In this document: one piece after another, positions 1 to 64,000 of the stretch
Layout of the letters: each line of letters begins with the position of its first letter
How positions within the stretch are numbered: the first letter of the stretch is position 1
Source: Nitrospira sp.
GTDB taxonomy: Bacteria; Nitrospirota; Nitrospiria; Nitrospirales; Nitrospiraceae
Direction: 5' to 3'
DNA: 64,000 nt
Assembly (NCBI GenBank): GCA_029194535.1
Contig: JARFXR010000001.1
Location: 2,054,721 to 2,118,720, forward strand
Position numbers and translations under genes: made by a program
Notes under the pieces: generated by a model
What the model was told of the DNA's origin: nothing
Database searches by the model: none
What the model saw: the letters and a program-made list of their open reading frames with translations, nothing else

Positions 1-47
1 TCAACTGCACGCGGTACTCGTTACGGGTACACAAGAAGGTGACGCAG

Positions 48-557
48 ATGAACACCACTCCACTCGATGTGACGGTCAAACTGGAGGAGCCGGATTCAGC
101 TCAACAAAGAGCTATGGAGACATTGGCGCAAGACGGGCACGAGAGACAGAGTGGATCTCATGCACAGGACGGAGATGGGGATGGGGATGGGATGGATCGG
201 CGGGGCGCCGAACGGGCGCCGGTGGATTGCCCGGTGAGCTTCACGTCGGAAGAAATCCATGGGTCCGTGGCCCAGGTCAAAGGGACGCTCATCGACCTCT
301 CCAAGACCGGCTGCCAGGTCGCAAGCCTCACACCGCCCTATCGAGGCAGCCAAATCACGCTCATTCTCTATCTCCCGGATGGAGGGCCTCCACTGCGACT
401 CATCGGGACCACGGTGCGTCATGTCGGTTGCCGTACGTTCGGTGCCGAGTTCCTCTCCGTCACGCCGGAAGAACGACGGCGTCTCCAGATCATCATCTTC
501 AAACATCTGACATGGTCGGTGTTCTCGCTTAGGCGGCCGGCTTTCCGGTTCGCCTGA
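48..557 (+). CDS. PilZ domain protein
   Basis: This is a cytosolic protein of about 169 residues with a C-terminal PilZ domain, a fold that often binds cyclic di-GMP. The domain runs from about residue 60 to the end and carries the DLSKTGC segment, which matches the D/NxSxxG half of the motif. The usual RxxxR half is not clear (ERAPVDCPV), so nucleotide binding is uncertain. The N-terminal 55 residues are polar, Gly/Asp-rich and look disordered. The ATG at 48 is preferred over a GTG at 39 because AGAAGG lies about 8 nt upstream of it. A second PilZ gene lies at 61620. Confidence 0.75.
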   Translation: MNTTPLDVTVKLEEPDSAQQRAMETLAQDGHERQSGSHAQDGDGDGDGMDRRGAERAPVDCPVSFTSEEIHGSVAQVKGTLIDLSKTGCQVASLTPPYRGSQITLILYLPDGGPPLRLIGTTVRHVGCRTFGAEFLSVTPEERRRLQIIIFKHLTWSVFSLRRPAFRFA

Positions 558-664
558 GCCTCCGCCGCCTCTCACTGCTCCGTACCCTAACAGTGTTGAC
601 AAACTGTGTGATGACCTCGGAAATGGAGTCGTGCCTGAGGTCACGGACGCCATCCGCATGCCCT

Positions 665-790
665 GCAGGCTGTTCAGAAAGGCCGTCCAGCAAGGCCGCA
701 GCGAGTGAAGAGGCGAAGCGTACTCTTTGCCGTACGTTGAGCCTCTGAGCGATGCGAGAACGCCGCTGGCGGACTTTGCCAACAGCCTGC
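665..790. repeat. 126-bp element with 10-bp terminal inverted repeats (copy 1)
   Basis: The left end GCAGGCTGTT (665-674) is the exact reverse complement of the right end AACAGCCTGC (781-790). No open frame of note lies inside. The right half (about 745-790) recurs at 1932-1963 and, inverted, at 11912-11959. It looks like a non-coding, MITE-like dispersed element. I believe similar sequence is common in Nitrospira genomes, but that needs a search. Confidence 0.6.
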
Positions 791-792
791 TA

Positions 793-1091
793 ATCCGAGT
801 CAGTATTCCGCCGCATGAGCGCGAGAATCGACCACCCTCAGGCGCTGGGAAGGTCTCAGCGTAAATCAAGCCATGAGCTTGAAGGGGGAAATGACTGTAA
901 GGGGTGAGGCCAATAACTCTGAGCGATTTCGCTCAGCGTGGCATGAGCGAAAATGTCTGAGGTGTGTCGGGAGCCAAACGCCTAAAGGGTCGACTGCCCA
1001 TAATCATATGGAACTACAGCCGTTCACTCGGTCTGCTCACCATCCAGTCGCAGGACCGCGATTTGCACACGACTAGCACAGTTGATCGATT
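793..1091. other. Gene-poor interval
   Basis: Short open frames here have no recognisable protein character and no convincing ribosome binding site. I see nothing else in this stretch. Confidence 0.5.
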
Positions 1092-1109
1092 GTGAGTGTA
1101 GACACTCAC
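1092..1109. promoter_or_regulatory. Perfect 18-bp dyad upstream of a small gene
   Basis: GTGAGTGT and ACACTCAC (8-bp arms, 2-bp centre) form a perfect inverted repeat 26 bp before the ATG at 1136. Its position and symmetry suit a dimeric repressor operator. No regulator in the window can be assigned to it. Confidence 0.35.
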
Positions 1110-1135
1110 GCATTGCTCGAACCTGGGAGGGTGAT

Positions 1136-1336
1136 ATGGACCAACACACTGCTGCCGATCAGATTCTCGAAGCGGTGAGAGCCCATCCGGACTGCGCCTT
1201 GGGACAATTGATCCGTAGCCTGCCTGAGTTGAGCTGGTTCGAAGTGTTTCACGAAGTCGATCGTATGGGCCGTACCGGTCGGCTCAAGCTGAGCCGGAAC
1301 AGTTTGGGCTTGGCGACCACGCTTCGCGCTCAGTGA
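1136..1336 (+). CDS. Small hypothetical protein, winged-helix-like
   Basis: This is a 66-residue soluble protein of unknown function. The start is fixed by GGGAGG ending 5 nt before the ATG. The helical pattern and segments such as LGQLIRSLPELSW and VDRMGRTGRLKL resemble a short helix-turn-helix or wing of the kind seen in small DNA-binding proteins, but no family can be named. A perfect dyad immediately upstream (1092-1109) suggests that the gene is regulated. Confidence 0.6.
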   Translation: MDQHTAADQILEAVRAHPDCALGQLIRSLPELSWFEVFHEVDRMGRTGRLKLSRNSLGLATTLRAQ

Positions 1337-1414
1337 CCGCACTCCAATCCAAGACGGCGGAGTTTCGGTTCAGCCTGCCTACTCTCGAGTCGTCAAGAAA
1401 GGAATGGATCCACG

Positions 1415-1762
1415 ATGATGCTTCTCATCAGCCTCCTGGTCAGTCTGGTTCTTACGTTGGCAGTTGGAGCCTGCTCCGTCCCGTCGGCTCACGGTCAGAT
1501 GGTGGCGCAATCGTCCTCGGGAGGCGACTCCAGTGGGAGAGCGGCCGGTCTGGGCCAAATCGGCGGCAAGAATCTCGCCGACATGACCAGCTTCGAGGCG
1601 ACGATCAATTATCTCAATCGAAGGGCCGAGGAAGACGAACAGGAGCGGGCCGACAGAGACAAGCGGATGCGCGCGATCGGCATCTACGGCAACACGACCC
1701 AGGGCGGGGAATCCTACTTCAACCGTCTCCGTTACCAGTCTGCCGCGGGTGGTGCAAGATAG
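1415..1762 (+). CDS. Small exported or lipoprotein-like protein
   Basis: This 115-residue protein begins with a hydrophobic leader (LLISLLVSLVLTLAVGAC) that ends in a lipobox-like VGAC, so it is probably exported and may be lipid-anchored. The mature part is Gly/Ser-rich, followed by a charged helical stretch (RRAEEDEQERADRDKR). An AAAGGA precedes the adjacent ATG codons at 1415 and 1418. No function is recognised. It follows the 66-residue protein gene on the same strand. Confidence 0.65.
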   Translation: MMLLISLLVSLVLTLAVGACSVPSAHGQMVAQSSSGGDSSGRAAGLGQIGGKNLADMTSFEATINYLNRRAEEDEQERADRDKRMRAIGIYGNTTQGGESYFNRLRYQSAAGGAR

Positions 1763-1931
1763 AGTCCGGGGATATCCATCCAAACCGCTCCACTCTTCGG
1801 CCGCACCATCGATAGGACTTCGTCGAGGAGACTGCTCAATCGTTCATTGTCTTTGAGATACCGTCTGGCTCGCCGCCTGTCTCGTCCGAACGTTATAACC
1901 GCCTGTTCGAGCCCCCGGTACGAGGTGACCA

Positions 1932-1963
1932 CGCCGCTGGCGGACTTTGTCAGCAGCCTGCTA
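1932..1963. repeat. Dispersed element, right-end segment (copy 2)
   Basis: This segment matches the right end of the element at 665-790 (CGCCGCTGGCGGACTTT, then CAGCAGCCTGCTA), with two differences near the end. The sequence to its left differs from copy 1, so this is a diverged or partial copy. It directly abuts the inverted-repeat element beginning at 1963. Confidence 0.5.
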
Positions 1964-2091
1964 GTGTGGTGTCCCGTAAGTTCCTGTAATAATCCGTTCA
2001 CCCTGAGCCGGTCGAAGGGCGCCCACTTTCAAAGAGTTTCGTTCATGGTTCGACCGGCTCACCGCGACAGAACTTCTGGGACGCAACACTA
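1963..2091. repeat. Nested inverted-repeat element
   Basis: The outer 22-bp arms at 1963-1984 and 2070-2091 match at 18 positions when one is reverse-complemented. Inside them, TGAGCCGGTCGAA (2004-2016) and TTCGACCGGCTCA (2049-2061) form a perfect 13-bp inverted repeat. The element is about 129 bp long, non-coding, and overlaps the stop codon of the minus-strand gene that ends at 2089. Confidence 0.55.
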
Positions 2092-2367
2092 GCCAGCCGA
2101 ATTGTGGGAGGAGACTATTTGGACGGACAAGGTCAGCTGCGCTTGCGTGATGGCATCCAGCAGCGCCTGTCGTTCCGTTTCGTGCTTCCGCAGTCTGGGG
2201 ACTCGATTTACGAACCGCTCCGCTGCATCCGTGAGATGCTCCAACGTTTCGATGATACTTGTGCCGCCGTCTCCGCGAAGATTCCTGCCCTTCCGCCGGC
2301 GTCCCACATAGACCGACGGGGCCGACGGGTTGTCCTTTTCGAGTTCAGGTCGTCTGGATCGTGCCAT
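2089..2367 (-). CDS. Small hypothetical protein
   Basis: This is a 92-residue soluble protein with a basic N-terminus (MARSRRPELEKD, then VGRRRKGRN). A long amphipathic helical region follows (LEHLTDAAERFVNRVPRL onward). GGAAGGA lies about 5 nt before the ATG, which supports translation. The family is not recognised. Its last codon falls inside the inverted-repeat element 1963-2091, so the repeat may supply the native C-terminus. Confidence 0.55.
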   Translation of the reverse strand: MARSRRPELEKDNPSAPSVYVGRRRKGRNLRGDGGTSIIETLEHLTDAAERFVNRVPRLRKHETERQALLDAITQAQLTLSVQIVSSHNSAG

Positions 2368-2595
2368 GGTGTCCTTCCATCACATACGGTACGTACATTG
2401 CGGAGCAACCTCATACGAGGGCATACCCGTGCTTCAGGATTTATCGACCAATACGTCTTACCACGAGCTCGAGTGGACAAGCGAACCGTCCGACCTTCCC
2501 TGTCCTTCCCCTCCACCGTTCATGAACAGGATCACCTGATTTAGAAACCGATGGCCCAGCGGTCCTGATCAGTCACGCGTTGACAAGGAATCAGC

Positions 2596-4542
2596 TTAGG
2601 ATGTTGCAGGGCGGATGGCCATTCGATAGAGCACGGCGCCCACCAGTACGACGATCGCAAGTCCTGGCCAGCCTCCTATCGGAGGCGCATCGAAGAGCGT
2701 AAAGGGATCGGCGGAGAGACCGGGAATCAACGCGGTCAGCGCGATCGGCATCGCCAGGAGGATGCCCATCAAAGCCTCTCCGGTGATCAATCCGGCAGAG
2801 AACAACAGGCCCACTCGCGAGGATTCTTGTCCCCTGGGTGCCGTCCGTTGGGCCAAGGCGGCGATGACGCCTCCGACGACGATGGCGGCAGAGAGTTTCA
2901 GCGGCAGGTAGATGCCGAGCGCGACGGCGAGGACTGGTAGACGAAAGTCGCTCCGGCGCGCGTTCAGTTTCCCGTCCAACAGGATCACCAGGATGCCGAT
3001 CGCTGCTCCGAGCCCTACAAGGGGCCACGGTAGCCCCTGCCCGAAGACGCTCCGCGTGAGGCTCGCCATCAACGTGGCCTGCGGCGCGCTCAACGGATGT
3101 GGATGCACGGCCGTGGGTTCGCCGATGCCGTACTTGGCGTGGAGTAGCGACAGCACCGGCACAAGGATGAGGGCGCCGGTCAACACGCCGACGACTTGCA
3201 TGATCTGCTGCTTCCAGGGAGTGGCGCCGACCAAATGGCCGGTCTTGAGATCCTGGAGGTTGTCCCCTCCCATCGCAGCGGCGCAGCACACCACCGCCCC
3301 GATCACGAGCGCCGCAGCAGGACCGGCCGGATGGCCCGCGCCCATGAACAGCACGAGCAGCAAGGCCGCCAGCATGATCGTTGCGATCGTTACGCCCGAG
3401 ACGGGATTGCTCGAACTCCCGACCAGTCCCGCCATGTAGGCCGCAACCGAGGAGAAGAGAAAGGCGGCCAGCGCCATCACGACCGTCATGACGAGGCCGA
3501 TCGACAGACTGTCCACGACACGTGAATAGATCCAGGCCATCGGGAGCAACGAGAGGATGAACGGGACGGTGATCCACGGCAACGACGCATCCTGCTCCGT
3601 CCTCGCCACGGCCGAATCGATCTGCGCGACGCGGGAGGCCTGATAACTGTCACGAAGCGACCGGACACTCTTCCAGACGGGCTCGCGCAGCTTCGTCAGC
3701 GTCCACAAGCCGCCCACCAACATCGCGCCAATGCCCACGTAGCGAATGTGCTGGCTCCAGATCGTCCTGGCCGCGGCCAAGCCGGCCAGATCGGGCGGCA
3801 GGCCGTTCAACAGCCCGTACGCCGGCATCAGGATGAGCCAACCGACCACACCGCCGGCAAAGACGACCACCGAGGTCTGGAGGCCGATGATATAGCCGAC
3901 GGCGAGCAATGCGGGCGACAGATTGATGCCGGCGTAGAGGACCGTTCGCCCGACCTGTGCCGCCCCCTCGACCGATTCGGCCCACAGGCGCAAGCCGCTC
4001 TCGCAGAACTTCACTGCTCCGCCGATGAGGGACGCGGTTGCCAGCGCCTTGAAGTCGCCCGACTGTCCCTGCCGTTCCCCTCTCGCGACCTTCAACACTT
4101 CCGCCGTCGCCAACCCTTCAGGAAACCGCAAGCGGGCCGTCACGATAAGCGCCCGTCTCAACGGGATGGTGAAGAGCACGCCGAGCAGCCCGCCGACCGC
4201 GGCGATCACGGTGGTCTGCCAGTAGTCGAAGTCGGACCAATAACCGACCAACAGCAAGGCGGGAATCGTGAAGATCACCCCGGCGGCGAGCGCTTCGCCG
4301 GACGAGGCGGCGGTCTGCACGATATTGTTTTCGAGAATGTTCGATCGCCGGAACAGTCGAAGAATCGCCATGGAGGCGACGGCGGCTGGAATCGACGCGG
4401 AGACGGTCATGCCCGCGAACAATCCGAGATAGGCATTAGCCGCCGCCAGTATCGCGGCGAGGATCACCGACAGGACGACCGCCTTGACGGTAATCTCAGG
4501 CAGCGTGACCGTCGCGGGGACGACGGACTGGTCGTTGGGCAT
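2596..4542 (-). CDS. OPT-family oligopeptide or metal-chelate transporter
   Basis: This 648-residue polytopic inner-membrane protein belongs to the OPT family, whose members carry peptides or metal-siderophore complexes. The family signature NIVQTAASSGEALAAG is clear near residue 75, followed by about a dozen hydrophobic segments to the C-terminus. Length is normal for bacterial members. The ATG at 4542 is preferred over a TTG two codons upstream; the ribosome binding site is weak in either case. The substrate cannot be read from sequence, and no partner gene is adjacent. Confidence 0.85.
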   Translation of the reverse strand: MPNDQSVVPATVTLPEITVKAVVLSVILAAILAAANAYLGLFAGMTVSASIPAAVASMAILRLFRRSNILENNIVQTAASSGEALAAGVIFTIPALLLVGYWSDFDYWQTTVIAAVGGLLGVLFTIPLRRALIVTARLRFPEGLATAEVLKVARGERQGQSGDFKALATASLIGGAVKFCESGLRLWAESVEGAAQVGRTVLYAGINLSPALLAVGYIIGLQTSVVVFAGGVVGWLILMPAYGLLNGLPPDLAGLAAARTIWSQHIRYVGIGAMLVGGLWTLTKLREPVWKSVRSLRDSYQASRVAQIDSAVARTEQDASLPWITVPFILSLLPMAWIYSRVVDSLSIGLVMTVVMALAAFLFSSVAAYMAGLVGSSSNPVSGVTIATIMLAALLLVLFMGAGHPAGPAAALVIGAVVCCAAAMGGDNLQDLKTGHLVGATPWKQQIMQVVGVLTGALILVPVLSLLHAKYGIGEPTAVHPHPLSAPQATLMASLTRSVFGQGLPWPLVGLGAAIGILVILLDGKLNARRSDFRLPVLAVALGIYLPLKLSAAIVVGGVIAALAQRTAPRGQESSRVGLLFSAGLITGEALMGILLAMPIALTALIPGLSADPFTLFDAPPIGGWPGLAIVVLVGAVLYRMAIRPATS

Positions 4543-4711
4543 GTTCAATTCCGGACCACAGGCAAACGAAGCATAGTCCTGAGGGGCGACTCAATCATAA
4601 CGTAGGGCGGAAGGAAGGTGACACCTGAAAGAGCACCGGCCCACAGGGAGCAAAGGGTGAATTTGATGTGCTCTCGCAGAGCTTCTGCTAGAGTGATCCC
4701 GGAGGCGCCGT

Positions 4712-5203
4712 ATGAAAATCTTGCCGATCCTTTTCCATGACATCGACGGGGTGCTGTTCGGAGACTATGCAGGTGAGTTCCAGCTCCGACCTGGTGTGAA
4801 GTCCTGGCTCGCCTGGGCACATGAGCACTTCGAACTCATATGGTTGACCTCGTGGGAATCCGAGAAGATCAAGACGCTCTTGAAGGTACTGTATTGCGAG
4901 AAGTTCGGACAGTACGACGAGCCTCCGCTCTTCCGTCACGCCAATTGGACGAACTTGGAGAACAAGGTGGTCTGGGTTCAGCAGGCCGTGCATAAGCTGA
5001 ACGGGCGGGAGTGGTTCTGGATCGACGACGACATCGGGAAATTTGAACTTGAGATTGAAGCAGCCGGTATTCCGCTCAATCGCTGCATCCAAGCCAATCC
5101 GGAGGGTCAGGACGAGTTACTGACCATCCAGTCCGTCTTGGCTCGTCGTCTGGGGACGTACCAAGGGACTCCGGACCAATCCGACCGAGACCGCGCCGCC
5201 TAA
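4712..5203 (+). CDS. HAD-superfamily phosphatase-like protein
   Basis: This 163-residue protein carries the HAD motifs in order. Motif I is HDIDGV (nucleophile Asp10, acid/base Asp12), motif II is LTSW near residue 46, and motif IV is the acidic cluster WIDDD at 104-107. It has only a small cap insertion, as in minimal HAD phosphatases. GGAGG precedes the ATG by 6 nt. It is probably a cytosolic phosphatase of unknown substrate. It converges on the gene at 5235. Confidence 0.75.
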   Translation: MKILPILFHDIDGVLFGDYAGEFQLRPGVKSWLAWAHEHFELIWLTSWESEKIKTLLKVLYCEKFGQYDEPPLFRHANWTNLENKVVWVQQAVHKLNGREWFWIDDDIGKFELEIEAAGIPLNRCIQANPEGQDELLTIQSVLARRLGTYQGTPDQSDRDRAA

Positions 5204-5234
5204 CCCACATATTATTCATGAGCGGTTTCCGATT

Positions 5235-5801
5235 CTACCCCGACACCCGCGTCAGCATGTTCTGATCCGTGTGGTGAAACAGATCCGACTTTCCCGGCAT
5301 CCGGAGCAATGAGTTTTCCTTGTAGTGCAACCGGTCTCGAGCGAGGATCGTCACGGTCACTTCGAAGCGCACGGTCTTGAATTCCCGATCGAGGAAACGG
5401 TTCGAGCAGATGCCGTACGTGTCCGACTCCAGGTCAGCCACCAAGGTAAATTCCGTGGCCGTCGGCTCCACCGTGCCGCCAGCGATGAGTGCGATGCCGC
5501 GCGGGACGATAAAACATCTGAGCACCTGCCGTTCTGCAGGATCCCACAACCAGTACCCGACCTCTTCGTGGAACGGATCGGTCTCTCCGATCCGTCGCGC
5601 CACGGTCGCATAGCGTAAGCCGTACAGCATCTGTTCGTGATTTCGCACCGGAAGGATCGGTTCGAATGTCATCCGTTCATGAAACTTGTTGTGTTCCGTC
5701 CCCCGATCGTCCGAGGGCGCGACGTCCTCGCCCTTCAGCCCCTCCCAGATGCCGGCCAGAGGCGCCAACGGTCCCAGTTTGCTCATCCCATCCGACTGCA
5801 T
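5235..5801 (-). CDS. Nitrobindin-like (FABP/DUF1794-type) beta-barrel protein
   Basis: This 188-residue protein opens with LGPLAPLAGIWEG and has later beta strands typical of the nitrobindin/THAP4-like family. Members form a ten-stranded barrel, and some bind heme. The second Gly of GxWxGxG is less clear here (GIWEGLKGE), while a His pair near the C-terminus (LFHHTD) could serve as a ligand. AGGAGG six bases before the ATG at 5801 fixes the start and excludes a longer in-frame extension. Heme binding is inference. Confidence 0.7.
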   Translation of the reverse strand: MQSDGMSKLGPLAPLAGIWEGLKGEDVAPSDDRGTEHNKFHERMTFEPILPVRNHEQMLYGLRYATVARRIGETDPFHEEVGYWLWDPAERQVLRCFIVPRGIALIAGGTVEPTATEFTLVADLESDTYGICSNRFLDREFKTVRFEVTVTILARDRLHYKENSLLRMPGKSDLFHHTDQNMLTRVSG

Positions 5802-6004
5802 GATGCCCTCCTGCTGAAGACGATCAGTTCGTGTGATACGGACGGCCCTGTCCGTGATCGAACAGGAACGATGTTCCGAGGCATTGTAAGAGGCCATGCC
5901 GACCGGCGCAACCGACAGGCAAGCAGTCGGAGGCCCATATCGCGACGCCACCCGAGCTTGAAATGGTGCCGCCAGCAATCCACCATCCCGCATCGATCTC
6001 TCTG

Positions 6005-6865
6005 CTATGCCGTCGCATCACCGACCCTGACTGTATCTCCCCGCTTGATCCTTCCTTCGCTGACGACGGCGGCATAGACGCCGACATAGCCCTGACTATG
6101 TTGGACGGCCGTCTTTAAGATGCCCACGTCCTTCGGGAGGCCGCCTTGAGGGAGTGTCGTCATGACGCAGCGAGCACAAGGGCCTGTAATCTTCAACATC
6201 ACGTCGCCGATCGCCACGGTTCGGCCGATCCAGGTCTGTTCCACGAAGCTCTTTTCCCCGCTTCCGATATCCACGACCACGTTCGGACGAAAGCGCGGTA
6301 CCTCAAAGCGACCGCTTGGATAGAGGTCATGAAGCCGGCTGAGTGTGGCGGTCGTCACCAGATGAACCAGGGCTCCATCGAAAAACGTGCCGGCTGGAAG
6401 CGTGAAATCCTGGACGCTGTTGCCCTGATCGATTCCGTCGATGTCGAGGCGATATTCCTCCGACTTGCCGCTCCAGGCCCGCAATGAGGTCTGCACGCCC
6501 GACACTCGGCCACGCTCGGCCTTCGCCACCGTGACGGTCCGATCCAAGATCCGTGAGAGGACGTGATCGCATTCAGCCGCCGTCGTGTCGATGGTCTCTC
6601 CGTCCGGCAGCGTGATCCGGACCGCTGGAATGGCCATGCCGTTGTTGGGAGGCTCGACGAATGCGGCGCGGAACGCGAACATCGTGGGCCACTTGGCGGG
6701 ATTTTTGGCGGTGGCCGCTTTGCCATCGACACTGTCGATCAAGGCATAGGCGCGATCGCCGAGCAGACCATAGGCCGTCAGGTCAGCCGCCGCCAATTGC
6801 TCTCCTCCCATGGACTTGACCGGATACCTCCACAACGACGCGACCGTTCCTGTTTCGACTACCAT
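6005..6865 (-). CDS. MOSC domain protein (YcbX-like)
   Basis: This 286-residue protein has an N-terminal MOSC beta-barrel domain (VASLWRYPVKSMGGEQL) and a C-terminal MOSC domain with the conserved cysteine segment GPCARCVMTT. The family is related to the molybdenum cofactor sulfurase C-terminal domain. YcbX-type proteins pass electrons or sulfur to Moco and reduce N-hydroxylated compounds. Length is standard. AGGAGG lies 11 nt upstream of the ATG. A shorter MOSC protein of the YiiM type lies nearby at 8689. Confidence 0.85.
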   Translation of the reverse strand: MVVETGTVASLWRYPVKSMGGEQLAAADLTAYGLLGDRAYALIDSVDGKAATAKNPAKWPTMFAFRAAFVEPPNNGMAIPAVRITLPDGETIDTTAAECDHVLSRILDRTVTVAKAERGRVSGVQTSLRAWSGKSEEYRLDIDGIDQGNSVQDFTLPAGTFFDGALVHLVTTATLSRLHDLYPSGRFEVPRFRPNVVVDIGSGEKSFVEQTWIGRTVAIGDVMLKITGPCARCVMTTLPQGGLPKDVGILKTAVQHSQGYVGVYAAVVSEGRIKRGDTVRVGDATA

Positions 6866-6993
6866 AAAAAATAGTGCCTCCTGCCTGTTGATGAAGCAGA
6901 GAGCTTATCGCAAACCCAATATGGCTTGGAAGCCTATTGATCGAGACATCGCCATTGCGGTGGAGCGAAGCGGATGAGCGGGATGCTATCGGC

Positions 6994-7611
6994 TCAGGCC
7001 TTGGTCCGCCGATGTCTCCGATAGTGGGCGGCCACTTTGCTGCGGTTGCCGCAGAGACTCATACTGCACCAGTGCCGCGCGTGATTCTTGGTCGTGTCGT
7101 AAAAAAAGAGGACGCAGGTCGGATTCTGGCATTTCTTGATCAGAGCGAGATCGCAGGTGCAGAGCAAGTCGCTCGCGGTCTCCGCGAGCAACCCCATCAA
7201 CCGACGCAGGTCTTGGGATTCGGCTCGAAAGACGCGCTCGAACCGTCCTTTGCGGCTGATCACTTGGGGATATCCGACACGGGACTGTAATTGTCCGTTG
7301 ATGACCTCCACCGATTCCTGAGAAACGCGCTTGCCGGAGGCGATCCGCTCAACCATCTCCCGTAGCACGGCGCGAAATGCCCGCGCGTGGTCCATGAGCT
7401 GCGTCCCCTTGGTCTCTCCGCCCCATTGTCGCTCGATCTGCTTCGGATCTTCGGCGAGCAGCTTCGCCTGCGCAAGCCAGCGGATCAGATCGGAAAAAGA
7501 GTTCAGCAGATCTGCGGGCCGACCCTCCAACACGATCTGGGTGTTGATGAAGTCGAGACAAGGGTGGTTGCCGAGGAAAAAAAACGGTATGGGACTGACC
7601 GCTAAAGCCAT
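6994..7611 (-). CDS. CGNR zinc-finger (ABATE) transcriptional regulator
   Basis: This 205-residue protein has an N-terminal ABATE-like region (GNHPCLDFINT). Its C-terminal CGNR zinc finger has cysteines at 161, 166, 182 and 187, the last in LCGNRSKVAAHYRRHR. Such proteins are stress-type DNA-binding regulators, often next to the enzyme they control. It is transcribed divergently from the hydrolase at 7747 across a 135-bp region with a strong promoter and a dyad. There is no Shine-Dalgarno sequence before its ATG, so translation may be leaderless or inefficient. Confidence 0.8.
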   Translation of the reverse strand: MALAVSPIPFFFLGNHPCLDFINTQIVLEGRPADLLNSFSDLIRWLAQAKLLAEDPKQIERQWGGETKGTQLMDHARAFRAVLREMVERIASGKRVSQESVEVINGQLQSRVGYPQVISRKGRFERVFRAESQDLRRLMGLLAETASDLLCTCDLALIKKCQNPTCVLFFYDTTKNHARHWCSMSLCGNRSKVAAHYRRHRRTKA

Positions 7612-7613
7612 AG

Positions 7614-7648
7614 TTGACAGGTTAGCCTAAAATTAGTATAACCGTCAA
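7614..7648 (+). promoter_or_regulatory. Sigma70-type promoter with overlapping dyad
   Basis: TTGACA (7614-7619), a 17-bp spacer and TATAAC (7637-7642) match the housekeeping consensus closely and point toward the hydrolase gene. The same region holds an imperfect inverted repeat: TTGACAGGTTA (7614-7624) against TAACCGTCAA (7639-7648), with a one-base bulge. A regulator bound there would cover both hexamers. The divergent CGNR protein is the natural candidate, by inference. Confidence 0.6.
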
Positions 7649-7746
7649 TGTAAGTATTAGATGGTTATTCCGACAGAGCGAGTAAGAAACCTGTATTCCC
7701 ACACCCACGCCGGCCCAACACCGGCACTTCTCACAAGGAGGCAGCC

Positions 7747-8637
7747 ATGACCGCTGATCGCTCCACCATTCAGTACCGCACGCAGGATGTAGATGGGCTC
7801 CGTATCTTCTATCGAGAAGCAGGCGACCCGTCAGCCTCGGCCGTCCTGCTCTTGCATGGGTTCCCGACCTCGTCGCACATGTTCCGGAACCTGATTCCCC
7901 TGCTCGCGCCGCATTTCCACGTCGTGGCGCCCGACTTGCCGGGGTTCGGGTTTTCCGATGCCCCAAATCCAACTCGCTTCCGGTACAGTTTCGAGCGACT
8001 TGCCGAGGTGATGGAACGGTTCACGGAAGCGGTCGGCATGAATCGCTACGCCGTCTACGTCTTCGACTACGGCGCCCCGGTTGGGTTCCGCCTTGCGCTT
8101 CGGCATCCGGAGCGGATTACGGCGATCGTGTCGCAGAACGGCAATGCCTACGAGGAAGGCCTCAGTACCGGCTGGAATCCGATCCAGAAATATTGGGCCG
8201 ATCCCTCGCCGGAAAACCGCGCCGCGCTCAAAGCTTTTCTCGAGCCGGAAGCCACCAAGTGGCAATACACGCATGGCGCCGACGCAGCACGTGTGGCCCC
8301 GGAGTCCTATGCCCTCGATTCAGCCCTGTTGGCGCGCCCGGGCAATGCCGAGATCCAGTTGGACCTCTTTCTCGACTATGCGAGCAACGTCAACCTGTAT
8401 CCCCAGTTCCAACGGTACTTCCGTACTCACCGTCCGCCGACGTTGGCGGTGTGGGGCAATGCCGACCCATTCTTTCTCCCGGCCGGGGCCAGGGCCTTTC
8501 AACGGGACAATCCCAATGCCCGGGTGGAATTCTTCGATACCGGACATTTCGCCCTCGAAACGCACGGGAGGGAGATCGGAGAGCGGATCGTGGCCTTCTT
8601 GAACAACACACCGGAGCCAACCGTCGTTGGAGCGTAA
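7747..8637 (+). CDS. Alpha/beta hydrolase, epoxide hydrolase/haloalkane dehalogenase-like
   Basis: This 296-residue cytosolic hydrolase carries the HGFP oxyanion motif at 37-40. Its nucleophile elbow has Asp107 (VFDYGAP) rather than Ser, with Asp240 (WGNADPF) and His267 (DTGHFAL) completing an Asp-Asp-His triad. An Asp nucleophile places it with epoxide hydrolases and haloalkane dehalogenases, not esterases. The substrate is unknown. AAGGAGG lies 6 nt before the ATG. The sigma70 promoter at 7614-7642 leaves a leader of about 100 nt, and the divergent CGNR gene is its likely regulator. The YiiM-like gene follows 51 bp downstream. Confidence 0.85.
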   Translation: MTADRSTIQYRTQDVDGLRIFYREAGDPSASAVLLLHGFPTSSHMFRNLIPLLAPHFHVVAPDLPGFGFSDAPNPTRFRYSFERLAEVMERFTEAVGMNRYAVYVFDYGAPVGFRLALRHPERITAIVSQNGNAYEEGLSTGWNPIQKYWADPSPENRAALKAFLEPEATKWQYTHGADAARVAPESYALDSALLARPGNAEIQLDLFLDYASNVNLYPQFQRYFRTHRPPTLAVWGNADPFFLPAGARAFQRDNPNARVEFFDTGHFALETHGREIGERIVAFLNNTPEPTVVGA

Positions 8638-8688
8638 GGCCGGGCGATGGGAAGCAGAGATGAGGAGACAAAACGAAGGAGGTCTGGG

Positions 8689-9237
8689 ATGAAGCTCCTA
8701 TCGGTGCAAGTCGGACATCAACGTACGGTGCGATGGCGGGGAAGAGCGATCACCACCGGCATCTACAAAGAGCCGGTCGCCGGGCGCATCATGTTGCGGC
8801 GCTTCAACCTCGACGGCGACCAGCAGGCCGATCTCACCGTGCATGGCGGCCGGGACAAGGCGGTCTATGTCTACCCATCCGAGCACTATGCCTTCTGGCG
8901 GAAGGAATTGCCCGGCGAGCAGCTGCCGTACGGCGGCTTCGGAGAGAACTTTACCAGCGAGGGGCTGGACGAGCAGTCCGTACATATCGGCGACCGGTTC
9001 AGGATCGGCGGCGCAGTGGTCGAGGTGACTCAGCCGCGCCTCCCCTGCCACAAACTCGGTTTGCGCTTTCGGCGCCCCGCCATGCCGAAGCGTTTTCACG
9101 CGAGCGGTCTTTGTGGCTTTTATCTGGCCGTCATCGAGGAAGGTGAGGTCGGCGCAGGCGATGCGTGGCAACAGATCGCCCACGACAATCGGGAACTGTC
9201 GGTGAGCGAGAGCTATCGGAGGGTGTTTGAGGAGTGA
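8689..9237 (+). CDS. MOSC domain protein (YiiM-like)
   Basis: This 182-residue single-domain MOSC protein contains LPYGGFGENFT and QPRLPCHKLGLRF, which hold the conserved catalytic cysteine region of the YiiM type. The family binds molybdenum cofactor and reduces N-hydroxylated compounds. AAGGAGG ends 5 nt before the ATG at 8689 and excludes an in-frame ATG further upstream. It lies just downstream of the hydrolase gene and may be cotranscribed with it. Confidence 0.85.
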   Translation: MKLLSVQVGHQRTVRWRGRAITTGIYKEPVAGRIMLRRFNLDGDQQADLTVHGGRDKAVYVYPSEHYAFWRKELPGEQLPYGGFGENFTSEGLDEQSVHIGDRFRIGGAVVEVTQPRLPCHKLGLRFRRPAMPKRFHASGLCGFYLAVIEEGEVGAGDAWQQIAHDNRELSVSESYRRVFEE

Positions 9238-9325
9238 AGGGGTGGAAGGAGCAGGGAGAGTGAAACGGGGGAGCCTCGGCGGATACCTCGCTCCTCCCGT
9301 CATGCTCGCGATCGCGAGGGTATCC

Positions 9326-9643
9326 CTATCCGTCCTTGGGCCAATAGTCTCGACTAAAAGTTTTCAAGACACCGTCCGGCGTAAAGACCAGCGTCTTCAG
9401 CCAGCCTTGTGCTCCGCCGTATCCGCGGAACTCCCAGGTCCACACGCTTTCTCCATTGACGGTCGTTTCCCGCTTCGCCGGCTTCCCCCACTCGCTCAGA
9501 TAATAATCCTTTGTCTTGATGCCGATTTCCTGTCGTCTGTCGGCATCGAAAGCTTCCCATCGCTGCTCCAGCGTCAAGGGACATCCCGTCGAACAGGTGA
9601 GAAGCATCAGGATCGCGCCGGACAACAAGATAGGCCGTGTCAT
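9326..9643 (-). CDS. Small lipoprotein
   Basis: This 105-residue protein has a leader ending LLTCSTGC, a plausible lipobox. The mature domain carries the pattern GKPAKRETTVNGESVWTW, followed by a beta-rich tail. That pattern resembles small outer-membrane-associated lipoproteins of the SmpA type, but the match is loose. Its ATG overlaps the stop codon of the upstream gene (ATGA), so the two are translationally coupled. Confidence 0.65.
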   Translation of the reverse strand: MTRPILLSGAILMLLTCSTGCPLTLEQRWEAFDADRRQEIGIKTKDYYLSEWGKPAKRETTVNGESVWTWEFRGYGGAQGWLKTLVFTPDGVLKTFSRDYWPKDG

Positions 9644-10002
9644 GGCTCGATCAGCTTGACCGACATGGCTTGGCCGTTTTCCGAGATCATGGCCTCCACT
9701 CGGTCGCCGGGATTTGCTCGGGCGGGGATTTTTGTCTCGCGAGTGAGCTTCAATTGAATCTCCTGGCCTGTGGGAGTCGTGATGAGATAGGCCTTGTCCA
9801 CGAATTTCAGGATGTCTTCCCCTTGAGCATCCTTCGCCATGTGGAAACTTCCCTCGACTGCTGAAACCTGACCCGTCACGGTTCGTGGAGATGCCGAACC
9901 CGATCGTGCTTGGGCTTCGGTCATCGGGGCAGAGCACAACAGGCTCACAACGCTGAGGCCGATCGTGGTGACAGCGGCACCGATGGACTTGACGCCAGCC
10001 AT
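9640..10002 (-). CDS. Small exported protein
   Basis: This 120-residue protein has an N-terminal signal peptide (VTTIGLSVVSLLCSAPMTEAQA) and a beta-rich mature domain (TVTGQVSAVEGSFHM onward) that looks like a small barrel of OB type. GGAGG lies about 6 nt before the ATG at 10002. It is probably periplasmic. It overlaps the downstream lipoprotein gene by 4 nt, which suggests that the two act together. No family name can be given. Confidence 0.6.
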   Translation of the reverse strand: MAGVKSIGAAVTTIGLSVVSLLCSAPMTEAQARSGSASPRTVTGQVSAVEGSFHMAKDAQGEDILKFVDKAYLITTPTGQEIQLKLTRETKIPARANPGDRVEAMISENGQAMSVKLIEP

Positions 10003-10357
10003 GGTATCCTCCTCGCATCTACCCACCTGATTAGTATCAATACTCCTGATGTAGCTTGAGTGTCTAAGGGTCTCGTCGAGTGTGTTCGAAAGAAATAGAT
10101 TCGTGATCCTCATCACGCGCACGCGTACGGGTCTACGGGATTGATGCTAAGTTTGACACAACGCCTGTAGGAGTCAGGCACTAGGAATATCTCTGGTCAC
10201 GGAACACGCGGACCCTGGCTACGCTGAGATCTGTACACCGATCCTTCAAGGCTTTGCCGGCGAGGCGCGTGCTATCGTCACCTCGGAAGACTGACGAAAA
10301 GACCGTTGACAAGAGTGTGGTCGAGGCGTATGAGAAGAGCTGCGAAGGAGGTCGCTT

Positions 10358-10402
10358 ATGGAAGACCTCAGTCCACCGGACCTGAACGGCCCGCCGAGCT
10401 AG
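10358..10402 (+). CDS. Possible 14-residue leader peptide
   Basis: A 14-codon frame (MEDLSPPDLNGPPS) starts 8 nt after AAGGAGG in an otherwise gene-free 630-bp interval. Its stop codon lies in the loop of a CCCGCC/GGCGGG hairpin (about 10390-10410). The strong ribosome binding site is the only positive evidence. It could be a leader peptide for clpX 230 bp downstream, or chance. Confidence 0.25.
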   Translation: MEDLSPPDLNGPPS

Positions 10403-10633
10403 AGGCGGGTCTCTCGTCGGTCACGCCGGCCATATTTCGAACGGCCACACGTTCCCGTGTAGGGACGACCGACCGGTAGCCCAACATCCTCGATCTCGCA
10501 CGGGTCTCCCCACTCCAGGCATTTCTTAAGATCGGTTCCAGCGTCCGCCGCCATCGTCACGGACCACCGGCTGTGTGAGATGGAGGGTTGCTGGTAACGT
10601 GTTCGCTGGTCTTAGGCACCAGGGGGAATACGC

Positions 10634-11914
10634 GTGTTTTGGGATAGGGCGCATCCTTCGCAAACGCCGGAACGTGTCTGTTCGTTCTGCGGGAAAAGTG
10701 AGAACGCGGTTCGCAATCTCATTGCGAGCCCGGTCGAGCACAATTGTCAGTCCTGCAAGAGGATCTCCACCCTGTTGATCTGTGAGGAATGTCTGAAGCG
10801 CTGCGCCGGCTCCTTGAGCAAGGACGGCCAGGGGGCCGGTGCCCGCTCTTCGTCGGTTCCCTCGATCATTCCCAAGCCCACCGACATCAAGGCGACACTC
10901 GACGAGTTCGTGATCGGGCAGGAACGCGCGAAGAAAGTGCTGGCGGTCGCGGTCCACAACCACTACAAGCGCATCGTGAATCGAGACCGACTCAAGGACG
11001 TCGGACTCCAGAAGGGCAATATCCTCATGATCGGATCGACCGGAACCGGGAAGACGCTCCTGTCGCAGACGTTGGCGCGCATCATTCATGTGCCCTTCGC
11101 CATCGCGGATGCCACGACTCTGACCGAGGCCGGCTATGTGGGCGAGGATGTCGAAAACGTCGTGCTGAAGTTGCTTCAGAACTGCGACTACGACGTTCCG
11201 CTGGCCGAAACCGGGATCATCTATATCGACGAAATCGACAAGATCAGCCGGAAGTCCGAAAGCCCCTCATTGACGCGGGACGTCTCGGGCGAGGGTGTCC
11301 AGCAAGCGCTCCTCAAGCTGGTGGAAGGGACCAGCTGCAATGTGCCGCAGAAGGGCGGACGCAAACATCCGGAGCAGGAGTTCATCCGGGTGGACACCAC
11401 GAACATTTTATTTATCGCGGGCGGGGCATTCGTCGGGTTGGATCGCATCATTGCCGAACGAACTATGCCGAAACGGTTGGGCTTCGAGACGCACGACCCG
11501 TCTGTCGGCATCGACGGTCATACTGAACTGCTCGGCCGCGTGGAATCGGAAGACCTGTTGAAATTCGGGCTCATTCCCGAGTTCGTCGGACGATTCCCCG
11601 TCCTGACCACCCTGGCGGATCTCGATGTGCCGGCGCTGATTCGCGTCCTCACCGAGCCTCGCAACGCGCTGGTGAAACAATATCAGGCCCTGTTCGAGAT
11701 CGAGGGTGTCGACTTGAAATTCAGCGACGCCGCCGTCAGGGCCGTCGCCCGGCGTGCCGCGCTCATGAAGACCGGCGCGCGGGCGCTGCGCACGATCCTC
11801 GAAGAGGTCATGCTCGACCTGATGTACGAGGTGCCCGCCATGGGAGACGTCAAATCCGTCGAAATCACCGAAGACGTCATCTCGGGGGTCGCGCAACCCC
11901 GGCTCGTCACGTAA
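10634..11914 (+). CDS. clpX: ClpX, ATP-dependent unfoldase (variant zinc domain)
   Basis: This 426-residue AAA+ unfoldase has Walker A GSTGTGKT near 134, Walker B IIYIDEID, the pore loop GYVG, the RKH loop ([10 protein letters not shown]) and an LGF tripeptide that can serve as the ClpP-docking loop. The N-terminal zinc domain has cysteines at 16, 19, 38, 41, 50, 53 and 57, against four in standard ClpX; about 12 residues appear inserted. GTG is the start, with AGGGGG 7 nt upstream. There is no clpP, tig or lon beside it, so this is probably a second ClpX with altered adaptor specificity. The last point is inference. Confidence 0.9.
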
Positions 11915-11959
11915 CAGGCTGTTGACCATGTCCCCCAGCGGCGTTCTCGCGTCGCTCAG
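11912..11959. repeat. Dispersed element end (copy 3, inverted)
   Basis: AACAGGCTGTT followed by CCAGCGGCGTTCTCGC and TCGCTCAG repeats, in reverse orientation, the right end of the element at 665-790. It begins within the clpX stop codon, so the element abuts the coding sequence exactly. Its other end was not found. Confidence 0.5.
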
Positions 11960-12131
11960 AACTCACAACGAGAAGGAGTCGGTCGATTTCCTCTCGCGCC
12001 CTGCCCGCGAAGGCGGGCATCCACTGCTCGATCAAGACTCCATGCTGCCCCGCTACCCTAAGGGAGAGAAGGCAGACCGCATCACCGTTGTCTAAACAGA
12101 GCAAAGTTCCGACGGAGACAGGCGTCCGACG

Positions 12132-12299
12132 TCAGGCTGCCTGTCTGGGTCTCGTTCGCGCCGGCGTGGCCTCGATCGAGCGATCACCCTCGTGAGACAG
12201 GCGCGTCCGCCGCTTCTCGGAGTCGCTCTCCTGCGCCATCGACCAGGCTTGCAGCCATACGAGCGCACCTATCGTGACAACACCAATGATTTCCACCAT
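12132..12299 (-). CDS. Small single-span membrane protein
   Basis: This is a 55-residue protein with one N-terminal membrane span (IIGVVTIGALVWLQAW) and a basic, polar cytoplasmic tail. GGAGG six bases before the ATG at 12299 supports translation. It is the last of a run of minus-strand genes that includes the larger membrane protein at 12584. Function unknown. Confidence 0.6.
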   Translation of the reverse strand: MVEIIGVVTIGALVWLQAWSMAQESDSEKRRTRLSHEGDRSIEATPARTRPRQAA

Positions 12300-12364
12300 A
12301 CGGCACCTCCGTGGCGCCATGAACAGATGACGCCAAGCACGAGCGTCTCTTGGCCCGGCGTCAT

Positions 12365-12535
12365 CTAGGCTGCACGGCGCCCGCTCGACGCCTGAGGAAT
12401 GGTCTCCTGCGGCTCATCGAGCCGCCTGGATGTGTCGGACGATCCCGTCTTCGAACCAAGTAAGGTAAGGCTCACGAAGAGGGTCGCTACCATCGAGACG
12501 ATACCCGCCACGATCCCCCAATACACCAGCGACAT
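12365..12535 (-). CDS. Small single-span membrane protein
   Basis: This is a 56-residue protein with one membrane span (WGIVAGIVSMVATLFVSLTL) and a polar, Ser/Arg-rich tail. The shared organisation with the 55-residue protein downstream (one span, then a charged tail) suggests two small subunits of one membrane assembly. The ribosome binding site is weak. It lies 48 bp after the 317-residue membrane protein gene on the same strand. Confidence 0.55.
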   Translation of the reverse strand: MSLVYWGIVAGIVSMVATLFVSLTLLGSKTGSSDTSRRLDEPQETIPQASSGRRAA

Positions 12536-12583
12536 AGATCACCAGCTCGCGCGTCACCCGCGCGAGTCCTCTTCTCACGGCGC

Positions 12584-13537
12584 TTACGCGGCCGGCCGAT
12601 AGACCCATTTGGCCGCGTTGTGCTCCATCTCGGTCATGGCGATGCGATCCCGTCGCTGGGCTGCGAGCGTGATCCCGCCAAAGAACACCGCCATCAATGC
12701 GATGCCGGCCGCGGCGAACAAGCCGGCCGGAACCTCCGGCCACGAAGCCGGTTCAGTCGTGACCGCAGCCGGTTCTTCAGGAGAGAACCGGATCGCGGCC
12801 AGTAGTTGCAACTGATCCGACAACGCCTCTGTGCGAACCGCGGCAAGGACCAGGCTGCCCAGTTGTGGTTCCAACGCCGCCCTGCCTTCTTCCGCTGTCC
12901 ATTGCCCCTGTGCCACGTGGACCAGCGCCGAGCCTATCCGTTCCTGAATGGCGCCGGCTCGCTCGGTGTAACGTTGGAAGGCATCCACGATGCTTCGTCC
13001 GAGGGTCGCTTGCCATGTGGACGAAAATTCGTCGTCAAGCCGTTGCCCTCGCGCCTCGATCGTGCGGATCATGCCGTTGTTGTAGTCCGACAGGTACAGA
13101 TCGGCCGACAGCGCGCCGTTTCGGACCCCGCGCTTCGTGCCGTTCACGATCGCGCGCCCCATGATGCCCTGGACGCGGGCCTGATGGTCCGCCGGCATCG
13201 TCTCCGCCTGATGCATTACCGCTCCAAACGGGCCTCCCGCGCCGGCGTCGAAGTCATTCGCCGCGAGGGTCGCGCGGTTCCATTCCACGGCCGACTGGGC
13301 GATGAGATGGTTGGTCCGTCGCTCGAAAAGGGCCTCGTCGACCAAGGTCTGGCCGATGACCGGCTGGAGCCAGATCATCCCGTCCATGTTGTCGACGGTT
13401 TCTTGAGCGTAGATGGGCTGCGGAACAGCCGCCTGATAGGTGCCGTTGGCGGCTCCGAAAAACAGAAGGGCACCGAAAAGAATCGCGCACATGCCGACAC
13501 CCACGATGATGTCGACGGTGTTGTAGCGGTACGACAT
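12584..13537 (-). CDS. Two-span membrane protein of unknown function
   Basis: This 317-residue protein has an N-terminal span (GVGMCAILFGALLFFGA), a large soluble helical domain that is probably periplasmic, and a C-terminal span (GLFAAAGIALMAVFFGG) followed by a basic tail. AGGAGG lies 5 nt before the ATG at 13537, so an in-frame ATG 22 codons upstream is not needed. Two small membrane protein genes follow. I do not recognise the family. The arrangement resembles accessory subunits around a membrane complex, which is inference. Confidence 0.7.
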   Translation of the reverse strand: MSYRYNTVDIIVGVGMCAILFGALLFFGAANGTYQAAVPQPIYAQETVDNMDGMIWLQPVIGQTLVDEALFERRTNHLIAQSAVEWNRATLAANDFDAGAGGPFGAVMHQAETMPADHQARVQGIMGRAIVNGTKRGVRNGALSADLYLSDYNNGMIRTIEARGQRLDDEFSSTWQATLGRSIVDAFQRYTERAGAIQERIGSALVHVAQGQWTAEEGRAALEPQLGSLVLAAVRTEALSDQLQLLAAIRFSPEEPAAVTTEPASWPEVPAGLFAAAGIALMAVFFGGITLAAQRRDRIAMTEMEHNAAKWVYRPAA

Positions 13538-13767
13538 CACGACCTCCTTTCGCCTTCCGGCAGGTCGGCGCGCGGCAACCGCGCCGCTCGGCGTCCGGCG
13601 CACACGACGTGAAACGGTTGTTGGTCAGGAATGGCGAGGCCCGCGGCATCCCGTGTCAGCACTCGGGAGCAGAGCCGCGCCCGTTTGTGGTGAAAGCGAG
13701 TTCGAGCGAGAGAAAGGCCGCACTCGCCATGTCCGTTCCGTTGGATCTTGGCTCCACGGAGGATCAT
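13537..13767 (-). CDS. Possible small basic protein
   Basis: This is a 76-codon frame whose TGA overlaps the ATG of the next gene as TGATG, with GGAGG 8 nt before its own ATG. Both signs favour a translated gene. Against it, the composition (many Arg, His, Cys and Pro) is that of an out-of-frame reading, and no domain is visible. It may be an upstream regulatory frame. Confidence 0.3.
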   Translation of the reverse strand: MILRGAKIQRNGHGECGLSLARTRFHHKRARLCSRVLTRDAAGLAIPDQQPFHVVCAGRRAARLPRADLPEGERRS

Positions 13768-13873
13768 GGCGACCACCTCCAAAATGAGGTAGCTTTGAGG
13801 GGATACTTACTCTACGCTTCGCTGAAAGATCGGTCAAGAGCGCTCAGGCGGGACAGCCGGATGACCGAATGTC

Positions 13874-15103
13874 TCAGGCGCAGGGAAGATTCGACTGGAC
13901 GCCGGGTCGTCTTCCGGACCCTCTGTGGTGACGATGAGCCGGCCTTGCGGTCGAGCCGGAACCGACGGATGAGGCCGCCGGACTCCCCGTCGCGACCGGA
14001 ACCGATTGACCGAGCAACTGTTCGATCGCCCGGAGTTGTTCTCGATCGTCGGCCGTCACAAAGCTGGTCGCTCTCCCGGTGGTCTTCATGCGGGCCGTGC
14101 GTCCGATGCGATGAACGTAGTCTTCGGGACTGTGCGGAAGATCGTAGTTCACGACATGCCCGATGTTCGCCACGTCGATGCCGCGGGCCGCGATATCCGT
14201 CGCCACGAGGACGCGGAATGTCCCGCGTTTGAACCCCTCCAGCGCCGCCCGTCTCTGCGAGAGGTTTCGGTCGCCGTGCAGCACGGCGACCTTGTGTCCC
14301 GCCTCGCCCAGCACGCGACCCAGCCGATCCGCGCGGTGCTTCGTGCCCGTGAAGACGAGGACCGTCTCTGTTTCGTTTCGGAGCAGCGAGATCAAGAGCC
14401 CCGGCTTTCGATCATGCGAGGTGTGGTGCAGCGACTGCGTGACACCGTCGGCCGTCGTGGCGGGTCGCGCCACCATGACGTGGACCGGATCCTTGACATT
14501 TGCCTCAACCAGTCGCGTCAGGTCTGCCGGTAGAGTGGCGGAGAACAGGAGTGTTTGCCGCTCTTCCGGCAAGGCAACCAGAATTTGGTCGATCTGCGGC
14601 GCAAAGCCCATATCCAGCATCCGGTCCGCCTCGTCCAGCACCAGAATGTCGATCAGTCCCAGATTGACCGTGCCGTTCCACATGTGGTCCAGCAGGCGAC
14701 CGGGCGTGGCGACCAAAATATCCGGTCGCTGGCGAAGCCCGCGCACCTGCGCCGGCATGTCGGCGCCGCCGACCAACGTGGTCGCAAAGATGCGCATGTG
14801 CTTGCCGAGCCGGTCGATGGTCTGCTGAATCTGGATCGCCAGCTCTCTCGTCGGCGCCAAGATCAGGGCGCGCGGGTGATCTTTGGGATCGGCCGCCAGC
14901 CGTTCGATCAAGGGAATCACGAAGGCCGCCGTCTTGCCCGTGCCGGTTTGCGCGCAGCCCAGCACGTCGCGACCCGCGATGGCGTGGGGAATGGCCTCGG
15001 CCTGAATGGCCGTGGGATGAATGAAACCCGCTTGAGTCAGGTCTCGGAGCAGTGCCTCGGACAAGCCGAGAGCGTCAAAACTCGTGTGAACAGTCGTGTG
15101 CAC
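13874..15103 (-). CDS. DEAD-box ATP-dependent RNA helicase (RhlE-like)
   Basis: This 409-residue cytosolic helicase has Walker A AQTGTGKT at 51-58, APTREL, a DEAD box at 157-160, the SAT motif at 188-190, ARGID and HRIGRTAR. The C-terminal tail is short and His/Arg/Ser-rich, as in RhlE-type proteins that work in ribosome assembly and RNA turnover. Length and motif spacing are normal. It is a single-gene unit on the minus strand. Confidence 0.9.
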   Translation of the reverse strand: MHTTVHTSFDALGLSEALLRDLTQAGFIHPTAIQAEAIPHAIAGRDVLGCAQTGTGKTAAFVIPLIERLAADPKDHPRALILAPTRELAIQIQQTIDRLGKHMRIFATTLVGGADMPAQVRGLRQRPDILVATPGRLLDHMWNGTVNLGLIDILVLDEADRMLDMGFAPQIDQILVALPEERQTLLFSATLPADLTRLVEANVKDPVHVMVARPATTADGVTQSLHHTSHDRKPGLLISLLRNETETVLVFTGTKHRADRLGRVLGEAGHKVAVLHGDRNLSQRRAALEGFKRGTFRVLVATDIAARGIDVANIGHVVNYDLPHSPEDYVHRIGRTARMKTTGRATSFVTADDREQLRAIEQLLGQSVPVATGSPAASSVGSGSTARPAHRHHRGSGRRPGVQSNLPCA

Positions 15104-15365
15104 GACACTATCCTTTCAGTTGGATCGCATACTCACGAAGATCAGAGAACCGAGGGGAGGCAGATCAGGAAGAGGAGAGTCCGCTCCAAACAGGACCTGG
15201 CCGCGATGCGATCGCGAGATCCGTATGGCTTCAGTATCCCGCTCGCCGGACCACTACGAGCACGAGATGTGGCGTTACAGTACAGGATCGCAGGCGCGGC
15301 GTCAACCTCACTGATACCTTCGGTGTTCCGCGCCGACCGCACACACCGTACTCATCACATCATGC

Positions 15366-15671
15366 TTAAAGGATCACCTCGCAGGGCTGCAAGAACACTT
15401 TGAGCGGGACTTCCTCACCCGCGCGCTTTTCGATCTCCATCATATAGAGCTGCTTTACCGCCTCGGTGATCGGCGCCACCTGCTGGTCGTCGATCGCCGT
15501 CATGATCGACACGTTGCGATCCGCCATCCAGCTATATTCCGAGACCGTTCCCGTGAGGCCTTTTCCGCCCAGTCCGGACATCACCGTATATCCTTTGACG
15601 CCGGCACCGTTGAGAACCTGAACCACGGCATCCTGCAACCGCTCCCGGCAGATAATGGTGAGCATCTTCAT
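15366..15671 (-). CDS. PII-like signalling protein (paralog 1)
   Basis: This 101-residue protein has the ferredoxin-like PII/CutA pattern: MKMLTIICRERLQD, then a GYTVMSGLGGKG turn and a C-terminal VFLQPCEVIL. PII-like trimers bind nucleotides or small metabolites and regulate transporters or enzymes. The canonical T-loop of GlnB is not preserved, so the ligand is unknown. A paralog with the same start and the same FLQPC end lies at 16691, separated by an exported protein and a lipoprotein gene. Confidence 0.7.
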   Translation of the reverse strand: MKMLTIICRERLQDAVVQVLNGAGVKGYTVMSGLGGKGLTGTVSEYSWMADRNVSIMTAIDDQQVAPITEAVKQLYMMEIEKRAGEEVPLKVFLQPCEVIL

Positions 15672-15862
15672 GGCGGCTATCCTATATGAAACAAGCGGAT
15701 CAGTCACTGACATGCGAAACCATCAGCGCCGCTGGTGATCCACGGCGGGGCTTGGACGCGGCCGTGCTTCGAGATCCTCAAAACTCCGCGCTTGCCGGTG
15801 GCCGTCATTACGATATAATACGCCCTTTGGCGCCGCCCAAGTCCAACCCGAGGAGCATACAC

Positions 15863-16222
15863 ATGAGAGTTCAGAGCCGTGCATCGATCTGGCGCGTGCG
15901 GGATGTTGCGATCATGAGCGCCCTGGCGCTGTTCATCGTCTTGGAAGGGCAGCCCGCGATCGCGGCCGACGACTCGGGAACTGCGGGAGGAGCAGGATTG
16001 CAGGCGGCCAGTTGGCTGGCGACCGTGCCCTATGGAGCGGTCAAGGTCGCGTATGCGGTCGGCGGCGGTGTCGTGGGAGGACTGGCCTGGGTGATGACGG
16101 CGGGAAATACGGACATTGCAAAGGCGATCTGGAGTCCGGCCATGACCGGCCACTATATCGTGCAGCCGCAGAACCTGACGGGGGAAAAGCCGTTGCGCTT
16201 CGTCGGGGGCTCGCCGAACTAA
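15863..16222 (+). CDS. Small exported membrane-associated protein
   Basis: This 119-residue protein has a signal-like N-terminus (MSALALFIVLEGQPAIAAD). A glycine-rich hydrophobic stretch (AYAVGGGVVGGLAWVMTAG) could span or associate with a membrane, and it ends in TGEKPLRFVGG. GAGGAG precedes the ATG by 7 nt. The gene lies between two PII-like genes, and its role is unknown. Association with them is inference from position. Confidence 0.6.
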   Translation: MRVQSRASIWRVRDVAIMSALALFIVLEGQPAIAADDSGTAGGAGLQAASWLATVPYGAVKVAYAVGGGVVGGLAWVMTAGNTDIAKAIWSPAMTGHYIVQPQNLTGEKPLRFVGGSPN

Positions 16223-16261
16223 ACGAGCACGAGTCGCGAGAAGAGATCTGGACGGGCTCCT

Positions 16262-16666
16262 TTATTCGGATTTGGTTTTCTGGGCAACCAATTGCACGTT
16301 GATATGTTCGGGATCAAGAGTCCAAGCCCCTCCGACCATCACATCCACGATCACGCCGGGATCGATCCAAAGAATATTTCCAAGAATAGTGGCGATAGCG
16401 TTGAAATCTCGCTTGATCGTGATCCTCTCCGCTTCATAGCCGTCTTTTTCTATCGTGACGGTGTAATCCTCTGCGCGACGTAGATCGGCGGTATACGGAG
16501 TCGCGAATCTGGTGCCGTTCTGGAGTTGAACAGTCGCCCCGGCTGGAGTGGTATTGAATGAGACCGCTTGTCTGCTGCCATGAATGATGGAGCCGCAGCC
16601 ACTCAGGACTGCATAGAGCGTCAGCACGACGCCGGTCGAGTTCCACATAGGCCTTCCAACGTTCAC
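16262..16666 (-). CDS. PEGA-like lipoprotein
   Basis: This 134-residue protein has a leader ending in the lipobox LSGC. A PEGA-like beta-sandwich follows (FNTTPAGATVQLQNG, then YTVTIEKDGYE), and it ends with a hydrophobic segment (IATILGNILWIDPGVIVDV). It is probably an envelope lipoprotein. A truncated copy of its last 50 or so codons occurs at 20408-20578, beside a repeat element. Confidence 0.7.
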   Translation of the reverse strand: MNVGRPMWNSTGVVLTLYAVLSGCGSIIHGSRQAVSFNTTPAGATVQLQNGTRFATPYTADLRRAEDYTVTIEKDGYEAERITIKRDFNAIATILGNILWIDPGVIVDVMVGGAWTLDPEHINVQLVAQKTKSE

Positions 16667-16690
16667 AGTCGATACCCCCTTTTTGCCGGG

Positions 16691-16996
16691 TTATACGATC
16701 GGGTCGCAAGGCTGGAGGAACGCCTTGAAAGGAACCGCGTGTCCCGAATGCTCCTCCACCAGCGCAGCTTGCAATTGCTTGACGGCTTCCACGAGTGTGG
16801 CCATCCGGTCGTCTTCGAGCGCCACGAGGAGCAGCTTATTTCGGTCGGATGAGGTGTGCGTGACCGACACGGCGCCGGTCTCCCCGCTGCCGCCCACCCC
16901 GTGGACCACCGTGTATCCCTTAATCTTCAGCCTGCGGAAAACTCCGAGCACCTCATCTTCGAACGGTTCCCGGCAGATAATGGTCAGCATCTTCAT
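16691..16996 (-). CDS. PII-like signalling protein (paralog 2)
   Basis: This 101-residue protein is clearly related to the one at 15366: same MKMLTIICRE start, GYTV turn, and FLQPC near the end. The middle is diverged (VTHTSSDRNKLLLVALEDD), so the two probably sense different signals or form mixed trimers. It sits 24 bp upstream of the PEGA-like lipoprotein gene on the same strand, so the two may be cotranscribed. Confidence 0.7.
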   Translation of the reverse strand: MKMLTIICREPFEDEVLGVFRRLKIKGYTVVHGVGGSGETGAVSVTHTSSDRNKLLLVALEDDRMATLVEAVKQLQAALVEEHSGHAVPFKAFLQPCDPIV

Positions 16997-17220
16997 GATG
17001 CGTCTCCTCTTCGGTTCAGCCAGAGATCAGTCCAGCCCCGAGGATACATCGACACGAATCTCTTTGGGAACCGTCGCGGACACGGCCACGGAGCCACCAT
17101 TCGACGCGCACACGCTTGAGACGAATCGGGCCACCCTTTGAACGACTGATCAATGCGAGTACTACATCTCCCGTCAACGGATGACGGCCTGTCGGATTGT
17201 GACGAAAAATAGTGCATGAA

Positions 17221-17243
17221 TTTCCGAACGGAAACAGTATAAT
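17221..17243 (+). promoter_or_regulatory. Possible -10 box with adjoining dyad
   Basis: A consensus -10 hexamer TATAAT (17238-17243) follows the dyad TTTCCG-AA-CGGAAA (17221-17234), which occupies the expected spacer. No good -35 hexamer is present, as expected for an activator-dependent or extended promoter. It would drive the deacylase gene at 17396 with a 150-nt leader. Confidence 0.3.
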
Positions 17244-17395
17244 GACAAAAGTCGCCGGTCATCATGATCTACGCGGAGACGTGGTCATGAAACACACTCC
17301 GACCACCATCCATCGGTTCCGAACGGTCCTTTATCTTTTTCACCCACCCACCAGCGACCCCCATTGGGAGGTCAGCCATCACAGGAGGTGCGGTC

Positions 17396-17878
17396 TTGCC
17401 CATTTCACCAACACTCAAAAGCCATCTCGATCGTGAACATGTTCATTACGATGTATTACCCCACAAGCGGACATTCCGCGCTACTGCCATCGCCCAGACG
17501 CTCCATACATTAGAACGAGAGATGGCCAAGGTTGTGATCGTCAAGGTGGACGGGCGGTTCGTGACAACGGTGCTGCAGGCAAGCTGGAACGTGGATCTCC
17601 ATCGCCTCAGGAAGATCTTCATGACCCGCCATGTGCGGCTCGCAACCGAGGAGGAGCTTACACGACTCTTCCCGGATTGCGAACTGGGCGCAATGCCGCC
17701 TCTCGGCACCCTCTATGGGCTTCCTGTGTATGTTGACCGGTCGCTCACGGATGATGAGGAGATTGTCTTTGAAGCCGGCACACATTCAGATGCGATTCGC
17801 ATGCGCTACTGGGACTTTGCCGCGCTCGTGTTTCCAGTGGTGGCGGAGTTCCACTGTCCGCCGGCCGCGATGAGATGA
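17396..17878 (+). CDS. YbaK/ProX-type aminoacyl-tRNA deacylase domain protein
   Basis: This 160-residue protein is a single YbaK domain: HVHYDVLPHKRTFRATAIAQ, then AKVVIVKVDGRFV with the conserved lysine, and a Gly-Thr-Leu-Tyr-Gly-Leu segment (about 104-109). Family members hydrolyse mischarged tRNAs such as Cys-tRNA(Pro). The TTG start is fixed by AGGAGG 7 nt upstream. It is not attached to a synthetase, so it acts in trans if active. The exact tRNA specificity cannot be read. Confidence 0.8.
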   Translation: MPISPTLKSHLDREHVHYDVLPHKRTFRATAIAQTLHTLEREMAKVVIVKVDGRFVTTVLQASWNVDLHRLRKIFMTRHVRLATEEELTRLFPDCELGAMPPLGTLYGLPVYVDRSLTDDEEIVFEAGTHSDAIRMRYWDFAALVFPVVAEFHCPPAAMR

Positions 17879-17911
17879 CGGATGAATGGAAAACGGTTTG
17901 GGAATTCCGTC

Positions 17912-17931
17912 ATTCCCGCGCAAGCGGGAAT
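17912..17931. repeat. Dispersed hairpin repeat ATTCCCGC/GCGGGAAT
   Basis: ATTCCCGC and GCGGGAAT flank a 4-nt loop and form a perfect 8-bp stem just after the deacylase gene. The same kind of hairpin is inserted in frame in hsdR (32445-32464). It may also act as a terminator, but it lacks a T tract. Confidence 0.5.
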
Positions 17932-17943
17932 CCAGGCGTCAGT

Positions 17944-18135
17944 TCAGAACCCCTCCCACACTTGATTTCTGTGTTCCCAGACAGGCTTGCGGGGATCGCT
18001 CGGGGATGACTCGATCGCCGGAACTTCCGCCCCTGCTGCCTCGGTGAGAGATGAGTCAACAAAGACTCCCGACCCCTTGGTTTTGTCTTCCGTAGTGGAA
18101 CCCACATCCCAGGCAGGGTATCTCTTATGAGGCAT
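17944..18135 (-). CDS. Possible small acidic protein
   Basis: This is a 63-codon frame (MPHKRYPAWDVGSTTEDK onward) on the same strand as the gene at 18155, with which its possible upstream extension overlaps. Composition is protein-like, but the ribosome binding site is weak and no family is recognised. Confidence 0.3.
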   Translation of the reverse strand: MPHKRYPAWDVGSTTEDKTKGSGVFVDSSLTEAAGAEVPAIESSPSDPRKPVWEHRNQVWEGF

Positions 18136-18154
18136 GTCTGCCACCGACGTTCCG

Positions 18155-18334
18155 TTAAGATTTCTTTCGGTACACGTTGAGCCCAACTTTTTCCTCCCGA
18201 TTCGGAATCGTCACATTCCCTTCCGTCGAAGCGATGATGATGGTCTTGCCTGATGCGGAAGGTCCAAACTCCTTCGAGAGATCCACTTTAATGGTCAGTA
18301 TCGTCCCATCCACAGTCATTTCAACGTTCTTCAT
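18155..18334 (-). CDS. Small conserved-looking protein
   Basis: This is a 59-residue beta-rich protein (TVDGTILTIKVDLSKEFGPS, then KTIIIASTEGNV). GAGGGG precedes the ATG at 18334. The fold resembles a small beta-sheet domain, and I believe similar proteins of unknown function are widespread. It is single-copy here and has no signal peptide, so it is probably cytosolic. Confidence 0.6.
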   Translation of the reverse strand: MKNVEMTVDGTILTIKVDLSKEFGPSASGKTIIIASTEGNVTIPNREEKVGLNVYRKKS

Positions 18335-18518
18335 GATGATATCCCCTCGGTGGTGTGACTGGTTGGTCCTCTTCGTCGGTCGTAGCGAATCCCCCTGGCA
18401 ACGAATCATGGCGCAGTGAACGTCGTCATGAGCCGGCCTTGCCCGAGGCATAGCGTCGTGTGTTCGCTCTCGCTATTCTACGGGAAGAGCGCGTCCGGTT
18501 GCACGACCATCGATCCAC

Positions 18519-18969
18519 TTACCGTGCCGTGAATCCTCCATCGATGACCAGTTCGGTGCCGGTCACACACGCGGCTTCGTCGGACGCCAGATACAGCATG
18601 CCATAGGCGGCTTCTTCCGGCTGCGCGATGCGACCAAGGGGAAGATGGTCTTTGACCTGCCGGCTGCTTCGCGCATGGCGGGAGAAGCACCTCTGCATTG
18701 TTCACCAGAATGTCGAGCCGACCGAGCGTTTCCAAAGCCGTGTGAATGACGTGGCGCCACGAGTCTTCCTGGGTCACGTCCCGAGCGGCAAAGCAGACAC
18801 GCCCGCCCTCGGCATGAAGGTTGGTCACCGCCTGTTCGCCTTCAGGGCGGTCACGCTGTCGGATCACCACGGAGGCATCCTCGCGCGCGAAGAGCCTGGG
18901 TCTCGCCAATCCCAGTCCCCTGCCACCTCCGGAAATCGCCGCAACCGTTCCTTCAAGACATCGTCTCAT
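18519..18969 (-). pseudogene. Decayed SDR-family oxidoreductase
   Basis: The first 93 codons encode an SDR N-terminus: a Rossmann glycine motif (SGGGRGLG), a conserved segment (ARDVTQEDSW) and LDILVNNA. The active-site SxxxYxxxK region is missing. The C-terminal part (LGRIAQPEEAAYGMLYLASD, then TGTELVIDGGF) is present in another frame and ends with TAA at 18519. The total of about 450 bp, against about 750 bp for an intact gene, indicates an internal deletion plus a frameshift. Confidence 0.75.
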
Positions 18970-19026
18970 CTTGCGTCAAAATCGACATCTGCTGGACTTT
19001 AGAGAGCGCTGGTGAGAAGAACAACT

Positions 19027-19494
19027 ATGACCTACCCTGCTTTGATGTGCTTGGGTGCGGTCTTCGCGATGGCCGCGGCCACCGCCCATGCTCAATCGGC
19101 TCGGAGCGACGGTGAACAGAGTTCGTCGCATGCCGAGGCGAAACCTCCTCCGATTGAGTCACCAGTTCCCGCAACCAGACTGCCCGATTCTCAATCTGAC
19201 ACGGCATCCCTCTCGCCGCTCGCGCAACCACCAGCCAGCCGAATCTCAGAATTGGCACAGCTCAAGGCGATCACCCTGTTGGCTGTGCTGCCGTACTTCA
19301 ACTCACTCGCCCAGCTGGCCCAGCTCTCAACAGCCGAGAAGGAGTCGTTCGCGCTCAGGTTGTTGCGAGATATCAACAACTGTGAAACCCCTGCGTGTTT
19401 GGTCAGCGTCCAAGCGGAGTTGAATAGAACCCTGATGGATCGGCTTGTGAGCCTCTACAAGAATGTGGGTTGGGGTCGTCGCTCCTCCCTCTAA
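19027..19494 (+). CDS. Exported protein of unknown function
   Basis: This 155-residue protein has a signal peptide cleaved after AHA. A Ser/Pro-rich linker follows, then a helical domain (RISELAQLKAITLLAVLPYF onward) with two cysteines (NNCETPACL) that probably form a disulfide. GAGAAG precedes the ATG at 19027 by 7 nt; a GTG at 19012 is an alternative start. It is probably periplasmic. Confidence 0.6.
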   Translation: MTYPALMCLGAVFAMAAATAHAQSARSDGEQSSSHAEAKPPPIESPVPATRLPDSQSDTASLSPLAQPPASRISELAQLKAITLLAVLPYFNSLAQLAQLSTAEKESFALRLLRDINNCETPACLVSVQAELNRTLMDRLVSLYKNVGWGRRSSL

Positions 19495-19524
19495 TCTAAC
19501 GAATTCACCTGCCTGCGCAGGAAG

Positions 19525-19544
19525 CCACGGCTGTCAAGCCGTGG
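19525..19544. terminator. Possible bidirectional hairpin terminator
   Basis: CCACGGCT-GTCA-AGCCGTGG forms a perfect 8-bp stem 30 bp after the + gene that ends at 19494, which converges with the - gene that ends at 19656. No T tract follows. A palindrome CCTGCGCAGG (19512-19521) immediately precedes it; this is the same core seen inside the restriction genes. Confidence 0.35.
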
Positions 19545-19655
19545 GGCTCCGCTGTGGTCGAATAAGTCACCGGGTCGCTCCTTCTGAAAGAATCACGCAA
19601 GAGGGGACACGAATCGGTGTGCGACCGAAGACCAACGCCAGGGGTCGGGTTATCC

Positions 19656-20381
19656 TCAGTGCGTCCAGATCTGCTCGGGTGACTCCGCAAACGGATACAC
19701 GTGCACCATCCAGCCGAAGAGCTGCGGATGGAAGCGCCCATTGGCTTGATCGCATTCGGCTTTGGTAACGATCGAGCCTTTCGGTCCGAACTTCTTCCAA
19801 TCCGCGTGCTGCACATCCTGTTTCTGGGGCAGGCAGATATTCACATGAGCGTGCCACTGCGCCACGCTCAGCGGAATGCGTTTGTTCAGATCTTCCTCGC
19901 GTTCCCACTTCGGCGCCGTGAACATTGCGCCTTCCAGCTCATAGCCGCCAGGCGCCTCCCGGTATAACAGCGAGGTCGGCTGCTTTGGATCGAAGCTGAA
20001 GGCCGCCTTGAATCCATTCATCTTGCGCGTAAAGTGATAGTGTGTCTGCCGCACGTTCGGCAGGAATGGTTCATAGCCCTCATCCTGAGCGAAGCGATAC
20101 TCTCGAAATGGTGCCAACGCCTGTCGCAGCTGCCGAAGGATATCCCATGCCGTCGCCTGGTCTGCCTGATTCGCCGAGCGAAGCGTCGTCCATCGGAAAT
20201 GCGGTCCCAGATGCGCATGAGAGCCGGCCATGGAGAGCACCGCCTCGGCCTCATGGTCCCCATGCAGCTGCTCTTCTTCTACATTTGCATGCGACATCGT
20301 CTCCTGCATTGTCTGCGCTGGCTGCTTGGCAGAACAGGAGAGCGTAAAGAGTAATGCGAGAATCAAGACCGGGGAAAACAT
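19656..20381 (-). CDS. His-rich lipoprotein of unknown function
   Basis: This 241-residue protein has a short leader ending in LFTLSC. Histidine-rich stretches (HGDHEAEA, GSHAHLGPHF, THYHFTRK, QWHAHVNIC) suggest metal binding. The C-terminus contains a conserved-looking FGWMVHVYPF. It is probably an outer-membrane or periplasmic lipoprotein. The function is not recognised; metal binding is inference from histidine content. Confidence 0.65.
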   Translation of the reverse strand: MFSPVLILALLFTLSCSAKQPAQTMQETMSHANVEEEQLHGDHEAEAVLSMAGSHAHLGPHFRWTTLRSANQADQATAWDILRQLRQALAPFREYRFAQDEGYEPFLPNVRQTHYHFTRKMNGFKAAFSFDPKQPTSLLYREAPGGYELEGAMFTAPKWEREEDLNKRIPLSVAQWHAHVNICLPQKQDVQHADWKKFGPKGSIVTKAECDQANGRFHPQLFGWMVHVYPFAESPEQIWTH

Positions 20382-20407
20382 AATTTACACCTGACTCATC
20401 ATACTCA

Positions 20408-20578
20408 TTATGGTTGAGAGTGGTCCAATTGTTGTTCTGCTTGCGATTTCTGGGCAACCAGAGGCAGGTTGATGATTTCAGGATCGGGGGGCCAAGCCCC
20501 GTCTGCGAGGACATCCGCAATGACGTCTGGAACGATCCACAGCATATTTCCAAGAATGGTGGCGATAGCATTGAGGAA
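20408..20578 (-). pseudogene. Truncated copy of the PEGA-like lipoprotein gene
   Basis: The reading LNAIATILGNMLWIVPDVIA onward matches the last 50 or so residues of the lipoprotein at 16262, with substitutions. The N-terminal two-thirds, including the lipobox, are absent. The breakpoint lies about 10 bp from a repeat element (20589-20613), which suggests loss or rearrangement at that repeat. Confidence 0.7.
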
Positions 20579-20588
20579 GAAAGGGAAC

Positions 20589-20613
20589 AGCCTGTCCCCT
20601 TTCTTGCCTCTCA
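20589..20613. repeat. Single arm of the GAGGCAAGAAAGGGGAC repeat
   Basis: This 25-bp sequence is identical to the right arm of the inverted repeat at 23021-23107. It abuts the truncated lipoprotein copy. Confidence 0.6.
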
Positions 20614-20808
20614 TGCGCTCCTACAGAATCACCGGTAAGACTCCACGGGCGCCAGCTTGAGGCGAACCGGGGAAGCCGCTAATCAACGTGAGTATTAGGG
20701 CATTGGAAAAGCCTCCCGGCACCTTTTCTGTGCTTTCTCTATAGTCATGTCCCACAAACTAGAAAACCTTGACCAACGCCTCGCCTTCGCATCTTTTCTC
20801 CGATTGTC

Positions 20809-21912
20809 TCATGTGACTTGTTTGCACACAGCCCAACCGATATCGGGTTCAACGTGTCCCGTCGCGTGATGCCCCTTAACCCCGATAAATCCTGCGATAA
20901 GATCGAAATCCAATGCTGCATCCGTCCCCTGGAATCTCACGACAACTGGGGCCCGAGAAAGGCCGTTAGGCACAATTCCTGGTGAGATCCCTTCTTCGAT
21001 TGTCACTTCTTCCTGCCGAATACTCAAGAATGGATTTCTGACCGTCGGCGCATTTGTCCGATAGTCCTTCACATACGGAAAGAGATTTGCAAGCCAGCCG
21101 GTCATAACATTGCCCCCATAGACCTCCTTAGGCTTGTAAATATGACGCCAAAACGGAAGTGAGGGAGCGCCTTCGGCTGATTCAACTAGCGCATCACAGA
21201 TATGCTTGATGCGGTCCGTCCACCATTCGAGATGGTAGTCGGCCATCAGATCGACGCGTGCTCGAATCTCTACCCAGTCATCAACTGTGCCTTTCAACGT
21301 TACCGACGGAATCCCACAAATGCACATGAGCTCGTATTCGAAATACTGCTGAAACGCGTTCATCATGGCCACCTGACTGGCGGTTCTCGTGATCGCGGTT
21401 GTGGTGCTGAAGTTACAGATGAGCCGTTGATAAAGGTCAGCTCGGACATGGGCTTCGATTCCAGCGCTCCATTGTTCGACCACATCAGGCCATTCCTCAC
21501 TGCTAGGAATCTCTAGGACGCTTACAGAAAGACTGACCCTTCCCTTGTGATCAACAAACCGGGACCGGAGCGCTTCCGCGTGATTGTTAATGTGTTGGGC
21601 AAAGCCCTGAGCGAGCGCCAGCCAAATCACATCCGGCGTCAGAATCAAAGGCCGATGTTCGCTGAATGCAAGATGAACGGCGTTCACAAGGCCATGCTCC
21701 CCGACTTCTGGCCCCCAAATAACCTTAGACGAAGCATCATGACTAAAGGCCAGCAGCGGTCGGCCCAGAGTTTCTTCGACTTTGGATTTGGCGCGTCTCA
21801 AGCTCGATCGCCGGGCACTTGGTTCGACATCATCGACACGAAAGCAGATTTCGTTCGCCGATCGGTGAAGAATTGAGGCGTGATCGCTTTGGCGTACGGT
21901 GAGATCGCTCAT
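20809..21912 (-). CDS. DUF4419 domain protein
   Basis: This 367-residue protein carries DUF4419 hallmarks: ILTPDVIWLALAQGFAQHI, FSTTT near residue 168, GIPSVTLKGTVDDW, and a late GGNVMTGWLANLFPYV block. The family is scattered in bacteria and fungi and has no assigned reaction. GAGGGG precedes the ATG. The more AT-rich composition, the repeats on one side and the IS remnant on the other fit acquisition by transfer. Confidence 0.75.
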   Translation of the reverse strand: MSDLTVRQSDHASILHRSANEICFRVDDVEPSARRSSLRRAKSKVEETLGRPLLAFSHDASSKVIWGPEVGEHGLVNAVHLAFSEHRPLILTPDVIWLALAQGFAQHINNHAEALRSRFVDHKGRVSLSVSVLEIPSSEEWPDVVEQWSAGIEAHVRADLYQRLICNFSTTTAITRTASQVAMMNAFQQYFEYELMCICGIPSVTLKGTVDDWVEIRARVDLMADYHLEWWTDRIKHICDALVESAEGAPSLPFWRHIYKPKEVYGGNVMTGWLANLFPYVKDYRTNAPTVRNPFLSIRQEEVTIEEGISPGIVPNGLSRAPVVVRFQGTDAALDFDLIAGFIGVKGHHATGHVEPDIGWAVCKQVT

Positions 21913-22248
21913 GTGACACCCCTCAGATTAGGTAGGACATGGCACGCTTTCCTTTAGAGAGGCAGGAGGTGTGCCTGCTGAAGATTAGCCGAAACAGTGA
22001 TACTTGCGATGATGCGAAGTCAAGAGCTGTACTCGGTGGGATCAAAAAGGATCCGGTTTTGACCTATCCTGGAAGCAAACTGATACAGTTAGGCGGTCAG
22101 AGACGGGAACCAACAAAGAGAAGAAAGGAGACGGGCTCACTGCTGTCCAAAATAATCTACCCCAGCGGCTCCTTCCCGCATGATTGCCGCCTCTCGGACG
22201 GTTTTGGGTCCGGTGCTCGGAGGAGGTTGCCTCTGCTGCTGTCCAAGA
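21913..22248. other. Gene-free interval before the IS remnant
   Basis: I see no supported gene. The right part may be non-coding DNA of the insertion element that ends at 22249. Confidence 0.4.
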
Positions 22249-23020
22249 TCATGTGGTGAACAGTCTCCCCTGTGTGAGCGCTGGTGTGCGCAGCGGGCAG
22301 TCAAAGGGCGCATTGAGCCACGCCCACCGATCCCGATCGATCAACAGGTTGAAGCGGAGCAGCGCCGCGAGGTTCGAGAGGCTCCAGGGCCACGTGGACT
22401 TGAGCTGCAAGAACTTCAGCAGCAGCATCGCGAGCAACGCGATCCAGATCTGCACCTGCACGGCGTTCACCGTGGTCCCCACGAAGGTCTTGATCTTCAG
22501 ATGCTGCTGGAGCGCTTTGAACAAGAGTTCGATCTGCCACCGCTCCTTATAGAGGGCGGCGATCGTGCTGGCGGTCAGGTGCATGAGGTTCGTCAGAAAC
22601 GTCAGCCGGCGCTGCTGCACCTCATCCCAGATGCTCACCTGCCGCAGCGGCACGGGACACCGGTCGGAGGCATGCAAGCCGGTCAGGCGAATGACCTCAT
22701 CAGCCAGCACTGGGCCACGGGCCGACACCGGACGCTGCTCCAGGACCTCATAGAGCATGTTGGTGCGGGGCCGCGTGACGCATCCGACGTTGGTGAGGTC
22801 CAGCGATGATACAGGGCAGAGTCGAGGTAGCCCCGATCGACCGCCACGATGGTGCCCGGCGCCAACGTGCGCTGTTGGGCCACGCGCACATCGTTGGTAT
22901 CGCCGTTGGTCACGAGGGCCCAGCAGGGCAGACACCCCTGGTGATCGAGCTGGAGATGGAGGTTGATGGCGCCTTTCGCCCGTTGAAACCGAGCCCAATC
23001 GAACACCGTGGCACAGAGGG
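22249..23020 (-). pseudogene. Broken IS4-type transposase
   Basis: The 5' part reads VFDWARFQRAKGAINLHLQL and VAVDRGYLD, the central DDE region. A frameshift near 22800 moves the rest to another frame (CVTRPRTNMLYEVLEQR onward), which ends with the IS4 signature YKERWQIELLFKALQ. The N-terminus with the first catalytic Asp is missing; the gene is cut off at an inverted repeat at 23021. It cannot encode an active enzyme. Confidence 0.8.
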
Positions 23021-23107
23021 GAGGCAAGAAAGGGGACGGGCTGCTTTTCCGGAAATCACTAGCCTTGAGGCCTCATGAAAAAGCAGCCTGTCCCCTTTCT
23101 TGCCTCT
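23021..23107. repeat. 87-bp long inverted repeat
   Basis: The arms GAGGCAAGAAAGGGGAC(G/A)GG plus CTGCTTTT face each other across about 30 bp and match over nearly 30 bp. One arm also occurs alone at 20589. The element truncates the transposase remnant. It is non-coding and would form a strong cruciform or RNA hairpin. Confidence 0.7.
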
Positions 23108-23280
23108 CAGCAAGGCAGGCTCGCATCGTAGTGCCGATAAAGTCTGATGCTGACCACTGCCAAAAGTCGTGAAGCCTGACTGGCAGAGTCTGCTCACTCA
23201 GCGTGAAATGTTCCTCCCCTGTTCTTCTGAGAATCGGTATGAAGGGGTAGCTAGCAGCTGAATCGTTCACGTTTTGCGAA

Positions 23281-24831
23281 TCAATCATGAGTTTTCATTT
23301 CGTCGCGGCCGAGGTCATTTGCGATCAATCGAAACTGTTCGAGCGCTGCTTCTAGGTCGTCCACGATCTCTTGGGCGATGACATCCGGATTGGGAAGGTT
23401 GTCGGAGGCTTCGAGGGATTCGTCTTTGAGCCAGAAGATGTCGAGGCTGGCTTTGTCGCGGGCGATGAGGTCGTCGTAGCCGTAGGCACGCCACCTGCCT
23501 GCAAACTGACCAGTTTGCGCAGGCAAGGCGTCCTTCATCTTGTCTGTCCAGGTAGGCTTTCGATCATGACGATTGGCCGGGTGATAACAACGGACAAAAT
23601 CATCGAGATCTTCTCGCTTGAGCGGGTTGGTTTTGAGCGTGAAGTGCTGGTTGGTGCGGAGATCGTAGATCCAGAGTTTCTTGGTCCAGGGCGTTTCACT
23701 CGCCGGCTTCTTGTCGAAGAAGAGGACGTTGGCCTTCACGCCTTGCGCATAGAAAAGGCCTGTAGGCAGACGGAGCAGCGTGTGCACGTCGCAGTTATGC
23801 AGCAATTTCCGCCGAACCGTTTCCCCTGCCCCGCCTTCGAATAGCACGTTGTCCGGTACGACCACGGCAGCGCGGCCATTCACCGCGAGGATGGTCTTCA
23901 CATGCTGGACGAAGTTCAGTTGCTTGTTAGAGGTCGTGGCCCAAAAGTCGTCGCGCTCGTAAGTCTCGCGCTCTTTGGAGACTTCACCATCCTGCCCGAC
24001 GACCGTATAGCTGCTCTTCTTGCCGAACGGAGGATTGGTGAGCACGAGGTTGAACCGTTCGCCTGGATCGGAGGCGAGTGAGTCGGCCGCTTCGATGGCC
24101 TCGAAGTCCTGCGAGCCGATGCCGTGCAGGAGCAGATTCATGGCGCAGAGACGGACGACACTCTGGACCAACTCATAGCCTTTGAGTGTTTCTTCCTTCA
24201 GCTTCTTCTTTTGAGGCTTGGTCAGATTCGGATTGTGCCTCACCACATAGTCGTGCGCGGCAAGCAAGAACCCACCCGTTCCACGGGCCGGGTCGCAGAT
24301 TGTCTCGCCAGGTTTGGGAGCGACCGCTTCCACGACTTTTTCAATCAGCGGACGCGGCGTGAAGTACTGGCCTGCCCCACCCTTCACGTCCTCGGCGTTC
24401 TTTTGGAGTAGGCCTTCGTAGGCCTCGCCTTTCACGTCGGCGCTCATCGCCGACCAGTCCTCTTTGTCGATGAGGTCCACGATCAGGCGGCGTAGTTTGG
24501 CGGGGTCTTGGAATTTGTTTTGCGACTTATTGAAAATCAGCCCGAGGAGGCCCTTCTCGTTGCCGAGCTTTTCCAAACTGTGGCGGTAGTGATCGAACAG
24601 CTCATCGCCGTCCTTCTTGAGCAGGCTGTGCCAACTGTATTTGTCGGGAACAATGCTGGCTGGCTTGCCTGCGCCAGAGGCAGGCAGGTATGGCGGCTTC
24701 GTCCGTTCGTCGGCCATCTTGAGGAACAGCAGATAGGTCAACTGCTCGACGTAATCGCCATACGACATTCCATCATCCCGAAGCACATTGCAGTAATTCC
24801 AAAGCTTGCTGACGATAGCCGATGGACTCAT
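23281..24831 (-). CDS. hsdM: Type I restriction-modification DNA methyltransferase subunit HsdM
   Basis: This 516-residue N6-adenine methyltransferase has an N-terminal helical domain (IVSKLWNYCNVLRDDGMSYG), GAGQYFTPRPLI, the SAM motif CDPARGTGGF and the catalytic NPPF (LVLTNPPFGKK). It methylates the HsdS target and supports restriction by HsdR. Two short palindromic DNA elements are inserted in frame: near residue 50 (LPASGAGKPAS) and near residue 440 (LPAQTGQFAGRW). Both sit in loops, so the enzyme may remain active. Three truncated copies of its 5' end lie upstream on the same strand. The ribosome binding site is weak. Confidence 0.9.
   Translation of the reverse strand: MSPSAIVSKLWNYCNVLRDDGMSYGDYVEQLTYLLFLKMADERTKPPYLPASGAGKPASIVPDKYSWHSLLKKDGDELFDHYRHSLEKLGNEKGLLGLIFNKSQNKFQDPAKLRRLIVDLIDKEDWSAMSADVKGEAYEGLLQKNAEDVKGGAGQYFTPRPLIEKVVEAVAPKPGETICDPARGTGGFLLAAHDYVVRHNPNLTKPQKKKLKEETLKGYELVQSVVRLCAMNLLLHGIGSQDFEAIEAADSLASDPGERFNLVLTNPPFGKKSSYTVVGQDGEVSKERETYERDDFWATTSNKQLNFVQHVKTILAVNGRAAVVVPDNVLFEGGAGETVRRKLLHNCDVHTLLRLPTGLFYAQGVKANVLFFDKKPASETPWTKKLWIYDLRTNQHFTLKTNPLKREDLDDFVRCYHPANRHDRKPTWTDKMKDALPAQTGQFAGRWRAYGYDDLIARDKASLDIFWLKDESLEASDNLPNPDVIAQEIVDDLEAALEQFRLIANDLGRDEMKTHD
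23496..23525. repeat. In-frame palindromic element in hsdM (C-terminal)
   Basis: TGCCTGCAAACTG, a 2-nt loop, then CAGTTTGCGCAGGCA form a 13-bp stem with a GC bulge. The frame stays open through the element, adding roughly ten residues (PAQTGQFAG). The core CCTGC...GCGCAGG is shared with the element in hsdR at 32726. Confidence 0.7.
24666..24686. repeat. In-frame palindromic element in hsdM (N-terminal)
   Basis: TGCCTGC and GCAGGCA form a 7-bp stem around a 7-nt loop. The element encodes part of LPASGAGKPAS, which standard HsdM proteins lack between KPPY and SIVP. Confidence 0.55.
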
Positions 24832-24893
24832 TTTGTGATGGTCTCACTCCAAGGCATGCGGTACAATTGCACTCAAGCCAAGAGGCTACAGCC

Positions 24894-25085
24894 GTGAAGA
24901 ACAAGTCTCTGATTGAAACCAATCCCTACCTGGGGAATCCCAAGAAGTATCGAAAAGTCTTAATCCTCAATGTTGCAAGTTCAACTGCGATCGAGACGGG
25001 TGCTTCTGTGGAATCCATCGTCCGAAGGCTCACAGACGCATCCAAGATGAAAAGAATGAAGAAGCCGAGGGGCTCAAGTCATTGA
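24894..25085 (+). CDS. Small hypothetical protein
   Basis: This 63-residue protein starts at a GTG (MKNKSLIETNPYLGNPKKYR). It continues with SSTAIETGASVESIVRRL and a basic tail. I recognise the pattern as a small conserved protein of unknown function often found in accessory regions. It is on the plus strand, divergent from hsdM. AGAGG lies upstream of the GTG. Confidence 0.55.
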   Translation: MKNKSLIETNPYLGNPKKYRKVLILNVASSTAIETGASVESIVRRLTDASKMKRMKKPRGSSH

Positions 25086-25103
25086 TGCGGCGTGGGCTCT
25101 TGC

Positions 25104-25334
25104 TTATCGCGAAGCCAGCTCACGGGCGTGGGTGATCTCGCGCTTGCCCACAGGGCGGACCTGGGCAGCTTCCACCGTAATGACCGCAGCAGTCTTCCCT
25201 TCCAGGGTGGTGAACTCCACCTCGTACGCCTGGCCATCCCGATAGACATGCACCACTGTACCCACGTCGCCTGCCACAAGCCCTTCGGCGGGCACGGTCG
25301 CAGCCAACACCACTCGATCGTGTTCTTTAATCAT
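25104..25334 (-). CDS. DUF4926 protein (copy 1)
   Basis: This 76-residue small beta-barrel protein (GDVGTVVHVYRDGQAYEVEF) belongs to DUF4926, a family of unknown function common near toxin-antitoxin and restriction genes. GAGGAG lies 8 nt before the ATG at 25334. The upstream DUF6883 gene runs into it in the same frame because of a frameshift, but the native start is well marked. Related copies lie at 27158 and 28522. Confidence 0.75.
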   Translation of the reverse strand: MIKEHDRVVLAATVPAEGLVAGDVGTVVHVYRDGQAYEVEFTTLEGKTAAVITVEAAQVRPVGKREITHARELASR

Positions 25335-25336
25335 GG

Positions 25337-25679
25337 TCAGGGCTCCTCTTCTCTCGGATAGGCCGTCACGAGGCGCGGCACATCCCCCCGCATCAACAAT
25401 CCAGACAGTCCGTACCATTGCCGTCCGACCATCTGGTGTCTGAAGCAGCCCATCTACAATATACTTGTGCCCGTGACGGGATGTCATGCTTTTTGTGAGA
25501 GGAGAGTCCCGCACCACGCGCCGGAGCGCGTTAGCCAACGCCTCCCATGACTCTCGCCGAAACCCGAGTGCAGTAAAGAACTCCGCCTTCCCGTATCCAT
25601 CCGGATGAGCCTCGTTCAGCAGGTAGTCCCTCACTTTGTCATGTTCGACGACGGCACGTTCGCTGTTAGGTACGTTCAT
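25337..25679 (-). pseudogene. DUF6883 gene with a frameshift in a G6 run
   Basis: The first 95 or so residues (DKVRDYLLNEAHPDGYGKAE onward, then DGRTAMVRTVWIVDAG) match DUF6883. The expected end, DVPRLVTAYPREEEP and a TGA at 25337, is present but out of frame after a run of six G (near 25390). As read, the protein would continue through DUF4926. The shift may be a real mutation, a phase-variable tract or a sequencing error. The related remnant at 27391 preserves the expected ending (GGQVPRFVTAYP). Confidence 0.65.
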
Positions 25680-25857
25680 TTAGACAACCCCGGGCACAGC
25701 CGTTGTAGCTCATCCCGTCTGCCTGTGCGAGGTACGCAGACAGGTCGTCGCGCCTGCCTGCCGCGCATTGCTTGGCCCGCCTGCATGGCTGCGAGCAGGC
25801 GCAGGCAGAGAGGACGTTGCAGTAGTTCCAGAGTGTTTGGACGATGGCGAAGCTCAT
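25666..25857 (-). pseudogene. hsdM 5'-end fragment A
   Basis: The frame begins MSFAIVQTLWNYCNVL and, after a stretch derived from palindromic repeats, resumes DGMSYN. These are the first and next codons of HsdM. It lacks everything downstream and overlaps the start of the DUF6883 gene. It differs in sequence from intact hsdM, so it is not a recent copy of it. Confidence 0.75.
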
Positions 25858-25923
25858 TGCGCACGATCGCCTGTATGGTGGAATTGTTTATTGATCGAAC
25901 GTGACCCTGGCTGACCGGGAAAC

Positions 25924-26322
25924 CTATGGTGAGTCTGACGGCGGAAGCGGGCCGAGGAGCCGTGCGGCCAAATCCAAGAACTCCTGCGCCCGACTAATCT
26001 GCTCGGCAGCGTCCACGGCCGATAACCCGGGCCCGAGATCATAATCACCGACATGACGGCTATCCTCGCCGTCAAGCAAGTACTTGTGAAACTGCGAGGG
26101 AACAACCGCCGGCTTGGCAAGGTGTTCTCCGAACGCGGCCAGCACAGCCGAATGCTTGGAAAACGAGAGACCCTGCCCCAGCAACAACGCTTCTGCCACG
26201 TAAAACATGGTGTAGTACGCACGAGACACGGCAAAGTCAAAGAGCCTCTCACCGGCCAGGAGTTGAGCTGCACGAAGGCTGGCCTGGGCCTTACGAAGCA
26301 ACGCCGCCTGATCAGGCGTCAT
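25924..26322 (-). CDS. HEPN domain toxin of a HEPN-MNT pair
   Basis: This 132-residue helical protein has the HEPN core SRAYYTMFYVAEALLL and a later SRHVGDYD. HEPN proteins of this class act as RNases, or are targets of the partner nucleotidyltransferase. Its ATG overlaps the stop of the MNT gene by 4 nt, the usual antitoxin-toxin order. The pair lies between hsdM fragments A and B. Confidence 0.8.
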   Translation of the reverse strand: MTPDQAALLRKAQASLRAAQLLAGERLFDFAVSRAYYTMFYVAEALLLGQGLSFSKHSAVLAAFGEHLAKPAVVPSQFHKYLLDGEDSRHVGDYDLGPGLSAVDAAEQISRAQEFLDLAARLLGPLPPSDSP

Positions 26323-26639
26323 ACTGCAACGCCTTCGCGCCGAATATTCATGAGCAAGGGGCTCTGTTCACGTTCGAACCGGTCCGATGACACAAACGCG
26401 CGCGAGAGCACGACACCATGCGTCAGAGAAAGCGAGGCAATGATATCACTGGTTCGGGCGATCTCCTCCCCAGGAGACACCGGCCCTTGCAAGACGACAA
26501 GCACATCGATATCCGAACCCACTTCGGCATCGCCACGCGCCTGCGAACCGTACAGCACCATCCGTGCCAGACGAGGGCCATACAACGCCTCAAGCCGTCG
26601 GCGTAATTCTTTCACGATCGCATGAACCATCTCGCTCAT
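26319..26639 (-). CDS. MNT-type minimal nucleotidyltransferase antitoxin
   Basis: This 106-residue protein has the nucleotidyltransferase signature LYGSQARGDAEVGSDIDVLV, with catalytic acidic residues in SDID. MNT antitoxins silence HEPN toxins, in known cases by adding AMP to a tyrosine. The HEPN tyrosines (AYY) are present in the partner. It is translationally coupled to the HEPN gene. Confidence 0.8.
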   Translation of the reverse strand: MSEMVHAIVKELRRRLEALYGPRLARMVLYGSQARGDAEVGSDIDVLVVLQGPVSPGEEIARTSDIIASLSLTHGVVLSRAFVSSDRFEREQSPLLMNIRREGVAV

Positions 26640-26703
26640 GGGGAGTCTCCCTGCTCACCCGCCATTTATAGCAGCTTCCTGAGGAATTGCCCACAGCACT
26701 CCC

Positions 26704-26811
26704 TTAGCTGTCCGTTCCGCTTGAGAGCAACCAGTCGCCGTAGCTCATCCCATCTTCGCGGAGGACGTTGCAGTAGTTCCAGAGCTTTTGGACGATGGCG
26801 GAGGAGTTCAT
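26704..26811 (-). pseudogene. hsdM 5'-end fragment B
   Basis: This is a 35-codon frame starting MNSSAIVQKLWNYCNVLRED and continuing GMSYGDW, after which unrelated codons and a TAA follow. The match to HsdM covers about 26 codons and stops abruptly. It is closer to fragment C than to intact hsdM. It lies between the DUF2283 gene and the MNT gene. Confidence 0.8.
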
Positions 26812-26903
26812 CTGAAATCGGATGACGCCGAAACAGCGTCGTCAGGCCAGGGCGGAGATGAAGTCGGAAGTTTCACGGACGGGTCAGATTCGTCTGCCCC
26901 ACC

Positions 26904-27116
26904 TTAAGAGCCGGTCATCAGTTCAGCTTCCAGAGGATGATCCTTTTTGAAACGGCTCACGCCAAGGACGCTGAAGCCCAGCACATGCCCCTGCTCGTCG
27001 ACCCGCTCCATGAGCGCGTCGTGCGCCGTCGCTCGCATGAAGCCAGGCGCCTCACGGAACTGCACTTCGAGATAGTCCGCGTCCGGATCGAACCAGACTT
27101 TCACTTTTTCGGCCAT
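26904..27116 (-). CDS. DUF2283 protein (copy 1)
   Basis: This 70-residue protein has the DUF2283 pattern KVWFDPDADYLEVQF, then VDEQGHVLGFSVLGVSRF. DUF2283 proteins often accompany DUF4258 proteins and are thought to be antitoxin-like, though function is not established. AGGAGA lies 7 nt before the ATG at 27116. No DUF4258 partner is adjacent here, only DUF4926 upstream. Confidence 0.75.
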   Translation of the reverse strand: MAEKVKVWFDPDADYLEVQFREAPGFMRATAHDALMERVDEQGHVLGFSVLGVSRFKKDHPLEAELMTGS

Positions 27117-27157
27117 ATCGTTTCTCCTGATACGAGGAGCGTTCAAGGGGTGCGCTG

Positions 27158-27394
27158 TTACGATGCGGACCCGGCCAATTCGCGCGCATGGGCAATCTCA
27201 CGCTGATGAGCCGGACGAACCTGAGCGGCCAAGAGCGTCACGACCGCCACGGTCTCGCCATTCAACGTCGTAAATTCAACCTCGTAGCCTTCGCCGCCCC
27301 GATGAACGAGCACGACGGTGCCGATATCGCCACGCCTCAGGTCGTGCTTGGGAAGGTCACACTCCAAAATCACGTCTTCTAACTCCTGAATCAT
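27158..27394 (-). CDS. DUF4926 protein (copy 2)
   Basis: This 78-residue protein is similar to the copy at 25104 (GDIGTVVLVHRGGEGYEVEF and a shared tail RPAHQREIAHARELA). Its ATG overlaps the TGA of the upstream DUF6883 remnant (ATGA), so the pair was once translationally coupled. Function unknown. Confidence 0.75.
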   Translation of the reverse strand: MIQELEDVILECDLPKHDLRRGDIGTVVLVHRGGEGYEVEFTTLNGETVAVVTLLAAQVRPAHQREIAHARELAGSAS

Positions 27395-27558
27395 GGCATC
27401 CTCCGTTTCAGGGGATAGGCAGTCACAAATCGCGGTACCTGACCACCCTCATCTATAAACCAGACCGTCCGAACGCAGAAAAGAACCTCGCCTTTCCCCT
27501 GCCTGCTCGATGAGTCGAAGAGAGGAGATACTGGACCACCTTGGCGTTAGGAATCTCT
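27391..27558 (-). pseudogene. DUF6883 remnant with internal deletion
   Basis: The 5' part reads LEIPNAKVVQYLLSSTHRAG and then KARFFSAFG; the 3' part, in another frame, reads VRTVWFIDEGGQVPRFVTAY and ends at TGA 27391. The central 50 or so codons are missing. With the gene at 25337, this shows that DUF6883-DUF4926 came in twice as a pair and was damaged both times. Confidence 0.75.
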
Positions 27559-27564
27559 AGGCGA

Positions 27565-27831
27565 TCAGCATGGGGCAATTTCATGACACCAGCTCAACCA
27601 TTGAATCACGCTCATCGCCATCTTGACGAAGAGCAAATACGTCAACTGCTCGACGCCTGCCCTGCCCGCCCCGAGCAGAGTCGAGGGGAGCCAAGCCTGC
27701 GGTGAGCCTACCGAACCCGCCGAAGGGCCTGTCCTGAGCTTCGCCGAAGGGTAGTCGTCGTAGCTCATCCCGTCGTCGCGGAGAACGTTGCAGTAGTTCC
27801 AGAGTTTTTGAACGATGGCGGAAGGGCTCAT
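27565..27831 (-). pseudogene. hsdM 5'-end fragment C
   Basis: The frame starts MSPSAIVQKLWNYCNVLRDD and GMSYDDY. It is interrupted by about 35 codons derived from a dispersed GGTTCGACAGG-type repeat, then resumes VEQLTYLLFVKMA before ending. It covers the first 39 or so HsdM codons. Its ATG overlaps the stop of the upstream gene at 27828, so it occupies the original hsdM position in that operon. Confidence 0.8.
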
Positions 27832-28196
27832 TGAGGTTGATCGCTTGTTTCCGAAGATTGCTGACCTGCTGAAGTTGGGGGGAAGAGTTGCAGCACTTTG
27901 CGACGGATGTCCTCGCGAAAGAGAATTTCAATACACACAATGTTCCGGTCAACGAGGTCAAGGATCAGGTACCCAGACGAAGGTTTCAGGGGGAAGCTTT
28001 CGTGGTTCGGCCCGTAAGCTCCCTCTGGTTTTGGAGCGGTGTAGAGCGTGGCGCAAAAGTCATCACCACAGCGACACCGGTCAGTGAGTCGAAGCAGTGG
28101 TACTTGCTCGGCTAAAGCGCCCTCATGTTGACTGCTGAGAAGCGCGGTTAATTCGTCCGCAAGGTCCGGCAGGCCGTCTTGCAAAAGTGATGACAT
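27828..28196 (-). CDS. Hypothetical protein with CRCGDDFC motif
   Basis: This 122-residue soluble protein has a cysteine-containing motif TDRCRCGDDFCATLYT and a conserved-looking C-terminal half (SGYLILDLVDRNIVCIEILF). The motif could bind a metal. The family is not recognised. Its TGA overlaps the ATG of hsdM fragment C, so it was coupled to an hsdM gene, and it follows the YgiT-like gene in the same direction. Confidence 0.65.
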   Translation of the reverse strand: MSSLLQDGLPDLADELTALLSSQHEGALAEQVPLLRLTDRCRCGDDFCATLYTAPKPEGAYGPNHESFPLKPSSGYLILDLVDRNIVCIEILFREDIRRKVLQLFPPTSAGQQSSETSDQPQ

Positions 28197-28240
28197 GACT
28201 GGTGAAGCGGATTATCGCGAAAGAAGCTCGCAGATCGTTC

Positions 28241-28486
28241 TCATAGCATTTCGCTATGGCTTCGACGGCGATGGACCGGTGCAGCCAAGGCGGAACTTTT
28301 CCGGTCGAGGCCGGCTAAGGCCTTCTGAATCAGTTCGACCTCTCGCGACTCGAAGTAGGGCTCGCCGCATTGCGTGCAGACCCAGGCGGGCACCGCATCC
28401 CAGGAGACGTGATAACCTTTTCGATCCAGACTAAAGGGAGCGGTCCCTCTCACCATCCGGCCTTTGCAGTCGATACATTTCGTCAT
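28241..28486 (-). CDS. YgiT-type zinc finger protein
   Basis: This 81-residue protein has two CxxC knuckles (KCIDCKG near the start, VCTQCGEPYF in the middle) followed by a helical RELIQKAL-like segment (REVELIQKALAGLDRK). It is the zinc-finger type seen in MqsA-like antitoxins but lacks the C-terminal HTH domain. Such proteins commonly pair with DUF4258 toxins; one is at 29031, with DUF4926 and DUF2283 genes between them. Confidence 0.75.
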   Translation of the reverse strand: MTKCIDCKGRMVRGTAPFSLDRKGYHVSWDAVPAWVCTQCGEPYFESREVELIQKALAGLDRKSSALAAPVHRRRSHSEML

Positions 28487-28521
28487 AAGCCTGTGCTTCC
28501 CGTCTGAACCGTAAATTCGTC

Positions 28522-28731
28522 TCACGCAGGCTGATAGTGCAACACGAGCAGTTGACTGGATTTCAACGGAAGCATGGCATAAGTTCTACCATCGTTATCC
28601 ACGAACTCCACTTCAAAGACACCAGGCCTCAGCGATTCCACAACGGTCCCGACTTGTCCGCGCTGCAAACCACGATCAGGGATATCCTCGGTCAGCGCCA
28701 CCACATCAAGTAGGCGAATCTGTACAGTCAT
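28522..28731 (-). CDS. DUF4926 protein (copy 3)
   Basis: This is a 69-residue protein starting MTVQIRLLDVVALTED, with GLQRGQVGTVVESLRPGVFE. It is the most diverged of the three DUF4926 copies. GGAAG lies 9 nt before the ATG at 28731. It lies between YgiT-like and DUF2283 genes in one transcription direction. Confidence 0.7.
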   Translation of the reverse strand: MTVQIRLLDVVALTEDIPDRGLQRGQVGTVVESLRPGVFEVEFVDNDGRTYAMLPLKSSQLLVLHYQPA

Positions 28732-28761
28732 GAGTCGAACTTCCGGCAAGAGTGCCGCGGC

Positions 28762-29004
28762 TCAGGCGATCGGCAGCTTGACCGCAGTCCGTTCACCGGT
28801 CGCCTCGTTCTGAAGCACGAGCTGTCCCGCGTCTTCTCGAGCCAGTTGTATGTTGGCATTGAGCAGTTCGATCCCATACACCGTGCCATCGGGGGCGAGA
28901 TCAACATTGATCTCGTCGCTCACGTGAATGGTCTCGACTTCCGCCGTCTTGGCGTGGAGACGGAGATACGCGATGTTGTAGCGGGGGTCGTAGGTGAGTT
29001 TCAT
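28762..29004 (-). CDS. DUF2283 protein (copy 2)
   Basis: This is an 80-residue DUF2283 protein (MKLTYDPRYNIAYLRLH, then VDLAPDGTVYGIELLNA). AGGAGG lies 5 nt before the ATG at 29004. It directly follows the DUF4258 gene, a common pairing resembling a toxin-antitoxin unit. Confidence 0.8.
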   Translation of the reverse strand: MKLTYDPRYNIAYLRLHAKTAEVETIHVSDEINVDLAPDGTVYGIELLNANIQLAREDAGQLVLQNEATGERTAVKLPIA

Positions 29005-29030
29005 ACTACCTCCTGAACCGCGCGAACGGT

Positions 29031-29279
29031 TCAATAGTAACGGGTCACCACCGTAATCACAAGCCAATCCTCCCCTTCAGGCACGGCAAATGTCTCAACC
29101 TGCTTCATCGCATAATGCCGATCCCGCCACATGGAGTCGAAGGGGAAATTGCGCCGAAATCCGGCGCGACCGAACTTAGCTGGAAACCTCTCGCCGCCGA
29201 GCACAGTCGCACGCACCTCATCCTCCGTTGCGCCACGCTCCGACAACCGTTCCAGCGCATGAGGATGGAAGCGAACCAT
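29031..29279 (-). CDS. DUF4258 protein (RelE-like toxin candidate)
   Basis: This 82-residue protein has the DUF4258 N-terminal pattern HPHALERLSERGATEDEV and a beta-rich remainder ending VITVVTRYY. The family resembles RelE-type RNases. The ATG overlaps the hsdS stop as TGATG, so it is translated with hsdS. Toxin activity is inferred from family and neighbours. Confidence 0.8.
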   Translation of the reverse strand: MVRFHPHALERLSERGATEDEVRATVLGGERFPAKFGRAGFRRNFPFDSMWRDRHYAMKQVETFAVPEGEDWLVITVVTRYY

Positions 29280-30655
29280 CAGAGTTCCCCCCGGAACGCT
29301 CGCTGGAGAATCGACTGCCTTAGCCGCTCGGCGCGGGTGAGGTTGGCTTCGGCGGTGGCTTCGAGTTCGTCAATGACGGACAGGCGGCGCTCGACTTCGG
29401 CGATGATTTGTTCTTGTTCAGCGGCAGGAGGCAATGGCAGAGTCAGCGGATAGAGGTCAGTCATAGAAATCCGTTGATGGCCAGCAGTTGACTTAGCCGC
29501 TTTTCCCAGAGTCTTACGGATATGAGGGTGTTGGAAGCAGTAGGACAGATATACCCCATCAATACCCGGCACTAGTTTGCCGCAAAATATACGGTCAGGG
29601 TATTGGATTCCGTCGCATACGGTATCCTTGACGAGCGCACTGCACCCAACATAACCCACACTGCCACTCAAACGTGTGATTAAGAAATCTCCTATCCGCA
29701 GGAAATTATCAGATCGTTGGCTCTGCGACTTCTGGAGGAAGTTTATATCCGCAAAGTCAATTAACCCGTGTCTAACGGCACTCGATTTTAGAACGGGATA
29801 GCCAGTGGGTTCCCTTCTAGAAGTCTCCGCTGTACCGCTCCGCAATTGCCAAAGAGCTTGGTCAAGCGTCATCCAGCACCACTCCGTGGGTATCGGCGGA
29901 AGATTAGTGCTCGCTGGTGCAACCGGCTCCTTGTATGCACCTTTGTAGGGCCATTTGGTTCGTCTTTCGGCGAGGATGCGTTCGAGGAGTTTGCTCGCTG
30001 GCTCGACGTCTGGGTGTTGCTTGCGCCAGTCTTCGGTGAGCTTGCCTTCGACGGCGGCTTTGAGGACGGAAGCTTTGTAGCGTTTGAGGTTGGCCTTGGT
30101 GCGCTTGAGCGAGGCGACGGCTTCATCGAGGCGGGAGAATTGCTTTTCGATCTCCGCGACGATACGCTGCTGATCTTCAAGGAGCGGAACAGGAATTGAT
30201 GCTTCCTCAAGAAAGGACTGCGGCACGCGCTTTTGGCCAACCGCGCCAGTCATGTGATGGGCAGCTTCACGTCGGAAGCCTTGGCTTGACACAAAGTAGT
30301 AAACGAAACGAGCGTCGATCCCTTCGTGCGGGCGAAGGACATGAAACTCTGTCGATCCGAACCCTAGGCCGTTTGTGAGCTTCGGAACGACCGCCATTTT
30401 GCCGTTTTCCATGCACGGGGTGATCTTGGCAAATACAACATCGCCTTCCTTAAAAGGTGTGTAGCCCTTCTTGACTGCTACGAAGTGTTTCGTCTGAGAA
30501 ACTTCCATCCTTCCGCTGCAGGCTTCAACCGCTGCCATAGGGACGAAGGACACTTCGAGGTCATCTCGATAGGCAGACTTATCAAGACGTGGATTGAGAT
30601 CGACCACTTCGGACAACGGTTTCTGAGGCCAAGTTGGGTTGCTCTTGCTCAGCAT
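29279..30655 (-). CDS. hsdS: Type I restriction-modification specificity subunit HsdS
   Basis: This 458-residue protein has two target-recognition domains, each followed by a conserved helix: LEDQQRIVAEIEKQFSRLDE (about 160-180) and AAEQEQIIAEVERRLSVIDE (about 415-435). It sets the DNA target for both HsdM and HsdR. Length is normal. It starts 2 nt after the stop of an hsdR 3' remnant and overlaps the DUF4258 gene by one base. No frameshift is seen. Confidence 0.9.
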   Translation of the reverse strand: MLSKSNPTWPQKPLSEVVDLNPRLDKSAYRDDLEVSFVPMAAVEACSGRMEVSQTKHFVAVKKGYTPFKEGDVVFAKITPCMENGKMAVVPKLTNGLGFGSTEFHVLRPHEGIDARFVYYFVSSQGFRREAAHHMTGAVGQKRVPQSFLEEASIPVPLLEDQQRIVAEIEKQFSRLDEAVASLKRTKANLKRYKASVLKAAVEGKLTEDWRKQHPDVEPASKLLERILAERRTKWPYKGAYKEPVAPASTNLPPIPTEWCWMTLDQALWQLRSGTAETSRREPTGYPVLKSSAVRHGLIDFADINFLQKSQSQRSDNFLRIGDFLITRLSGSVGYVGCSALVKDTVCDGIQYPDRIFCGKLVPGIDGVYLSYCFQHPHIRKTLGKAAKSTAGHQRISMTDLYPLTLPLPPAAEQEQIIAEVERRLSVIDELEATAEANLTRAERLRQSILQRAFRGEL

Positions 30656-30657
30656 CG

Positions 30658-30753
30658 TTATGCTGCCAACGTTCCGTTCAATTCTTCAATAATCCTGTTC
30701 AGCTCGCTGCCAAACACCTGGTGCACCTTTCCTAACCCGCCCTCCTGCCTGAA
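30658..30753 (-). pseudogene. hsdR 3'-end remnant
   Basis: The reading RQEGGLGKVHQVFGSELNRI plus IEELNGTLAA and TAA matches the C-terminus of HsdR (compare AQEGGLGKAHRLFPNSLQTI in the intact protein). Only about 30 codons remain. It abuts hsdS, so hsdS originally followed an hsdR gene directly, and the DNA between 30754 and 32246 was inserted later. Confidence 0.8.
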
Positions 30754-30779
30754 TCCGCAGCCTGCAGTCGATAAATGAG

Positions 30780-31110
30780 CTTCTGGTGTTGTGTCATTTC
30801 GACCCTTGTCCCGAGTCTTTCGAGGGAACTTGGGAAAAATCATTCTGACGAGGGAGAGGATCTCTCGCGTTGCTCGAGACAAGGATTTCTCGCTTCGCTC
30901 GAAATGACAAAAGGCTCAAATAACAAAAGGCTCAAATGACAAAAGACTCCACGGCTCCGGTTCACGTCGTCTTGGCCCACCACACCGTTTATGGTGACGA
31001 TCCGCCACGCTCTGTCATTTCGACCCATGTCCCGAGCGAAGCGAAGGGGCTGGGGAGAAATCCTACAAGTAATGCGTTTTACGATTCCTCGCTTCGCTCG
31101 GAATGACAGG
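30780..31110. repeat. Cluster of dispersed TTTCTCGCTTCGCTCGAAATG-type repeats
   Basis: Several copies, direct and inverted, of a short repeat built on CTCGCTTCGCTCG and GTCATTTCGACC occur here, with another at 31427-31455. The DNA is largely non-coding. One copy supplies the last codons of the GIY-YIG gene. Confidence 0.55.
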
Positions 31111-31404
31111 GCAGCCGAGATCATTGCCTAGATCACGCCATTCCGGGTTGGCTTGGATGACCAATGCGTTCTTCTTTTCACGCCGCCACTTTTTGATTTC
31201 CTTCTCGCGGGCAATTGCGGAGTGTGCATCGGAGGTTTCCTCGAAGTAGACGAGTTTGGTCACGTTGTACTTTTCGGTAAACCCCTTTACGACGTGGCTT
31301 CTGTGCTCATAGACACGTCGCATGAGGTCGTTGGTCATGCCCACGTACATGACCCGGTTGTTCCAATTGGTGAGGAGGTAGACGTAGTAGCGGTGGTCTC
31401 GCAT
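31063..31404 (-). CDS. GIY-YIG nuclease-like protein
   Basis: This 113-residue protein has the GIY-YIG fold signature YYVYLLTNWNNRVMYVGMTN followed by RRVYEHR and AREKEIKKWRREKK. Stand-alone proteins of this size are common mobile passengers, and activity is often unproven. The final 10 or so residues come from a dispersed repeat. AGGA precedes the ATG at 31404 only loosely. Confidence 0.75.
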   Translation of the reverse strand: MRDHRYYVYLLTNWNNRVMYVGMTNDLMRRVYEHRSHVVKGFTEKYNVTKLVYFEETSDAHSAIAREKEIKKWRREKKNALVIQANPEWRDLGNDLGCPVIPSEARNRKTHYL

Positions 31405-31617
31405 CAGAGGAGGGTTCCTTGGGGAAGGATTTCTCGCTTCGCTCGAAATGACATATGAAAAGGGCAAAATGACAAATGGGAGGATCGAAATGACGAATGA
31501 GAAGGCCGAAAAGTCGAATGGGGATGCCAAAGTGACAATTGTGTGTCGCAACATGACAGCGGGGTCATCTCGCCTCGTCCGCCTCGATCCGAGCTTCCCG
31601 ATGCCACCGGACTCGCA

Positions 31618-31848
31618 TCAGGCGTGCTTTTTCCGAAGTTCAGCCATAACTGTATCAGAGTCGATCAACTCCACTTCCCCTCGATCGACCTGTTCGCAGC
31701 GACGTTGAATCTCCTCCCGCCACGCCTGCGAAACCTCGAAATCCTCCTCGAAGTCGAGACTCTCCAAGAGAGTTTCGGCAATCATGGCACGGGCGCCAGG
31801 CTCCAACTGCAAGGCCTCTTCCAGAACTCTCTTTGCATTCGCTTTCAT
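31618..31848 (-). CDS. Addiction module antitoxin (TIGR02574-like)
   Basis: This 76-residue protein has LQLEPGARAMIAETLLESLD, then AWREEIQRRCEQVDRGEVEL, the pattern of the putative addiction-module component family. GGAGGAGGAG lies upstream of the ATG. The toxin normally found downstream (RelE/ParE type) is absent; the next gene is a GIY-YIG protein beyond repeats. Confidence 0.75.
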   Translation of the reverse strand: MKANAKRVLEEALQLEPGARAMIAETLLESLDFEEDFEVSQAWREEIQRRCEQVDRGEVELIDSDTVMAELRKKHA

Positions 31849-31878
31849 GGTGTCAACTCCTCCTCCAGGTCGCCGGGC

Positions 31879-32038
31879 CTACACGCCATTCCAGACCTCG
31901 TCGTCCTGATTGTCCCACACGTGGCGCATCGCCGGTTCCTGGGCTTGCTTCAACGCTTCTGTGGACCTGTCGCGGAGGCCGTGCGAGCTGGTCCGGGAGC
32001 TTCTGCGCTTCCTTGAAGATTCGTTCGGCAGTCGACAT
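31879..32038 (-). pseudogene. Broken antitoxin-like gene
   Basis: The start MSTAERIFKEAQKLPDQLA is in one frame, and a typical antitoxin end (EALKQAQEPAMRHVWDNQDD, then EVWNGV) is in another, so a deletion and frameshift lie between. The ends resemble small ParD/DUF2281-like antitoxins that precede PIN or PemK toxins. AGGAAGG lies before the ATG. Confidence 0.6.
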
Positions 32039-32147
32039 ATCGCCCTTCCTCTCCTGGCCCGCATCATTCACGAAGGCTTCTACTGCAACCGCCGACACGC
32101 CGCTACGACAAGCCTCACGGCGGGCGGGCTCGCCGCTCAGTCAGTCA

Positions 32148-32166
32148 ACATACTGCGTCAGTATGT
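32148..32166. promoter_or_regulatory. Palindrome upstream of antitoxin remnants
   Basis: ACATACTG-CGT-CAGTATGT has perfect 8-bp arms and lies about 110 bp before the broken antitoxin gene. Autoregulated toxin-antitoxin operons usually have such operators. No promoter hexamers are convincing. Confidence 0.35.
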
Positions 32167-32246
32167 TTCCTTCCCTCGCGCCTCCGCGCACCCGTCTCGC
32201 ATGGCGTCTCAGCGGTTTCGTCACGAACCCTCGTGAATCATGCGGG

Positions 32247-35111
32247 CTAGGCCACGAGAGCCACATTCAGGTCTTCTATTATCGTCTGAAGGCTATTCGG
32301 AAACAACCGATGGGCCTTTCCCAATCCACCCTCCTGTGCAAACGGGGCGTACTCGAAGTCGTCCGGTCCTATGCCGAGATTCGCCGCAACATGGTCGCGG
32401 ATCATATCGAGCCATCTCATTTGTTCGGCGTTAAAGGGCTCTGGATTCCCGCTTTCACGGGAATGACGGGTTGTTTGCGCCAGCCAGGCATTGAAGTTGG
32501 CGTTGACCCGTTCAGGGAAGGGCACCAGTTCATTGTCTTGATGGATGGCGAAGCGGACGAGGGACACGAGATCCGTCAGAATGCGTTTGCCGCTGGCCCC
32601 TTTGACCTTGGACTTCTCCAGCGCGGCATAGGCCTGCCAAAGCTGGGATTCGTTCCAGAGATACGGCGGCTTTTCGATGGCCTCGGCCAGTTCTTTGATG
32701 TGTTCAAAGGTCAGGCGCTTGCCTGCCTGCGTCACTCTCTGACGCGCAGGTATCGTGTAGAGAATCTGCAAGGCGGTGATTTCGTCCTTGTGCTTCTGGA
32801 TGAACGCTTCGAACGACTGCACGAGGGTGCGGGCGCGGGCCAGGGCATCGGCGCTGAAGCCTGCTTCGATCACGTGATCCTGACTCACGTGGTCGATGGT
32901 GAGTTCGTTCTTCTTCTTGATGTCGATGAGCAATTCGCGCAGCTTCGGGTCCTGAAAGGGCTTGGCGGCTTCTTGCAAGAGCGCGGCTGTGGCCTTTGCC
33001 ATCTGTTGCTCGGTCGGCTTGTCAGTGCCGAATTGTTGCCTGGCCCGCTCTTCCTGCCGGTCTGGATTGACCGCTTCGACCAATTTGCGGCTCAAGTCTT
33101 TGAGCGAGTGGCCGCCGCTGGTTTTCACGATGGCCTGATCGTCTGCCTTCGTGATGCGGTGCTCCATGCGGGCGAGTCGGCCGGCGATGCTGGTGAGCAC
33201 GTCTTCATCGGTGTTCCCCAAGGCCACGGCTTGGAGCAGCTTGTCGAAGGCGATGCCGGGCTTCTTTTCCATCGGCCTGGCGTCGGTCTTGTCCATCTCG
33301 CAAACGCCCACCGCATCCACAATGACGAAGTGGTCTTTACTCACGGCGTCGGGCGTGACGCTCTTGAGGTCGTCGGCCTTGATGACGCGGACGCCACGGC
33401 CTTTCATCTGCTCGAAGAAGCTGCGGGATTTGACGGCGCGCATGAAGAGGACGATTTCAACCGGCTTGATATCGGTGCCGGTGGCGATCATGTCCACGGT
33501 GACGGCGATGCGGGGCAATGGCGAGACGCGAAAGGCCTTGATGAGTTCCTTCGGGTCGGCGCCGGTGGTGCGATAGGTGATCTTCTGTGCGAAATCGTTC
33601 CCCTTGCCGAATTCCTCGCGCACGAGCTTCACGATATCCTCGGCGTGGGAGTCGTCCTTGGCGAAAATGAGGGTCTTGGGCACCCATTCACGGCCGGGAA
33701 AGATTTCGGTGAAGAGCTTCTCCTTGAACGTCCTGATGACGGTGCGGATCTGGTCCACGGCAACCACGTCGCGGTCGAGCTGGTCGGGATCGTAGGCGAA
33801 GTCGTCGTCGAGTTGTTCCCAGCGCGTGGCGCGGGTCTCGCGGTCGCGCTTTTCGAGATAGAAGCCGGAATCGACCGAGGAGCCGGCCTGGGTGATGGCG
33901 GTGCGGATGCGGTACACGTCATAGTTCACGTTCACGCCGTCGGCGACGGCCTGCTCGTGGTTGTATTCCATGACGAGGTTCTGGTTGAAGAAGCCGAAGG
34001 TCTGCTTGTTGGGCGTGGCGGTGAGGCCGATGAGAGAGGCGTCGAAGTATTCGAGCACCTGCGCCCAGAGGTTGTAGATGGACCGGTGGCATTCGTCGGT
34101 GACAATCACGTCGAAGGTTTCGATGGGGATGGCTGGGTTGTACTCAATGGGGTCCGGTTTCTTGAAGAGGCGTTCGAGACCCGAGACGGAGGCTTCCTCG
34201 TCTTCTGCTGCCAGCTCGCGCCCTTTGAGCATCGAGTAGAGCCGTTGGATCGTCCCGATGCAGACGCGGGCGGTCCGGTCGAGCTGATTGCTGGTGAGCC
34301 GCTGGACGATGAACTCTTCGGTGAACTTGTAGTTGTTGTAGGGTGAGACGTACTGCTGAAATTCTTTCAGGGTTTGGTCGCCCAGGTTGCCACGATCAAC
34401 CAGAAAGAGGACGCGCTTGACCCCGGCAAACTTGATGAGGCGGTAGATGAAGTTGATGGCGGTGAAGGTCTTGCCGCTGCCGGTGGCCATCTGAATCAGT
34501 GCGCGGGGACGATCCTGCGCGAGAGACCGTTCGAGGTTCCTGATGGCGGTGACCTGCGCGGGCCAGAGGCCTTCGGTTCTGAGCGGCGGCATTTGTCTGA
34601 GCAGACCGCGAAAGGTGGAGTGGAGACGGTACGGTTCACGCTTCAGCGCGGCAATGTGCTCGCGAGCTTCTCCAGGAGAATGGATCCCCGCCTTATCGAT
34701 CCATTCGGCTAGCGTCTCCGGTCTGTGAAAGGCGAAGGTCCGGCGGCTGCGGGGTTCCGGATCGAGGCCGTTCGTGAACCGCGTTTCGATCCCGGTGCTT
34801 TGATAGAGAAACGGAAGGGGGCGGATGTAGGCCGGTAAGATGACAGGCAATCCCTCGCTATATTTGGCTGCCTGTACTTCAACGCCTGTGAGGGTGACGC
34901 CCGTTTTCTTCGCCTCGATCACCCCCGCCGCTTTTCCATCGACATACAGCAGGTAATCCGCGAAGCCGTGCCCCTCGGCGAGGGGAAAGTTTCTGAGGGC
35001 GACTCCCCTGCCGGCGTGAAGGTTGGCACTCTTGTAGTCCTGTACCTTCCAGCCGGCTTTCTCTAGCAACTCATTGATATCGTCGCGGGCTTTGTCTTCC
35101 GGTGTCGTCAT
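32247..35111 (-). CDS. hsdR: Type I restriction enzyme subunit HsdR
   Basis: This 954-residue restriction subunit has an N-terminal nuclease domain (YLLYVDGKAAGVIEAKKTG, about 50-75), helicase motif I MATGSGKTFTAINFIY near 205, a DEAD-like VTDECHRS near 330, SF2 motif VI-type residues in MKGRGVRV, and a C-terminal coupling domain. It translocates and cuts DNA lacking HsdM methylation. Two repeat elements are inserted in frame near the C-terminus: RVTQAGK (from 32726-32750) and HSRESGNP (from 32445-32464). The frame is otherwise intact. Confidence 0.9.
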   Translation of the reverse strand: MTTPEDKARDDINELLEKAGWKVQDYKSANLHAGRGVALRNFPLAEGHGFADYLLYVDGKAAGVIEAKKTGVTLTGVEVQAAKYSEGLPVILPAYIRPLPFLYQSTGIETRFTNGLDPEPRSRRTFAFHRPETLAEWIDKAGIHSPGEAREHIAALKREPYRLHSTFRGLLRQMPPLRTEGLWPAQVTAIRNLERSLAQDRPRALIQMATGSGKTFTAINFIYRLIKFAGVKRVLFLVDRGNLGDQTLKEFQQYVSPYNNYKFTEEFIVQRLTSNQLDRTARVCIGTIQRLYSMLKGRELAAEDEEASVSGLERLFKKPDPIEYNPAIPIETFDVIVTDECHRSIYNLWAQVLEYFDASLIGLTATPNKQTFGFFNQNLVMEYNHEQAVADGVNVNYDVYRIRTAITQAGSSVDSGFYLEKRDRETRATRWEQLDDDFAYDPDQLDRDVVAVDQIRTVIRTFKEKLFTEIFPGREWVPKTLIFAKDDSHAEDIVKLVREEFGKGNDFAQKITYRTTGADPKELIKAFRVSPLPRIAVTVDMIATGTDIKPVEIVLFMRAVKSRSFFEQMKGRGVRVIKADDLKSVTPDAVSKDHFVIVDAVGVCEMDKTDARPMEKKPGIAFDKLLQAVALGNTDEDVLTSIAGRLARMEHRITKADDQAIVKTSGGHSLKDLSRKLVEAVNPDRQEERARQQFGTDKPTEQQMAKATAALLQEAAKPFQDPKLRELLIDIKKKNELTIDHVSQDHVIEAGFSADALARARTLVQSFEAFIQKHKDEITALQILYTIPARQRVTQAGKRLTFEHIKELAEAIEKPPYLWNESQLWQAYAALEKSKVKGASGKRILTDLVSLVRFAIHQDNELVPFPERVNANFNAWLAQTTRHSRESGNPEPFNAEQMRWLDMIRDHVAANLGIGPDDFEYAPFAQEGGLGKAHRLFPNSLQTIIEDLNVALVA
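32445..32464. repeat. In-frame ATTCCCG hairpin repeat in hsdR
   Basis: ATTCCCG and CGGGAAT arms flank 6 nt. Read on the minus strand, the surrounding element encodes RHSRESGNPEP, the usual translation of this dispersed repeat, and stays in frame with HsdR. Confidence 0.65.
32726..32750. repeat. In-frame palindromic element in hsdR
   Basis: CCTGCGTCA, a 5-nt loop, then TGACGCGCAGG form a stem with a two-base GC bulge, exactly as in the hsdM element at 23496. It encodes the extra RVTQAGK before KRLTFEHIKEL. Confidence 0.65.
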
Positions 35112-35363
35112 GCCCTGCTGCCTAGTCCGAAACTATGAATCGACGGCTGGCAATTAGCGGAGAGCCTTACCCTGTTCTGCTTCAGAATGCAATCATTCTG
35201 CCGTGGGTTGGTCCCAAAGGGCGAGACTGTTCCGAGGGGTTACACGTATTTTTCAAGGATTTTCAGTACAGCAACACTGTTAAGGCCCACATGACTCAAT
35301 AGCGGGTTGAGTGCACGCGCTCGACCGGTTGGCTTCGGCCCGCCCAAGGTGCCTGGGGTAGAC

Positions 35364-35927
35364 TTATTTTCCTAGCTGCTCCAGTTGCTGAACCGCTGTT
35401 TCCAGCTCCTTCACCAGCGAGGCTGGCCCGCCCTGCAGGGCCTTCGCGCAGCCGCGGAAGTACCAGACCTGGTCCTCATACCCTGCGTTGAATCGGCTCC
35501 ACAGCGCCGGTCCAAGCATCCGATAGTCGGTTAGGATCGCTCGGAGATTGTCGAGCTTGTCTGCGGCTGCGACCAGCTTCACGGACGGAGAGGCAGCGGC
35601 GAGATGCGGGAGATACTTCTCCTTGCGTGCCCGCCAGGGTGGCTTCGGCGTCACGTCCGTATCGGTGCAGGCCTCGACGATGTCGGCCACCGCCTTGCCG
35701 AACTGGGCCGCCAGCAAGGCCGGATTTGCGCCTTGGTCCTCGATGGAGTCGTGAAGCAAGGCCGCGATCGCTTCGTCCTCATTCCCGCCGTGGGTGATGA
35801 CCAGGCTGGATACACTGAGCAGGTGGGCAATGTACGGAATCTCAGTGCCTTTGCGCAGCTGTGTGACGTGCAGGTGTGTGGCGAAGATCAGGGCTTCTTC
35901 GAACCGCGACGTCAACAGTGGTTTCAT
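35364..35927 (-). CDS. HD-domain phosphohydrolase (SpoT/Mesh1-like)
   Basis: This 187-residue protein is a single HD domain with IPYIAHLLSVSSLV and LLHDSIED, the metal-binding histidine and HD residues of the (p)ppGpp hydrolase family. No synthetase, TGS or ACT domain is attached, so it is a small alarmone hydrolase candidate. AAAGGAGG lies 5 nt before the ATG at 35927, so an in-frame extension through a tandem repeat upstream is not coding. Confidence 0.8.
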   Translation of the reverse strand: MKPLLTSRFEEALIFATHLHVTQLRKGTEIPYIAHLLSVSSLVITHGGNEDEAIAALLHDSIEDQGANPALLAAQFGKAVADIVEACTDTDVTPKPPWRARKEKYLPHLAAASPSVKLVAAADKLDNLRAILTDYRMLGPALWSRFNAGYEDQVWYFRGCAKALQGGPASLVKELETAVQQLEQLGK

Positions 35928-35961
35928 CGATCCTCCTTTCGGGTACGGCGGCATTTTACCC

Positions 35962-36030
35962 TTCGACAGGCTCACGGCAGGCCGGTTCGACAGGCTCACG
36001 GCAGGCCGGTTCGACAGGCTCACGGCAGGC
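35962..36030. repeat. Three tandem copies of a 24-bp repeat
   Basis: The unit starts TTCGACAGGCTCACGGCAGG and is repeated at 35962, 35986 and 36010 (the last copy short by 3 bp). It lies directly upstream of the HD gene and is a tandem expansion of a common dispersed repeat. Confidence 0.8.
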
Positions 36031-36070
36031 ATCATAAGGCAAGACTGTGACAAGGAAGGTCACTCCAGGG

Positions 36071-36213
36071 AGAGTGCTGGGTGGTGAGTGACGAGTTTCG
36101 GGTTATGAGTTTTGAGTTTCGGGTTAAAGGGGGGACTGGATAGGGATAAATGCAAAGGTTCGGGAAACGGGACAGGCACCCGCCTTCGCCAGGCTACGGC
36201 GGGAGCCAGTCCC
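36071..36213. repeat. Composite repeat (copy 1)
   Basis: GAGTTTCGGGTT units lead into a conserved stretch and then the hairpin element GGGACAGGCACC...GGAGCCAGTCCC (36169-36213). The same order occurs at 37024-37149 and 43197-43340. Confidence 0.65.
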
Positions 36214-36324
36214 TTTCCTCTGAATGGATGTATATCTGGCATTGAATCAAGCGCTGGAATGTCATGATCGTTGACTTCGGCTCTATAACGTTCTAGATTT
36301 TCGCCGCACTGTCGAGGATCGGTG

Positions 36325-36891
36325 ATGGATCAGGAATCCCTGATACAAATTCAAGGACTCATCGGTGCGGCGACCGAATTGCTTCGTGCCGACATTGCCG
36401 AAGCCAGGCGCGACACAGGTGTCCTCAGAGAAGATCTCCAACAGGTCACCGAAACACTTCGGGTTGATATCGCTGAAGCGAGACGCCACACGGGTGTCCT
36501 CACCGAAGGGCTGAGGGAAGAGCTCAGAGAAGAACTTCAACAGGCCGCCGAATCGCTCAGGACTGATATCGCGGAGGCGAGACATCATGCGGGCGTTCTT
36601 ACCGAGGGGCTGAGGGAAGAGCTCGGAGAAGAACTTCAACAGGTCACCGAAGCACTTCGGATTGATATCGCTGAGGCAAGACGCCACACGGGTGTCCTCA
36701 CCGAAGACCTCAGGCAAGAGCTTCAGCTTGTCGCCGAAGGGTTTCAGATGCATCTGAGCGGACGTCATGCCGAAGAACGGGCCTATTTAGACGAGCAATT
36801 CAGAGAGACGCGCGCTCTCCTCCAGCTTTCTTATAGTCAAACACAAGAACGGCTCGAACGTCTCGAACAACGCGTTCGGACCCTCGAGTAG
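36325..36891 (+). CDS. Coiled-coil protein with internal tandem repeats
   Basis: This 188-residue all-helical protein is built from about four imperfect repeats of LRxDIAEARRHTGVLTEGLR and EELQQVTE. It is followed by a further helix (RAYLDEQFRETRALL onward). No signal peptide or catalytic motif is seen. It resembles small chaperone-like or phage-tail-type coiled coils, but no family can be assigned. GTG at 36322 is an alternative start. Confidence 0.65.
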   Translation: MDQESLIQIQGLIGAATELLRADIAEARRDTGVLREDLQQVTETLRVDIAEARRHTGVLTEGLREELREELQQAAESLRTDIAEARHHAGVLTEGLREELGEELQQVTEALRIDIAEARRHTGVLTEDLRQELQLVAEGFQMHLSGRHAEERAYLDEQFRETRALLQLSYSQTQERLERLEQRVRTLE

Positions 36892-37023
36892 CACCTCAGC
36901 CTTTTCTCCACTTGTCGGCCCTCCCACTCACCCGCACATCTTGCCTGCCTTCGATCATCATCTCCTTCGTCTGGAAGTTCCGTCGAGCGGTAGTAAGAGC
37001 GTGCTGGGATTGCAGCGACCTCT

Positions 37024-37149
37024 GTGCTGAGTTTCGGGTTACGGATTGCGAGTTTCGGGTTAAAGGAGGGACTGGATAGGGAAAAATGCAAAGGTTCGGG
37101 AAACGGGACAGGCACCCGCCTTCGCCAGGCTATGACGGGAGCCAGTCCC
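37024..37149. repeat. Composite repeat (copy 2)
   Basis: This is nearly the same sequence as 36071-36213, ending in the hairpin element at 37105-37149. It lies in the 540-bp interval before aceE, which otherwise holds only the hairpin at 37262. Confidence 0.65.
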
Positions 37150-37261
37150 GCCCGACCACTCCTTCCTCCGAAGAGCTGCCTTCCCGATTCGTGAACATGA
37201 CCGGAGGGGCGAGGTATCCGCCGAGCTGAGCCGGGAAGGAAAGCTGGAACTGACCGAAGAA

Positions 37262-37283
37262 TCACGGTTGAGTACAACCGTGA
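37262..37283. promoter_or_regulatory. 9-bp hairpin/dyad upstream of aceE
   Basis: TCACGGTTG-AGTA-CAACCGTGA is a perfect inverted repeat 153 bp before aceE. It could be an operator or an RNA hairpin. It does not match the E. coli PdhR site. Confidence 0.35.
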
Positions 37284-37435
37284 CTGAGAGAATTCCAGGA
37301 GGATTTCCGCCCGGCGAAGTCGATGCGGATCCCTACGGGAGGTCGGTGAGCGAAACGCGAGGGGACCCCGTCATTTATTTTTGCGCTCCGCCTGCCATCT
37401 CTGTAAGATGATACTGAACCTCTCGAGGCCACCGC

Positions 37436-40123
37436 ATGAGCGACGACGAGCGCACACGTCCGCCGCAGACTGATACCGATCCGGAGGAAACCCGCGAGTG
37501 GCTGGATTCTCTGGAGTATGTGCTGAAGCAGCACGGCCCGGCGCGTGCGACCTACCTCTTCGAGCGGCTCCGCGACCGCCTCGGTGCCGCCGGCGCACGC
37601 GTCTCCGCGCCGCTCAATACGCCCTACATCAATACGATCCCGGCCGCCGACGAACCTCCCTACCCCGGTAATCTGGAGATCGAACGGCGGATCCGCAGTT
37701 TCATTCGCTGGAACGCCATGGCCATGGTGATCAAGGCGAACAAGCAGCACTCGGGGATCGGCGGGCATATCTCGACGTTTGCCTCGACGGCCACATTGTA
37801 CGAAGTGGCCTACAACCACTTTCTGCAGGGGAAGGACGCGCCGGGCGGAGGCGACCAGGTCTATTTCCAGGGGCATGCCGCGCCGGGCAATTACGCCCGC
37901 GCGTTTGTTGAGGGCCGCCTCCAGGAAGAGGCGCTGCATCGCTTCCGTCGCGAGCTGAGCGGCGGCGAACGAGGCCTGTCGTCCTATCCTCATCCGTGGC
38001 TCCTGCCCGATTATTGGGAGTTCCCCACGGTCTCGATGGGACTCGGGCCCATCATGTCGATCTATCAGGCGCGCTTCAACCGCTACCTTCAAGACAGGGG
38101 GCTGAAGGACACGAGCCGACAGCGCGTGTGGGCCTTCGTCGGCGACGGCGAAACCGATGAGCCGGAAAGTCTCGGTGCGCTGACTCTGGCCTCCCGGGAA
38201 CACCTGGACAATCTGACCTGGGTCGTGAACTGCAATCTCCAGCGCCTCGACGGACCGGTGCGCGGCAACGGGAAAATCATTCAAGAGCTCGAAGCGAGCT
38301 TCCGCGGCGCCGGCTGGAATGTCATCAAGGTGATCTGGGGCCGCCACTGGGATCCGTTGCTGGCGCAAGACGACGAAGGCCTGCTGGTGAAGCGCATGGG
38401 TGAGGTCGTCGACGGTTGGTACCAGAAGTACACGGTCGAAGGGGGTGCGTTTGCGAGGACCCACTTCTTCGGCGCCGATCCGCGCCTGCTCAAAATGGTG
38501 GAGACCTATTCGGACGAGCAGATTCACAAGATGCTGCGCGGGGGGCACGATCCGCAGAAAGTCTACGCCGCCTACAAAGCCGCCGTCGAGCACAAGGGCC
38601 GACCGACCGTGATTCTGGCCAAGACGATCAAAGGCTACGGGCTGGGGGAAGCCGGCGAGGGGCGGAACGTCACCCATCAGCAGAAAAAGATGAACGAGCA
38701 GGAGCTGCGCGAGTTCCGCACGCGGTTCAGCGTCCCGGTGTCGGACGAGCAATTGGAGGGCACGCCCTTTTTCAAGCCGCCGGCCGGCAGCCCGGAGACG
38801 GCCTATCTCGTTGAGCGACGCAAGGCCATGGGTGGGCCGCTTCCCGAACGGCGCGTCACGGTCGAAGCCCTGCAGACTCCGGCACTCGACCAGTTCAAGG
38901 AGTTCATCGAGGGATCCGGCGACCGGGCGGTCTCGACGACGATGGGATTCGCCCGCATGTTGGCTCGACTCCTCGGCCTCAAAGACTTCGGAAAGCATCT
39001 GGTGCCGATCATTCCCGATGAAGCGCGCACGTTCGGCCTCGAAGCGCTCTTTCGGCAATACGGCATCTACTCGCACGTCGGTCAGCTCTACGATCCGGTC
39101 GATAAGAGTTCGTTGCTCTATTATTTCGAGGCGAAGAACGGGCAGATTCTGGAGGAGGGCATCACCGAAGCCGGCGGAATGTCCTCCTATATCGCCGCGG
39201 GCACCGCCTACGCGACCCATGCAGTCAACACGATCCCATTTTACATTTTCTACTCGATGTTCGGGCTTCAACGGGTCGGCGATCTGATCTGGGCGGCCTC
39301 CGACATGCGGACGCGCGGCTTCTTGCTGGGCGCCACGGCAGGACGCACGACGCTGGAAGGCGAAGGGCTGCAGCACCAGGACGGGCAGAGCCAACTGCTG
39401 GCGAGCGCGTATCCCACGATCGCGGCCTACGATCCGGCCTTCATGTTCGAGCTGGCGGTCATTCTGCAGGACGGCATGGCGCGCATGTACCGGCATCAGG
39501 AAGAGCTGTTCTACTACATCACGCTCTACAACGAGCCGTATCCGATGCCGCCGATGCCGCCCCAAGCGGAAGAAGGGATCCGCGAAGGGATGTACTGCTT
39601 CCGGCCGGCGCCGGACCGCGGCAAGCACCGGGCGCATCTTCTCGCGAGCGGCCCGCTGGTGAACGAAGCGTTGCGGGCGCAGGATCTGCTGTTGCAACGC
39701 TACGGTGTGGCGGCGGATGTGTGGAGCGTGACGAGTTACAAGACGCTGCGCGTCAGGACGCTTGAGGCCGAGCGCTGGAATATGTGGCATCCGGGGGAGC
39801 CGCCGCGCGTCAGTTATCTTCAAAGGACGACGCAGAGACTCGACGGCCCCTGCGTCGCCGTCAGCGACTATGTCCGGCTGGTCAGCCAGCAGATCGCGCC
39901 GTGGATCACCGGCGGCCTGCTTGCGCTGGGTACCGATGGATTCGGGCGGAGCGACACGCGACAGGCGCTGCGCCGGTTCTTCGAGATCGACGCCGAACAT
40001 CTCGTGGTTGCGACGTTGTACGCGCTGCAACGGCAGGACGGGAAGATCAAGGCTGAAACCGTCCGGCAGGCCGCGCAGGATCTCGGACTGCGGGCCGACG
40101 AGCAGGCGCCATGGCAGCGCTGA
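37436..40123 (+). CDS. aceE: Pyruvate dehydrogenase E1, homodimeric type
   Basis: This 895-residue thiamine-diphosphate enzyme decarboxylates pyruvate and passes the acetyl group to the E2 lipoyl domain. The ThDP/Mg motif GDGETDEPES lies near 235 with the matching NCNLQRLDGPVRGN. ARATYLFERL and SGIGGHISTFAS are typical of the AceE class. Length matches E. coli AceE. The ribosome binding site is weak. aceF and lpd follow on the same strand with 209- and 48-bp gaps, forming the whole complex. Confidence 0.95.
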   Translation: MSDDERTRPPQTDTDPEETREWLDSLEYVLKQHGPARATYLFERLRDRLGAAGARVSAPLNTPYINTIPAADEPPYPGNLEIERRIRSFIRWNAMAMVIKANKQHSGIGGHISTFASTATLYEVAYNHFLQGKDAPGGGDQVYFQGHAAPGNYARAFVEGRLQEEALHRFRRELSGGERGLSSYPHPWLLPDYWEFPTVSMGLGPIMSIYQARFNRYLQDRGLKDTSRQRVWAFVGDGETDEPESLGALTLASREHLDNLTWVVNCNLQRLDGPVRGNGKIIQELEASFRGAGWNVIKVIWGRHWDPLLAQDDEGLLVKRMGEVVDGWYQKYTVEGGAFARTHFFGADPRLLKMVETYSDEQIHKMLRGGHDPQKVYAAYKAAVEHKGRPTVILAKTIKGYGLGEAGEGRNVTHQQKKMNEQELREFRTRFSVPVSDEQLEGTPFFKPPAGSPETAYLVERRKAMGGPLPERRVTVEALQTPALDQFKEFIEGSGDRAVSTTMGFARMLARLLGLKDFGKHLVPIIPDEARTFGLEALFRQYGIYSHVGQLYDPVDKSSLLYYFEAKNGQILEEGITEAGGMSSYIAAGTAYATHAVNTIPFYIFYSMFGLQRVGDLIWAASDMRTRGFLLGATAGRTTLEGEGLQHQDGQSQLLASAYPTIAAYDPAFMFELAVILQDGMARMYRHQEELFYYITLYNEPYPMPPMPPQAEEGIREGMYCFRPAPDRGKHRAHLLASGPLVNEALRAQDLLLQRYGVAADVWSVTSYKTLRVRTLEAERWNMWHPGEPPRVSYLQRTTQRLDGPCVAVSDYVRLVSQQIAPWITGGLLALGTDGFGRSDTRQALRRFFEIDAEHLVVATLYALQRQDGKIKAETVRQAAQDLGLRADEQAPWQR

Positions 40124-40332
40124 GAGATAAGCGCTGAGTCCTGAGAGGAACGTGCTGAGTGCTGAGGTCCGCGACACGAAGAATAGGGCGCGTCACGCTG
40201 GTGAATGCCCGCGAGATGCTGAGCGGGCCGTGTTCCGTGAGCGCCCATCGTTCGGAGAATGCGGGAATGGCGGAAAAAGATCCCATCCCATCCATGAATG
40301 AAATTTGAGATAGGGTCTAGGCGAAGAGAACC

Positions 40333-41649
40333 ATGAAAGTCGAACTCCCATTTCTGGCGGAAGGCATCGAAGGCGGCGACGTCGTTCAGGTTTTGGTCAA
40401 GGAAGGCGACCAGGTGACCGAGGGACAGTCGCTGATCGAACTGGAAACCGAGAAGGCGACCATCCCAGTGCCGGCGCCGGCCGCCGGAACAGTTGCCCGC
40501 CTGCTCGTGCGTCCGGGCGATCACCTGAAAGTCGGACAAGCGCTTGTCGAACTTGAAGGAGGAGCGCCTCCGGTGAAGGCCGCGGCGCAGGCGACATCCG
40601 TCGCGCCACGGGAGGCGCCACAGGCTGCGCCAGCCCCTGCTCCCGCATCTCCGACACCCGAGTCTCCTAAGCAGAGGGAAGAACGATCGTCGACTGAAGC
40701 GACGCAGGCCGATTATGAGGCCGATCGCCCGACATTGCCCGGAGCCGCGATCGCGGCGCCTCCCTCCGTCCGCCGGCTGGCACGCGAGCTGGGCGTGGAG
40801 CTCGCACAGGTGCAAGGGTCGGAAGCCGGTGGGCGGATCACGGCCGAGGATGTGAAAGCCTACGTGCGTGAACGGACGCGACGCAGCGGCGCGACTTCGG
40901 GCAAAGAGGGCCGAGACACGGGGGGCAATGTTTTCGCCACGATGTACGGCGACGAGCGCCGGGAAGCGATTCCGTCGCTGCGGAGGAAAATCGCCGCGAA
41001 CGTGGCGCAGGCCTGGACCACTATCCCACACGTTCATCAGTTTCAGGAGGCCGACATTACCGACCTACAGACGCTGCACAAGCGCTATGCGCCGCAGTTC
41101 AAACAAAAGGGAGCTACGCTCACGATGACCAGCCTGTTCCTCAAGGCCGTGACGCATGCGCTCAAGCTCTACCCGATGTTCAACGCGACGCTTGATCTGA
41201 CCAGCGGCGAGGTCGTGTATAAGGAGTACTACAATATCGGCGTGGCGGTGGACACACCGGCCGGATTGATCGTGCCGGTCGTGCATCACGTCGATCGAAA
41301 GGATCTCCTGCAGATTTCTCTGGAACTGGCCGATCTCGCCGAACGCACCCGCGCGCGAACGGTGAAACTCGAAGAACTGCGCGGCGCCACGTTCACCGTC
41401 AGCAACATGGGCGGGCTCGGCGCGGGCCCGTTCATGCCTATTATCAACCCGCCGCAGGTCGGCATCCTCGGCGTCGGCAAGGGCAAGAGGGCGCCGGTCT
41501 ATCGCGACGGCCAGTTCGTGCCGCGCCTGATGCTTCCCCTCTGTGTGGCCTATGACCACCGGCTCATCGACGGAGCCGACGGCGCGCGCTTCACCAACGA
41601 GATCGTCAAGGTCCTGGAAGACTTTCAGGGAATGTTCCTGGGCCTCTGA
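40333..41649 (+). CDS. aceF: Dihydrolipoyl acetyltransferase E2
   Basis: This 438-residue E2 has one N-terminal lipoyl domain with the lipoylated Lys41 (ELETEKATI) and an Ala/Pro-rich linker. The peripheral subunit-binding domain follows (APPSVRRLARELGVELAQV, about 142-175), then the catalytic domain with DHRLIDGADG near 407. Only one lipoyl domain is present, against three in E. coli. It forms the core of the pyruvate dehydrogenase complex with the flanking genes. Confidence 0.93.
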   Translation: MKVELPFLAEGIEGGDVVQVLVKEGDQVTEGQSLIELETEKATIPVPAPAAGTVARLLVRPGDHLKVGQALVELEGGAPPVKAAAQATSVAPREAPQAAPAPAPASPTPESPKQREERSSTEATQADYEADRPTLPGAAIAAPPSVRRLARELGVELAQVQGSEAGGRITAEDVKAYVRERTRRSGATSGKEGRDTGGNVFATMYGDERREAIPSLRRKIAANVAQAWTTIPHVHQFQEADITDLQTLHKRYAPQFKQKGATLTMTSLFLKAVTHALKLYPMFNATLDLTSGEVVYKEYYNIGVAVDTPAGLIVPVVHHVDRKDLLQISLELADLAERTRARTVKLEELRGATFTVSNMGGLGAGPFMPIINPPQVGILGVGKGKRAPVYRDGQFVPRLMLPLCVAYDHRLIDGADGARFTNEIVKVLEDFQGMFLGL

Positions 41650-41697
41650 GATAGCTCTGAGTGCTGACTCCTCGGCAGCCGACAACGGGAGGTATCC

Positions 41698-43107
41698 ATG
41701 GCTGAATCGCGTTATGACGTGGCGGTCATCGGCGCGGGTCCGGGCGGCTACGCCGCCGCCTTCCAGGCGGCGGATCTCGGATTTCGCACGGCCCTGATCG
41801 ATCAAGAGGCGCAACTCGGCGGCGTCTGTCTCTTGCGCGGCTGTATTCCCTCGAAAGCCTTGCTGCATGCAGCCCGCCTGATCACCGAGGCGGAAGAGGC
41901 GCAGGGCTGGGGGATTCAGTTCGAGAAACCCCGCCTGGAGATCGACACGTTGCGCAGCCGGAAGCAGGCGATCGTCAGCAAACTGACCAAAGGTGTGCAG
42001 ACCCTCGCGACCAGCCGCAAGGTCGACGTGATTCAGGCCAGGGCGACGTTCAAGAACGCAACCACCGTGATCTTGACCGGCTCCAACCAACGGCGGGAAC
42101 TCTCGTTTGCGCATGCGATTCTTGCGACCGGCTCGCGCCCGGCGATTCCAACCTCTCTCATGCTCGACGACCCGCGCGTGATGGATTCGACGGGAGCGCT
42201 GGACCTGCCGGACATTCCCGGGCGCCTACTGGTCGTCGGCGGAGGCTACATCGGCCTGGAGTTGGGAACGGTGTACCAAGCGCTAGGGGCGCGGGTCACG
42301 CTCGTGGAAGCGCTGCCGCGGCTCCTCAACGGCGCCGACCTCGATCTGGTCCGGCCTCTGCATCTGCGCATGCAGCGGCGATTCACATCGATCAGGCTCG
42401 ACACGAAGGTCGAGAGATTCGATCCACGTAAAGACGGTATCGCCGCGACCTGTACCGGTCCGGAGGGCAGCAGCACCGAGATCTTTGACCGAATCCTCGT
42501 CGCCGTCGGACGACGGCCCAATACGGAGCAGCTCGGACTCGAGCAGACGAAGATTGCGTTATCGCCGCAGGGGTTCATTGAGGTCGATCGGCAGCTGCGA
42601 ACCGCAGAGCCGACGATCTTCGCGATCGGCGATGTCATCGGCGAGCCGATGCTCGCGCATAAAGCGTCACATGAAGGACTGGTCGCCGCCCGCGTGATCG
42701 CCGGTCAACAGGCGGCGTTCGATGCGACGATTCCCGCCGTCATCTTTACGGATCCGGAAATCGCCTGGTGCGGGCTGACGGAAGAAACCGCCAAGGCCTC
42801 GGGACGGGCGGTGACGATCACGAAGTTCCCCTGGGCGGCGTCCGGTCGTGCCGCGACGTTGGGACGGAATGACGGCCTCACGAAGCTGGTGCTCGATGCG
42901 GAATCCGGCCGCGTGCTCGGGGTGGGACTCTGCGGGGTCGGCGCGGGCGAGCTGATCGCAGAAGGCGTGCTGGCGGTCGAAATGGGCGCGGTGGCGGAAG
43001 ATATCGCGGCTTCGATCCATCCCCACCCGACTCTGAGCGAGACGATCATGGAAGCCGCCGAATCGCTCCGTGGACAGGCCACACATTTCTACCAGCCAAA
43101 GCGGTAA
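41698..43107 (+). CDS. lpd: Dihydrolipoyl dehydrogenase E3
   Basis: This 469-residue flavoprotein has the FAD motif GAGPGGYAAA, the redox disulfide GGVCLLRGCIPSK (Cys44, Cys49), the NAD site VVGGGYIGLELG, and a C-terminal His-Glu pair in HPHPTLSE. It reoxidises dihydrolipoamide. GGGAGG precedes the ATG. It is the last gene of the pyruvate dehydrogenase set. Confidence 0.93.
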   Translation: MAESRYDVAVIGAGPGGYAAAFQAADLGFRTALIDQEAQLGGVCLLRGCIPSKALLHAARLITEAEEAQGWGIQFEKPRLEIDTLRSRKQAIVSKLTKGVQTLATSRKVDVIQARATFKNATTVILTGSNQRRELSFAHAILATGSRPAIPTSLMLDDPRVMDSTGALDLPDIPGRLLVVGGGYIGLELGTVYQALGARVTLVEALPRLLNGADLDLVRPLHLRMQRRFTSIRLDTKVERFDPRKDGIAATCTGPEGSSTEIFDRILVAVGRRPNTEQLGLEQTKIALSPQGFIEVDRQLRTAEPTIFAIGDVIGEPMLAHKASHEGLVAARVIAGQQAAFDATIPAVIFTDPEIAWCGLTEETAKASGRAVTITKFPWAASGRAATLGRNDGLTKLVLDAESGRVLGVGLCGVGAGELIAEGVLAVEMGAVAEDIAASIHPHPTLSETIMEAAESLRGQATHFYQPKR

Positions 43108-43196
43108 CGGCTTGTGCGCATGCCGCCTGGGAGGACTGCCACCCTTCCGGTCGGTGGCTGTCCCCGTCCAATTTCGGAACGGCTCATGGGGGAAAA

Positions 43197-43340
43197 GTGC
43201 TGAGCGCTACGTCCTGAGTGTTGAGTTGCGAAATGCTTGAGGAGCTGAGTTTCGGGTTCCGGGTTGAAGGGGGGGGCGGATAGGGAAAATGCATAAGCTC
43301 GAGAAACGGGACAGGCACCGAGTACGTCGGAGCCAGTCCC
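43197..43340. repeat. Composite repeat (copy 3)
   Basis: GTGCTGAG-type units and GAGTTTCGGGTT lead to a shorter hairpin element (43308-43340) whose central CGCCTTCGCCAGG part is missing. It fills the interval between lpd and the gene ending at 43357. Confidence 0.6.
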
Positions 43341-43356
43341 GCCCTTGTTGTACGGT

Positions 43357-43632
43357 TCAACTGCCGGGAGGAACGACATTGGCCGCTTGTTCGATGGCGG
43401 CGAGAATCTTGGCCCGAGTCTCCGCGTCGAATTCGTGCCCGTAAAAACGAAGAAACACGCCTTTGCGGAGACCTTCGACTGTGGCATGCGGAGCTTGATT
43501 ACGTAGAGATGCTTCCACGAGTGCGCGTGCGGTATCGCGCATGGCGCAGCCCATCACGAGGCGCTCTTCGCCGCTTCGTTGCATGAGCATGGCCCGATAC
43601 CGCTCGTCGAAGGCCGGCGAGGTATCATTCAT
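43357..43632 (-). CDS. Partner protein of a nucleotidyltransferase
   Basis: This 91-residue helical protein (RYRAMLMQRSGEERLVMGCA, then RKGVFLRFYGHEFD) often follows a nucleotidyltransferase gene. Its ATG overlaps the stop of that gene by 4 nt. The pair looks like a toxin-antitoxin or small regulatory unit. Function unknown. Confidence 0.65.
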   Translation of the reverse strand: MNDTSPAFDERYRAMLMQRSGEERLVMGCAMRDTARALVEASLRNQAPHATVEGLRKGVFLRFYGHEFDAETRAKILAAIEQAANVVPPGS

Positions 43633-44195
43633 TGCCGGACCTCCCGATAGAGCGCTGCGAGTCCTAATCGTTCGGCCCAGCGGTTCAGATAGACGGTATC
43701 AAGTCCCTGAACCGACCTGAGGAGGTTTCTGACATCTTCCAACTGCATCTGCGAGCGACTCTCCTTGGCCCAATCCAATTTTGAGAGGATCAGATCCTCC
43801 GGCGCCACCATTGACACGCGTTGACCCGCAACGGTGACCTCACATCGTCGTTGGAATTCTTCACGATGATAGTCGCTGTGTTTTCGGACGACACAGTCGA
43901 TTTTGACCACCAAGGCATTGTGGATCATGTTGAACATCGACCGGTTCTCCACGGCCTGTCGCACCATCTCTCGATCGATGTAGTACTCGTCCTGAAAGCG
44001 ACTCACGACTCGGCCGACGTCCTCTTCAGACAACTCGACGACCAAGTCGATGTCGCGTGTCATCCGGGGTGTCGCGTAGTAGTTTGCCGCCATCGAACCG
44101 GTGACCATATACGGTATCCCCGCCGCGTCTAAGCGGGCCGTGACCGACTTCAAGACCTCGAGTTCATCACTCACAGCAGTGGCTGCCCATTTCAT
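43629..44195 (-). CDS. Nucleotidyltransferase (AbiEii/DUF6036-like)
   Basis: This 188-residue protein has the nucleotidyltransferase motif TGSMAANYY followed by RMTRDIDLVV and the later EDLILSKLDWAKES. The family includes AbiE-type toxins that modify tRNA or other RNA. It is translationally coupled to the small gene downstream. A role as a toxin is inferred from the family. Confidence 0.75.
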   Translation of the reverse strand: MKWAATAVSDELEVLKSVTARLDAAGIPYMVTGSMAANYYATPRMTRDIDLVVELSEEDVGRVVSRFQDEYYIDREMVRQAVENRSMFNMIHNALVVKIDCVVRKHSDYHREEFQRRCEVTVAGQRVSMVAPEDLILSKLDWAKESRSQMQLEDVRNLLRSVQGLDTVYLNRWAERLGLAALYREVRQ

Positions 44196-44244
44196 CGGTA
44201 CACCGCCTGCCGAAGCTTACCCTGTTTGCGCGGAGAAATCACGT

Positions 44245-44290
44245 CGGCACAGGCACCCGCCTTCGCCAGGCTGCGGCGGGAGCCAGTCCC
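44245..44290. repeat. Hairpin repeat element (copy 4)
   Basis: CACAGGCACCCGCCTTCGCC...GGAGCCAGTCCC is the core of the composite repeat, without the GAGTTTCGGG leader. Confidence 0.6.
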
Positions 44291-44292
44291 GT

Positions 44293-44679
44293 TCATCTGC
44301 TACGGTTTTGAGGCAGTCGATTCAACGGCGCGAACGGGGTATCAGGATTGTACCGATTGACCGGGTTTAAGGGATTGTCCGGGTGATACCGGTTCCCGGG
44401 ATTGAACGGGTTATCCGGCTGATAGCGGTTGATGGGATTGGCCGGATTGCCTGGATCGTAGATGTTCGTAGGATTGACGAAGCTCGTCGGATCGAAGGCG
44501 TTGGCCGGATTGAGCGGATTGTCCAGCGCGTAGATGTTCGCCGGATTGAAGATGTTGTAGTCCCGCTCGTAGCGGGCATCGAATCCCGGTTCGGCATCGG
44601 CAGTAGTCATGGTGCCGAGCAGCAACAGAGTCGCCATCGCGGCGGATGGCCATGGCACGACCCGCATAGTCGTGCTCAT
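44293..44679 (-). CDS. Secreted protein with NPxNPxNRY repeats
   Basis: This 128-residue protein has a signal peptide (AAMATLLLLGTMTTADA), after which almost the whole chain is tandem units such as NIYDPGNPANPINRYQPDNP and FNPGNRYHPDNPLNP. The Asn-Pro periodicity implies an extended or solenoid structure outside the cytoplasm. No family is known to me. Its ATG overlaps the stop of the VWA gene, so the two are made together. Confidence 0.7.
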   Translation of the reverse strand: MSTTMRVVPWPSAAMATLLLLGTMTTADAEPGFDARYERDYNIFNPANIYALDNPLNPANAFDPTSFVNPTNIYDPGNPANPINRYQPDNPFNPGNRYHPDNPLNPVNRYNPDTPFAPLNRLPQNRSR

Positions 44680-45305
44680 GACGGCCTCTGCTTAGTCTCG
44701 TCGCTCCGCCGATAGCGGGACGTCATGTCGGACAATCCTTGAAATGTTTCTGCCACCTCACGCTTGCTGAAGCACACTCGACCATTGCCCGCGATGCCGA
44801 GCGATTCGCCCGCGGCCCAGACGTCGTGATCGGCGCCGAGGTAGAGGAACCGCCACCCCTCCCCCTCACAGGCCTTGATCAAGTCGAAGATCTGAGTGCG
44901 TGTATAACTCTTCGAAGCGTTTTCCAAACCATCGGTCAGGATCACGCAGAGTTTCTTGGTATCGGCTGGTGCGTCGCGTTTCGCTGTTTCGAGGCTGTGT
45001 CCGATGGCATCGTAGAGCGGTGTGGTGTCCCTCGGCCGATAGGTTTCGACGTCCAGATCCCGGACGTGGGCCGCCGGGATGGACCGGTGCCGCACTTCGG
45101 TCTTGCTGGAATTGAAGAGCGTGAGCGTGACCTGCGTGTCCGCCGGCTCCTTTCGCAGTTCGGCGAGGTAACGGTTGAAGCCGGCGATCGTCGGCTCTTT
45201 GCACGACTGCATCGATCCGGTCTCATCGAGAATGAAGGTCACGTAGAGCGGTTGAGGTGTGCCCTCCGCGCGGGCGTTCCTTTGATCGTGCTGCTGGTTG
45301 TCCAT
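44676..45305 (-). CDS. VWA domain protein
   Basis: This 209-residue protein is a single von Willebrand A domain with metal-site residues in ILDETGSMQSC (a DxSxS variant), DTTPLYDAIG and LTDGLENASKS. Such proteins bind partner proteins in a Mg-dependent way. It has no signal peptide and is probably cytosolic. GAGGAGG precedes the ATG. It is coupled to the secreted repeat protein gene. Confidence 0.8.
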   Translation of the reverse strand: MDNQQHDQRNARAEGTPQPLYVTFILDETGSMQSCKEPTIAGFNRYLAELRKEPADTQVTLTLFNSSKTEVRHRSIPAAHVRDLDVETYRPRDTTPLYDAIGHSLETAKRDAPADTKKLCVILTDGLENASKSYTRTQIFDLIKACEGEGWRFLYLGADHDVWAAGESLGIAGNGRVCFSKREVAETFQGLSDMTSRYRRSDETKQRPS

Positions 45306-45388
45306 GGTGTCCCCTCCTCGTTAGGTTGTCCAACGGTGCCAGCATAGAGGAGGCCTGTGACAGGGAAGGTCACACCTTATCGCAAAAA

Positions 45389-45451
45389 GTGCTGAGTGCT
45401 GAGAGTTGAGTGCTGGGTTGAGGAGTGAGTCGAAAGTGCTGAGTGCCGAGT
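45389..45451. repeat. GTGCTGAGTGCTGAG low-complexity repeat
   Basis: Degenerate tandem units of GTGCTGAG/GAGTTGAG lie just after the WYL gene, with related stretches at 40127-40165, 43197-43250 and 46537-46563. It is non-coding. Confidence 0.6.
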
Positions 45452-46431
45452 CAGGAATGGAGGATTTTCTTTGCCTCGGAGGAAACTGCCTCGGCGAGCG
45501 ACTGAGGTCGGATTACCCGGACGCCGCTGCCGAAGCTGAGCACCCAGCCCACCAGTTCACGGCTATCGGCGACGGTGAGGGTCATCGTCATTCCGCCGTT
45601 CTTCAAGGGCGCGACCTTCTGGCTCGGGTGCCAGAGCCGGTCTTTGGCCCAGGCGGCTGTTGCCCTATCGAAGCGCAGCGTGACCGCGATCGGCCGCCCG
45701 CGCATCACGGTCAGCGCATTCTGGACAAAGGCTTCGAGATCGAAACCGAGGGGCATCTGGTACGGATGGTCCGTCAAGGTGACAACATGCATTCGCTCGA
45801 CCGCAAACATGCGAGGCTCTTTGCGCAGGTGGCAATAGCCCACGAGATACAGCCCGCCTGACGCGTACCAGAGCCGGTAGGGGTCGATCTCGCGGCGCGT
45901 CATGCGGAGCCTGGAGGCCGAATAGTAGCGCATTTGGACCGTGCGCTTTTTCGCGATGGCCTGTGTGAGTCGATCGATAGTCTCGCGATGGTGCTTGTAG
46001 GTCTTGTGTGGGCCGAGGCCGACGGCGAAGACGTTCTGGATCTGCTGCACATAGTCGAGCGATCCGGCCGGCAGCAGCCTGGAGGCCTTGACCATGGCCG
46101 ACTCCACCGCCGCTTGAATCTCGGTCCCGGCCAACGGTTTCAACAACGAACGGCTGATCACCAGCGCCATGAGCTCCGTCGGCGAAAAGGACAGGGCCGG
46201 TGCCTGGCGCACGCCATCCATCAGTCGCCAGCGGACACGGCCCTCCACCCGTTCGTTGACCACGGGGAAGCCTCCTGCTTCCAGCGCTTCGAGATCGCGT
46301 CTGATCGTCCGGATGTGCCGCGGATAGTCCGGAGGCAATCGTTGCGCGATGTCGTCGAGGGTGACACCGCGCGGTGATTCCAGCAGCCTGAGCAGTTGCC
46401 ATTGGCGGATGAGCTGATCGTTGCGCGGCAT
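45451..46431 (-). CDS. WYL-domain transcriptional regulator
   Basis: This 326-residue protein has an N-terminal HTH (RQWQLLRLLESPRGVTLDDI, then HIRTIRRDLEAL) and a WYL domain (EIDPYRLWYASGGLYLVGYC). A C-terminal WCX-like region follows (VGWVLSFGSGVRVIRP). These regulators sense nucleic acids or small ligands and often control defence or DNA-repair genes. The ATG at 46431 has GGAGA upstream. It is flanked on both sides by GTGCTGAG repeats, so its target is not evident. Confidence 0.85.
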   Translation of the reverse strand: MPRNDQLIRQWQLLRLLESPRGVTLDDIAQRLPPDYPRHIRTIRRDLEALEAGGFPVVNERVEGRVRWRLMDGVRQAPALSFSPTELMALVISRSLLKPLAGTEIQAAVESAMVKASRLLPAGSLDYVQQIQNVFAVGLGPHKTYKHHRETIDRLTQAIAKKRTVQMRYYSASRLRMTRREIDPYRLWYASGGLYLVGYCHLRKEPRMFAVERMHVVTLTDHPYQMPLGFDLEAFVQNALTVMRGRPIAVTLRFDRATAAWAKDRLWHPSQKVAPLKNGGMTMTLTVADSRELVGWVLSFGSGVRVIRPQSLAEAVSSEAKKILHS

Positions 46432-47098
46432 CTGGAATCTCTCCAAGTGAACAAGCGAATGAACCGGTTGGTGAGAGCGTGATCCAGTCCACAGTAGAAA
46501 TGCAATCATTCCAAAGATGGGGCTGACGGAAGCCGCAGTCCTGAGTGCTGGGTGCTGAGTTTGGCTCGGAAGTACTTCGAAGGCGGAGCGACCCATGCTC
46601 GTTCACTCCATTGAAGGGAGGCCTTGGCGTTTCACGACCATGACCGAACGAGCGAGGATCCACACGTCGAGCATCTTCCGTTCTCCTTCCCAATCCAACA
46701 GGGAATGGCAGGCCAGCACGCGACTTCTGCCGAGGCTCGGGCACCGTACTGCTGAGCTGAGGCGGTCGTGCTGCACGACGGCGAGGACTGTCTGCAGTTC
46801 CGTCCTGCGTAGCACAGGACGGAGCAAGTTCCGCAGCCGAGCTGAGGCGAAGCACTGTACGGTCGAACTGAGGCAGCGGTGCGTGCTGGTCTGCCATTCC
46901 CATAATCCCGCGGCTACGTCCCCCAGACTCCCAGGCAAACCAACCGCTGCTTACTGACAACAGTATCAAGAGATCCAGACGCTTGGATAAGACTCTCGCG
47001 ACGCCGATCTCTATAGTCTGCCGCATGGCATCGCAGCGGCGGTGCATCATCATTCGGATCGAGTTGACGCTCGATTCGCCATCAGAAGGAGGTCAGTC
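46432..47098. other. Gene-free interval with repetitive sequence
   Basis: No convincing gene is seen. The stretch holds GTGCTGAG units (46537-46563), GAGCTGAGGC/GAACTGAGGC repeats and a GTCCTG...CAGGAC hairpin between about 46750 and 46890, and probably the promoter for the gene at 47099. Confidence 0.5.
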
Positions 47099-48268
47099 AT
47101 GGTACGGTCAAGATTCTTTTTGGCGGTTCTTGGGCTGTTTCTCACCTGCGCGTCCCTCGCCCGGGCCGAACAGTATGCGCTCTTGAATTATGAGAGCAAG
47201 CCGGATCAGCCGGTACGGCGGGAAGGCATCGCGATCATGGATATCGATCCCGAGTCTCAGGACTTCGGGAAGATTCTCATGGAGATTCCGCTGCCGTCGG
47301 ATCTGGTGGCCCATCACATCTTCTTCAACCGCGATAAGAGCAAAGCCTATATCACGGCCTTGAGGAAGAGCATCCTGCACGTCGTGGATCTCACGACGTT
47401 CCCCTACCGGCTGCGCGCGATCGATGTGCCGGACTGTCAGGTCGGCGAGGATCTGGTGGTGTCGGAGGACAATAAAACTTGGTACCTCACCTGCATGGGC
47501 TCGAGCAACGTGATCATGGGCGATGCCGTCAAGGACAAGCCGCTCAAGACCCTCAGCTCGTCGGATCCGAAGGCCTTCGTGCTGTATCCGCACGGCATCG
47601 CCATTCACAACGGCATCGACCGGGTGCTCGTCACCAGCACGGTCAAGCCGGATATGTCGGAGCAAGGCGACACGGTCACGGTGCTGGAAGCCAGTACCGG
47701 AAAAGTGCTCTCGACCCACCAGGTGTCATCGAAGCCCTCGGCGAAATCCGCGCCGGTCGAAATCATGTTTGCGCCGAACGCCGACCCGCCGGTGGTGCAT
47801 ATTACCAACATGCTGGAGGGGACGCTCTGGGCAGGCGTCTGGGATCCGAAGACCAAGACCTTCTCGTTCAATCAGGTCGATGACTTCGGTCCGCGTGAGC
47901 AAGGGATGCCGTTGGAGATGATGTACAACAAAAAGGGGGACCGTTTGTATGTCACCACGGCCAAGCCGGGATTCGTCAATCTCTATGACAACAGCGATCC
48001 GCGCCGGCCGAGGTTTCTCAAGCCGATCGCGACCGCGGGAGGCGCCCATCATACGGTGCTGTCTCCGGATGAGCGCTATCTGTTCGTCCAGAACAGTTTC
48101 CTGAACCTGGAGGGGATGAGCGACGGATCGATCACGGTGATCGATCTGAAGAGCGACCAGGTGGTGGGCAGTATCGATACCTTGAAGTCAGCGGGATTCA
48201 ACCCCAACTGCATCATGCCGCTGCCGAATCATTTTCAGAAACCGCCCATGCGGGCGATGGTGCATTGA
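47099..48268 (+). CDS. Secreted YVTN-type beta-propeller protein (copy 1)
   Basis: This 389-residue protein has a signal peptide (LGLFLTCASLARA) and a propeller of repeated blades such as SDGSITVIDLKSDQVVGSID and LYVTTAKPGFVNLYDNSD. It is probably periplasmic and involved in binding or in an enzyme complex. AGGAGG lies 6 nt before the ATG. A paralog at 53080 shares an almost identical 407-bp tract, while flanks differ more, which points to gene conversion. Confidence 0.75.
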   Translation: MVRSRFFLAVLGLFLTCASLARAEQYALLNYESKPDQPVRREGIAIMDIDPESQDFGKILMEIPLPSDLVAHHIFFNRDKSKAYITALRKSILHVVDLTTFPYRLRAIDVPDCQVGEDLVVSEDNKTWYLTCMGSSNVIMGDAVKDKPLKTLSSSDPKAFVLYPHGIAIHNGIDRVLVTSTVKPDMSEQGDTVTVLEASTGKVLSTHQVSSKPSAKSAPVEIMFAPNADPPVVHITNMLEGTLWAGVWDPKTKTFSFNQVDDFGPREQGMPLEMMYNKKGDRLYVTTAKPGFVNLYDNSDPRRPRFLKPIATAGGAHHTVLSPDERYLFVQNSFLNLEGMSDGSITVIDLKSDQVVGSIDTLKSAGFNPNCIMPLPNHFQKPPMRAMVH

Positions 48269-48288
48269 GGCTCTTCCACATTGGTTCC

Positions 48289-48321
48289 ACACGTGCACGC
48301 CTGAACGATGCGTGCACGTGT
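48289..48321. terminator. Strong 12-bp hairpin between convergent genes
   Basis: ACACGTGCACGC and GCGTGCACGTGT form a perfect stem around a 9-nt loop, 20 bp after the propeller gene and before the convergent lipoprotein gene. It lacks a clear T tract but suits a bidirectional terminator. Confidence 0.55.
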
Positions 48322-48375
48322 CATGCGGGGAAGGCCGCCCTTAGGCGTCGGCTGCGAGGAGTTCAGAAACATCGT

Positions 48376-48810
48376 TCACGACATCCCGGCCGCGGATGAC
48401 GGCGAAGGGACCGGTTCAATCCTCATGGAGGTGGAACACTCGGCGATGGCTCGCCAGGCCGGATCGGACTGGTCGGTCGAACCGGCAGTGCGGAATTCGA
48501 CCAACGTGGACTTGGCGGATTGTCGAACGAACGTGAACTCGAAGATCGCGTCTTGGCGCCGTTTGGCGAGAAAGCCCTGATGGGTCTTGAGCATCGCGAG
48601 TCGATTGATGCCCCTGTCCGGATGTTCCGACAGGGTGAGACTGGCCGATCTGTGTTGGTCAAAACGCTCTTTGGTGCATTTCGAGAGGCCGTCGTAGGGA
48701 CCGACGACCTCTTGCATGAGGTCTGGCGCGCTCGCGCGGAGTGCGTCCAAATCGTGATGGGCGCACCCTGGTAGTATGGCGAACAACAGCAACAGGATCC
48801 ACAGCGTCAT
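48376..48810 (-). CDS. Lipoprotein of unknown function
   Basis: This 144-residue protein has a leader with the lipobox LPGC (WILLLLFAILPGCAHHD). The mature part is mixed alpha/beta with two cysteines (LSKCTKE and IAECSTS). GTG at 48819 is an alternative start. No family is recognised. Confidence 0.6.
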   Translation of the reverse strand: MTLWILLLLFAILPGCAHHDLDALRASAPDLMQEVVGPYDGLSKCTKERFDQHRSASLTLSEHPDRGINRLAMLKTHQGFLAKRRQDAIFEFTFVRQSAKSTLVEFRTAGSTDQSDPAWRAIAECSTSMRIEPVPSPSSAAGMS

Positions 48811-49066
48811 GATTCTCACGATAACAGGTCGGCTTACGGATGGAGCCAGGCAGATTCCTACAATAGGTTGCTGCTGGAAAGCAACTGCCGTTCACGCGGG
48901 CACCTGTGATCTTTCCCGAGATTCGGCCGAGATCCGACAGTACCCGACGCCGTAGGAGTCTGTCCGAGTCATCCTTCGTGGCGAGGCGAAGGAGGTGCAG
49001 GCAGATGAGCGGCGCAAGTCTCGAAATAGCCGGAAGCGTATGCGCCGAATCTCCTCCGTTTGTCGA

Positions 49067-49303
49067 TCAGCTGTGACGCCCGGACCGAGCCGTGTGCCCA
49101 CGGCCGTAAGGGATTGAGCGGGACATCTCCGAACGGGGTTGCTTGAGATTCTGCAAATGATCGGCCTCCGTATCGAGAATATACAACTGCTCCCGCAGTG
49201 TCACCAAATCCACATCAGAGAGGACTTCGCCTTCAGAGCGGAGCTGATGAAATATGTCATTGCCTTGCGATACAAATTGGCTCACGGAACGCCGAATATT
49301 CAT
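49067..49303 (-). CDS. Small hypothetical protein
   Basis: This is a 78-residue soluble helical protein (RRSVSQFVSQGNDIFHQLRS, then VDLVTLREQLYILDTEADHL). GGAGG lies 9 nt before the ATG. The last 20 residues look unstructured. The family is not recognised. Confidence 0.55.
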   Translation of the reverse strand: MNIRRSVSQFVSQGNDIFHQLRSEGEVLSDVDLVTLREQLYILDTEADHLQNLKQPRSEMSRSIPYGRGHTARSGRHS

Positions 49304-49663
49304 CGTTCAGGGCCTCCTATCCCTTGTCCTTTTTCCTCAGCCGGTGATGGTGCAATCGCCACTGTTGCACTCTCCGGGCTGCTTGCTTAACTAGTAAGTC
49401 CCCTAGCCGTTACAACCGATTTGATCCCGCGCAGTTGCGTTGGCGGATGCGGTGACCCTTGCAGGGCATCGAGGTTTCTTCGAGCAGGATGAATCGCCGT
49501 GTGAGAGTCTGATCGAGTTCAGAATAGACTTGGCATCAATTTGCAATATGGGGTGTGGAACCCTGGAATGGGTGAGGCCGTTGCGTTACGGCTGGAAGGG
49601 TCTTGATACGGAGGAGACGGCTGTAGACAGTCCGGTCGTGGAGGAAGCAAGGGCCGGTGAACC
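49304..49663. other. Gene-free interval
   Basis: Frames here are shadows or lack protein character; I see no other structure. Confidence 0.4.
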
Positions 49664-50059
49664 TTACGGGTACGGTGTGATCTTCGACAGCACCGATTGC
49701 ACAGCAAGCGTTCCCTCTTTCCCTGGTGCCCAATCGAAGCGAGCTTCCAGCGTGACGCGGTCGCGATTCCGAAGCAAATCGAGCGCTCCGGCGCAGTTCG
49801 CGCCGTACACCGCCTGAATGGAATCGGTTCCGTCCGTCACGGTGAAGGTCTGAATACATTTGTCCACATCGGCCGCCCATTTCTTGACGTGTTTGAACTG
49901 ATGGTTGGATACGACCCCCGTGACTTGGATTACATTCGCTTGATACGACTCAGGGTGAGCGAGCAGCGAATGAAGTCTCAAGGCAACGCCCGCCAATGAC
50001 TGTGTTGCGAGCACGACCATCGTCAACATTGCGATGCCCAACCATGTGATGTGTCGCAT
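49664..50059 (-). CDS. Exported OB-fold-like protein
   Basis: This 131-residue protein has a signal peptide (MLTMVVLATQSLAG) and a domain that begins LHSLLAHPESYQANVIQVTG. It continues with YGANCAGALDLLRNRDRVTL, a beta pattern like small periplasmic OB-fold proteins. Two cysteines may pair. GAGGAGG precedes the ATG at 50059. Confidence 0.65.
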   Translation of the reverse strand: MRHITWLGIAMLTMVVLATQSLAGVALRLHSLLAHPESYQANVIQVTGVVSNHQFKHVKKWAADVDKCIQTFTVTDGTDSIQAVYGANCAGALDLLRNRDRVTLEARFDWAPGKEGTLAVQSVLSKITPYP

Positions 50060-50359
50060 GGCGTCCTCCTCTCCGTGTGTCGTTGCGGCGCCGTTCATGT
50101 TTGAAACTATAGCACTCGAGCAGGATTCTGCTCTGGATCGACAAGGCGGAAATCTGCGCGAACTCGCGCACCGCGCACGCTCGTTCTCGCACAGGACAGA
50201 GGGAGCGGTTCACTCGGCGAGCCGTGCCTCAGCCTACAAAGACGCACAAGGAGACGGCTGGTCGCTGTCAGGACGGTAGATTGGGAGGAACTCGCACGAT
50301 CAATGATGCGAACCAGATTTGAACCAGAATCGGTCTGTGCGATTCGATGTGGGAGAGGC

Positions 50360-51100
50360 TCAAGCCCGAGGTTTGGGGCAGTCGGTGCGAATCTGACGGG
50401 CCTTGCACAGGTGATACCGGCTGTTTTCCGCCCAATAGCGCAGCGACTCATAGACGTCGGCCCACGAATTGAAGGATTGGGCTTCGAGTTTCTTCGTCCC
50501 CACCCGCCGATCGACCAGCGCCCGCAGCAGCTCGCCTGTTTGGGCGTCGGTGACTTTGGCTTCGATCACGGCTTCGCCGGTGAAGGCCGGCTTGCCGGTC
50601 GCGACAGTCTTCAGGACCGATCCTGCAGCCAGCGCATTCATCGGAGCCGGCACGTTGGAAATCACGTCGAGCATGGGCCACGACTGCTCGAGGTGGGTGA
50701 CCGCGACCTGGATACGAAGCGTGCTGGGCCCGGGCTTGTCGACCATGTCGAAGTCTTTGGACAACTCCTGATAGATCAGGGCGTAAAACGTGTCGGCAAG
50801 CATTTGTGTCTCAGCCTGAGAGATGCCTTCCATCTTCGATTGCGGACCGCGAAAGATCAGGACCGGATCCAGTAGGATTTTCGTGTAGGAGTTGGGCGGG
50901 ATCGAGGTGACCCTGGGATTCTTGTAGATCAGCAGCGATTCCCCCGCGTCCTCGTCGCCCTTCGTCATGCTCGGATAGAGGTCCTTCAAGAACCCCAGTT
51001 TGTCCACCGTACGCGCCTGTTTCGTCGCGGTGCATCCGCAGAGGACCACAAGCATTCCGATGAGCAGGATGCGAGGGCGAGGGCGAGGGAAAGACAGCAT
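50360..51100 (-). CDS. DUF3313 lipoprotein
   Basis: This 246-residue protein has a leader with the lipobox VLCGC. GFLKDLYPSM follows, then YTKILLDPVLIF and the DUF3313 pattern AETQMLADTFYALIYQELSK. The family is an outer-membrane lipoprotein of unknown function. AGGAGA lies upstream of the ATG. Confidence 0.8.
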   Translation of the reverse strand: MLSFPRPRPRILLIGMLVVLCGCTATKQARTVDKLGFLKDLYPSMTKGDEDAGESLLIYKNPRVTSIPPNSYTKILLDPVLIFRGPQSKMEGISQAETQMLADTFYALIYQELSKDFDMVDKPGPSTLRIQVAVTHLEQSWPMLDVISNVPAPMNALAAGSVLKTVATGKPAFTGEAVIEAKVTDAQTGELLRALVDRRVGTKKLEAQSFNSWADVYESLRYWAENSRYHLCKARQIRTDCPKPRA

Positions 51101-51219
51101 GTCAGCTCTCCTGCGAGATACGAATGACCACCCGTCGTCGATGTTGGCAACCTACAGATCAGATCGGGCGTAAGCTTACGGGGAGGCGGGAGAACATTGC
51201 AAGATCGCGCATCTTTCCT

Positions 51220-52869
51220 CTAAGGAATCGAAAACTCCTTGAGGAAATCCTTGCCCTGCTCCTCGAGATCCTTCGGCTTGATCGTGCCCTTCAGCAGACC
51301 CTTGACCGTGTCCTCGGCTTTCTTCTTGGCCTGTTCCTGGATTCTGCCCGTGAGGGCCTTGAGATCGATGCCGTATACGGGCTTGTGCGTCGTGCCCTTG
51401 ATCGTCAGCGGCAGGCGCAGGCGGCCGTCTCTCATGGCCATCCTGGCGGTCGGCGAGGAGCCGGCGATCTTTCCGCTGAGATCTTGTGACAGGTTGAGGT
51501 TCACGAGCAGGTTCAACGCTTGATCGAAGCCGATCGTCCCGCCTCCGGTGGCCTGGAAGTCATGACTGTCCATCAAGAGGTTTTGCAGTTGGACCGTGCC
51601 CTCCTCGACGGCCATGTCGGTCTGGATCGTGGAGAAGACGGTGGTCTTAGGGTGGTCGATCTGAATGCCCGCCACCTTCAGTATGGCCAGCGCTTCCTCC
51701 AGCAGACTCACGTGCTCGACCCTCCCGTCCTTGGCGGCAATATGTCCCGATCCCTTCAAGTGTTTCGTGAGGTCAGGCATAGCAAATCCTTGACCTTGTA
51801 CTGAAATATCGGCATCCGTCGTACCGCTCATCGATACCTGAGTCGTGGCCAGCGAGTTGAGCGCCTGGCCGAGTTGGATCCCTTGGACTTTGAGTTTTCC
51901 GGTGAACGGCGGCGCCTCGGATCCTGAGATCAGCGATCCCTGTGCCGCCACCTGCCCGCCGAAGATTTGCAATGATGCGTGGCGCAGCAGGACTTCCTGC
52001 CCTTGCACCTCGGCGGTGATCTCGAGATTGCTCACCTCGACCGGCTTCTGCAGCGGGAGCGCGATCGGCAGATCGGCCGTATTGATGATCGGCGCGCTGA
52101 TGTTGAGGTTCACGTTCCGCCCCGACGTCTTGCCGACGATGATCGCGTCGATCTTTCCGGCGGCAAGTTTGAATCGGATCGCGTCGAGGTCGGCGGATTC
52201 CTTCAACGGGCCGAAGGCGCCGTCCAGTCGGACGGGAAGGTTCAGCGGTTGGACCAGCGTGCGGAAATGGAGGGTGGGAGTCTCGCCGAGCTGAACAGAT
52301 TGGAGCAGAAGCTCCATATCCTGCAGCACATACTCGGTCTGTTTGGCGGCCGACAGATCCCGATAGGTCAGTTTTCCTCCTTCAATGGACACGTGATCGA
52401 CGGCCAGCATGGCCAGGATCTTGAGCGGACCTTCCGGCGAGGGAACCGGCGCCCGAGAGGGTTTCTGCGGCGCGGCCACGCCGGTGCGGCCGATGGTCGA
52501 GACGTTCAACACGCCGTTCCTGTTCTTGATGACCGAAATGACCGGATCCCGGAGCGTGATCTCTTCGATCTCCACCTGTCCTCCGAGCAACGGCATGAGC
52601 TTGACTCCGACGTCGAGCGACCCGAGAGAGGCAAGGGAGCCTCCATCGAAGGCCGGATCGTCCAGCACAGTGAAACCCGACACTCTGGCGCCGATCCGAG
52701 GCCAGATCGTCAGCCGGATATCTTGTAACTGAACCTTGCGGTTGAGCGCCTCCTCGATGAGCGGTTTGTACTGGTCCTGGTACTTGTTGAGGTCGATCAG
52801 GAAGGGCAGCGACAAGACGACGCCGACCAGCACCACCAGACCGATCAGGAGACCTATGACGACTTTCAT
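51220..52869 (-). CDS. AsmA-family protein
   Basis: This 549-residue protein has an N-terminal membrane anchor (VVIGLLIGLVVLVGVVLSLP). A long beta-rich periplasmic body follows, with AsmA hallmarks (LNRKVQLQDIRLTIWPRIGA and a C-terminal SGSHIAAKDGRVEH-like stretch). AsmA proteins are thought to help move phospholipid between membranes. The length is in the normal range. Confidence 0.85.
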   Translation of the reverse strand: MKVVIGLLIGLVVLVGVVLSLPFLIDLNKYQDQYKPLIEEALNRKVQLQDIRLTIWPRIGARVSGFTVLDDPAFDGGSLASLGSLDVGVKLMPLLGGQVEIEEITLRDPVISVIKNRNGVLNVSTIGRTGVAAPQKPSRAPVPSPEGPLKILAMLAVDHVSIEGGKLTYRDLSAAKQTEYVLQDMELLLQSVQLGETPTLHFRTLVQPLNLPVRLDGAFGPLKESADLDAIRFKLAAGKIDAIIVGKTSGRNVNLNISAPIINTADLPIALPLQKPVEVSNLEITAEVQGQEVLLRHASLQIFGGQVAAQGSLISGSEAPPFTGKLKVQGIQLGQALNSLATTQVSMSGTTDADISVQGQGFAMPDLTKHLKGSGHIAAKDGRVEHVSLLEEALAILKVAGIQIDHPKTTVFSTIQTDMAVEEGTVQLQNLLMDSHDFQATGGGTIGFDQALNLLVNLNLSQDLSGKIAGSSPTARMAMRDGRLRLPLTIKGTTHKPVYGIDLKALTGRIQEQAKKKAEDTVKGLLKGTIKPKDLEEQGKDFLKEFSIP

Positions 52870-53079
52870 CAGTGTACCTGCTTCCTGGATGAGGTTGGGG
52901 AGCGGCGGCGTGCCGCTCCGCTAAGAATACGCCGAAGCAACGGAGAAAGCACGCCTGCAGGGTAACAGAATGAGATAGAAGGACCCATGCGCGGCGATTC
53001 CGTCATGTCAGACATTGCTTGTGTCGTCGGAGAGGAGTACGGTGTTCCTGCTCAGCCGCTCTCAGCAAAGGAGGCTCCC

Positions 53080-54249
53080 ATGAGACCGATCAGGCTCCTC
53101 GCGTTGATCCTCGGTCTGCTGCTGTCCTGTACGTCGCTCGCCTCGGCCGAGCTGCTCGCGCTGTTGAACTATGAGAGTAAGCCGAACCAGCCTGTCCGGC
53201 GCGAAGGCATCGCCATCATGGAAATCGATCCCGAGTCTCAGGACTTCGGGAAGATTCTCATGGAGATTCCGCTGCCGTCGGATCTGGTGGCCCATCACAT
53301 CTTCTTCAACCGCGATAAGAGCAAAGCCTATATCACGGCCTTGGGGAAGAGCATCCTGCACGTCGTGGATCTCACGACGTTCCCCTACCGGCTGCGCGCG
53401 ATCGATGTGCCGGACTGTCAGGTCGGCGAGGATCTGGTGGTGTCGGAGGACAATAAAACTTGGTACCTCACCTGCATGGGCTCGAGCAACGTGATCATGG
53501 GCGATGCCGTCAAGGACAAGCCGCTCAAGACCCTCAGCTCGTCGGATCCGAAGGCCTTCGTGCTGTATCCGCACGGCATCGCCATTCACAACGGCATCGA
53601 CCGGGTGCTCGTCACCAGCACGGTCAAGCCTGATATGTCGGAGCAAGGCGAGACGGTCACGGTGTTGGAAGCCGGTACCGGCAAGGTACTCTCGACGCAT
53701 AAGCTTACGGCGAAGCCGGGGGGGAAATCCGCGCCGGTCGAAATCATGTTCGCGCCGAACGCCGATCCGCCGGTGGTGCATATCACCAACATGCTGGAAG
53801 CGACGCTCTGGGCCGGGATCTGGGATCCGAAGACCAAGGAATTTTCCTTTCATCAGGTGGACGACTTCGCGCCGCGCGGTCAAGGCATGCCGCTGGAGAT
53901 GATGTATAACGCCAAGGGTGACCGCCTGTATGTCACCACGGCCAAGCCGGGATTCGTCAATCTCTACGACAACAGCGATCCCACGCATCCGAAGTTCCTC
54001 AAGACGATTCCTGCGGCTGCCGGCGCGCACCATACGGTGCTGTCTCCGGACGAGCGGTACCTCTTTGTGCAGAACAGCCTGCTCAATCTGGAAGGCATGA
54101 GCGACGGATCGATTACCGTGATCGACCTCAAGCACGACAAGGTCCTCGGCAGCATCGATACGTTGAAGGCGGCGGGGTTCAACCCCAACTGCATCATGCC
54201 GCTGCCGAATCATTTCCGGGACGCCAAGTTGCAGGTCGGAAGCCGCTGA
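53080..54249 (+). CDS. Secreted YVTN-type beta-propeller protein (copy 2)
   Basis: This 389-residue protein with a signal peptide (LGLLLSCTSLASA) is a close paralog of the one at 47099. Bases 53224-53630 differ from 47243-47649 at one position, while the ends differ at many positions, including the C-terminus (HFRDAKLQVGSR). AAGGAGG lies 6 nt before the ATG at 53080, so an upstream in-frame ATG is not used. Function unknown. Confidence 0.75.
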   Translation: MRPIRLLALILGLLLSCTSLASAELLALLNYESKPNQPVRREGIAIMEIDPESQDFGKILMEIPLPSDLVAHHIFFNRDKSKAYITALGKSILHVVDLTTFPYRLRAIDVPDCQVGEDLVVSEDNKTWYLTCMGSSNVIMGDAVKDKPLKTLSSSDPKAFVLYPHGIAIHNGIDRVLVTSTVKPDMSEQGETVTVLEAGTGKVLSTHKLTAKPGGKSAPVEIMFAPNADPPVVHITNMLEATLWAGIWDPKTKEFSFHQVDDFAPRGQGMPLEMMYNAKGDRLYVTTAKPGFVNLYDNSDPTHPKFLKTIPAAAGAHHTVLSPDERYLFVQNSLLNLEGMSDGSITVIDLKHDKVLGSIDTLKAAGFNPNCIMPLPNHFRDAKLQVGSR

Positions 54250-54279
54250 ATCTCGAAACGTGCGGCGACGGCACAGCCG

Positions 54280-54800
54280 GTAGCCATCACGGGCGCGCCG
54301 AACACGGCTGCGCCGAGGCAGGACCTCGAAGCGGGGCGGCACCGCTGGATCAACCAGGCGGTCGTCGTTCGTCCGCCGCTGGAGTCTGGCCTGCACCACG
54401 AGTTTCTCCAGCGACGCCCGATCTTGCCTCGGGACCGTGACGTCGGACGCGGCGGCCAACTGCGCCGTGGTGGTGATGCCGGCTCGGTTGAATGGCATAG
54501 TAGGGTTTGGGCGTGCGGGCGAGCTTCGTGTCCCAAACCTGATACGCCCCGTTCGAATCCAGCACGAGGAAGTCCGCGAAGCCCGAGAAAGCCCCTTCCT
54601 CGAGCGCGGCTTGGTAGATGACGGGAGCTTTGGCCGCCACGGCTGGTCTGGTCTCGCCCAGGCCCTGATCGAGGTCGCGTGTCGCGATCTCGACCATGTC
54701 TTCCCCGGCTGTGCGGAATTCTTCGAGGATGGACCGTTCATGCTCGATACCGGTGTTGGCGATCAGGAGATCGTCGTCGATCCGCAAGCCTTCAGATTCG
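54280..54800 (-). pseudogene. Decayed TM0106-like RecB-family nuclease
   Basis: One frame reads RIDDDLLIANTGIEHERSIL and then PVIYQAALEEGAFSGFADFL, then VWDTKLARTPKPYYAI. A frameshift near 54495 moves the rest to another frame (NRAGITTTAQLAAASDVTVP, then RRTNDDRLVDPAVPPRFEVL). The N-terminus and the C-terminal helicase-associated half are missing. The family is a RecB-like nuclease of about 450 residues or more. Confidence 0.65.
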
Positions 54801-54816
54801 GCCTCAGATCAAATGG

Positions 54817-55437
54817 TCAGATCTTCGGAATCTTCAGGGTCTTGCTGATCATGAGACTGCCGGAGAGCACGAACAGCAGCGACAAGGGGTGCAGATCGCC
54901 GGATCCGATCGTCCAGACCCCTCCATAGAGCCGCTCGCCCAGTCGATCCTGCCAGGCGCCGATCACCAGGAGAGCGGCCAACAGGACGGTGGTCGGAATC
55001 GGCGTCCCCTCGAAGTAGGCGACCGCGTCGCTGCCGGCTGAGAGCTGTTCGGCTGTCACGTTGTAGCGGGCCAGGCGGCTCACTCCGCAGCAGACGAAGA
55101 AAGTCAAGGCGAGCCAATCCCAGCCTCCACGCAGGCCCGCGGCATAGCCGAGCGCCGCCGGGGCCATGCCGAACGAGATGATATCGGCCAGGGAATCCAA
55201 CTCGCGCCCGAGCGCGGTATGCTCGTGCCGCCAGCGGGCGACCCGGCCGTCGAGCCAGTCGAACAGCAGCGCGCCTGGCACCAGCGTCGCCGCCGCGAGA
55301 AAATCGGCCGTCGCACCCCCGCCCATGTACCGCATGCAGAAGAGGACGGCGCCGACTCCGCAGGCCGCGTTGGCCAGCGTCAGAAAATCCGCGAGGTGGA
55401 ACTCGCGGATCATCGAGAATCTACGCCGCGTCATCAT
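54817..55437 (-). CDS. pssA: CDP-diacylglycerol-serine O-phosphatidyltransferase
   Basis: This 206-residue polytopic membrane enzyme has the CDP-alcohol phosphatidyltransferase motif DWLDGRVARWRHEHTALGRE and then LDSLADIISFGMAP. It makes phosphatidylserine, the precursor of phosphatidylethanolamine. Several in-frame ATG codons exist near the start, none with a strong ribosome binding site; the ATG eight codons in (MIREFHLADF) is an alternative. Confidence 0.85.
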   Translation of the reverse strand: MMTRRRFSMIREFHLADFLTLANAACGVGAVLFCMRYMGGGATADFLAAATLVPGALLFDWLDGRVARWRHEHTALGRELDSLADIISFGMAPAALGYAAGLRGGWDWLALTFFVCCGVSRLARYNVTAEQLSAGSDAVAYFEGTPIPTTVLLAALLVIGAWQDRLGERLYGGVWTIGSGDLHPLSLLFVLSGSLMISKTLKIPKI

Positions 55438-55508
55438 GTCGCTGGATCATGACCGGACCGGCTGGTCCGAGGCCGGCGCGCGAACAGACCGGATGTGCGC
55501 TAGCCCGG

Positions 55509-55658
55509 TCAACTCTGGACCGGCTGCAGACAATAGGGGCATTGCGTCGGGGCCTGTTCGGTCAGATAGCGTCGGGAGCAAGAGGGACATTGCCAGATGA
55601 ACTGAGCTTTCGGTGGGTTGCTGCCGGTCGGAATCGGGGAATTGTGCGGCTCGGCCAT
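55509..55658 (-). CDS. Small zinc-ribbon protein
   Basis: This 49-residue protein has two CxxC knuckles (QCPSCSRRY and QCPYCLQPV) that form a zinc ribbon. AGGAGG lies about 10 nt before the ATG at 55658. Proteins of this type are common and of unknown role. Confidence 0.65.
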   Translation of the reverse strand: MAEPHNSPIPTGSNPPKAQFIWQCPSCSRRYLTEQAPTQCPYCLQPVQS

Positions 55659-55692
55659 GAAGGTGCTCCCTCCTCGTCGTAGTGAATCCTGC

Positions 55693-56010
55693 TCAGTCCT
55701 CAATCGTATCCAGCGCGAACAGGGCATCGAGCCGCAGTTTACGTGCGGCATTCGCATCCGGATCCCGTCTCCACTCCCACTTCAACATGTCCCCGGCCTG
55801 CGCGTGCTTGTCGCAGAGCGGAATATGGTGGATCTCCCCGTCCGGTCTCAGATGGGAGTTCGTGACGATGACCTCGCAGGCGACGGTCGCATGGTGCAGG
55901 CAGCCGTCCACGGTGCACCGGATACGGTGGTGCGCAGCGGTCAACGGCGTCGCCTTGCCGGTGAAGAGGGTGCTCGCCTTTTCTTCGAGTTCATCCATCG
56001 CAGCTTGCAT
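55693..56010 (-). CDS. Hypothetical cysteine/histidine protein
   Basis: This 105-residue soluble protein has RCTVDGCLHHATVACEVIVT and HIPLCDKHAQAGDML, cysteines and histidines that could bind zinc. The start is uncertain: ATG at 56010 or 55998, neither with a clear ribosome binding site. It lies 34 bp upstream of the zinc-ribbon gene on the same strand. Confidence 0.5.
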   Translation of the reverse strand: MQAAMDELEEKASTLFTGKATPLTAAHHRIRCTVDGCLHHATVACEVIVTNSHLRPDGEIHHIPLCDKHAQAGDMLKWEWRRDPDANAARKLRLDALFALDTIED

Positions 56011-56158
56011 CGCCACGCGGGCGATTGTCGGGATCGTGGTGCCGGTAGTTCGGCGCCGCCTCGATCGAGTAATCCTGTTAAGCTTAGCGGAGCGGGAGCC
56101 GTCGTTCAATGGGGGATCGTGATGAACACGTCGCGGAGAGACCTGGGAGAAACCGTTG

Positions 56159-56725
56159 CTAGGACTCTTGGTGGCCCTGCAGGAAGAGGGACTGTTCGAG
56201 CGTGCGGAAGAACTCTTGATAGGATTTCGGATCTTCGAGTGCGTGCATGTAGTACTGGACGCTGATGCGGACGAGGGATTGCGTTTCGCCGCGTGGGCGG
56301 ATCGTGGCGGTGAAGCGCACCAGGTTGCTGCGATAGTAGAACGGTCCCCACGACCGGTAGTTTCTGGCGAGGAACAGCATCGTATCGGGCCGGTACAGAT
56401 AGTAAGCGGCCGGATCGGCCAGGTAGCCGGTCTCTACCTCGACGAATTTCTTGCCTGAGACGATCCCCAAGTCCTGGTCGAGCACTTCGACCTTGAAGCC
56501 CAGGTCCTGCATGGTCGAGACGATCGCTTGAAGGAGCTTCAGGCGATCCGTCGTGTCGAAGACCCTGGTTTGGGCGGCGCGGATCTTGAGCTGGCTCGTT
56601 TCCGACAGCCAGACCTGGTCCCGCGCGTTCGACTGGTTCTCCTGGCGCAACTCGTAGCTGTTGCAGCCGGAGAGGCTCGCCAGACAGGCCAAGGCGAGGA
56701 ACGTTCGGCATATCGATATCGTCAT
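56159..56725 (-). CDS. Lipoprotein, fourth gene of a lipoprotein operon
   Basis: This 188-residue protein has a leader with LSGC, then TSQLKIRAAQTRVFDTTDRL and MQDLGFKVEVLDQDLG. The middle is Tyr/Phe-rich (YYLYRPDTMLFLARNYRS). It shares the N-terminal half with the two upstream lipoproteins. It is probably outer-membrane-attached. Confidence 0.75.
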   Translation of the reverse strand: MTISICRTFLALACLASLSGCNSYELRQENQSNARDQVWLSETSQLKIRAAQTRVFDTTDRLKLLQAIVSTMQDLGFKVEVLDQDLGIVSGKKFVEVETGYLADPAAYYLYRPDTMLFLARNYRSWGPFYYRSNLVRFTATIRPRGETQSLVRISVQYYMHALEDPKSYQEFFRTLEQSLFLQGHQES

Positions 56726-56735
56726 CCTGAACGTC

Positions 56736-57224
56736 TCACGGCGCGGTCGGGCTCTCCTTGGTGATGAACAACGACCGTTCGAGGGTGAAGAAGAAGTTCT
56801 GATAGACCTTGGGGTCTTCGATCGGCCGGTTGTTGTAGATCGCATTGGCTCGAATCGTGAGCTGTGTTTGATTGAGCTGCCGGACGGTCACGGTGATCGT
56901 GACGACGTCGTAGTAGTTGGGCTCGGCGAAACGGGCCGCCGTGACCAGCCCAAGGGCGTCGTTGGCCCGCTCGATGATGAAGCCCAAGTCTTGAAGCGAG
57001 CCGATGACGGAGCGGATCGCAAAATTGCGGTCGGTCATGTCGAAGACGCGCGTCTGAAAGTTGCGGATTTTTAGCTGCGCCTCGGTCGGAGCCAGCAAAG
57101 TCTGCGGCTGTTCCGGGGTCGAACAGCCGGACAAGAGCAAACCCCAGAAGCCGATCACGACTCCCCATAACCATCCTTGACCCGATCGTCGATCAATTAC
57201 AGAGTTTCGCATCGATTCCCGCAT
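56736..57224 (-). CDS. Lipoprotein, third gene of the operon
   Basis: This 162-residue protein has a leader with LLSGC, then AQLKIRNFQTRVFDMTDRNF and LQDLGFIIERANDALGLVTA, ending RPIEDPKVYQNFFFTLERSL. The last segment matches the next gene (LEDPKSYQEFFRTLEQSLFL), so the two are paralogs. AAGGAG precedes the ATG at 57224. Confidence 0.75.
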   Translation of the reverse strand: MRESMRNSVIDRRSGQGWLWGVVIGFWGLLLSGCSTPEQPQTLLAPTEAQLKIRNFQTRVFDMTDRNFAIRSVIGSLQDLGFIIERANDALGLVTAARFAEPNYYDVVTITVTVRQLNQTQLTIRANAIYNNRPIEDPKVYQNFFFTLERSLFITKESPTAP

Positions 57225-57253
57225 CAATTCCGGCTCCTTCACATGTCGTGGAG

Positions 57254-57877
57254 CTAAATGTCGTGGGCTTCCAGGAAGACGGCCTTGGATAGTTTGGCGA
57301 AGAACTGTTGATAGATTTCGGGATCGCGGATCATCTCCATATACTGCTCGCCCGGCGGGATGTATTCCCGGTTGGCCTGACCGTCGCCCTTCCACACGAT
57401 GCGGTAGAAGCTGATGCGCACCTGCTGCTTGGTACCCTCCGCATTGAGCGGCTTGGTGACCAGATTCGCGACCAGCTGCTGGTGGAGATCGACCGGCACG
57501 ACCGCGCCGCCCAGCGAGAGAAAGAAGAACATGATCCGCTGCAGGTCCTGGCCACGCTCCCTGGCGCTCCGCTCCTTGACTGCGCGGAAATACCCGACCT
57601 CGTGCACGCTCTCCTCGACCTGATAGCCCAGGTCCTGAAGGACGGCCGCCGAGGCCGACAGCAGTTCGATCTCGTTCGCCGTATCGAACGTGCGGACGGC
57701 CATCGCCCGGTTGCGCAGGCTTTCCGGGGTCAGCTGGAAGAGCTCGTCGGGCTTCGTCTCCTGGACGCACCCGGCCGGCAGGGCCAGACCCGCCGCGCAG
57801 GCGAAACAGGCCGCCCATCCGGCGAGTCGGCCGGGTCGGGCGGCGGAGCGATCAGAACTGGGTGTAATTGTAGGCAA
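57254..57877 (-). CDS. Lipoprotein, second gene of the operon
   Basis: This 207-residue protein has a leader with LPAGC, the shared pattern MAVRTFDTANEIELLSASAA, VLQDLGYQVEESVHEVGYFR and an ending RDPEIYQQFFAKLSKAVFLE. It starts at TTG 57877 and overlaps the upstream gene by 26 nt, so translation is probably coupled. Confidence 0.7.
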   Translation of the reverse strand: MPTITPSSDRSAARPGRLAGWAACFACAAGLALPAGCVQETKPDELFQLTPESLRNRAMAVRTFDTANEIELLSASAAVLQDLGYQVEESVHEVGYFRAVKERSARERGQDLQRIMFFFLSLGGAVVPVDLHQQLVANLVTKPLNAEGTKQQVRISFYRIVWKGDGQANREYIPPGEQYMEMIRDPEIYQQFFAKLSKAVFLEAHDI

Positions 57878-58247
57878 GATCGCGGACTTTCTTGTCTTCG
57901 TCGTATTTGATGATGATCGTGAGCGTGCGTTGCCGCTGAGAGCTCGAGGCGTCCCGCGAGTTCTTCCCCAGAATGATCAGCGTTCCGTACGAAGAGGTGC
58001 TCGTGTCGACTCGGTCGGTCGAGACCTTGTCGTACATCCACACTTCCCGCCGCTTTTCGTCGGTCGTGACGATATTGGGCGAGCCCAGAATCTCGACGAC
58101 CTGGGAGGCCGGCATGCCGACCTTGATCTCGCTTTGCACCCTCCCGACCGTCAATCGTTCATCCTTTATCTCGGCCGGTCCGCTGCTTCCGCAGCCGGAG
58201 AGGCCGATCGAGAGACAGAGCCCCCAGAGTACCCGTCTGTAGTTCAT
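57852..58247 (-). CDS. BamE/OmlA-like lipoprotein, first gene of the operon
   Basis: This 131-residue protein has a lipobox LSGC and the SmpA/OmlA pattern EIKVGMPASQVVEILGSPNI. GAGGGGGG lies before the ATG at 58247. It is followed by three related lipoproteins. BamE assists outer-membrane protein assembly, but the canonical BamE partners are not adjacent, so this is a relative and not necessarily BamE itself. Confidence 0.7.
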   Translation of the reverse strand: MNYRRVLWGLCLSIGLSGCGSSGPAEIKDERLTVGRVQSEIKVGMPASQVVEILGSPNIVTTDEKRREVWMYDKVSTDRVDTSTSSYGTLIILGKNSRDASSSQRQRTLTIIIKYDEDKKVRDLAYNYTQF

Positions 58248-58432
58248 TGTGACCCCCCTCGCGTGACATCCGGTGAGATTCCGGTATTCGATTGGACGTT
58301 CTTGTGTGACGGGGGCTTGCACCGCGGTTCCCTGGCAGCATCGGCGGCAACCCCGATACACCCTACCATGTATGAGGATACCTGTTCTCTCTAGGGAAAA
58401 TCACCCCGACCGACGTTCCCGCTCTCAGGCCA

Positions 58433-59770
58433 TCAGGGACCGGACGATCGCCGCCTCTGCTCCGCCGCGTCGAGTAGAATCGCCACCAGCATATCGCTCA
58501 TGACGTTCACCCCGGACCGGACTCGGGCCAAGATCCAATCGACCGTCATGATCAGCGGGATGGCGGCGGTGATGATCTGATCCGGCAGGCCGGCGGCCGA
58601 CAGGACCAGCGGCAGCACGACCAGACCCGCTTCGGGAATGCCGGCGGCGCCGACCCCGGCGACGATCGAGGCGGCGATGATCAGGAGCTGGTTGACGAGT
58701 GCCAGATCGAAGCCCAGTGCCTGTGCCAGAAAGAGCGCGGCCATCGCCTCGTAGAGCGTGATGCCGTCGTTGTTGAGGTTGGTCCCCACGCAGGCGGCCA
58801 GACGCGAGGACTCCGGCGACACCTGCATGCGCTCCAGACAGCGGAGTGTGACCGGCACGGTGGCCAGGCTGCTGTTGCAGGACAGGGCGGTCATGATCGC
58901 GTCGGCGCCTTTGCCGATATAGGTGCCGGGGGCTTTGTTGCCGATGAGCCAGGCGACGGTCGGATAGTAGAAGAGCGCATGAATGGCGAGCCCTGCGAGG
59001 ATGGTCACGAGAAAAATCCACAGGAGTGAGAAGACCCCGGCCCCGGCCTTTCCCACCACCTGCGCGAGCACCCCGAACACGGCGAACGGCACGATCTCGA
59101 TGATCCAGCCGAGGATACGGACCAGCCAATAGTAGACACGTTCCACGATCACGACGGTCCCCTCGATCATGGGGCGCGGTCGGCTCGTCCGCAGCTGCCG
59201 GAGAGCCGCGCCGGCGATGACCGCGAGCAGCACGACCCCGATGATGTTGTTGGTGGTGAACGGCCGAAGCATCGTGTTCGGAATATAGGAGGCCAGATAC
59301 TCGATCGCCTCGCCGGGTTGGGTGCCGCCTGAACCGGATCCGGTACCGGCCGCTCTCGGATCCGTGGCGAGCAGTTGGTCGAGATGGCCGTGCCAGGCCG
59401 TCCCGGGATTCCAGACATTCATGATCACGAGGCCGATCGTCATAGCCACCGAAACGTTCACGAGGCAGATGGCGAGCAATCTGGTTCCCTGCCGGAGCGG
59501 GAGGCTCATACGAAGGAAGGCATCGAGGATCGCAAAAAAGATGAGCGGGATGGCGAGCGCCTTCAGCAGGGTAATGACCCCCAAGCCGATCAAACCCAGA
59601 TGCTCGTTGCCGACCGGGCCGAGATACGGGGCCCGTCCAAAGAATAGCCCGAGCGCCGTGCCGCAGAGGGCTCCGATCAAGACTCTGGTGTAGAGAGGGA
59701 TGGGCCGGCGGCGGCTCGGTGTCGGACGGTCATCGAACTCTGCAGTCTGTGAGATGGCCGGTTCGATCAA
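58433..59770 (-). CDS. Dicarboxylate/amino acid:cation symporter (SDF family)
   Basis: This 445-residue polytopic protein has SDF-family motifs: a serine-containing CNSSLATVPVT, TNLNNDGITLYEAM (variant of NMDGT), GIPEAGLVVLPL and DWILARVRSGVNV. It takes up dicarboxylates or acidic amino acids with Na+ or H+. The variant NNDGI suggests a different substrate or ion use from DctA/GltP. Confidence 0.85.
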   Translation of the reverse strand: MIEPAISQTAEFDDRPTPSRRRPIPLYTRVLIGALCGTALGLFFGRAPYLGPVGNEHLGLIGLGVITLLKALAIPLIFFAILDAFLRMSLPLRQGTRLLAICLVNVSVAMTIGLVIMNVWNPGTAWHGHLDQLLATDPRAAGTGSGSGGTQPGEAIEYLASYIPNTMLRPFTTNNIIGVVLLAVIAGAALRQLRTSRPRPMIEGTVVIVERVYYWLVRILGWIIEIVPFAVFGVLAQVVGKAGAGVFSLLWIFLVTILAGLAIHALFYYPTVAWLIGNKAPGTYIGKGADAIMTALSCNSSLATVPVTLRCLERMQVSPESSRLAACVGTNLNNDGITLYEAMAALFLAQALGFDLALVNQLLIIAASIVAGVGAAGIPEAGLVVLPLVLSAAGLPDQIITAAIPLIMTVDWILARVRSGVNVMSDMLVAILLDAAEQRRRSSGP

Positions 59771-59923
59771 GGGTGACAGGTCATGGAGTTGAGCATTCGG
59801 ACACAGAGTCTGTCGAGTGAGTCATCATAATAATAGATGAAGCGACTGAAGAAATGCGACTTTGTCGGGCGGGTGCAACCGCGACGGGGGAACCGGAGCT
59901 GCTCGATCGAGACCTCCCGTTGC

Positions 59924-60640
59924 TTAGGAGAAGACCGATCGCCAGAGGGAAACCAGCCAATCCGTCATCGCGGCGAGGAAGCCTTCCTCAGCCGGCTCGA
60001 CTCCTCGCTTGGTGGCAGGCCTGGTAGTAGGCGCAGGAAGCGGGTCATGTGATGCAGCCGGGGCCGGAGAAGATAGGGACGTCTGGGTCATGGTCGGTGC
60101 ATGCGGTGAGGCCGGGAGCGGGGGGGCAGACGCGGAGGTAATGGGATCCTGAACGGACGGTGGAGGCGGCGGGAAGGCCGCGGCGGCGCTGACCCGGTCG
60201 GCTTCATCCAGTTGCGCCCGATACTTGTCCACGGCCGCCTGCAAACCGGGTTGTTCCGCTTTGGCCCGCCGCATCGCCTGGCGCAGGCTGCTCTGCTGGG
60301 CGACCAGCTGGTCGACGAGGCGCGCGAGCTTCGCCTGACGCTCTTCTCCGATCTTGCGTTCGGCCTCTGCTCTGTCGATCGCGTCCCGGAGCGACGCATT
60401 GGCCTGCTCCGCTTGCTGACTGGCTTGCCGTGTGAGCGGTTCCATCGCCTTCGCCTGCTCGGCGAGGCGGTTCTGTTCGACCGTGACGTTTTGCAGTTCC
60501 GCCCTGGCGCCCTCCCTCTCGGCGACAGCCTCGTCGTAGGTGCTCTTCCAGGCGCAGCCGGCCGCGAGGAGCAGAAGACAAGCGCACGGTGCGGTGCACA
60601 ACGCGGTAGCGACAATAGGGCGGCAGATCAGAACGCGCAT
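59924..60640 (-). CDS. Coiled-coil lipoprotein with Pro-rich tail
   Basis: This 238-residue protein has a leader with LLAAGC and a long coiled coil (YDEAVAEREGARAELQNV onward, about 35-160). A Pro/Ser/Ala-rich linker and a C-terminal amphipathic or membrane-facing segment follow (FLAAMTDWLVSLWRSVFS). The start ATG at 60640 has GAGAGA upstream. Probably an envelope spacer; function unknown. Confidence 0.65.
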   Translation of the reverse strand: MRVLICRPIVATALCTAPCACLLLLAAGCAWKSTYDEAVAEREGARAELQNVTVEQNRLAEQAKAMEPLTRQASQQAEQANASLRDAIDRAEAERKIGEERQAKLARLVDQLVAQQSSLRQAMRRAKAEQPGLQAAVDKYRAQLDEADRVSAAAAFPPPPPSVQDPITSASAPPLPASPHAPTMTQTSLSSPAPAASHDPLPAPTTRPATKRGVEPAEEGFLAAMTDWLVSLWRSVFS

Positions 60641-61182
60641 GATGATCTCTCTCGAAGGTTCGGTGCGCACTACGGCTGGTGTTACGGCTCATCGTGGACG
60701 AAACCGTGGTGTTCTTCAAGAAAAATCACGTACCCCAGCACCTGCCTACGCTCTCCTTCCCTCTTGCCTTCTCGCCTTCTCGCATGGCTCGAACCTCCTT
60801 CACGCATGAATGGTCACATGCATGCGACAAGCTCACTCTAACGGGTGACCGGGATGGTGGCGATCCGGTAAATGCCGCTATCGGAGGTTCGCCGCGGCGC
60901 ATCGGGCGAAGATGATATTGATCAGGAACCCGTCCAAACTCGCTTCGCCGAGGCAGGTTGACAAGAGCCGACGCTATGTCGGCAGGACCTGCATTGAGCC
61001 GGATTGCAGCGATATGAACCCCTCCAGAGAGGCTGCGCACTCGGGTGTCGCTAGGGGTTTATCCAGGGTATTCCGCGTTGCTCCCCTACCAATGCGTAGT
61101 AGTCTCAGTCGCCCGATGTTGTGTAGGTTCCGATTGCCAGCAGTTCGGCGCGCCCTCGGCGTCTCAGCTCGGGAGGATACCA
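60641..61182. other. Gene-poor interval
   Basis: This is a 540-bp stretch between divergent genes, without convincing genes or repeats. It presumably holds the promoters for both directions. Confidence 0.4.
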
Positions 61183-61623
61183 GTGGGATTCGGCACGGCA
61201 CTTGGGTACATGATGATCTTGTGTTTCGGCGCGATTATCGCACCCGGAGTGGGTGTGAGCGGCCGGCTCATCGCGCAGATGCCGCCGGCCCTTCTCGAAT
61301 GGGCCCATGCGCCCGGGTACGGATTCCTGGCCTGGTTGTTGGCCGGCGGCCTACGCGGGCGAGGCTGGCCCGTCTCCTATGCCGTGTTCGCTGCGTCGAG
61401 TGCCGCCTTCGTGTTCGGCCTATGGACCGAAGTGTTCCAGGGCTGTGTGCCGGGCCGCAGCACGTCGTCCGATGATCTTGCCGTCAATGCCGGCGGCATC
61501 GCCCTGATTGCGTGCGTCATGCTCGTGCAGCACCGGACAGGGGCGCGAGCGTCGGCGCCCGTCACGCTCTCAATCAACAGGATCGGATCGTCATCCGGCT
61601 TGTTTTCCAGGAGGCTCCCATGA
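61183..61623 (+). CDS. VanZ-like membrane protein
   Basis: This 146-residue protein has four or so membrane spans and the VanZ pattern HAPGYGFLAWLLAGGLRGRG, then FGLWTEVFQGCVPGRSTSSD and DLAVNAGGIAL. GGGAGG before a GTG at 61183 fixes the start and excludes a longer frame. Its TGA overlaps the ATG of the PilZ gene. Function in this setting unknown. Confidence 0.75.
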   Translation: MGFGTALGYMMILCFGAIIAPGVGVSGRLIAQMPPALLEWAHAPGYGFLAWLLAGGLRGRGWPVSYAVFAASSAAFVFGLWTEVFQGCVPGRSTSSDDLAVNAGGIALIACVMLVQHRTGARASAPVTLSINRIGSSSGLFSRRLP

Positions 61624-61958
61624 TGTTCCATTCTGACAAGCGCAGGAGTCTGCGCGTGCCCATCACGTGTGCGGTGTACTATTCCGACGGTGCGTTTCAC
61701 GCGAGCGGAGTGACCGCCAATCTCACCCGTAGCGGCGGCTGCTTGCAGGGATCGCACGGCGTGGAAGTCGGGATGGAACTGATGGTGTTGGTCATCCCCC
61801 CGACACAGTCGGCGCTTCTCATCAGGAAAGCCACGGTACGGTGGGTGCGCGATCAGTTCTTCGGGGTGCAGCTCGACCACAACGACACGGCCATGTCATG
61901 GGAGCTGGATCAGGTTGCATTCGATCAGCGGACGCCGCTGTCATTCATGACGCACTAG
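61620..61958 (+). CDS. PilZ domain protein (second)
   Basis: This 112-residue single PilZ domain has KRRSLRVPITC (RxxxR) and ANLTRSGGCLQG (NxSxxG-like), so both halves of the cyclic di-GMP motif are present. AGGAGG precedes the ATG by 5 nt. It is translationally coupled to the VanZ-like gene. It is more likely than the PilZ protein at 48 to bind the nucleotide. Confidence 0.8.
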   Translation: MMFHSDKRRSLRVPITCAVYYSDGAFHASGVTANLTRSGGCLQGSHGVEVGMELMVLVIPPTQSALLIRKATVRWVRDQFFGVQLDHNDTAMSWELDQVAFDQRTPLSFMTH

Positions 61959-61959
61959 A

Positions 61960-61990
61960 GGGACTGGCTCCGCCGGGCGGTGCCTGTCCC
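61960..61990. repeat. Hairpin repeat element (copy 5, inverted)
   Basis: GGGACTGGCTCC...GGTGCCTGTCCC starts 1 bp after the PilZ stop codon. It is the short inverted form of the element at 36169 and could act as a terminator. Confidence 0.55.
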
Positions 61991-62089
61991 TGTTCTGCAG
62001 TTCTTGCCATGACGGGGACAGCCGTCGATCGGAAAGGCGGCAGTCTCCAAGCCGTTGCATCAAGCCTTACCTTCCGCTAAGTTAGCGCG

Positions 62090-63715
62090 ATGCATCAGTG
62101 GCCTCTCCGCTCAAGCGTGCTCGCGGTGGCGAGCGGTCTTCTCCTCCCCTTCTGCTTTCCCAAGTTCGACATCGGACTCCTGGCCTGGGTGGCGCTGATC
62201 CCGCTTCATCTCGCGCTCGACAGTCCCAGTAAGTGGCGAGCCTTCCGTCTGGGCTGGCTCAGCGGCACCATCGGTTTTACGGGCATCATGGCCTGGGTCG
62301 TGACGGCCATGCATACGTACGGGAAAGTGCCCCTCATGGTCGCGTACGCCGTCTTGCTCCTGCTGACCAGCTACCTGGGTCTCTTCGTGGCGCTCTACAG
62401 CGCAGGCTACGTCTGGTTCCGATCGCTGGTCCCGCGCTACGGCCTGTTCGCTGCCCCTTGTTTGTGGGTGACGTTGGAGTTGGCGCGAACCTATCTGTTC
62501 AGCGGCCTGCCCTGGTCGCTGCTCGGCTATTCCCAGTACCGCCAACTCGACGTGATCCAAATCGCGGATCATCTGGGGGTCTACGGCGTCTCGTTCCTGC
62601 TCGTGCTGGCCAACGTGGCGATGGCCGAACTGATTGCCTGGCTTATGCCCCTCTTCCGTGGCTTCGTGCCGGCGCGGCTTCCCTGGGAACTGGTGACGAC
62701 GTCGGCGATTCTGGTGGGCCTCTCCTGGGCTTACAGCACGTCGCTGATCGTGGGAGAAGGATTTCAGGCGCCGAAAACGTCGCTCCGCGTCGGCGTGGTC
62801 CAGCCGAATGTGGATCAATCGATCAAGTGGGATCCGGCGCATCGCGACGAAACTCTCGTCCGCTACGACCGGCTGACCGAATCGTTCGGAGTCGGCGCGG
62901 ATCTGGTCGTCTGGCCGGAGGCGGCGACGCCGTTTTTCTTCGAGCGCGAACCGGAATATCAATTGCGTGTGCTGGCGATCGCCAATCGAGCCTCGGCTCC
63001 CCTCCTGTTCGGAAGTCCGGCGGTGCGATTCGACAACGAGCGGCGACCCTACCTGCTCAACAGCGCCTATCTGGTCGCTCCCGGTGGGAACCTGCTCGGC
63101 CGCTACGACAAGCAGCATCTCGTGCCGTTCGGGGAATATATCCCCCTCAAGTCCTCGCTCCTCTTCTTCCTCGACAAACTGGTGGAGGGCATCGGGGATT
63201 TTCAGGCCGGGCCGGGCCCGACCGTATTTTCCTTTATGCCTCGCCGGGCCTCGGCCGGCGGAGAAGGCGGCGGAGGACGCCCGGTCAAGTTCGGGGTGCT
63301 GATTTGCTACGAAGTCATCTTCCCGGACTTGGTCCGGCGATTTGCACAGAACGGCGCCGAATTCCTGGTGACGATCACCAACGACGCCTGGTTCGGCGAA
63401 TCGTCGGCTCCGATGCAGCACTTCTCGATGGTGGTGTTCCGGTCAGTGGAAAATCATCTGGCCTTCGCGCGTGCCGCCAATACCGGCGTGTCGGGATTCA
63501 TCGATCCGTTCGGCCGCATCGTGCAGACCTCCTCCATCTTTACGGAGACGGTGCTGCAGGCCTCCGTCCCGGTGCTTCAGCCGCGCACGTTTTACAGCCG
63601 GCATGGGGATGTGTTTGCCTACGGCTGTGTGTTAATCTGCGCTGTCTTGTGTCTGTTCGGACTCTTCCGTACGGAGGGGCCTGAACCGGATGCGGTTGCC
63701 GCGACCCCCGTGTAA
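62090..63715 (+). CDS. lnt: Apolipoprotein N-acyltransferase
   Basis: This 541-residue inner-membrane enzyme completes lipoprotein maturation by N-acylating the cysteine. It has about seven N-terminal membrane spans and a periplasmic nitrilase domain with the catalytic residues Glu (WPEAATPF, about 276), Lys (YDKQHLVPFGEY, about 340) and Cys (LICYEVIFP, about 406). The many lipoproteins in the window fit. prfB starts 19 bp downstream. Confidence 0.93.
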   Translation: MHQWPLRSSVLAVASGLLLPFCFPKFDIGLLAWVALIPLHLALDSPSKWRAFRLGWLSGTIGFTGIMAWVVTAMHTYGKVPLMVAYAVLLLLTSYLGLFVALYSAGYVWFRSLVPRYGLFAAPCLWVTLELARTYLFSGLPWSLLGYSQYRQLDVIQIADHLGVYGVSFLLVLANVAMAELIAWLMPLFRGFVPARLPWELVTTSAILVGLSWAYSTSLIVGEGFQAPKTSLRVGVVQPNVDQSIKWDPAHRDETLVRYDRLTESFGVGADLVVWPEAATPFFFEREPEYQLRVLAIANRASAPLLFGSPAVRFDNERRPYLLNSAYLVAPGGNLLGRYDKQHLVPFGEYIPLKSSLLFFLDKLVEGIGDFQAGPGPTVFSFMPRRASAGGEGGGGRPVKFGVLICYEVIFPDLVRRFAQNGAEFLVTITNDAWFGESSAPMQHFSMVVFRSVENHLAFARAANTGVSGFIDPFGRIVQTSSIFTETVLQASVPVLQPRTFYSRHGDVFAYGCVLICAVLCLFGLFRTEGPEPDAVAATPV

Positions 63716-63734
63716 CAAGGGAAAGGACTCCGCG

Positions 63735-64000
63735 ATGTTGGACGAGATCCGTGTGCGCGTGCGTTCGATCGGTGAGCAGGTTGCTGAACTTCGGGGGCAT
63801 CTTTGACTTCGCCCGCATGACGTCCGAGCTCGACGAGCTGGAACAACAAATCGCACAGCCGAATTTCTGGAGCAACGCCCAGGCGGCGGCCAAGGTCAGC
63901 CGCAAGAAGGCGACGCTCGAACACGACCTGCAGGAGTGGCGCGAGATCGAGCAGACGCTCAAGGATGTGGGAGCCTTGCTGGAGCTGGCGGAAGAAAGCG
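63735..64000 (+). CDS. prfB: Peptide chain release factor 2, partial, with programmed +1 frameshift
   Basis: The first 23 codons (MLDEIRVRVRSIGEQVAELR, then GHL) end in an in-frame TGA at 63804-63806. The site CTT-TGA-C is preceded by CGGGGG, the internal Shine-Dalgarno-like signal of RF2 genes. A +1 shift continues as DFARMTSELDELEQQIAQPN and FWSNAQAAAKVSRKK, the normal RF2 N-terminus. RF2 levels are thus autoregulated at UGA. The gene runs off the window end. Confidence 0.93.

Follow-up and report, generated by a model that had tools for sequence, protein, structure and literature searches.

Among WYL-domain transcriptional regulators, the CapW-type and PafC/DriD-type proteins are those that we take to stand closest, alongside BrxR and PafBC, to the regulator examined here and, to our knowledge, the defence islands so far described with a WYL gene at their head code for enzymes that act inside the cell. 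The circumsporozoite protein of the malaria parasite is an Asn-Pro repeat surface protein. Control of defence islands has been described for BrxR-type WYL regulators (PMC9122601). The window analyzed here (a stretch of 64,000 nucleotides from a Nitrospira sp. contig) carries a WYL gene, a VWA gene and a gene for an exported Asn-Pro (NP) repeat protein, designated family A; a second exported repeat protein, family B, was found in relatives. The WYL regulators of Nitrospira share with the BrxR/CapW- and PafC/DriD-type proteins the HTH-WYL-WCX layout and the vicinity of defence genes, whereas an exported NP-repeat gene, present downstream in 30 of 48 hits, sets them apart. WYL-headed defence islands are known, and an exported repeat product in this slot was found neither in the literature nor in the family libraries searched; the literature searched made no mention of repeat proteins of this kind in Nitrospira and gave no report joining Nitrospira with the WYL domain. 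Family A and the circumsporozoite protein have Asn-Pro-rich tandem repeats in common, a resemblance only, as unit and length differ and no sequence match was found. Cytosolic VWA proteins that stand alone are known from phages and plasmids (phrog_7371), and the VWA protein of the window matches them over its whole length, phage copies reaching up to ~38% identity among the matches listed, but unlike these it is linked to a WYL gene and to an exported repeat protein. It also differs from MoxR-VWA chaperone pairs, no adjoining MoxR AAA+ gene being recognised among the ORFs around it or in the neighbour tables, of which a part was family-scanned.

The features of the locus are listed in Table 1. 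The sequence-only reading had described an exported repeat protein, which the hydrophobic leader and six NP units of the predicted product bear out, together with an overlapping VWA gene; both ORFs lie on the minus strand where that reading had placed them, the four shared nucleotides read ATGA (44676-44679), and the deduced VWA protein, with intact MIDAS-type residues, is predicted to be cytosolic, in agreement with that reading. The nucleotidyltransferase ORF behind the repeat gene reached a single Pfam cut-off, that of DUF2204, and with the adjoining ORF it forms a candidate MNT/AbiEii-style TA pair on the minus strand (43357-44195), for which PADLOC gave no match.

Table 1. Features of the locus in the window, followed by direct repeats of gene 3' ends at other loci
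Feature	Coordinates	Strand	Evidence or remark
Family A exported Asn-Pro repeat protein, 128 aa	44293..44679	(-)	ORF list, homologues, alignment, dN/dS
Family A leader, residues 1-29, signal-peptide-like, near-invariant Ala29 preceding mature start	44593..44679	(-)	
Six 12-residue NP units, residues 45-116 of family A protein	44332..44547	(-)	
VWA protein, cytosolic, 209 aa, DxTGS...T...TDG residues conserved	44676..45305	(-)	PF00092
WYL transcriptional regulator, HTH-WYL-WCX, conserved upstream partner	45451..46452	(-)	start may be 46431
Nucleotidyltransferase, DUF6036/DUF2204-like; neighbour outside the module	43629..44195	(-)	candidate TA-type cargo
91-aa ORF, downstream of repeat gene	43357-43632	(-)	4-nt overlap with nucleotidyltransferase ORF
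3'-end direct repeat, L158	4923-5037/5977-6091		115 bp, 96.5%
3'-end direct repeat, L069	7085-7329/8185-8428		245 bp, 95.5%
3'-end direct repeat, L052	5259-5312/5863-5916		54 bp, 96%
3'-end direct repeat, L049	2338-2383/3172-3217		46 bp, 95.7%
3'-end direct repeat, L159	6408-6459/7210-7261		52 bp, 79%

The family A protein of the window opens with a hydrophobic leader; its mature part begins with PGFDARYERDYNIF, continues through the six units and closes with a PFAPL end and a basic tail. It displays every feature of the family, namely the leader, an [EQ]RD[YF]NIF-type motif, the six NP units of 12 aa each and a PFxPL end. The units follow the consensus N-P-[IVA]-N-x-[YF]-x-P-[DN]-N-P-[LFA] and are visible in the DNA as a 36-bp period. 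Their Asn and Pro positions are near-invariant and the aromatic position is occupied by Y, F, L or V; of the NPxNPxNRY repeat proposed earlier, the Asn-Pro repeats were therefore retained, whereas NRY did not hold as a constant part, its Tyr often being Phe, Leu or Val. Ala29 is conserved in at least 90% of the alignment, and a crude script scored 34 of 35 leaders as AxA-like and 34 of 35 as hydrophobic, an export-type leader that suggests export. Across the unit block of 35 near-complete copies (the window and 34 others, a selected set chosen for readable frame) we observed zero indels, and all 35 aligned rows carry six units; short or partial copies also exist, such as one of 72 aa in genome G002. 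Purifying selection was evident from a median dN/dS of 0.146 among 34 sequences (251 of 561 pairs, those with 0.1<dS<1.5 being kept), with a median pS of 0.67 and a median pN of 0.17, and the refuting observation named by the sequence-only reading, poor conservation of the repeat frame in relatives, was not made, the frame being strongly conserved. Unit identity was higher at the same position across proteins (0.718) than among positions inside one protein (0.596), which indicates that the array is old and fixed. The six-unit architecture, the leader and the selection on the sequence were all directly established, and the alignments identify family A as a real gene family. A chance low-complexity ORF is ruled out by the absence of indels in the 35-row unit block together with the dN/dS of 0.15, and a variable-number tandem repeat is ruled out for the near-complete copies by the six units in 35/35 rows.

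Family A matches were obtained in 53 of 147 relatives (E 0.01, fragments included) and in 71 of 395 sampled genomes of the phylum (1e-5), six of them belonging to other families. A scan of 84,980 species genomes, which used two peptide patterns only and could therefore miss distant relatives, returned 63 family A loci, all in records named Nitrospira or Nitrospirae/-ota/-aceae/-ales except for two labelled 'uncultured Nitrosospira', whose isolate names (NOB/CMX) accompany what is probably a mislabelling. Ca. N. defluvii and N. moscoviensis are among the carriers of family A. Outside the family, the genes that precede the divergent A relatives (L160, L161) are TPR and unannotated ones, a different setting in which no WYL gene was seen. 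Many copies of both repeat families are broken or fragmentary; a broken family A copy also occurs in G000 (C1:1205722-1205871, L076). The family A protein of the window had no match in Pfam, NCBIfam, PADLOC (E 0.01) or PHROGs, in keeping with the earlier remark that its repeat pattern is foreign to known families. Against curated families and PDB sequences its best E-value was 0.11, a compositional match, and the Pfam matches to its relatives were all below cut-off; homology to plasmid-borne surface proteins of lactobacilli was likewise set aside as compositional. The AF2 model was not confidently folded (pLDDT 71, pTM 0.37) and found no PDB match with Foldseek up to E 10. In the fold comparisons of families A and B, a viral library gave no significant match.

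The WYL protein of the window exceeds the Pfam cut-offs for WYL (4.2e-21) and WCX (9.6e-18), with HTH_11 slightly below its own (9.6e-5), and this domain order of HTH, WYL and WCX corresponds to a BrxR-like layout. It matched the CRISPR-associated WYL models of PADLOC (3.9e-40), and in phmmer its residues 10-327 matched two full-length WYL regulators whose structures have been solved. When the positions of WYL orthologues (48 hits in 45 genomes) were compared with those of families A and B, the A or B gene in the 30 hits mentioned above was a same-strand neighbour no more than 10 kb downstream, within 500 nt in 11 and within 1.5 kb in 22, and these pairs span eight genus groups. None of the 48 hits had an A or B gene upstream, or downstream on the opposite strand. 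Assuming four equally likely and independent arrangements, this gene order has a p-value of 9e-19, which is a guide only because descent is shared and the counts are uncorrected for it. Among more distant WYL relatives an A or B neighbour was found for 1 of 26 hits (four short fragment rows excluded). The remaining 18 of the 48 hits have no A or B gene within 10 kb, several of them lying at contig ends, and many A and B genes have no WYL gene nearby. Gene order and strand are here observed directly, the arrangement of WYL and exported NP-repeat genes is almost certainly real, and the fixed partner of the repeat gene is the upstream WYL regulator, not the VWA protein.

Family B is an exported repeat protein of Nitrospirota, of the type LGNLSANPF...NPFGxGSPF..., which mostly follows the VWA gene where family A does not. 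It was detected in 31 of the 147 relatives and in 54 of the 395 genomes of the phylum, and a Cupriavidus megaplasmid carries a 38% relative. Like family A, it occupies the slot behind WYL or VWA and bears an export-type leader and Asn-Pro-aromatic repeats (NP[FY]); unlike family A, it has another repeat and a confidently predicted fold. Its AF2 model is a compact domain (pLDDT 91.9, pTM 0.79) without match in the PDB by fold (Foldseek) or by sequence, which leaves a new fold no more than possible. Profile comparison of the two families (hhalign) aligned 37 shared columns (90.8%, E 1.2e-6), a similarity that may reflect composition. In G000 an intact family B gene (C1:832217-832630, L167) has as neighbours an RNase H/AAA helicase gene and an ORF that looks HipA-like by eye. 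At five loci an ORF of 55-74 aa follows family B or the VWA gene (L175 4710-4907, L227 5705-5929, L171 4726-4893, L072 293-496, L073 6871-7092); FYDxKGQPAAPRGS was found in those of L175 and L227, and the ORF is a possible further small component.

VWA metal sites of the MIDAS type consist of the residues DxS/TxS, T and D. The protein of the window scored 27 bits against PF00092 (cut-off 23.8), and in the VWA alignment D27, S31, T95 and D125 are invariant, position 29 being T, S or A (A only in L066). A hydrophobic leader was absent by eye from the window protein, although a crude hydrophobicity filter let through 2 of the 8 VWA N-termini. From the pooled VWA set of 18 genomes, two fragments (G063, G354) and a distant match without A or B gene (G180) were dropped, leaving 15 (near-)full-length copies, and 13 of these have an A or B gene on the same strand at most 130 nt downstream, family A in three genomes (G000, G002, G298) and family B in ten. 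The two exceptions are G001, where the VWA gene is truncated, and G436, which retains WYL-VWA followed by two other short ORFs with hydrophobic starts; left out of this count, G076 carries a truncated VWA remnant directly before an intact family A gene. Since 13 of 15 copies precede A or B, this directly observed succession of VWA and NP-repeat genes is not an accident of the present genome. The partnership put forward by the sequence-only reading survives to the extent that the VWA gene nearly always precedes an A or B gene, but it is not the usual partner of family A, and a role as its core partner is ruled out by its presence in 10 of 147 relatives against 53 of 147 for family A. PADLOC gave no match to the VWA protein or to family B (E 0.01), the WYL protein being the one member of the group that matched. 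Its residues 19-200 match the phage protein family phrog_7371 (1.2e-42), and tblastn found relatives in 215 of 50,697 phage and 16 of 72,556 plasmid records, which suggests that the VWA gene is plausibly island cargo that became coupled. These phage relatives include phages with genomes above 380 kb.

To describe the surroundings, the 132 nearest non-core genes at 74 A/B loci were set against 78 genes at 40 random places on 20 contigs of the same genomes, two of these places overlapping. Type I methyltransferases of PADLOC amounted to 8 of 132 flanking genes versus 0 of 78 in the control (Fisher one-sided p 0.022). Pfam domains among the flanking genes included ResIII (7), PIN (3), VapB (3), BrxL (2) and SNF2 (2), none of which is in the top-25 list of the control, itself incomplete; the control set is a modest one and is not free of defence genes, as it contains BREX and further PADLOC matches, with PglZ and BrxC among the matches. 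Most genes flanking A or B are small or unannotated. Nine neighbours picked for their defence-like look were confirmed individually: Cas3g (L043, L049, L228), type IIG RM (L054, L082), BrxL (L179), a type III restriction enzyme (L183) and HmaA/DrmD-like helicases (L177, L180). The co-location of WYL with defence genes is partial, RM, Cas3g, BrxL and helicase genes being present at some of the loci. Recognition of TA modules relied mainly on visual inspection and clustering, with a home-made gene caller. This defence and TA neighbourhood was observed directly, and no phage context was recognised in the loci inspected. Direct repeats of the 3' ends of WYL, A or B genes flank inserted small genes (46-245 bp, 79-96.5%; Table 1), which possibly represents target duplication or homology-driven cassette insertion. 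Furthermore, five loci (L146, L147, L148, L149, L077) hold arrays of whole and partial family A copies with small, often TA-like, genes between them.

The reading that we prefer, as a tentative one still short of probable, is that in Nitrospira defence islands the locus forms a small module under WYL regulation, whose exported product would act in the envelope. The WYL protein would respond to phage infection or DNA damage by sensing a nucleotide or a nucleic acid, inducing stimuli suggested by analogy with BrxR and PafBC-type regulators, and would control a short downstream operon whose constant product would be the exported Asn-Pro repeat protein, family A in the window or family B. This product would exit the cytosol via the Sec route, and its site of action would be the periplasm or the cell surface, where its simplest role would be to shield the envelope or form a barrier while the intracellular systems of the island are engaged. 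Where present, the VWA protein might be a metal-dependent handling partner of the repeat precursor or of its regulator, and in the window its synthesis would be translationally coupled to that of the repeat protein through ATGA. We infer in this way WYL control of the operon, an envelope action of the repeat protein and handling of its precursor by VWA. In favour of this reading are the gene order behind WYL and VWA, the purifying selection on family A and its position-wise conserved units, the defence genes and type I methyltransferases beside A and B genes, the matches of the WYL protein to PADLOC models and to regulators of known structure, and the precedent of BrxR. Against it count the WYL hits without an A or B gene and the A and B genes without WYL, the different setting of L160 and L161, the modest control, G436 and G001, the unconfident AF2 model of family A and the many broken A and B copies, such as weakly constrained residents of an island would show. 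The stronger form of this reading, in which the module would be an extracytoplasmic arm of these islands, with WYL infection sensors inducing exported, fixed-length NP-repeat proteins of two families (one with a possibly new fold) that are loaded by a phage-type VWA and protect the envelope alongside intracellular RM, CRISPR and BREX, we regard as unlikely. A conserved exported product in the WYL slot, drawn from two repeat families without curated match, would indicate that bacterial immunity or the stress response has a component in the envelope, and the hosts are of interest because nitrite oxidisers matter in wastewater.

The main rival, a serious possibility with a little over one chance in three by our judgement, holds that an old WYL and NP-repeat pair merely resides at a hotspot, the locus being a landing site for TA, RM and VWA cargo while the repeat protein would serve an ordinary function in the envelope or in housekeeping and be linked to defence by position only; repetitive DNA and gene 3' ends may then serve as recombination sites. 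The 3'-end direct repeats around inserted genes, the family A arrays, the many fragments and the phage relatives of the VWA protein all agree with such insertion, but on its own it leaves unexplained why an exported NP-repeat gene of one of the two families comes immediately after 13 of 15 VWA genes and why the position behind WYL is strictly downstream on the same strand. Even if it holds, the locus marks a recurrent TA/RM insertion hotspot in Nitrospira. Alternatively, the product could be secreted in Nitrospira flocs as an adhesin or matrix protein, with an extended shape, a surface location, a richness in Asn, Pro and Tyr and WYL regulation in general stress, as its leader, its low-complexity repeats with spaced aromatics and weak matches of a compositional kind to lactobacillus cell-wall proteins and to amelogenin would suggest; we consider this quite improbable, since no anchor or sorting motif was seen in a small protein of fixed length, those matches are partial or fail the cut-offs and seem to reflect composition, and family B is predicted to be compact. 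That the small exported product, coupled in translation to a cytosolic partner and lying among TA modules, is a toxin- or bacteriocin-like agent with VWA as immunity or handling partner appears highly improbable, because in most cases the A and B genes have no VWA gene with them, the sequence is highly conserved rather than diversifying and no toxin family matched.

The Rfam search gave no match within the window, and a promoter scan around the operon returned no promoter-like and one terminator-like site, fewer than in shuffles. Between 36072 and 46560 of the window, sequence resembling GAGTGCTGAGT gave 11 one-mismatch matches against 1.16 expected, all on the plus strand, and these concentrate at 45387-45451, between the WYL and VWA genes.
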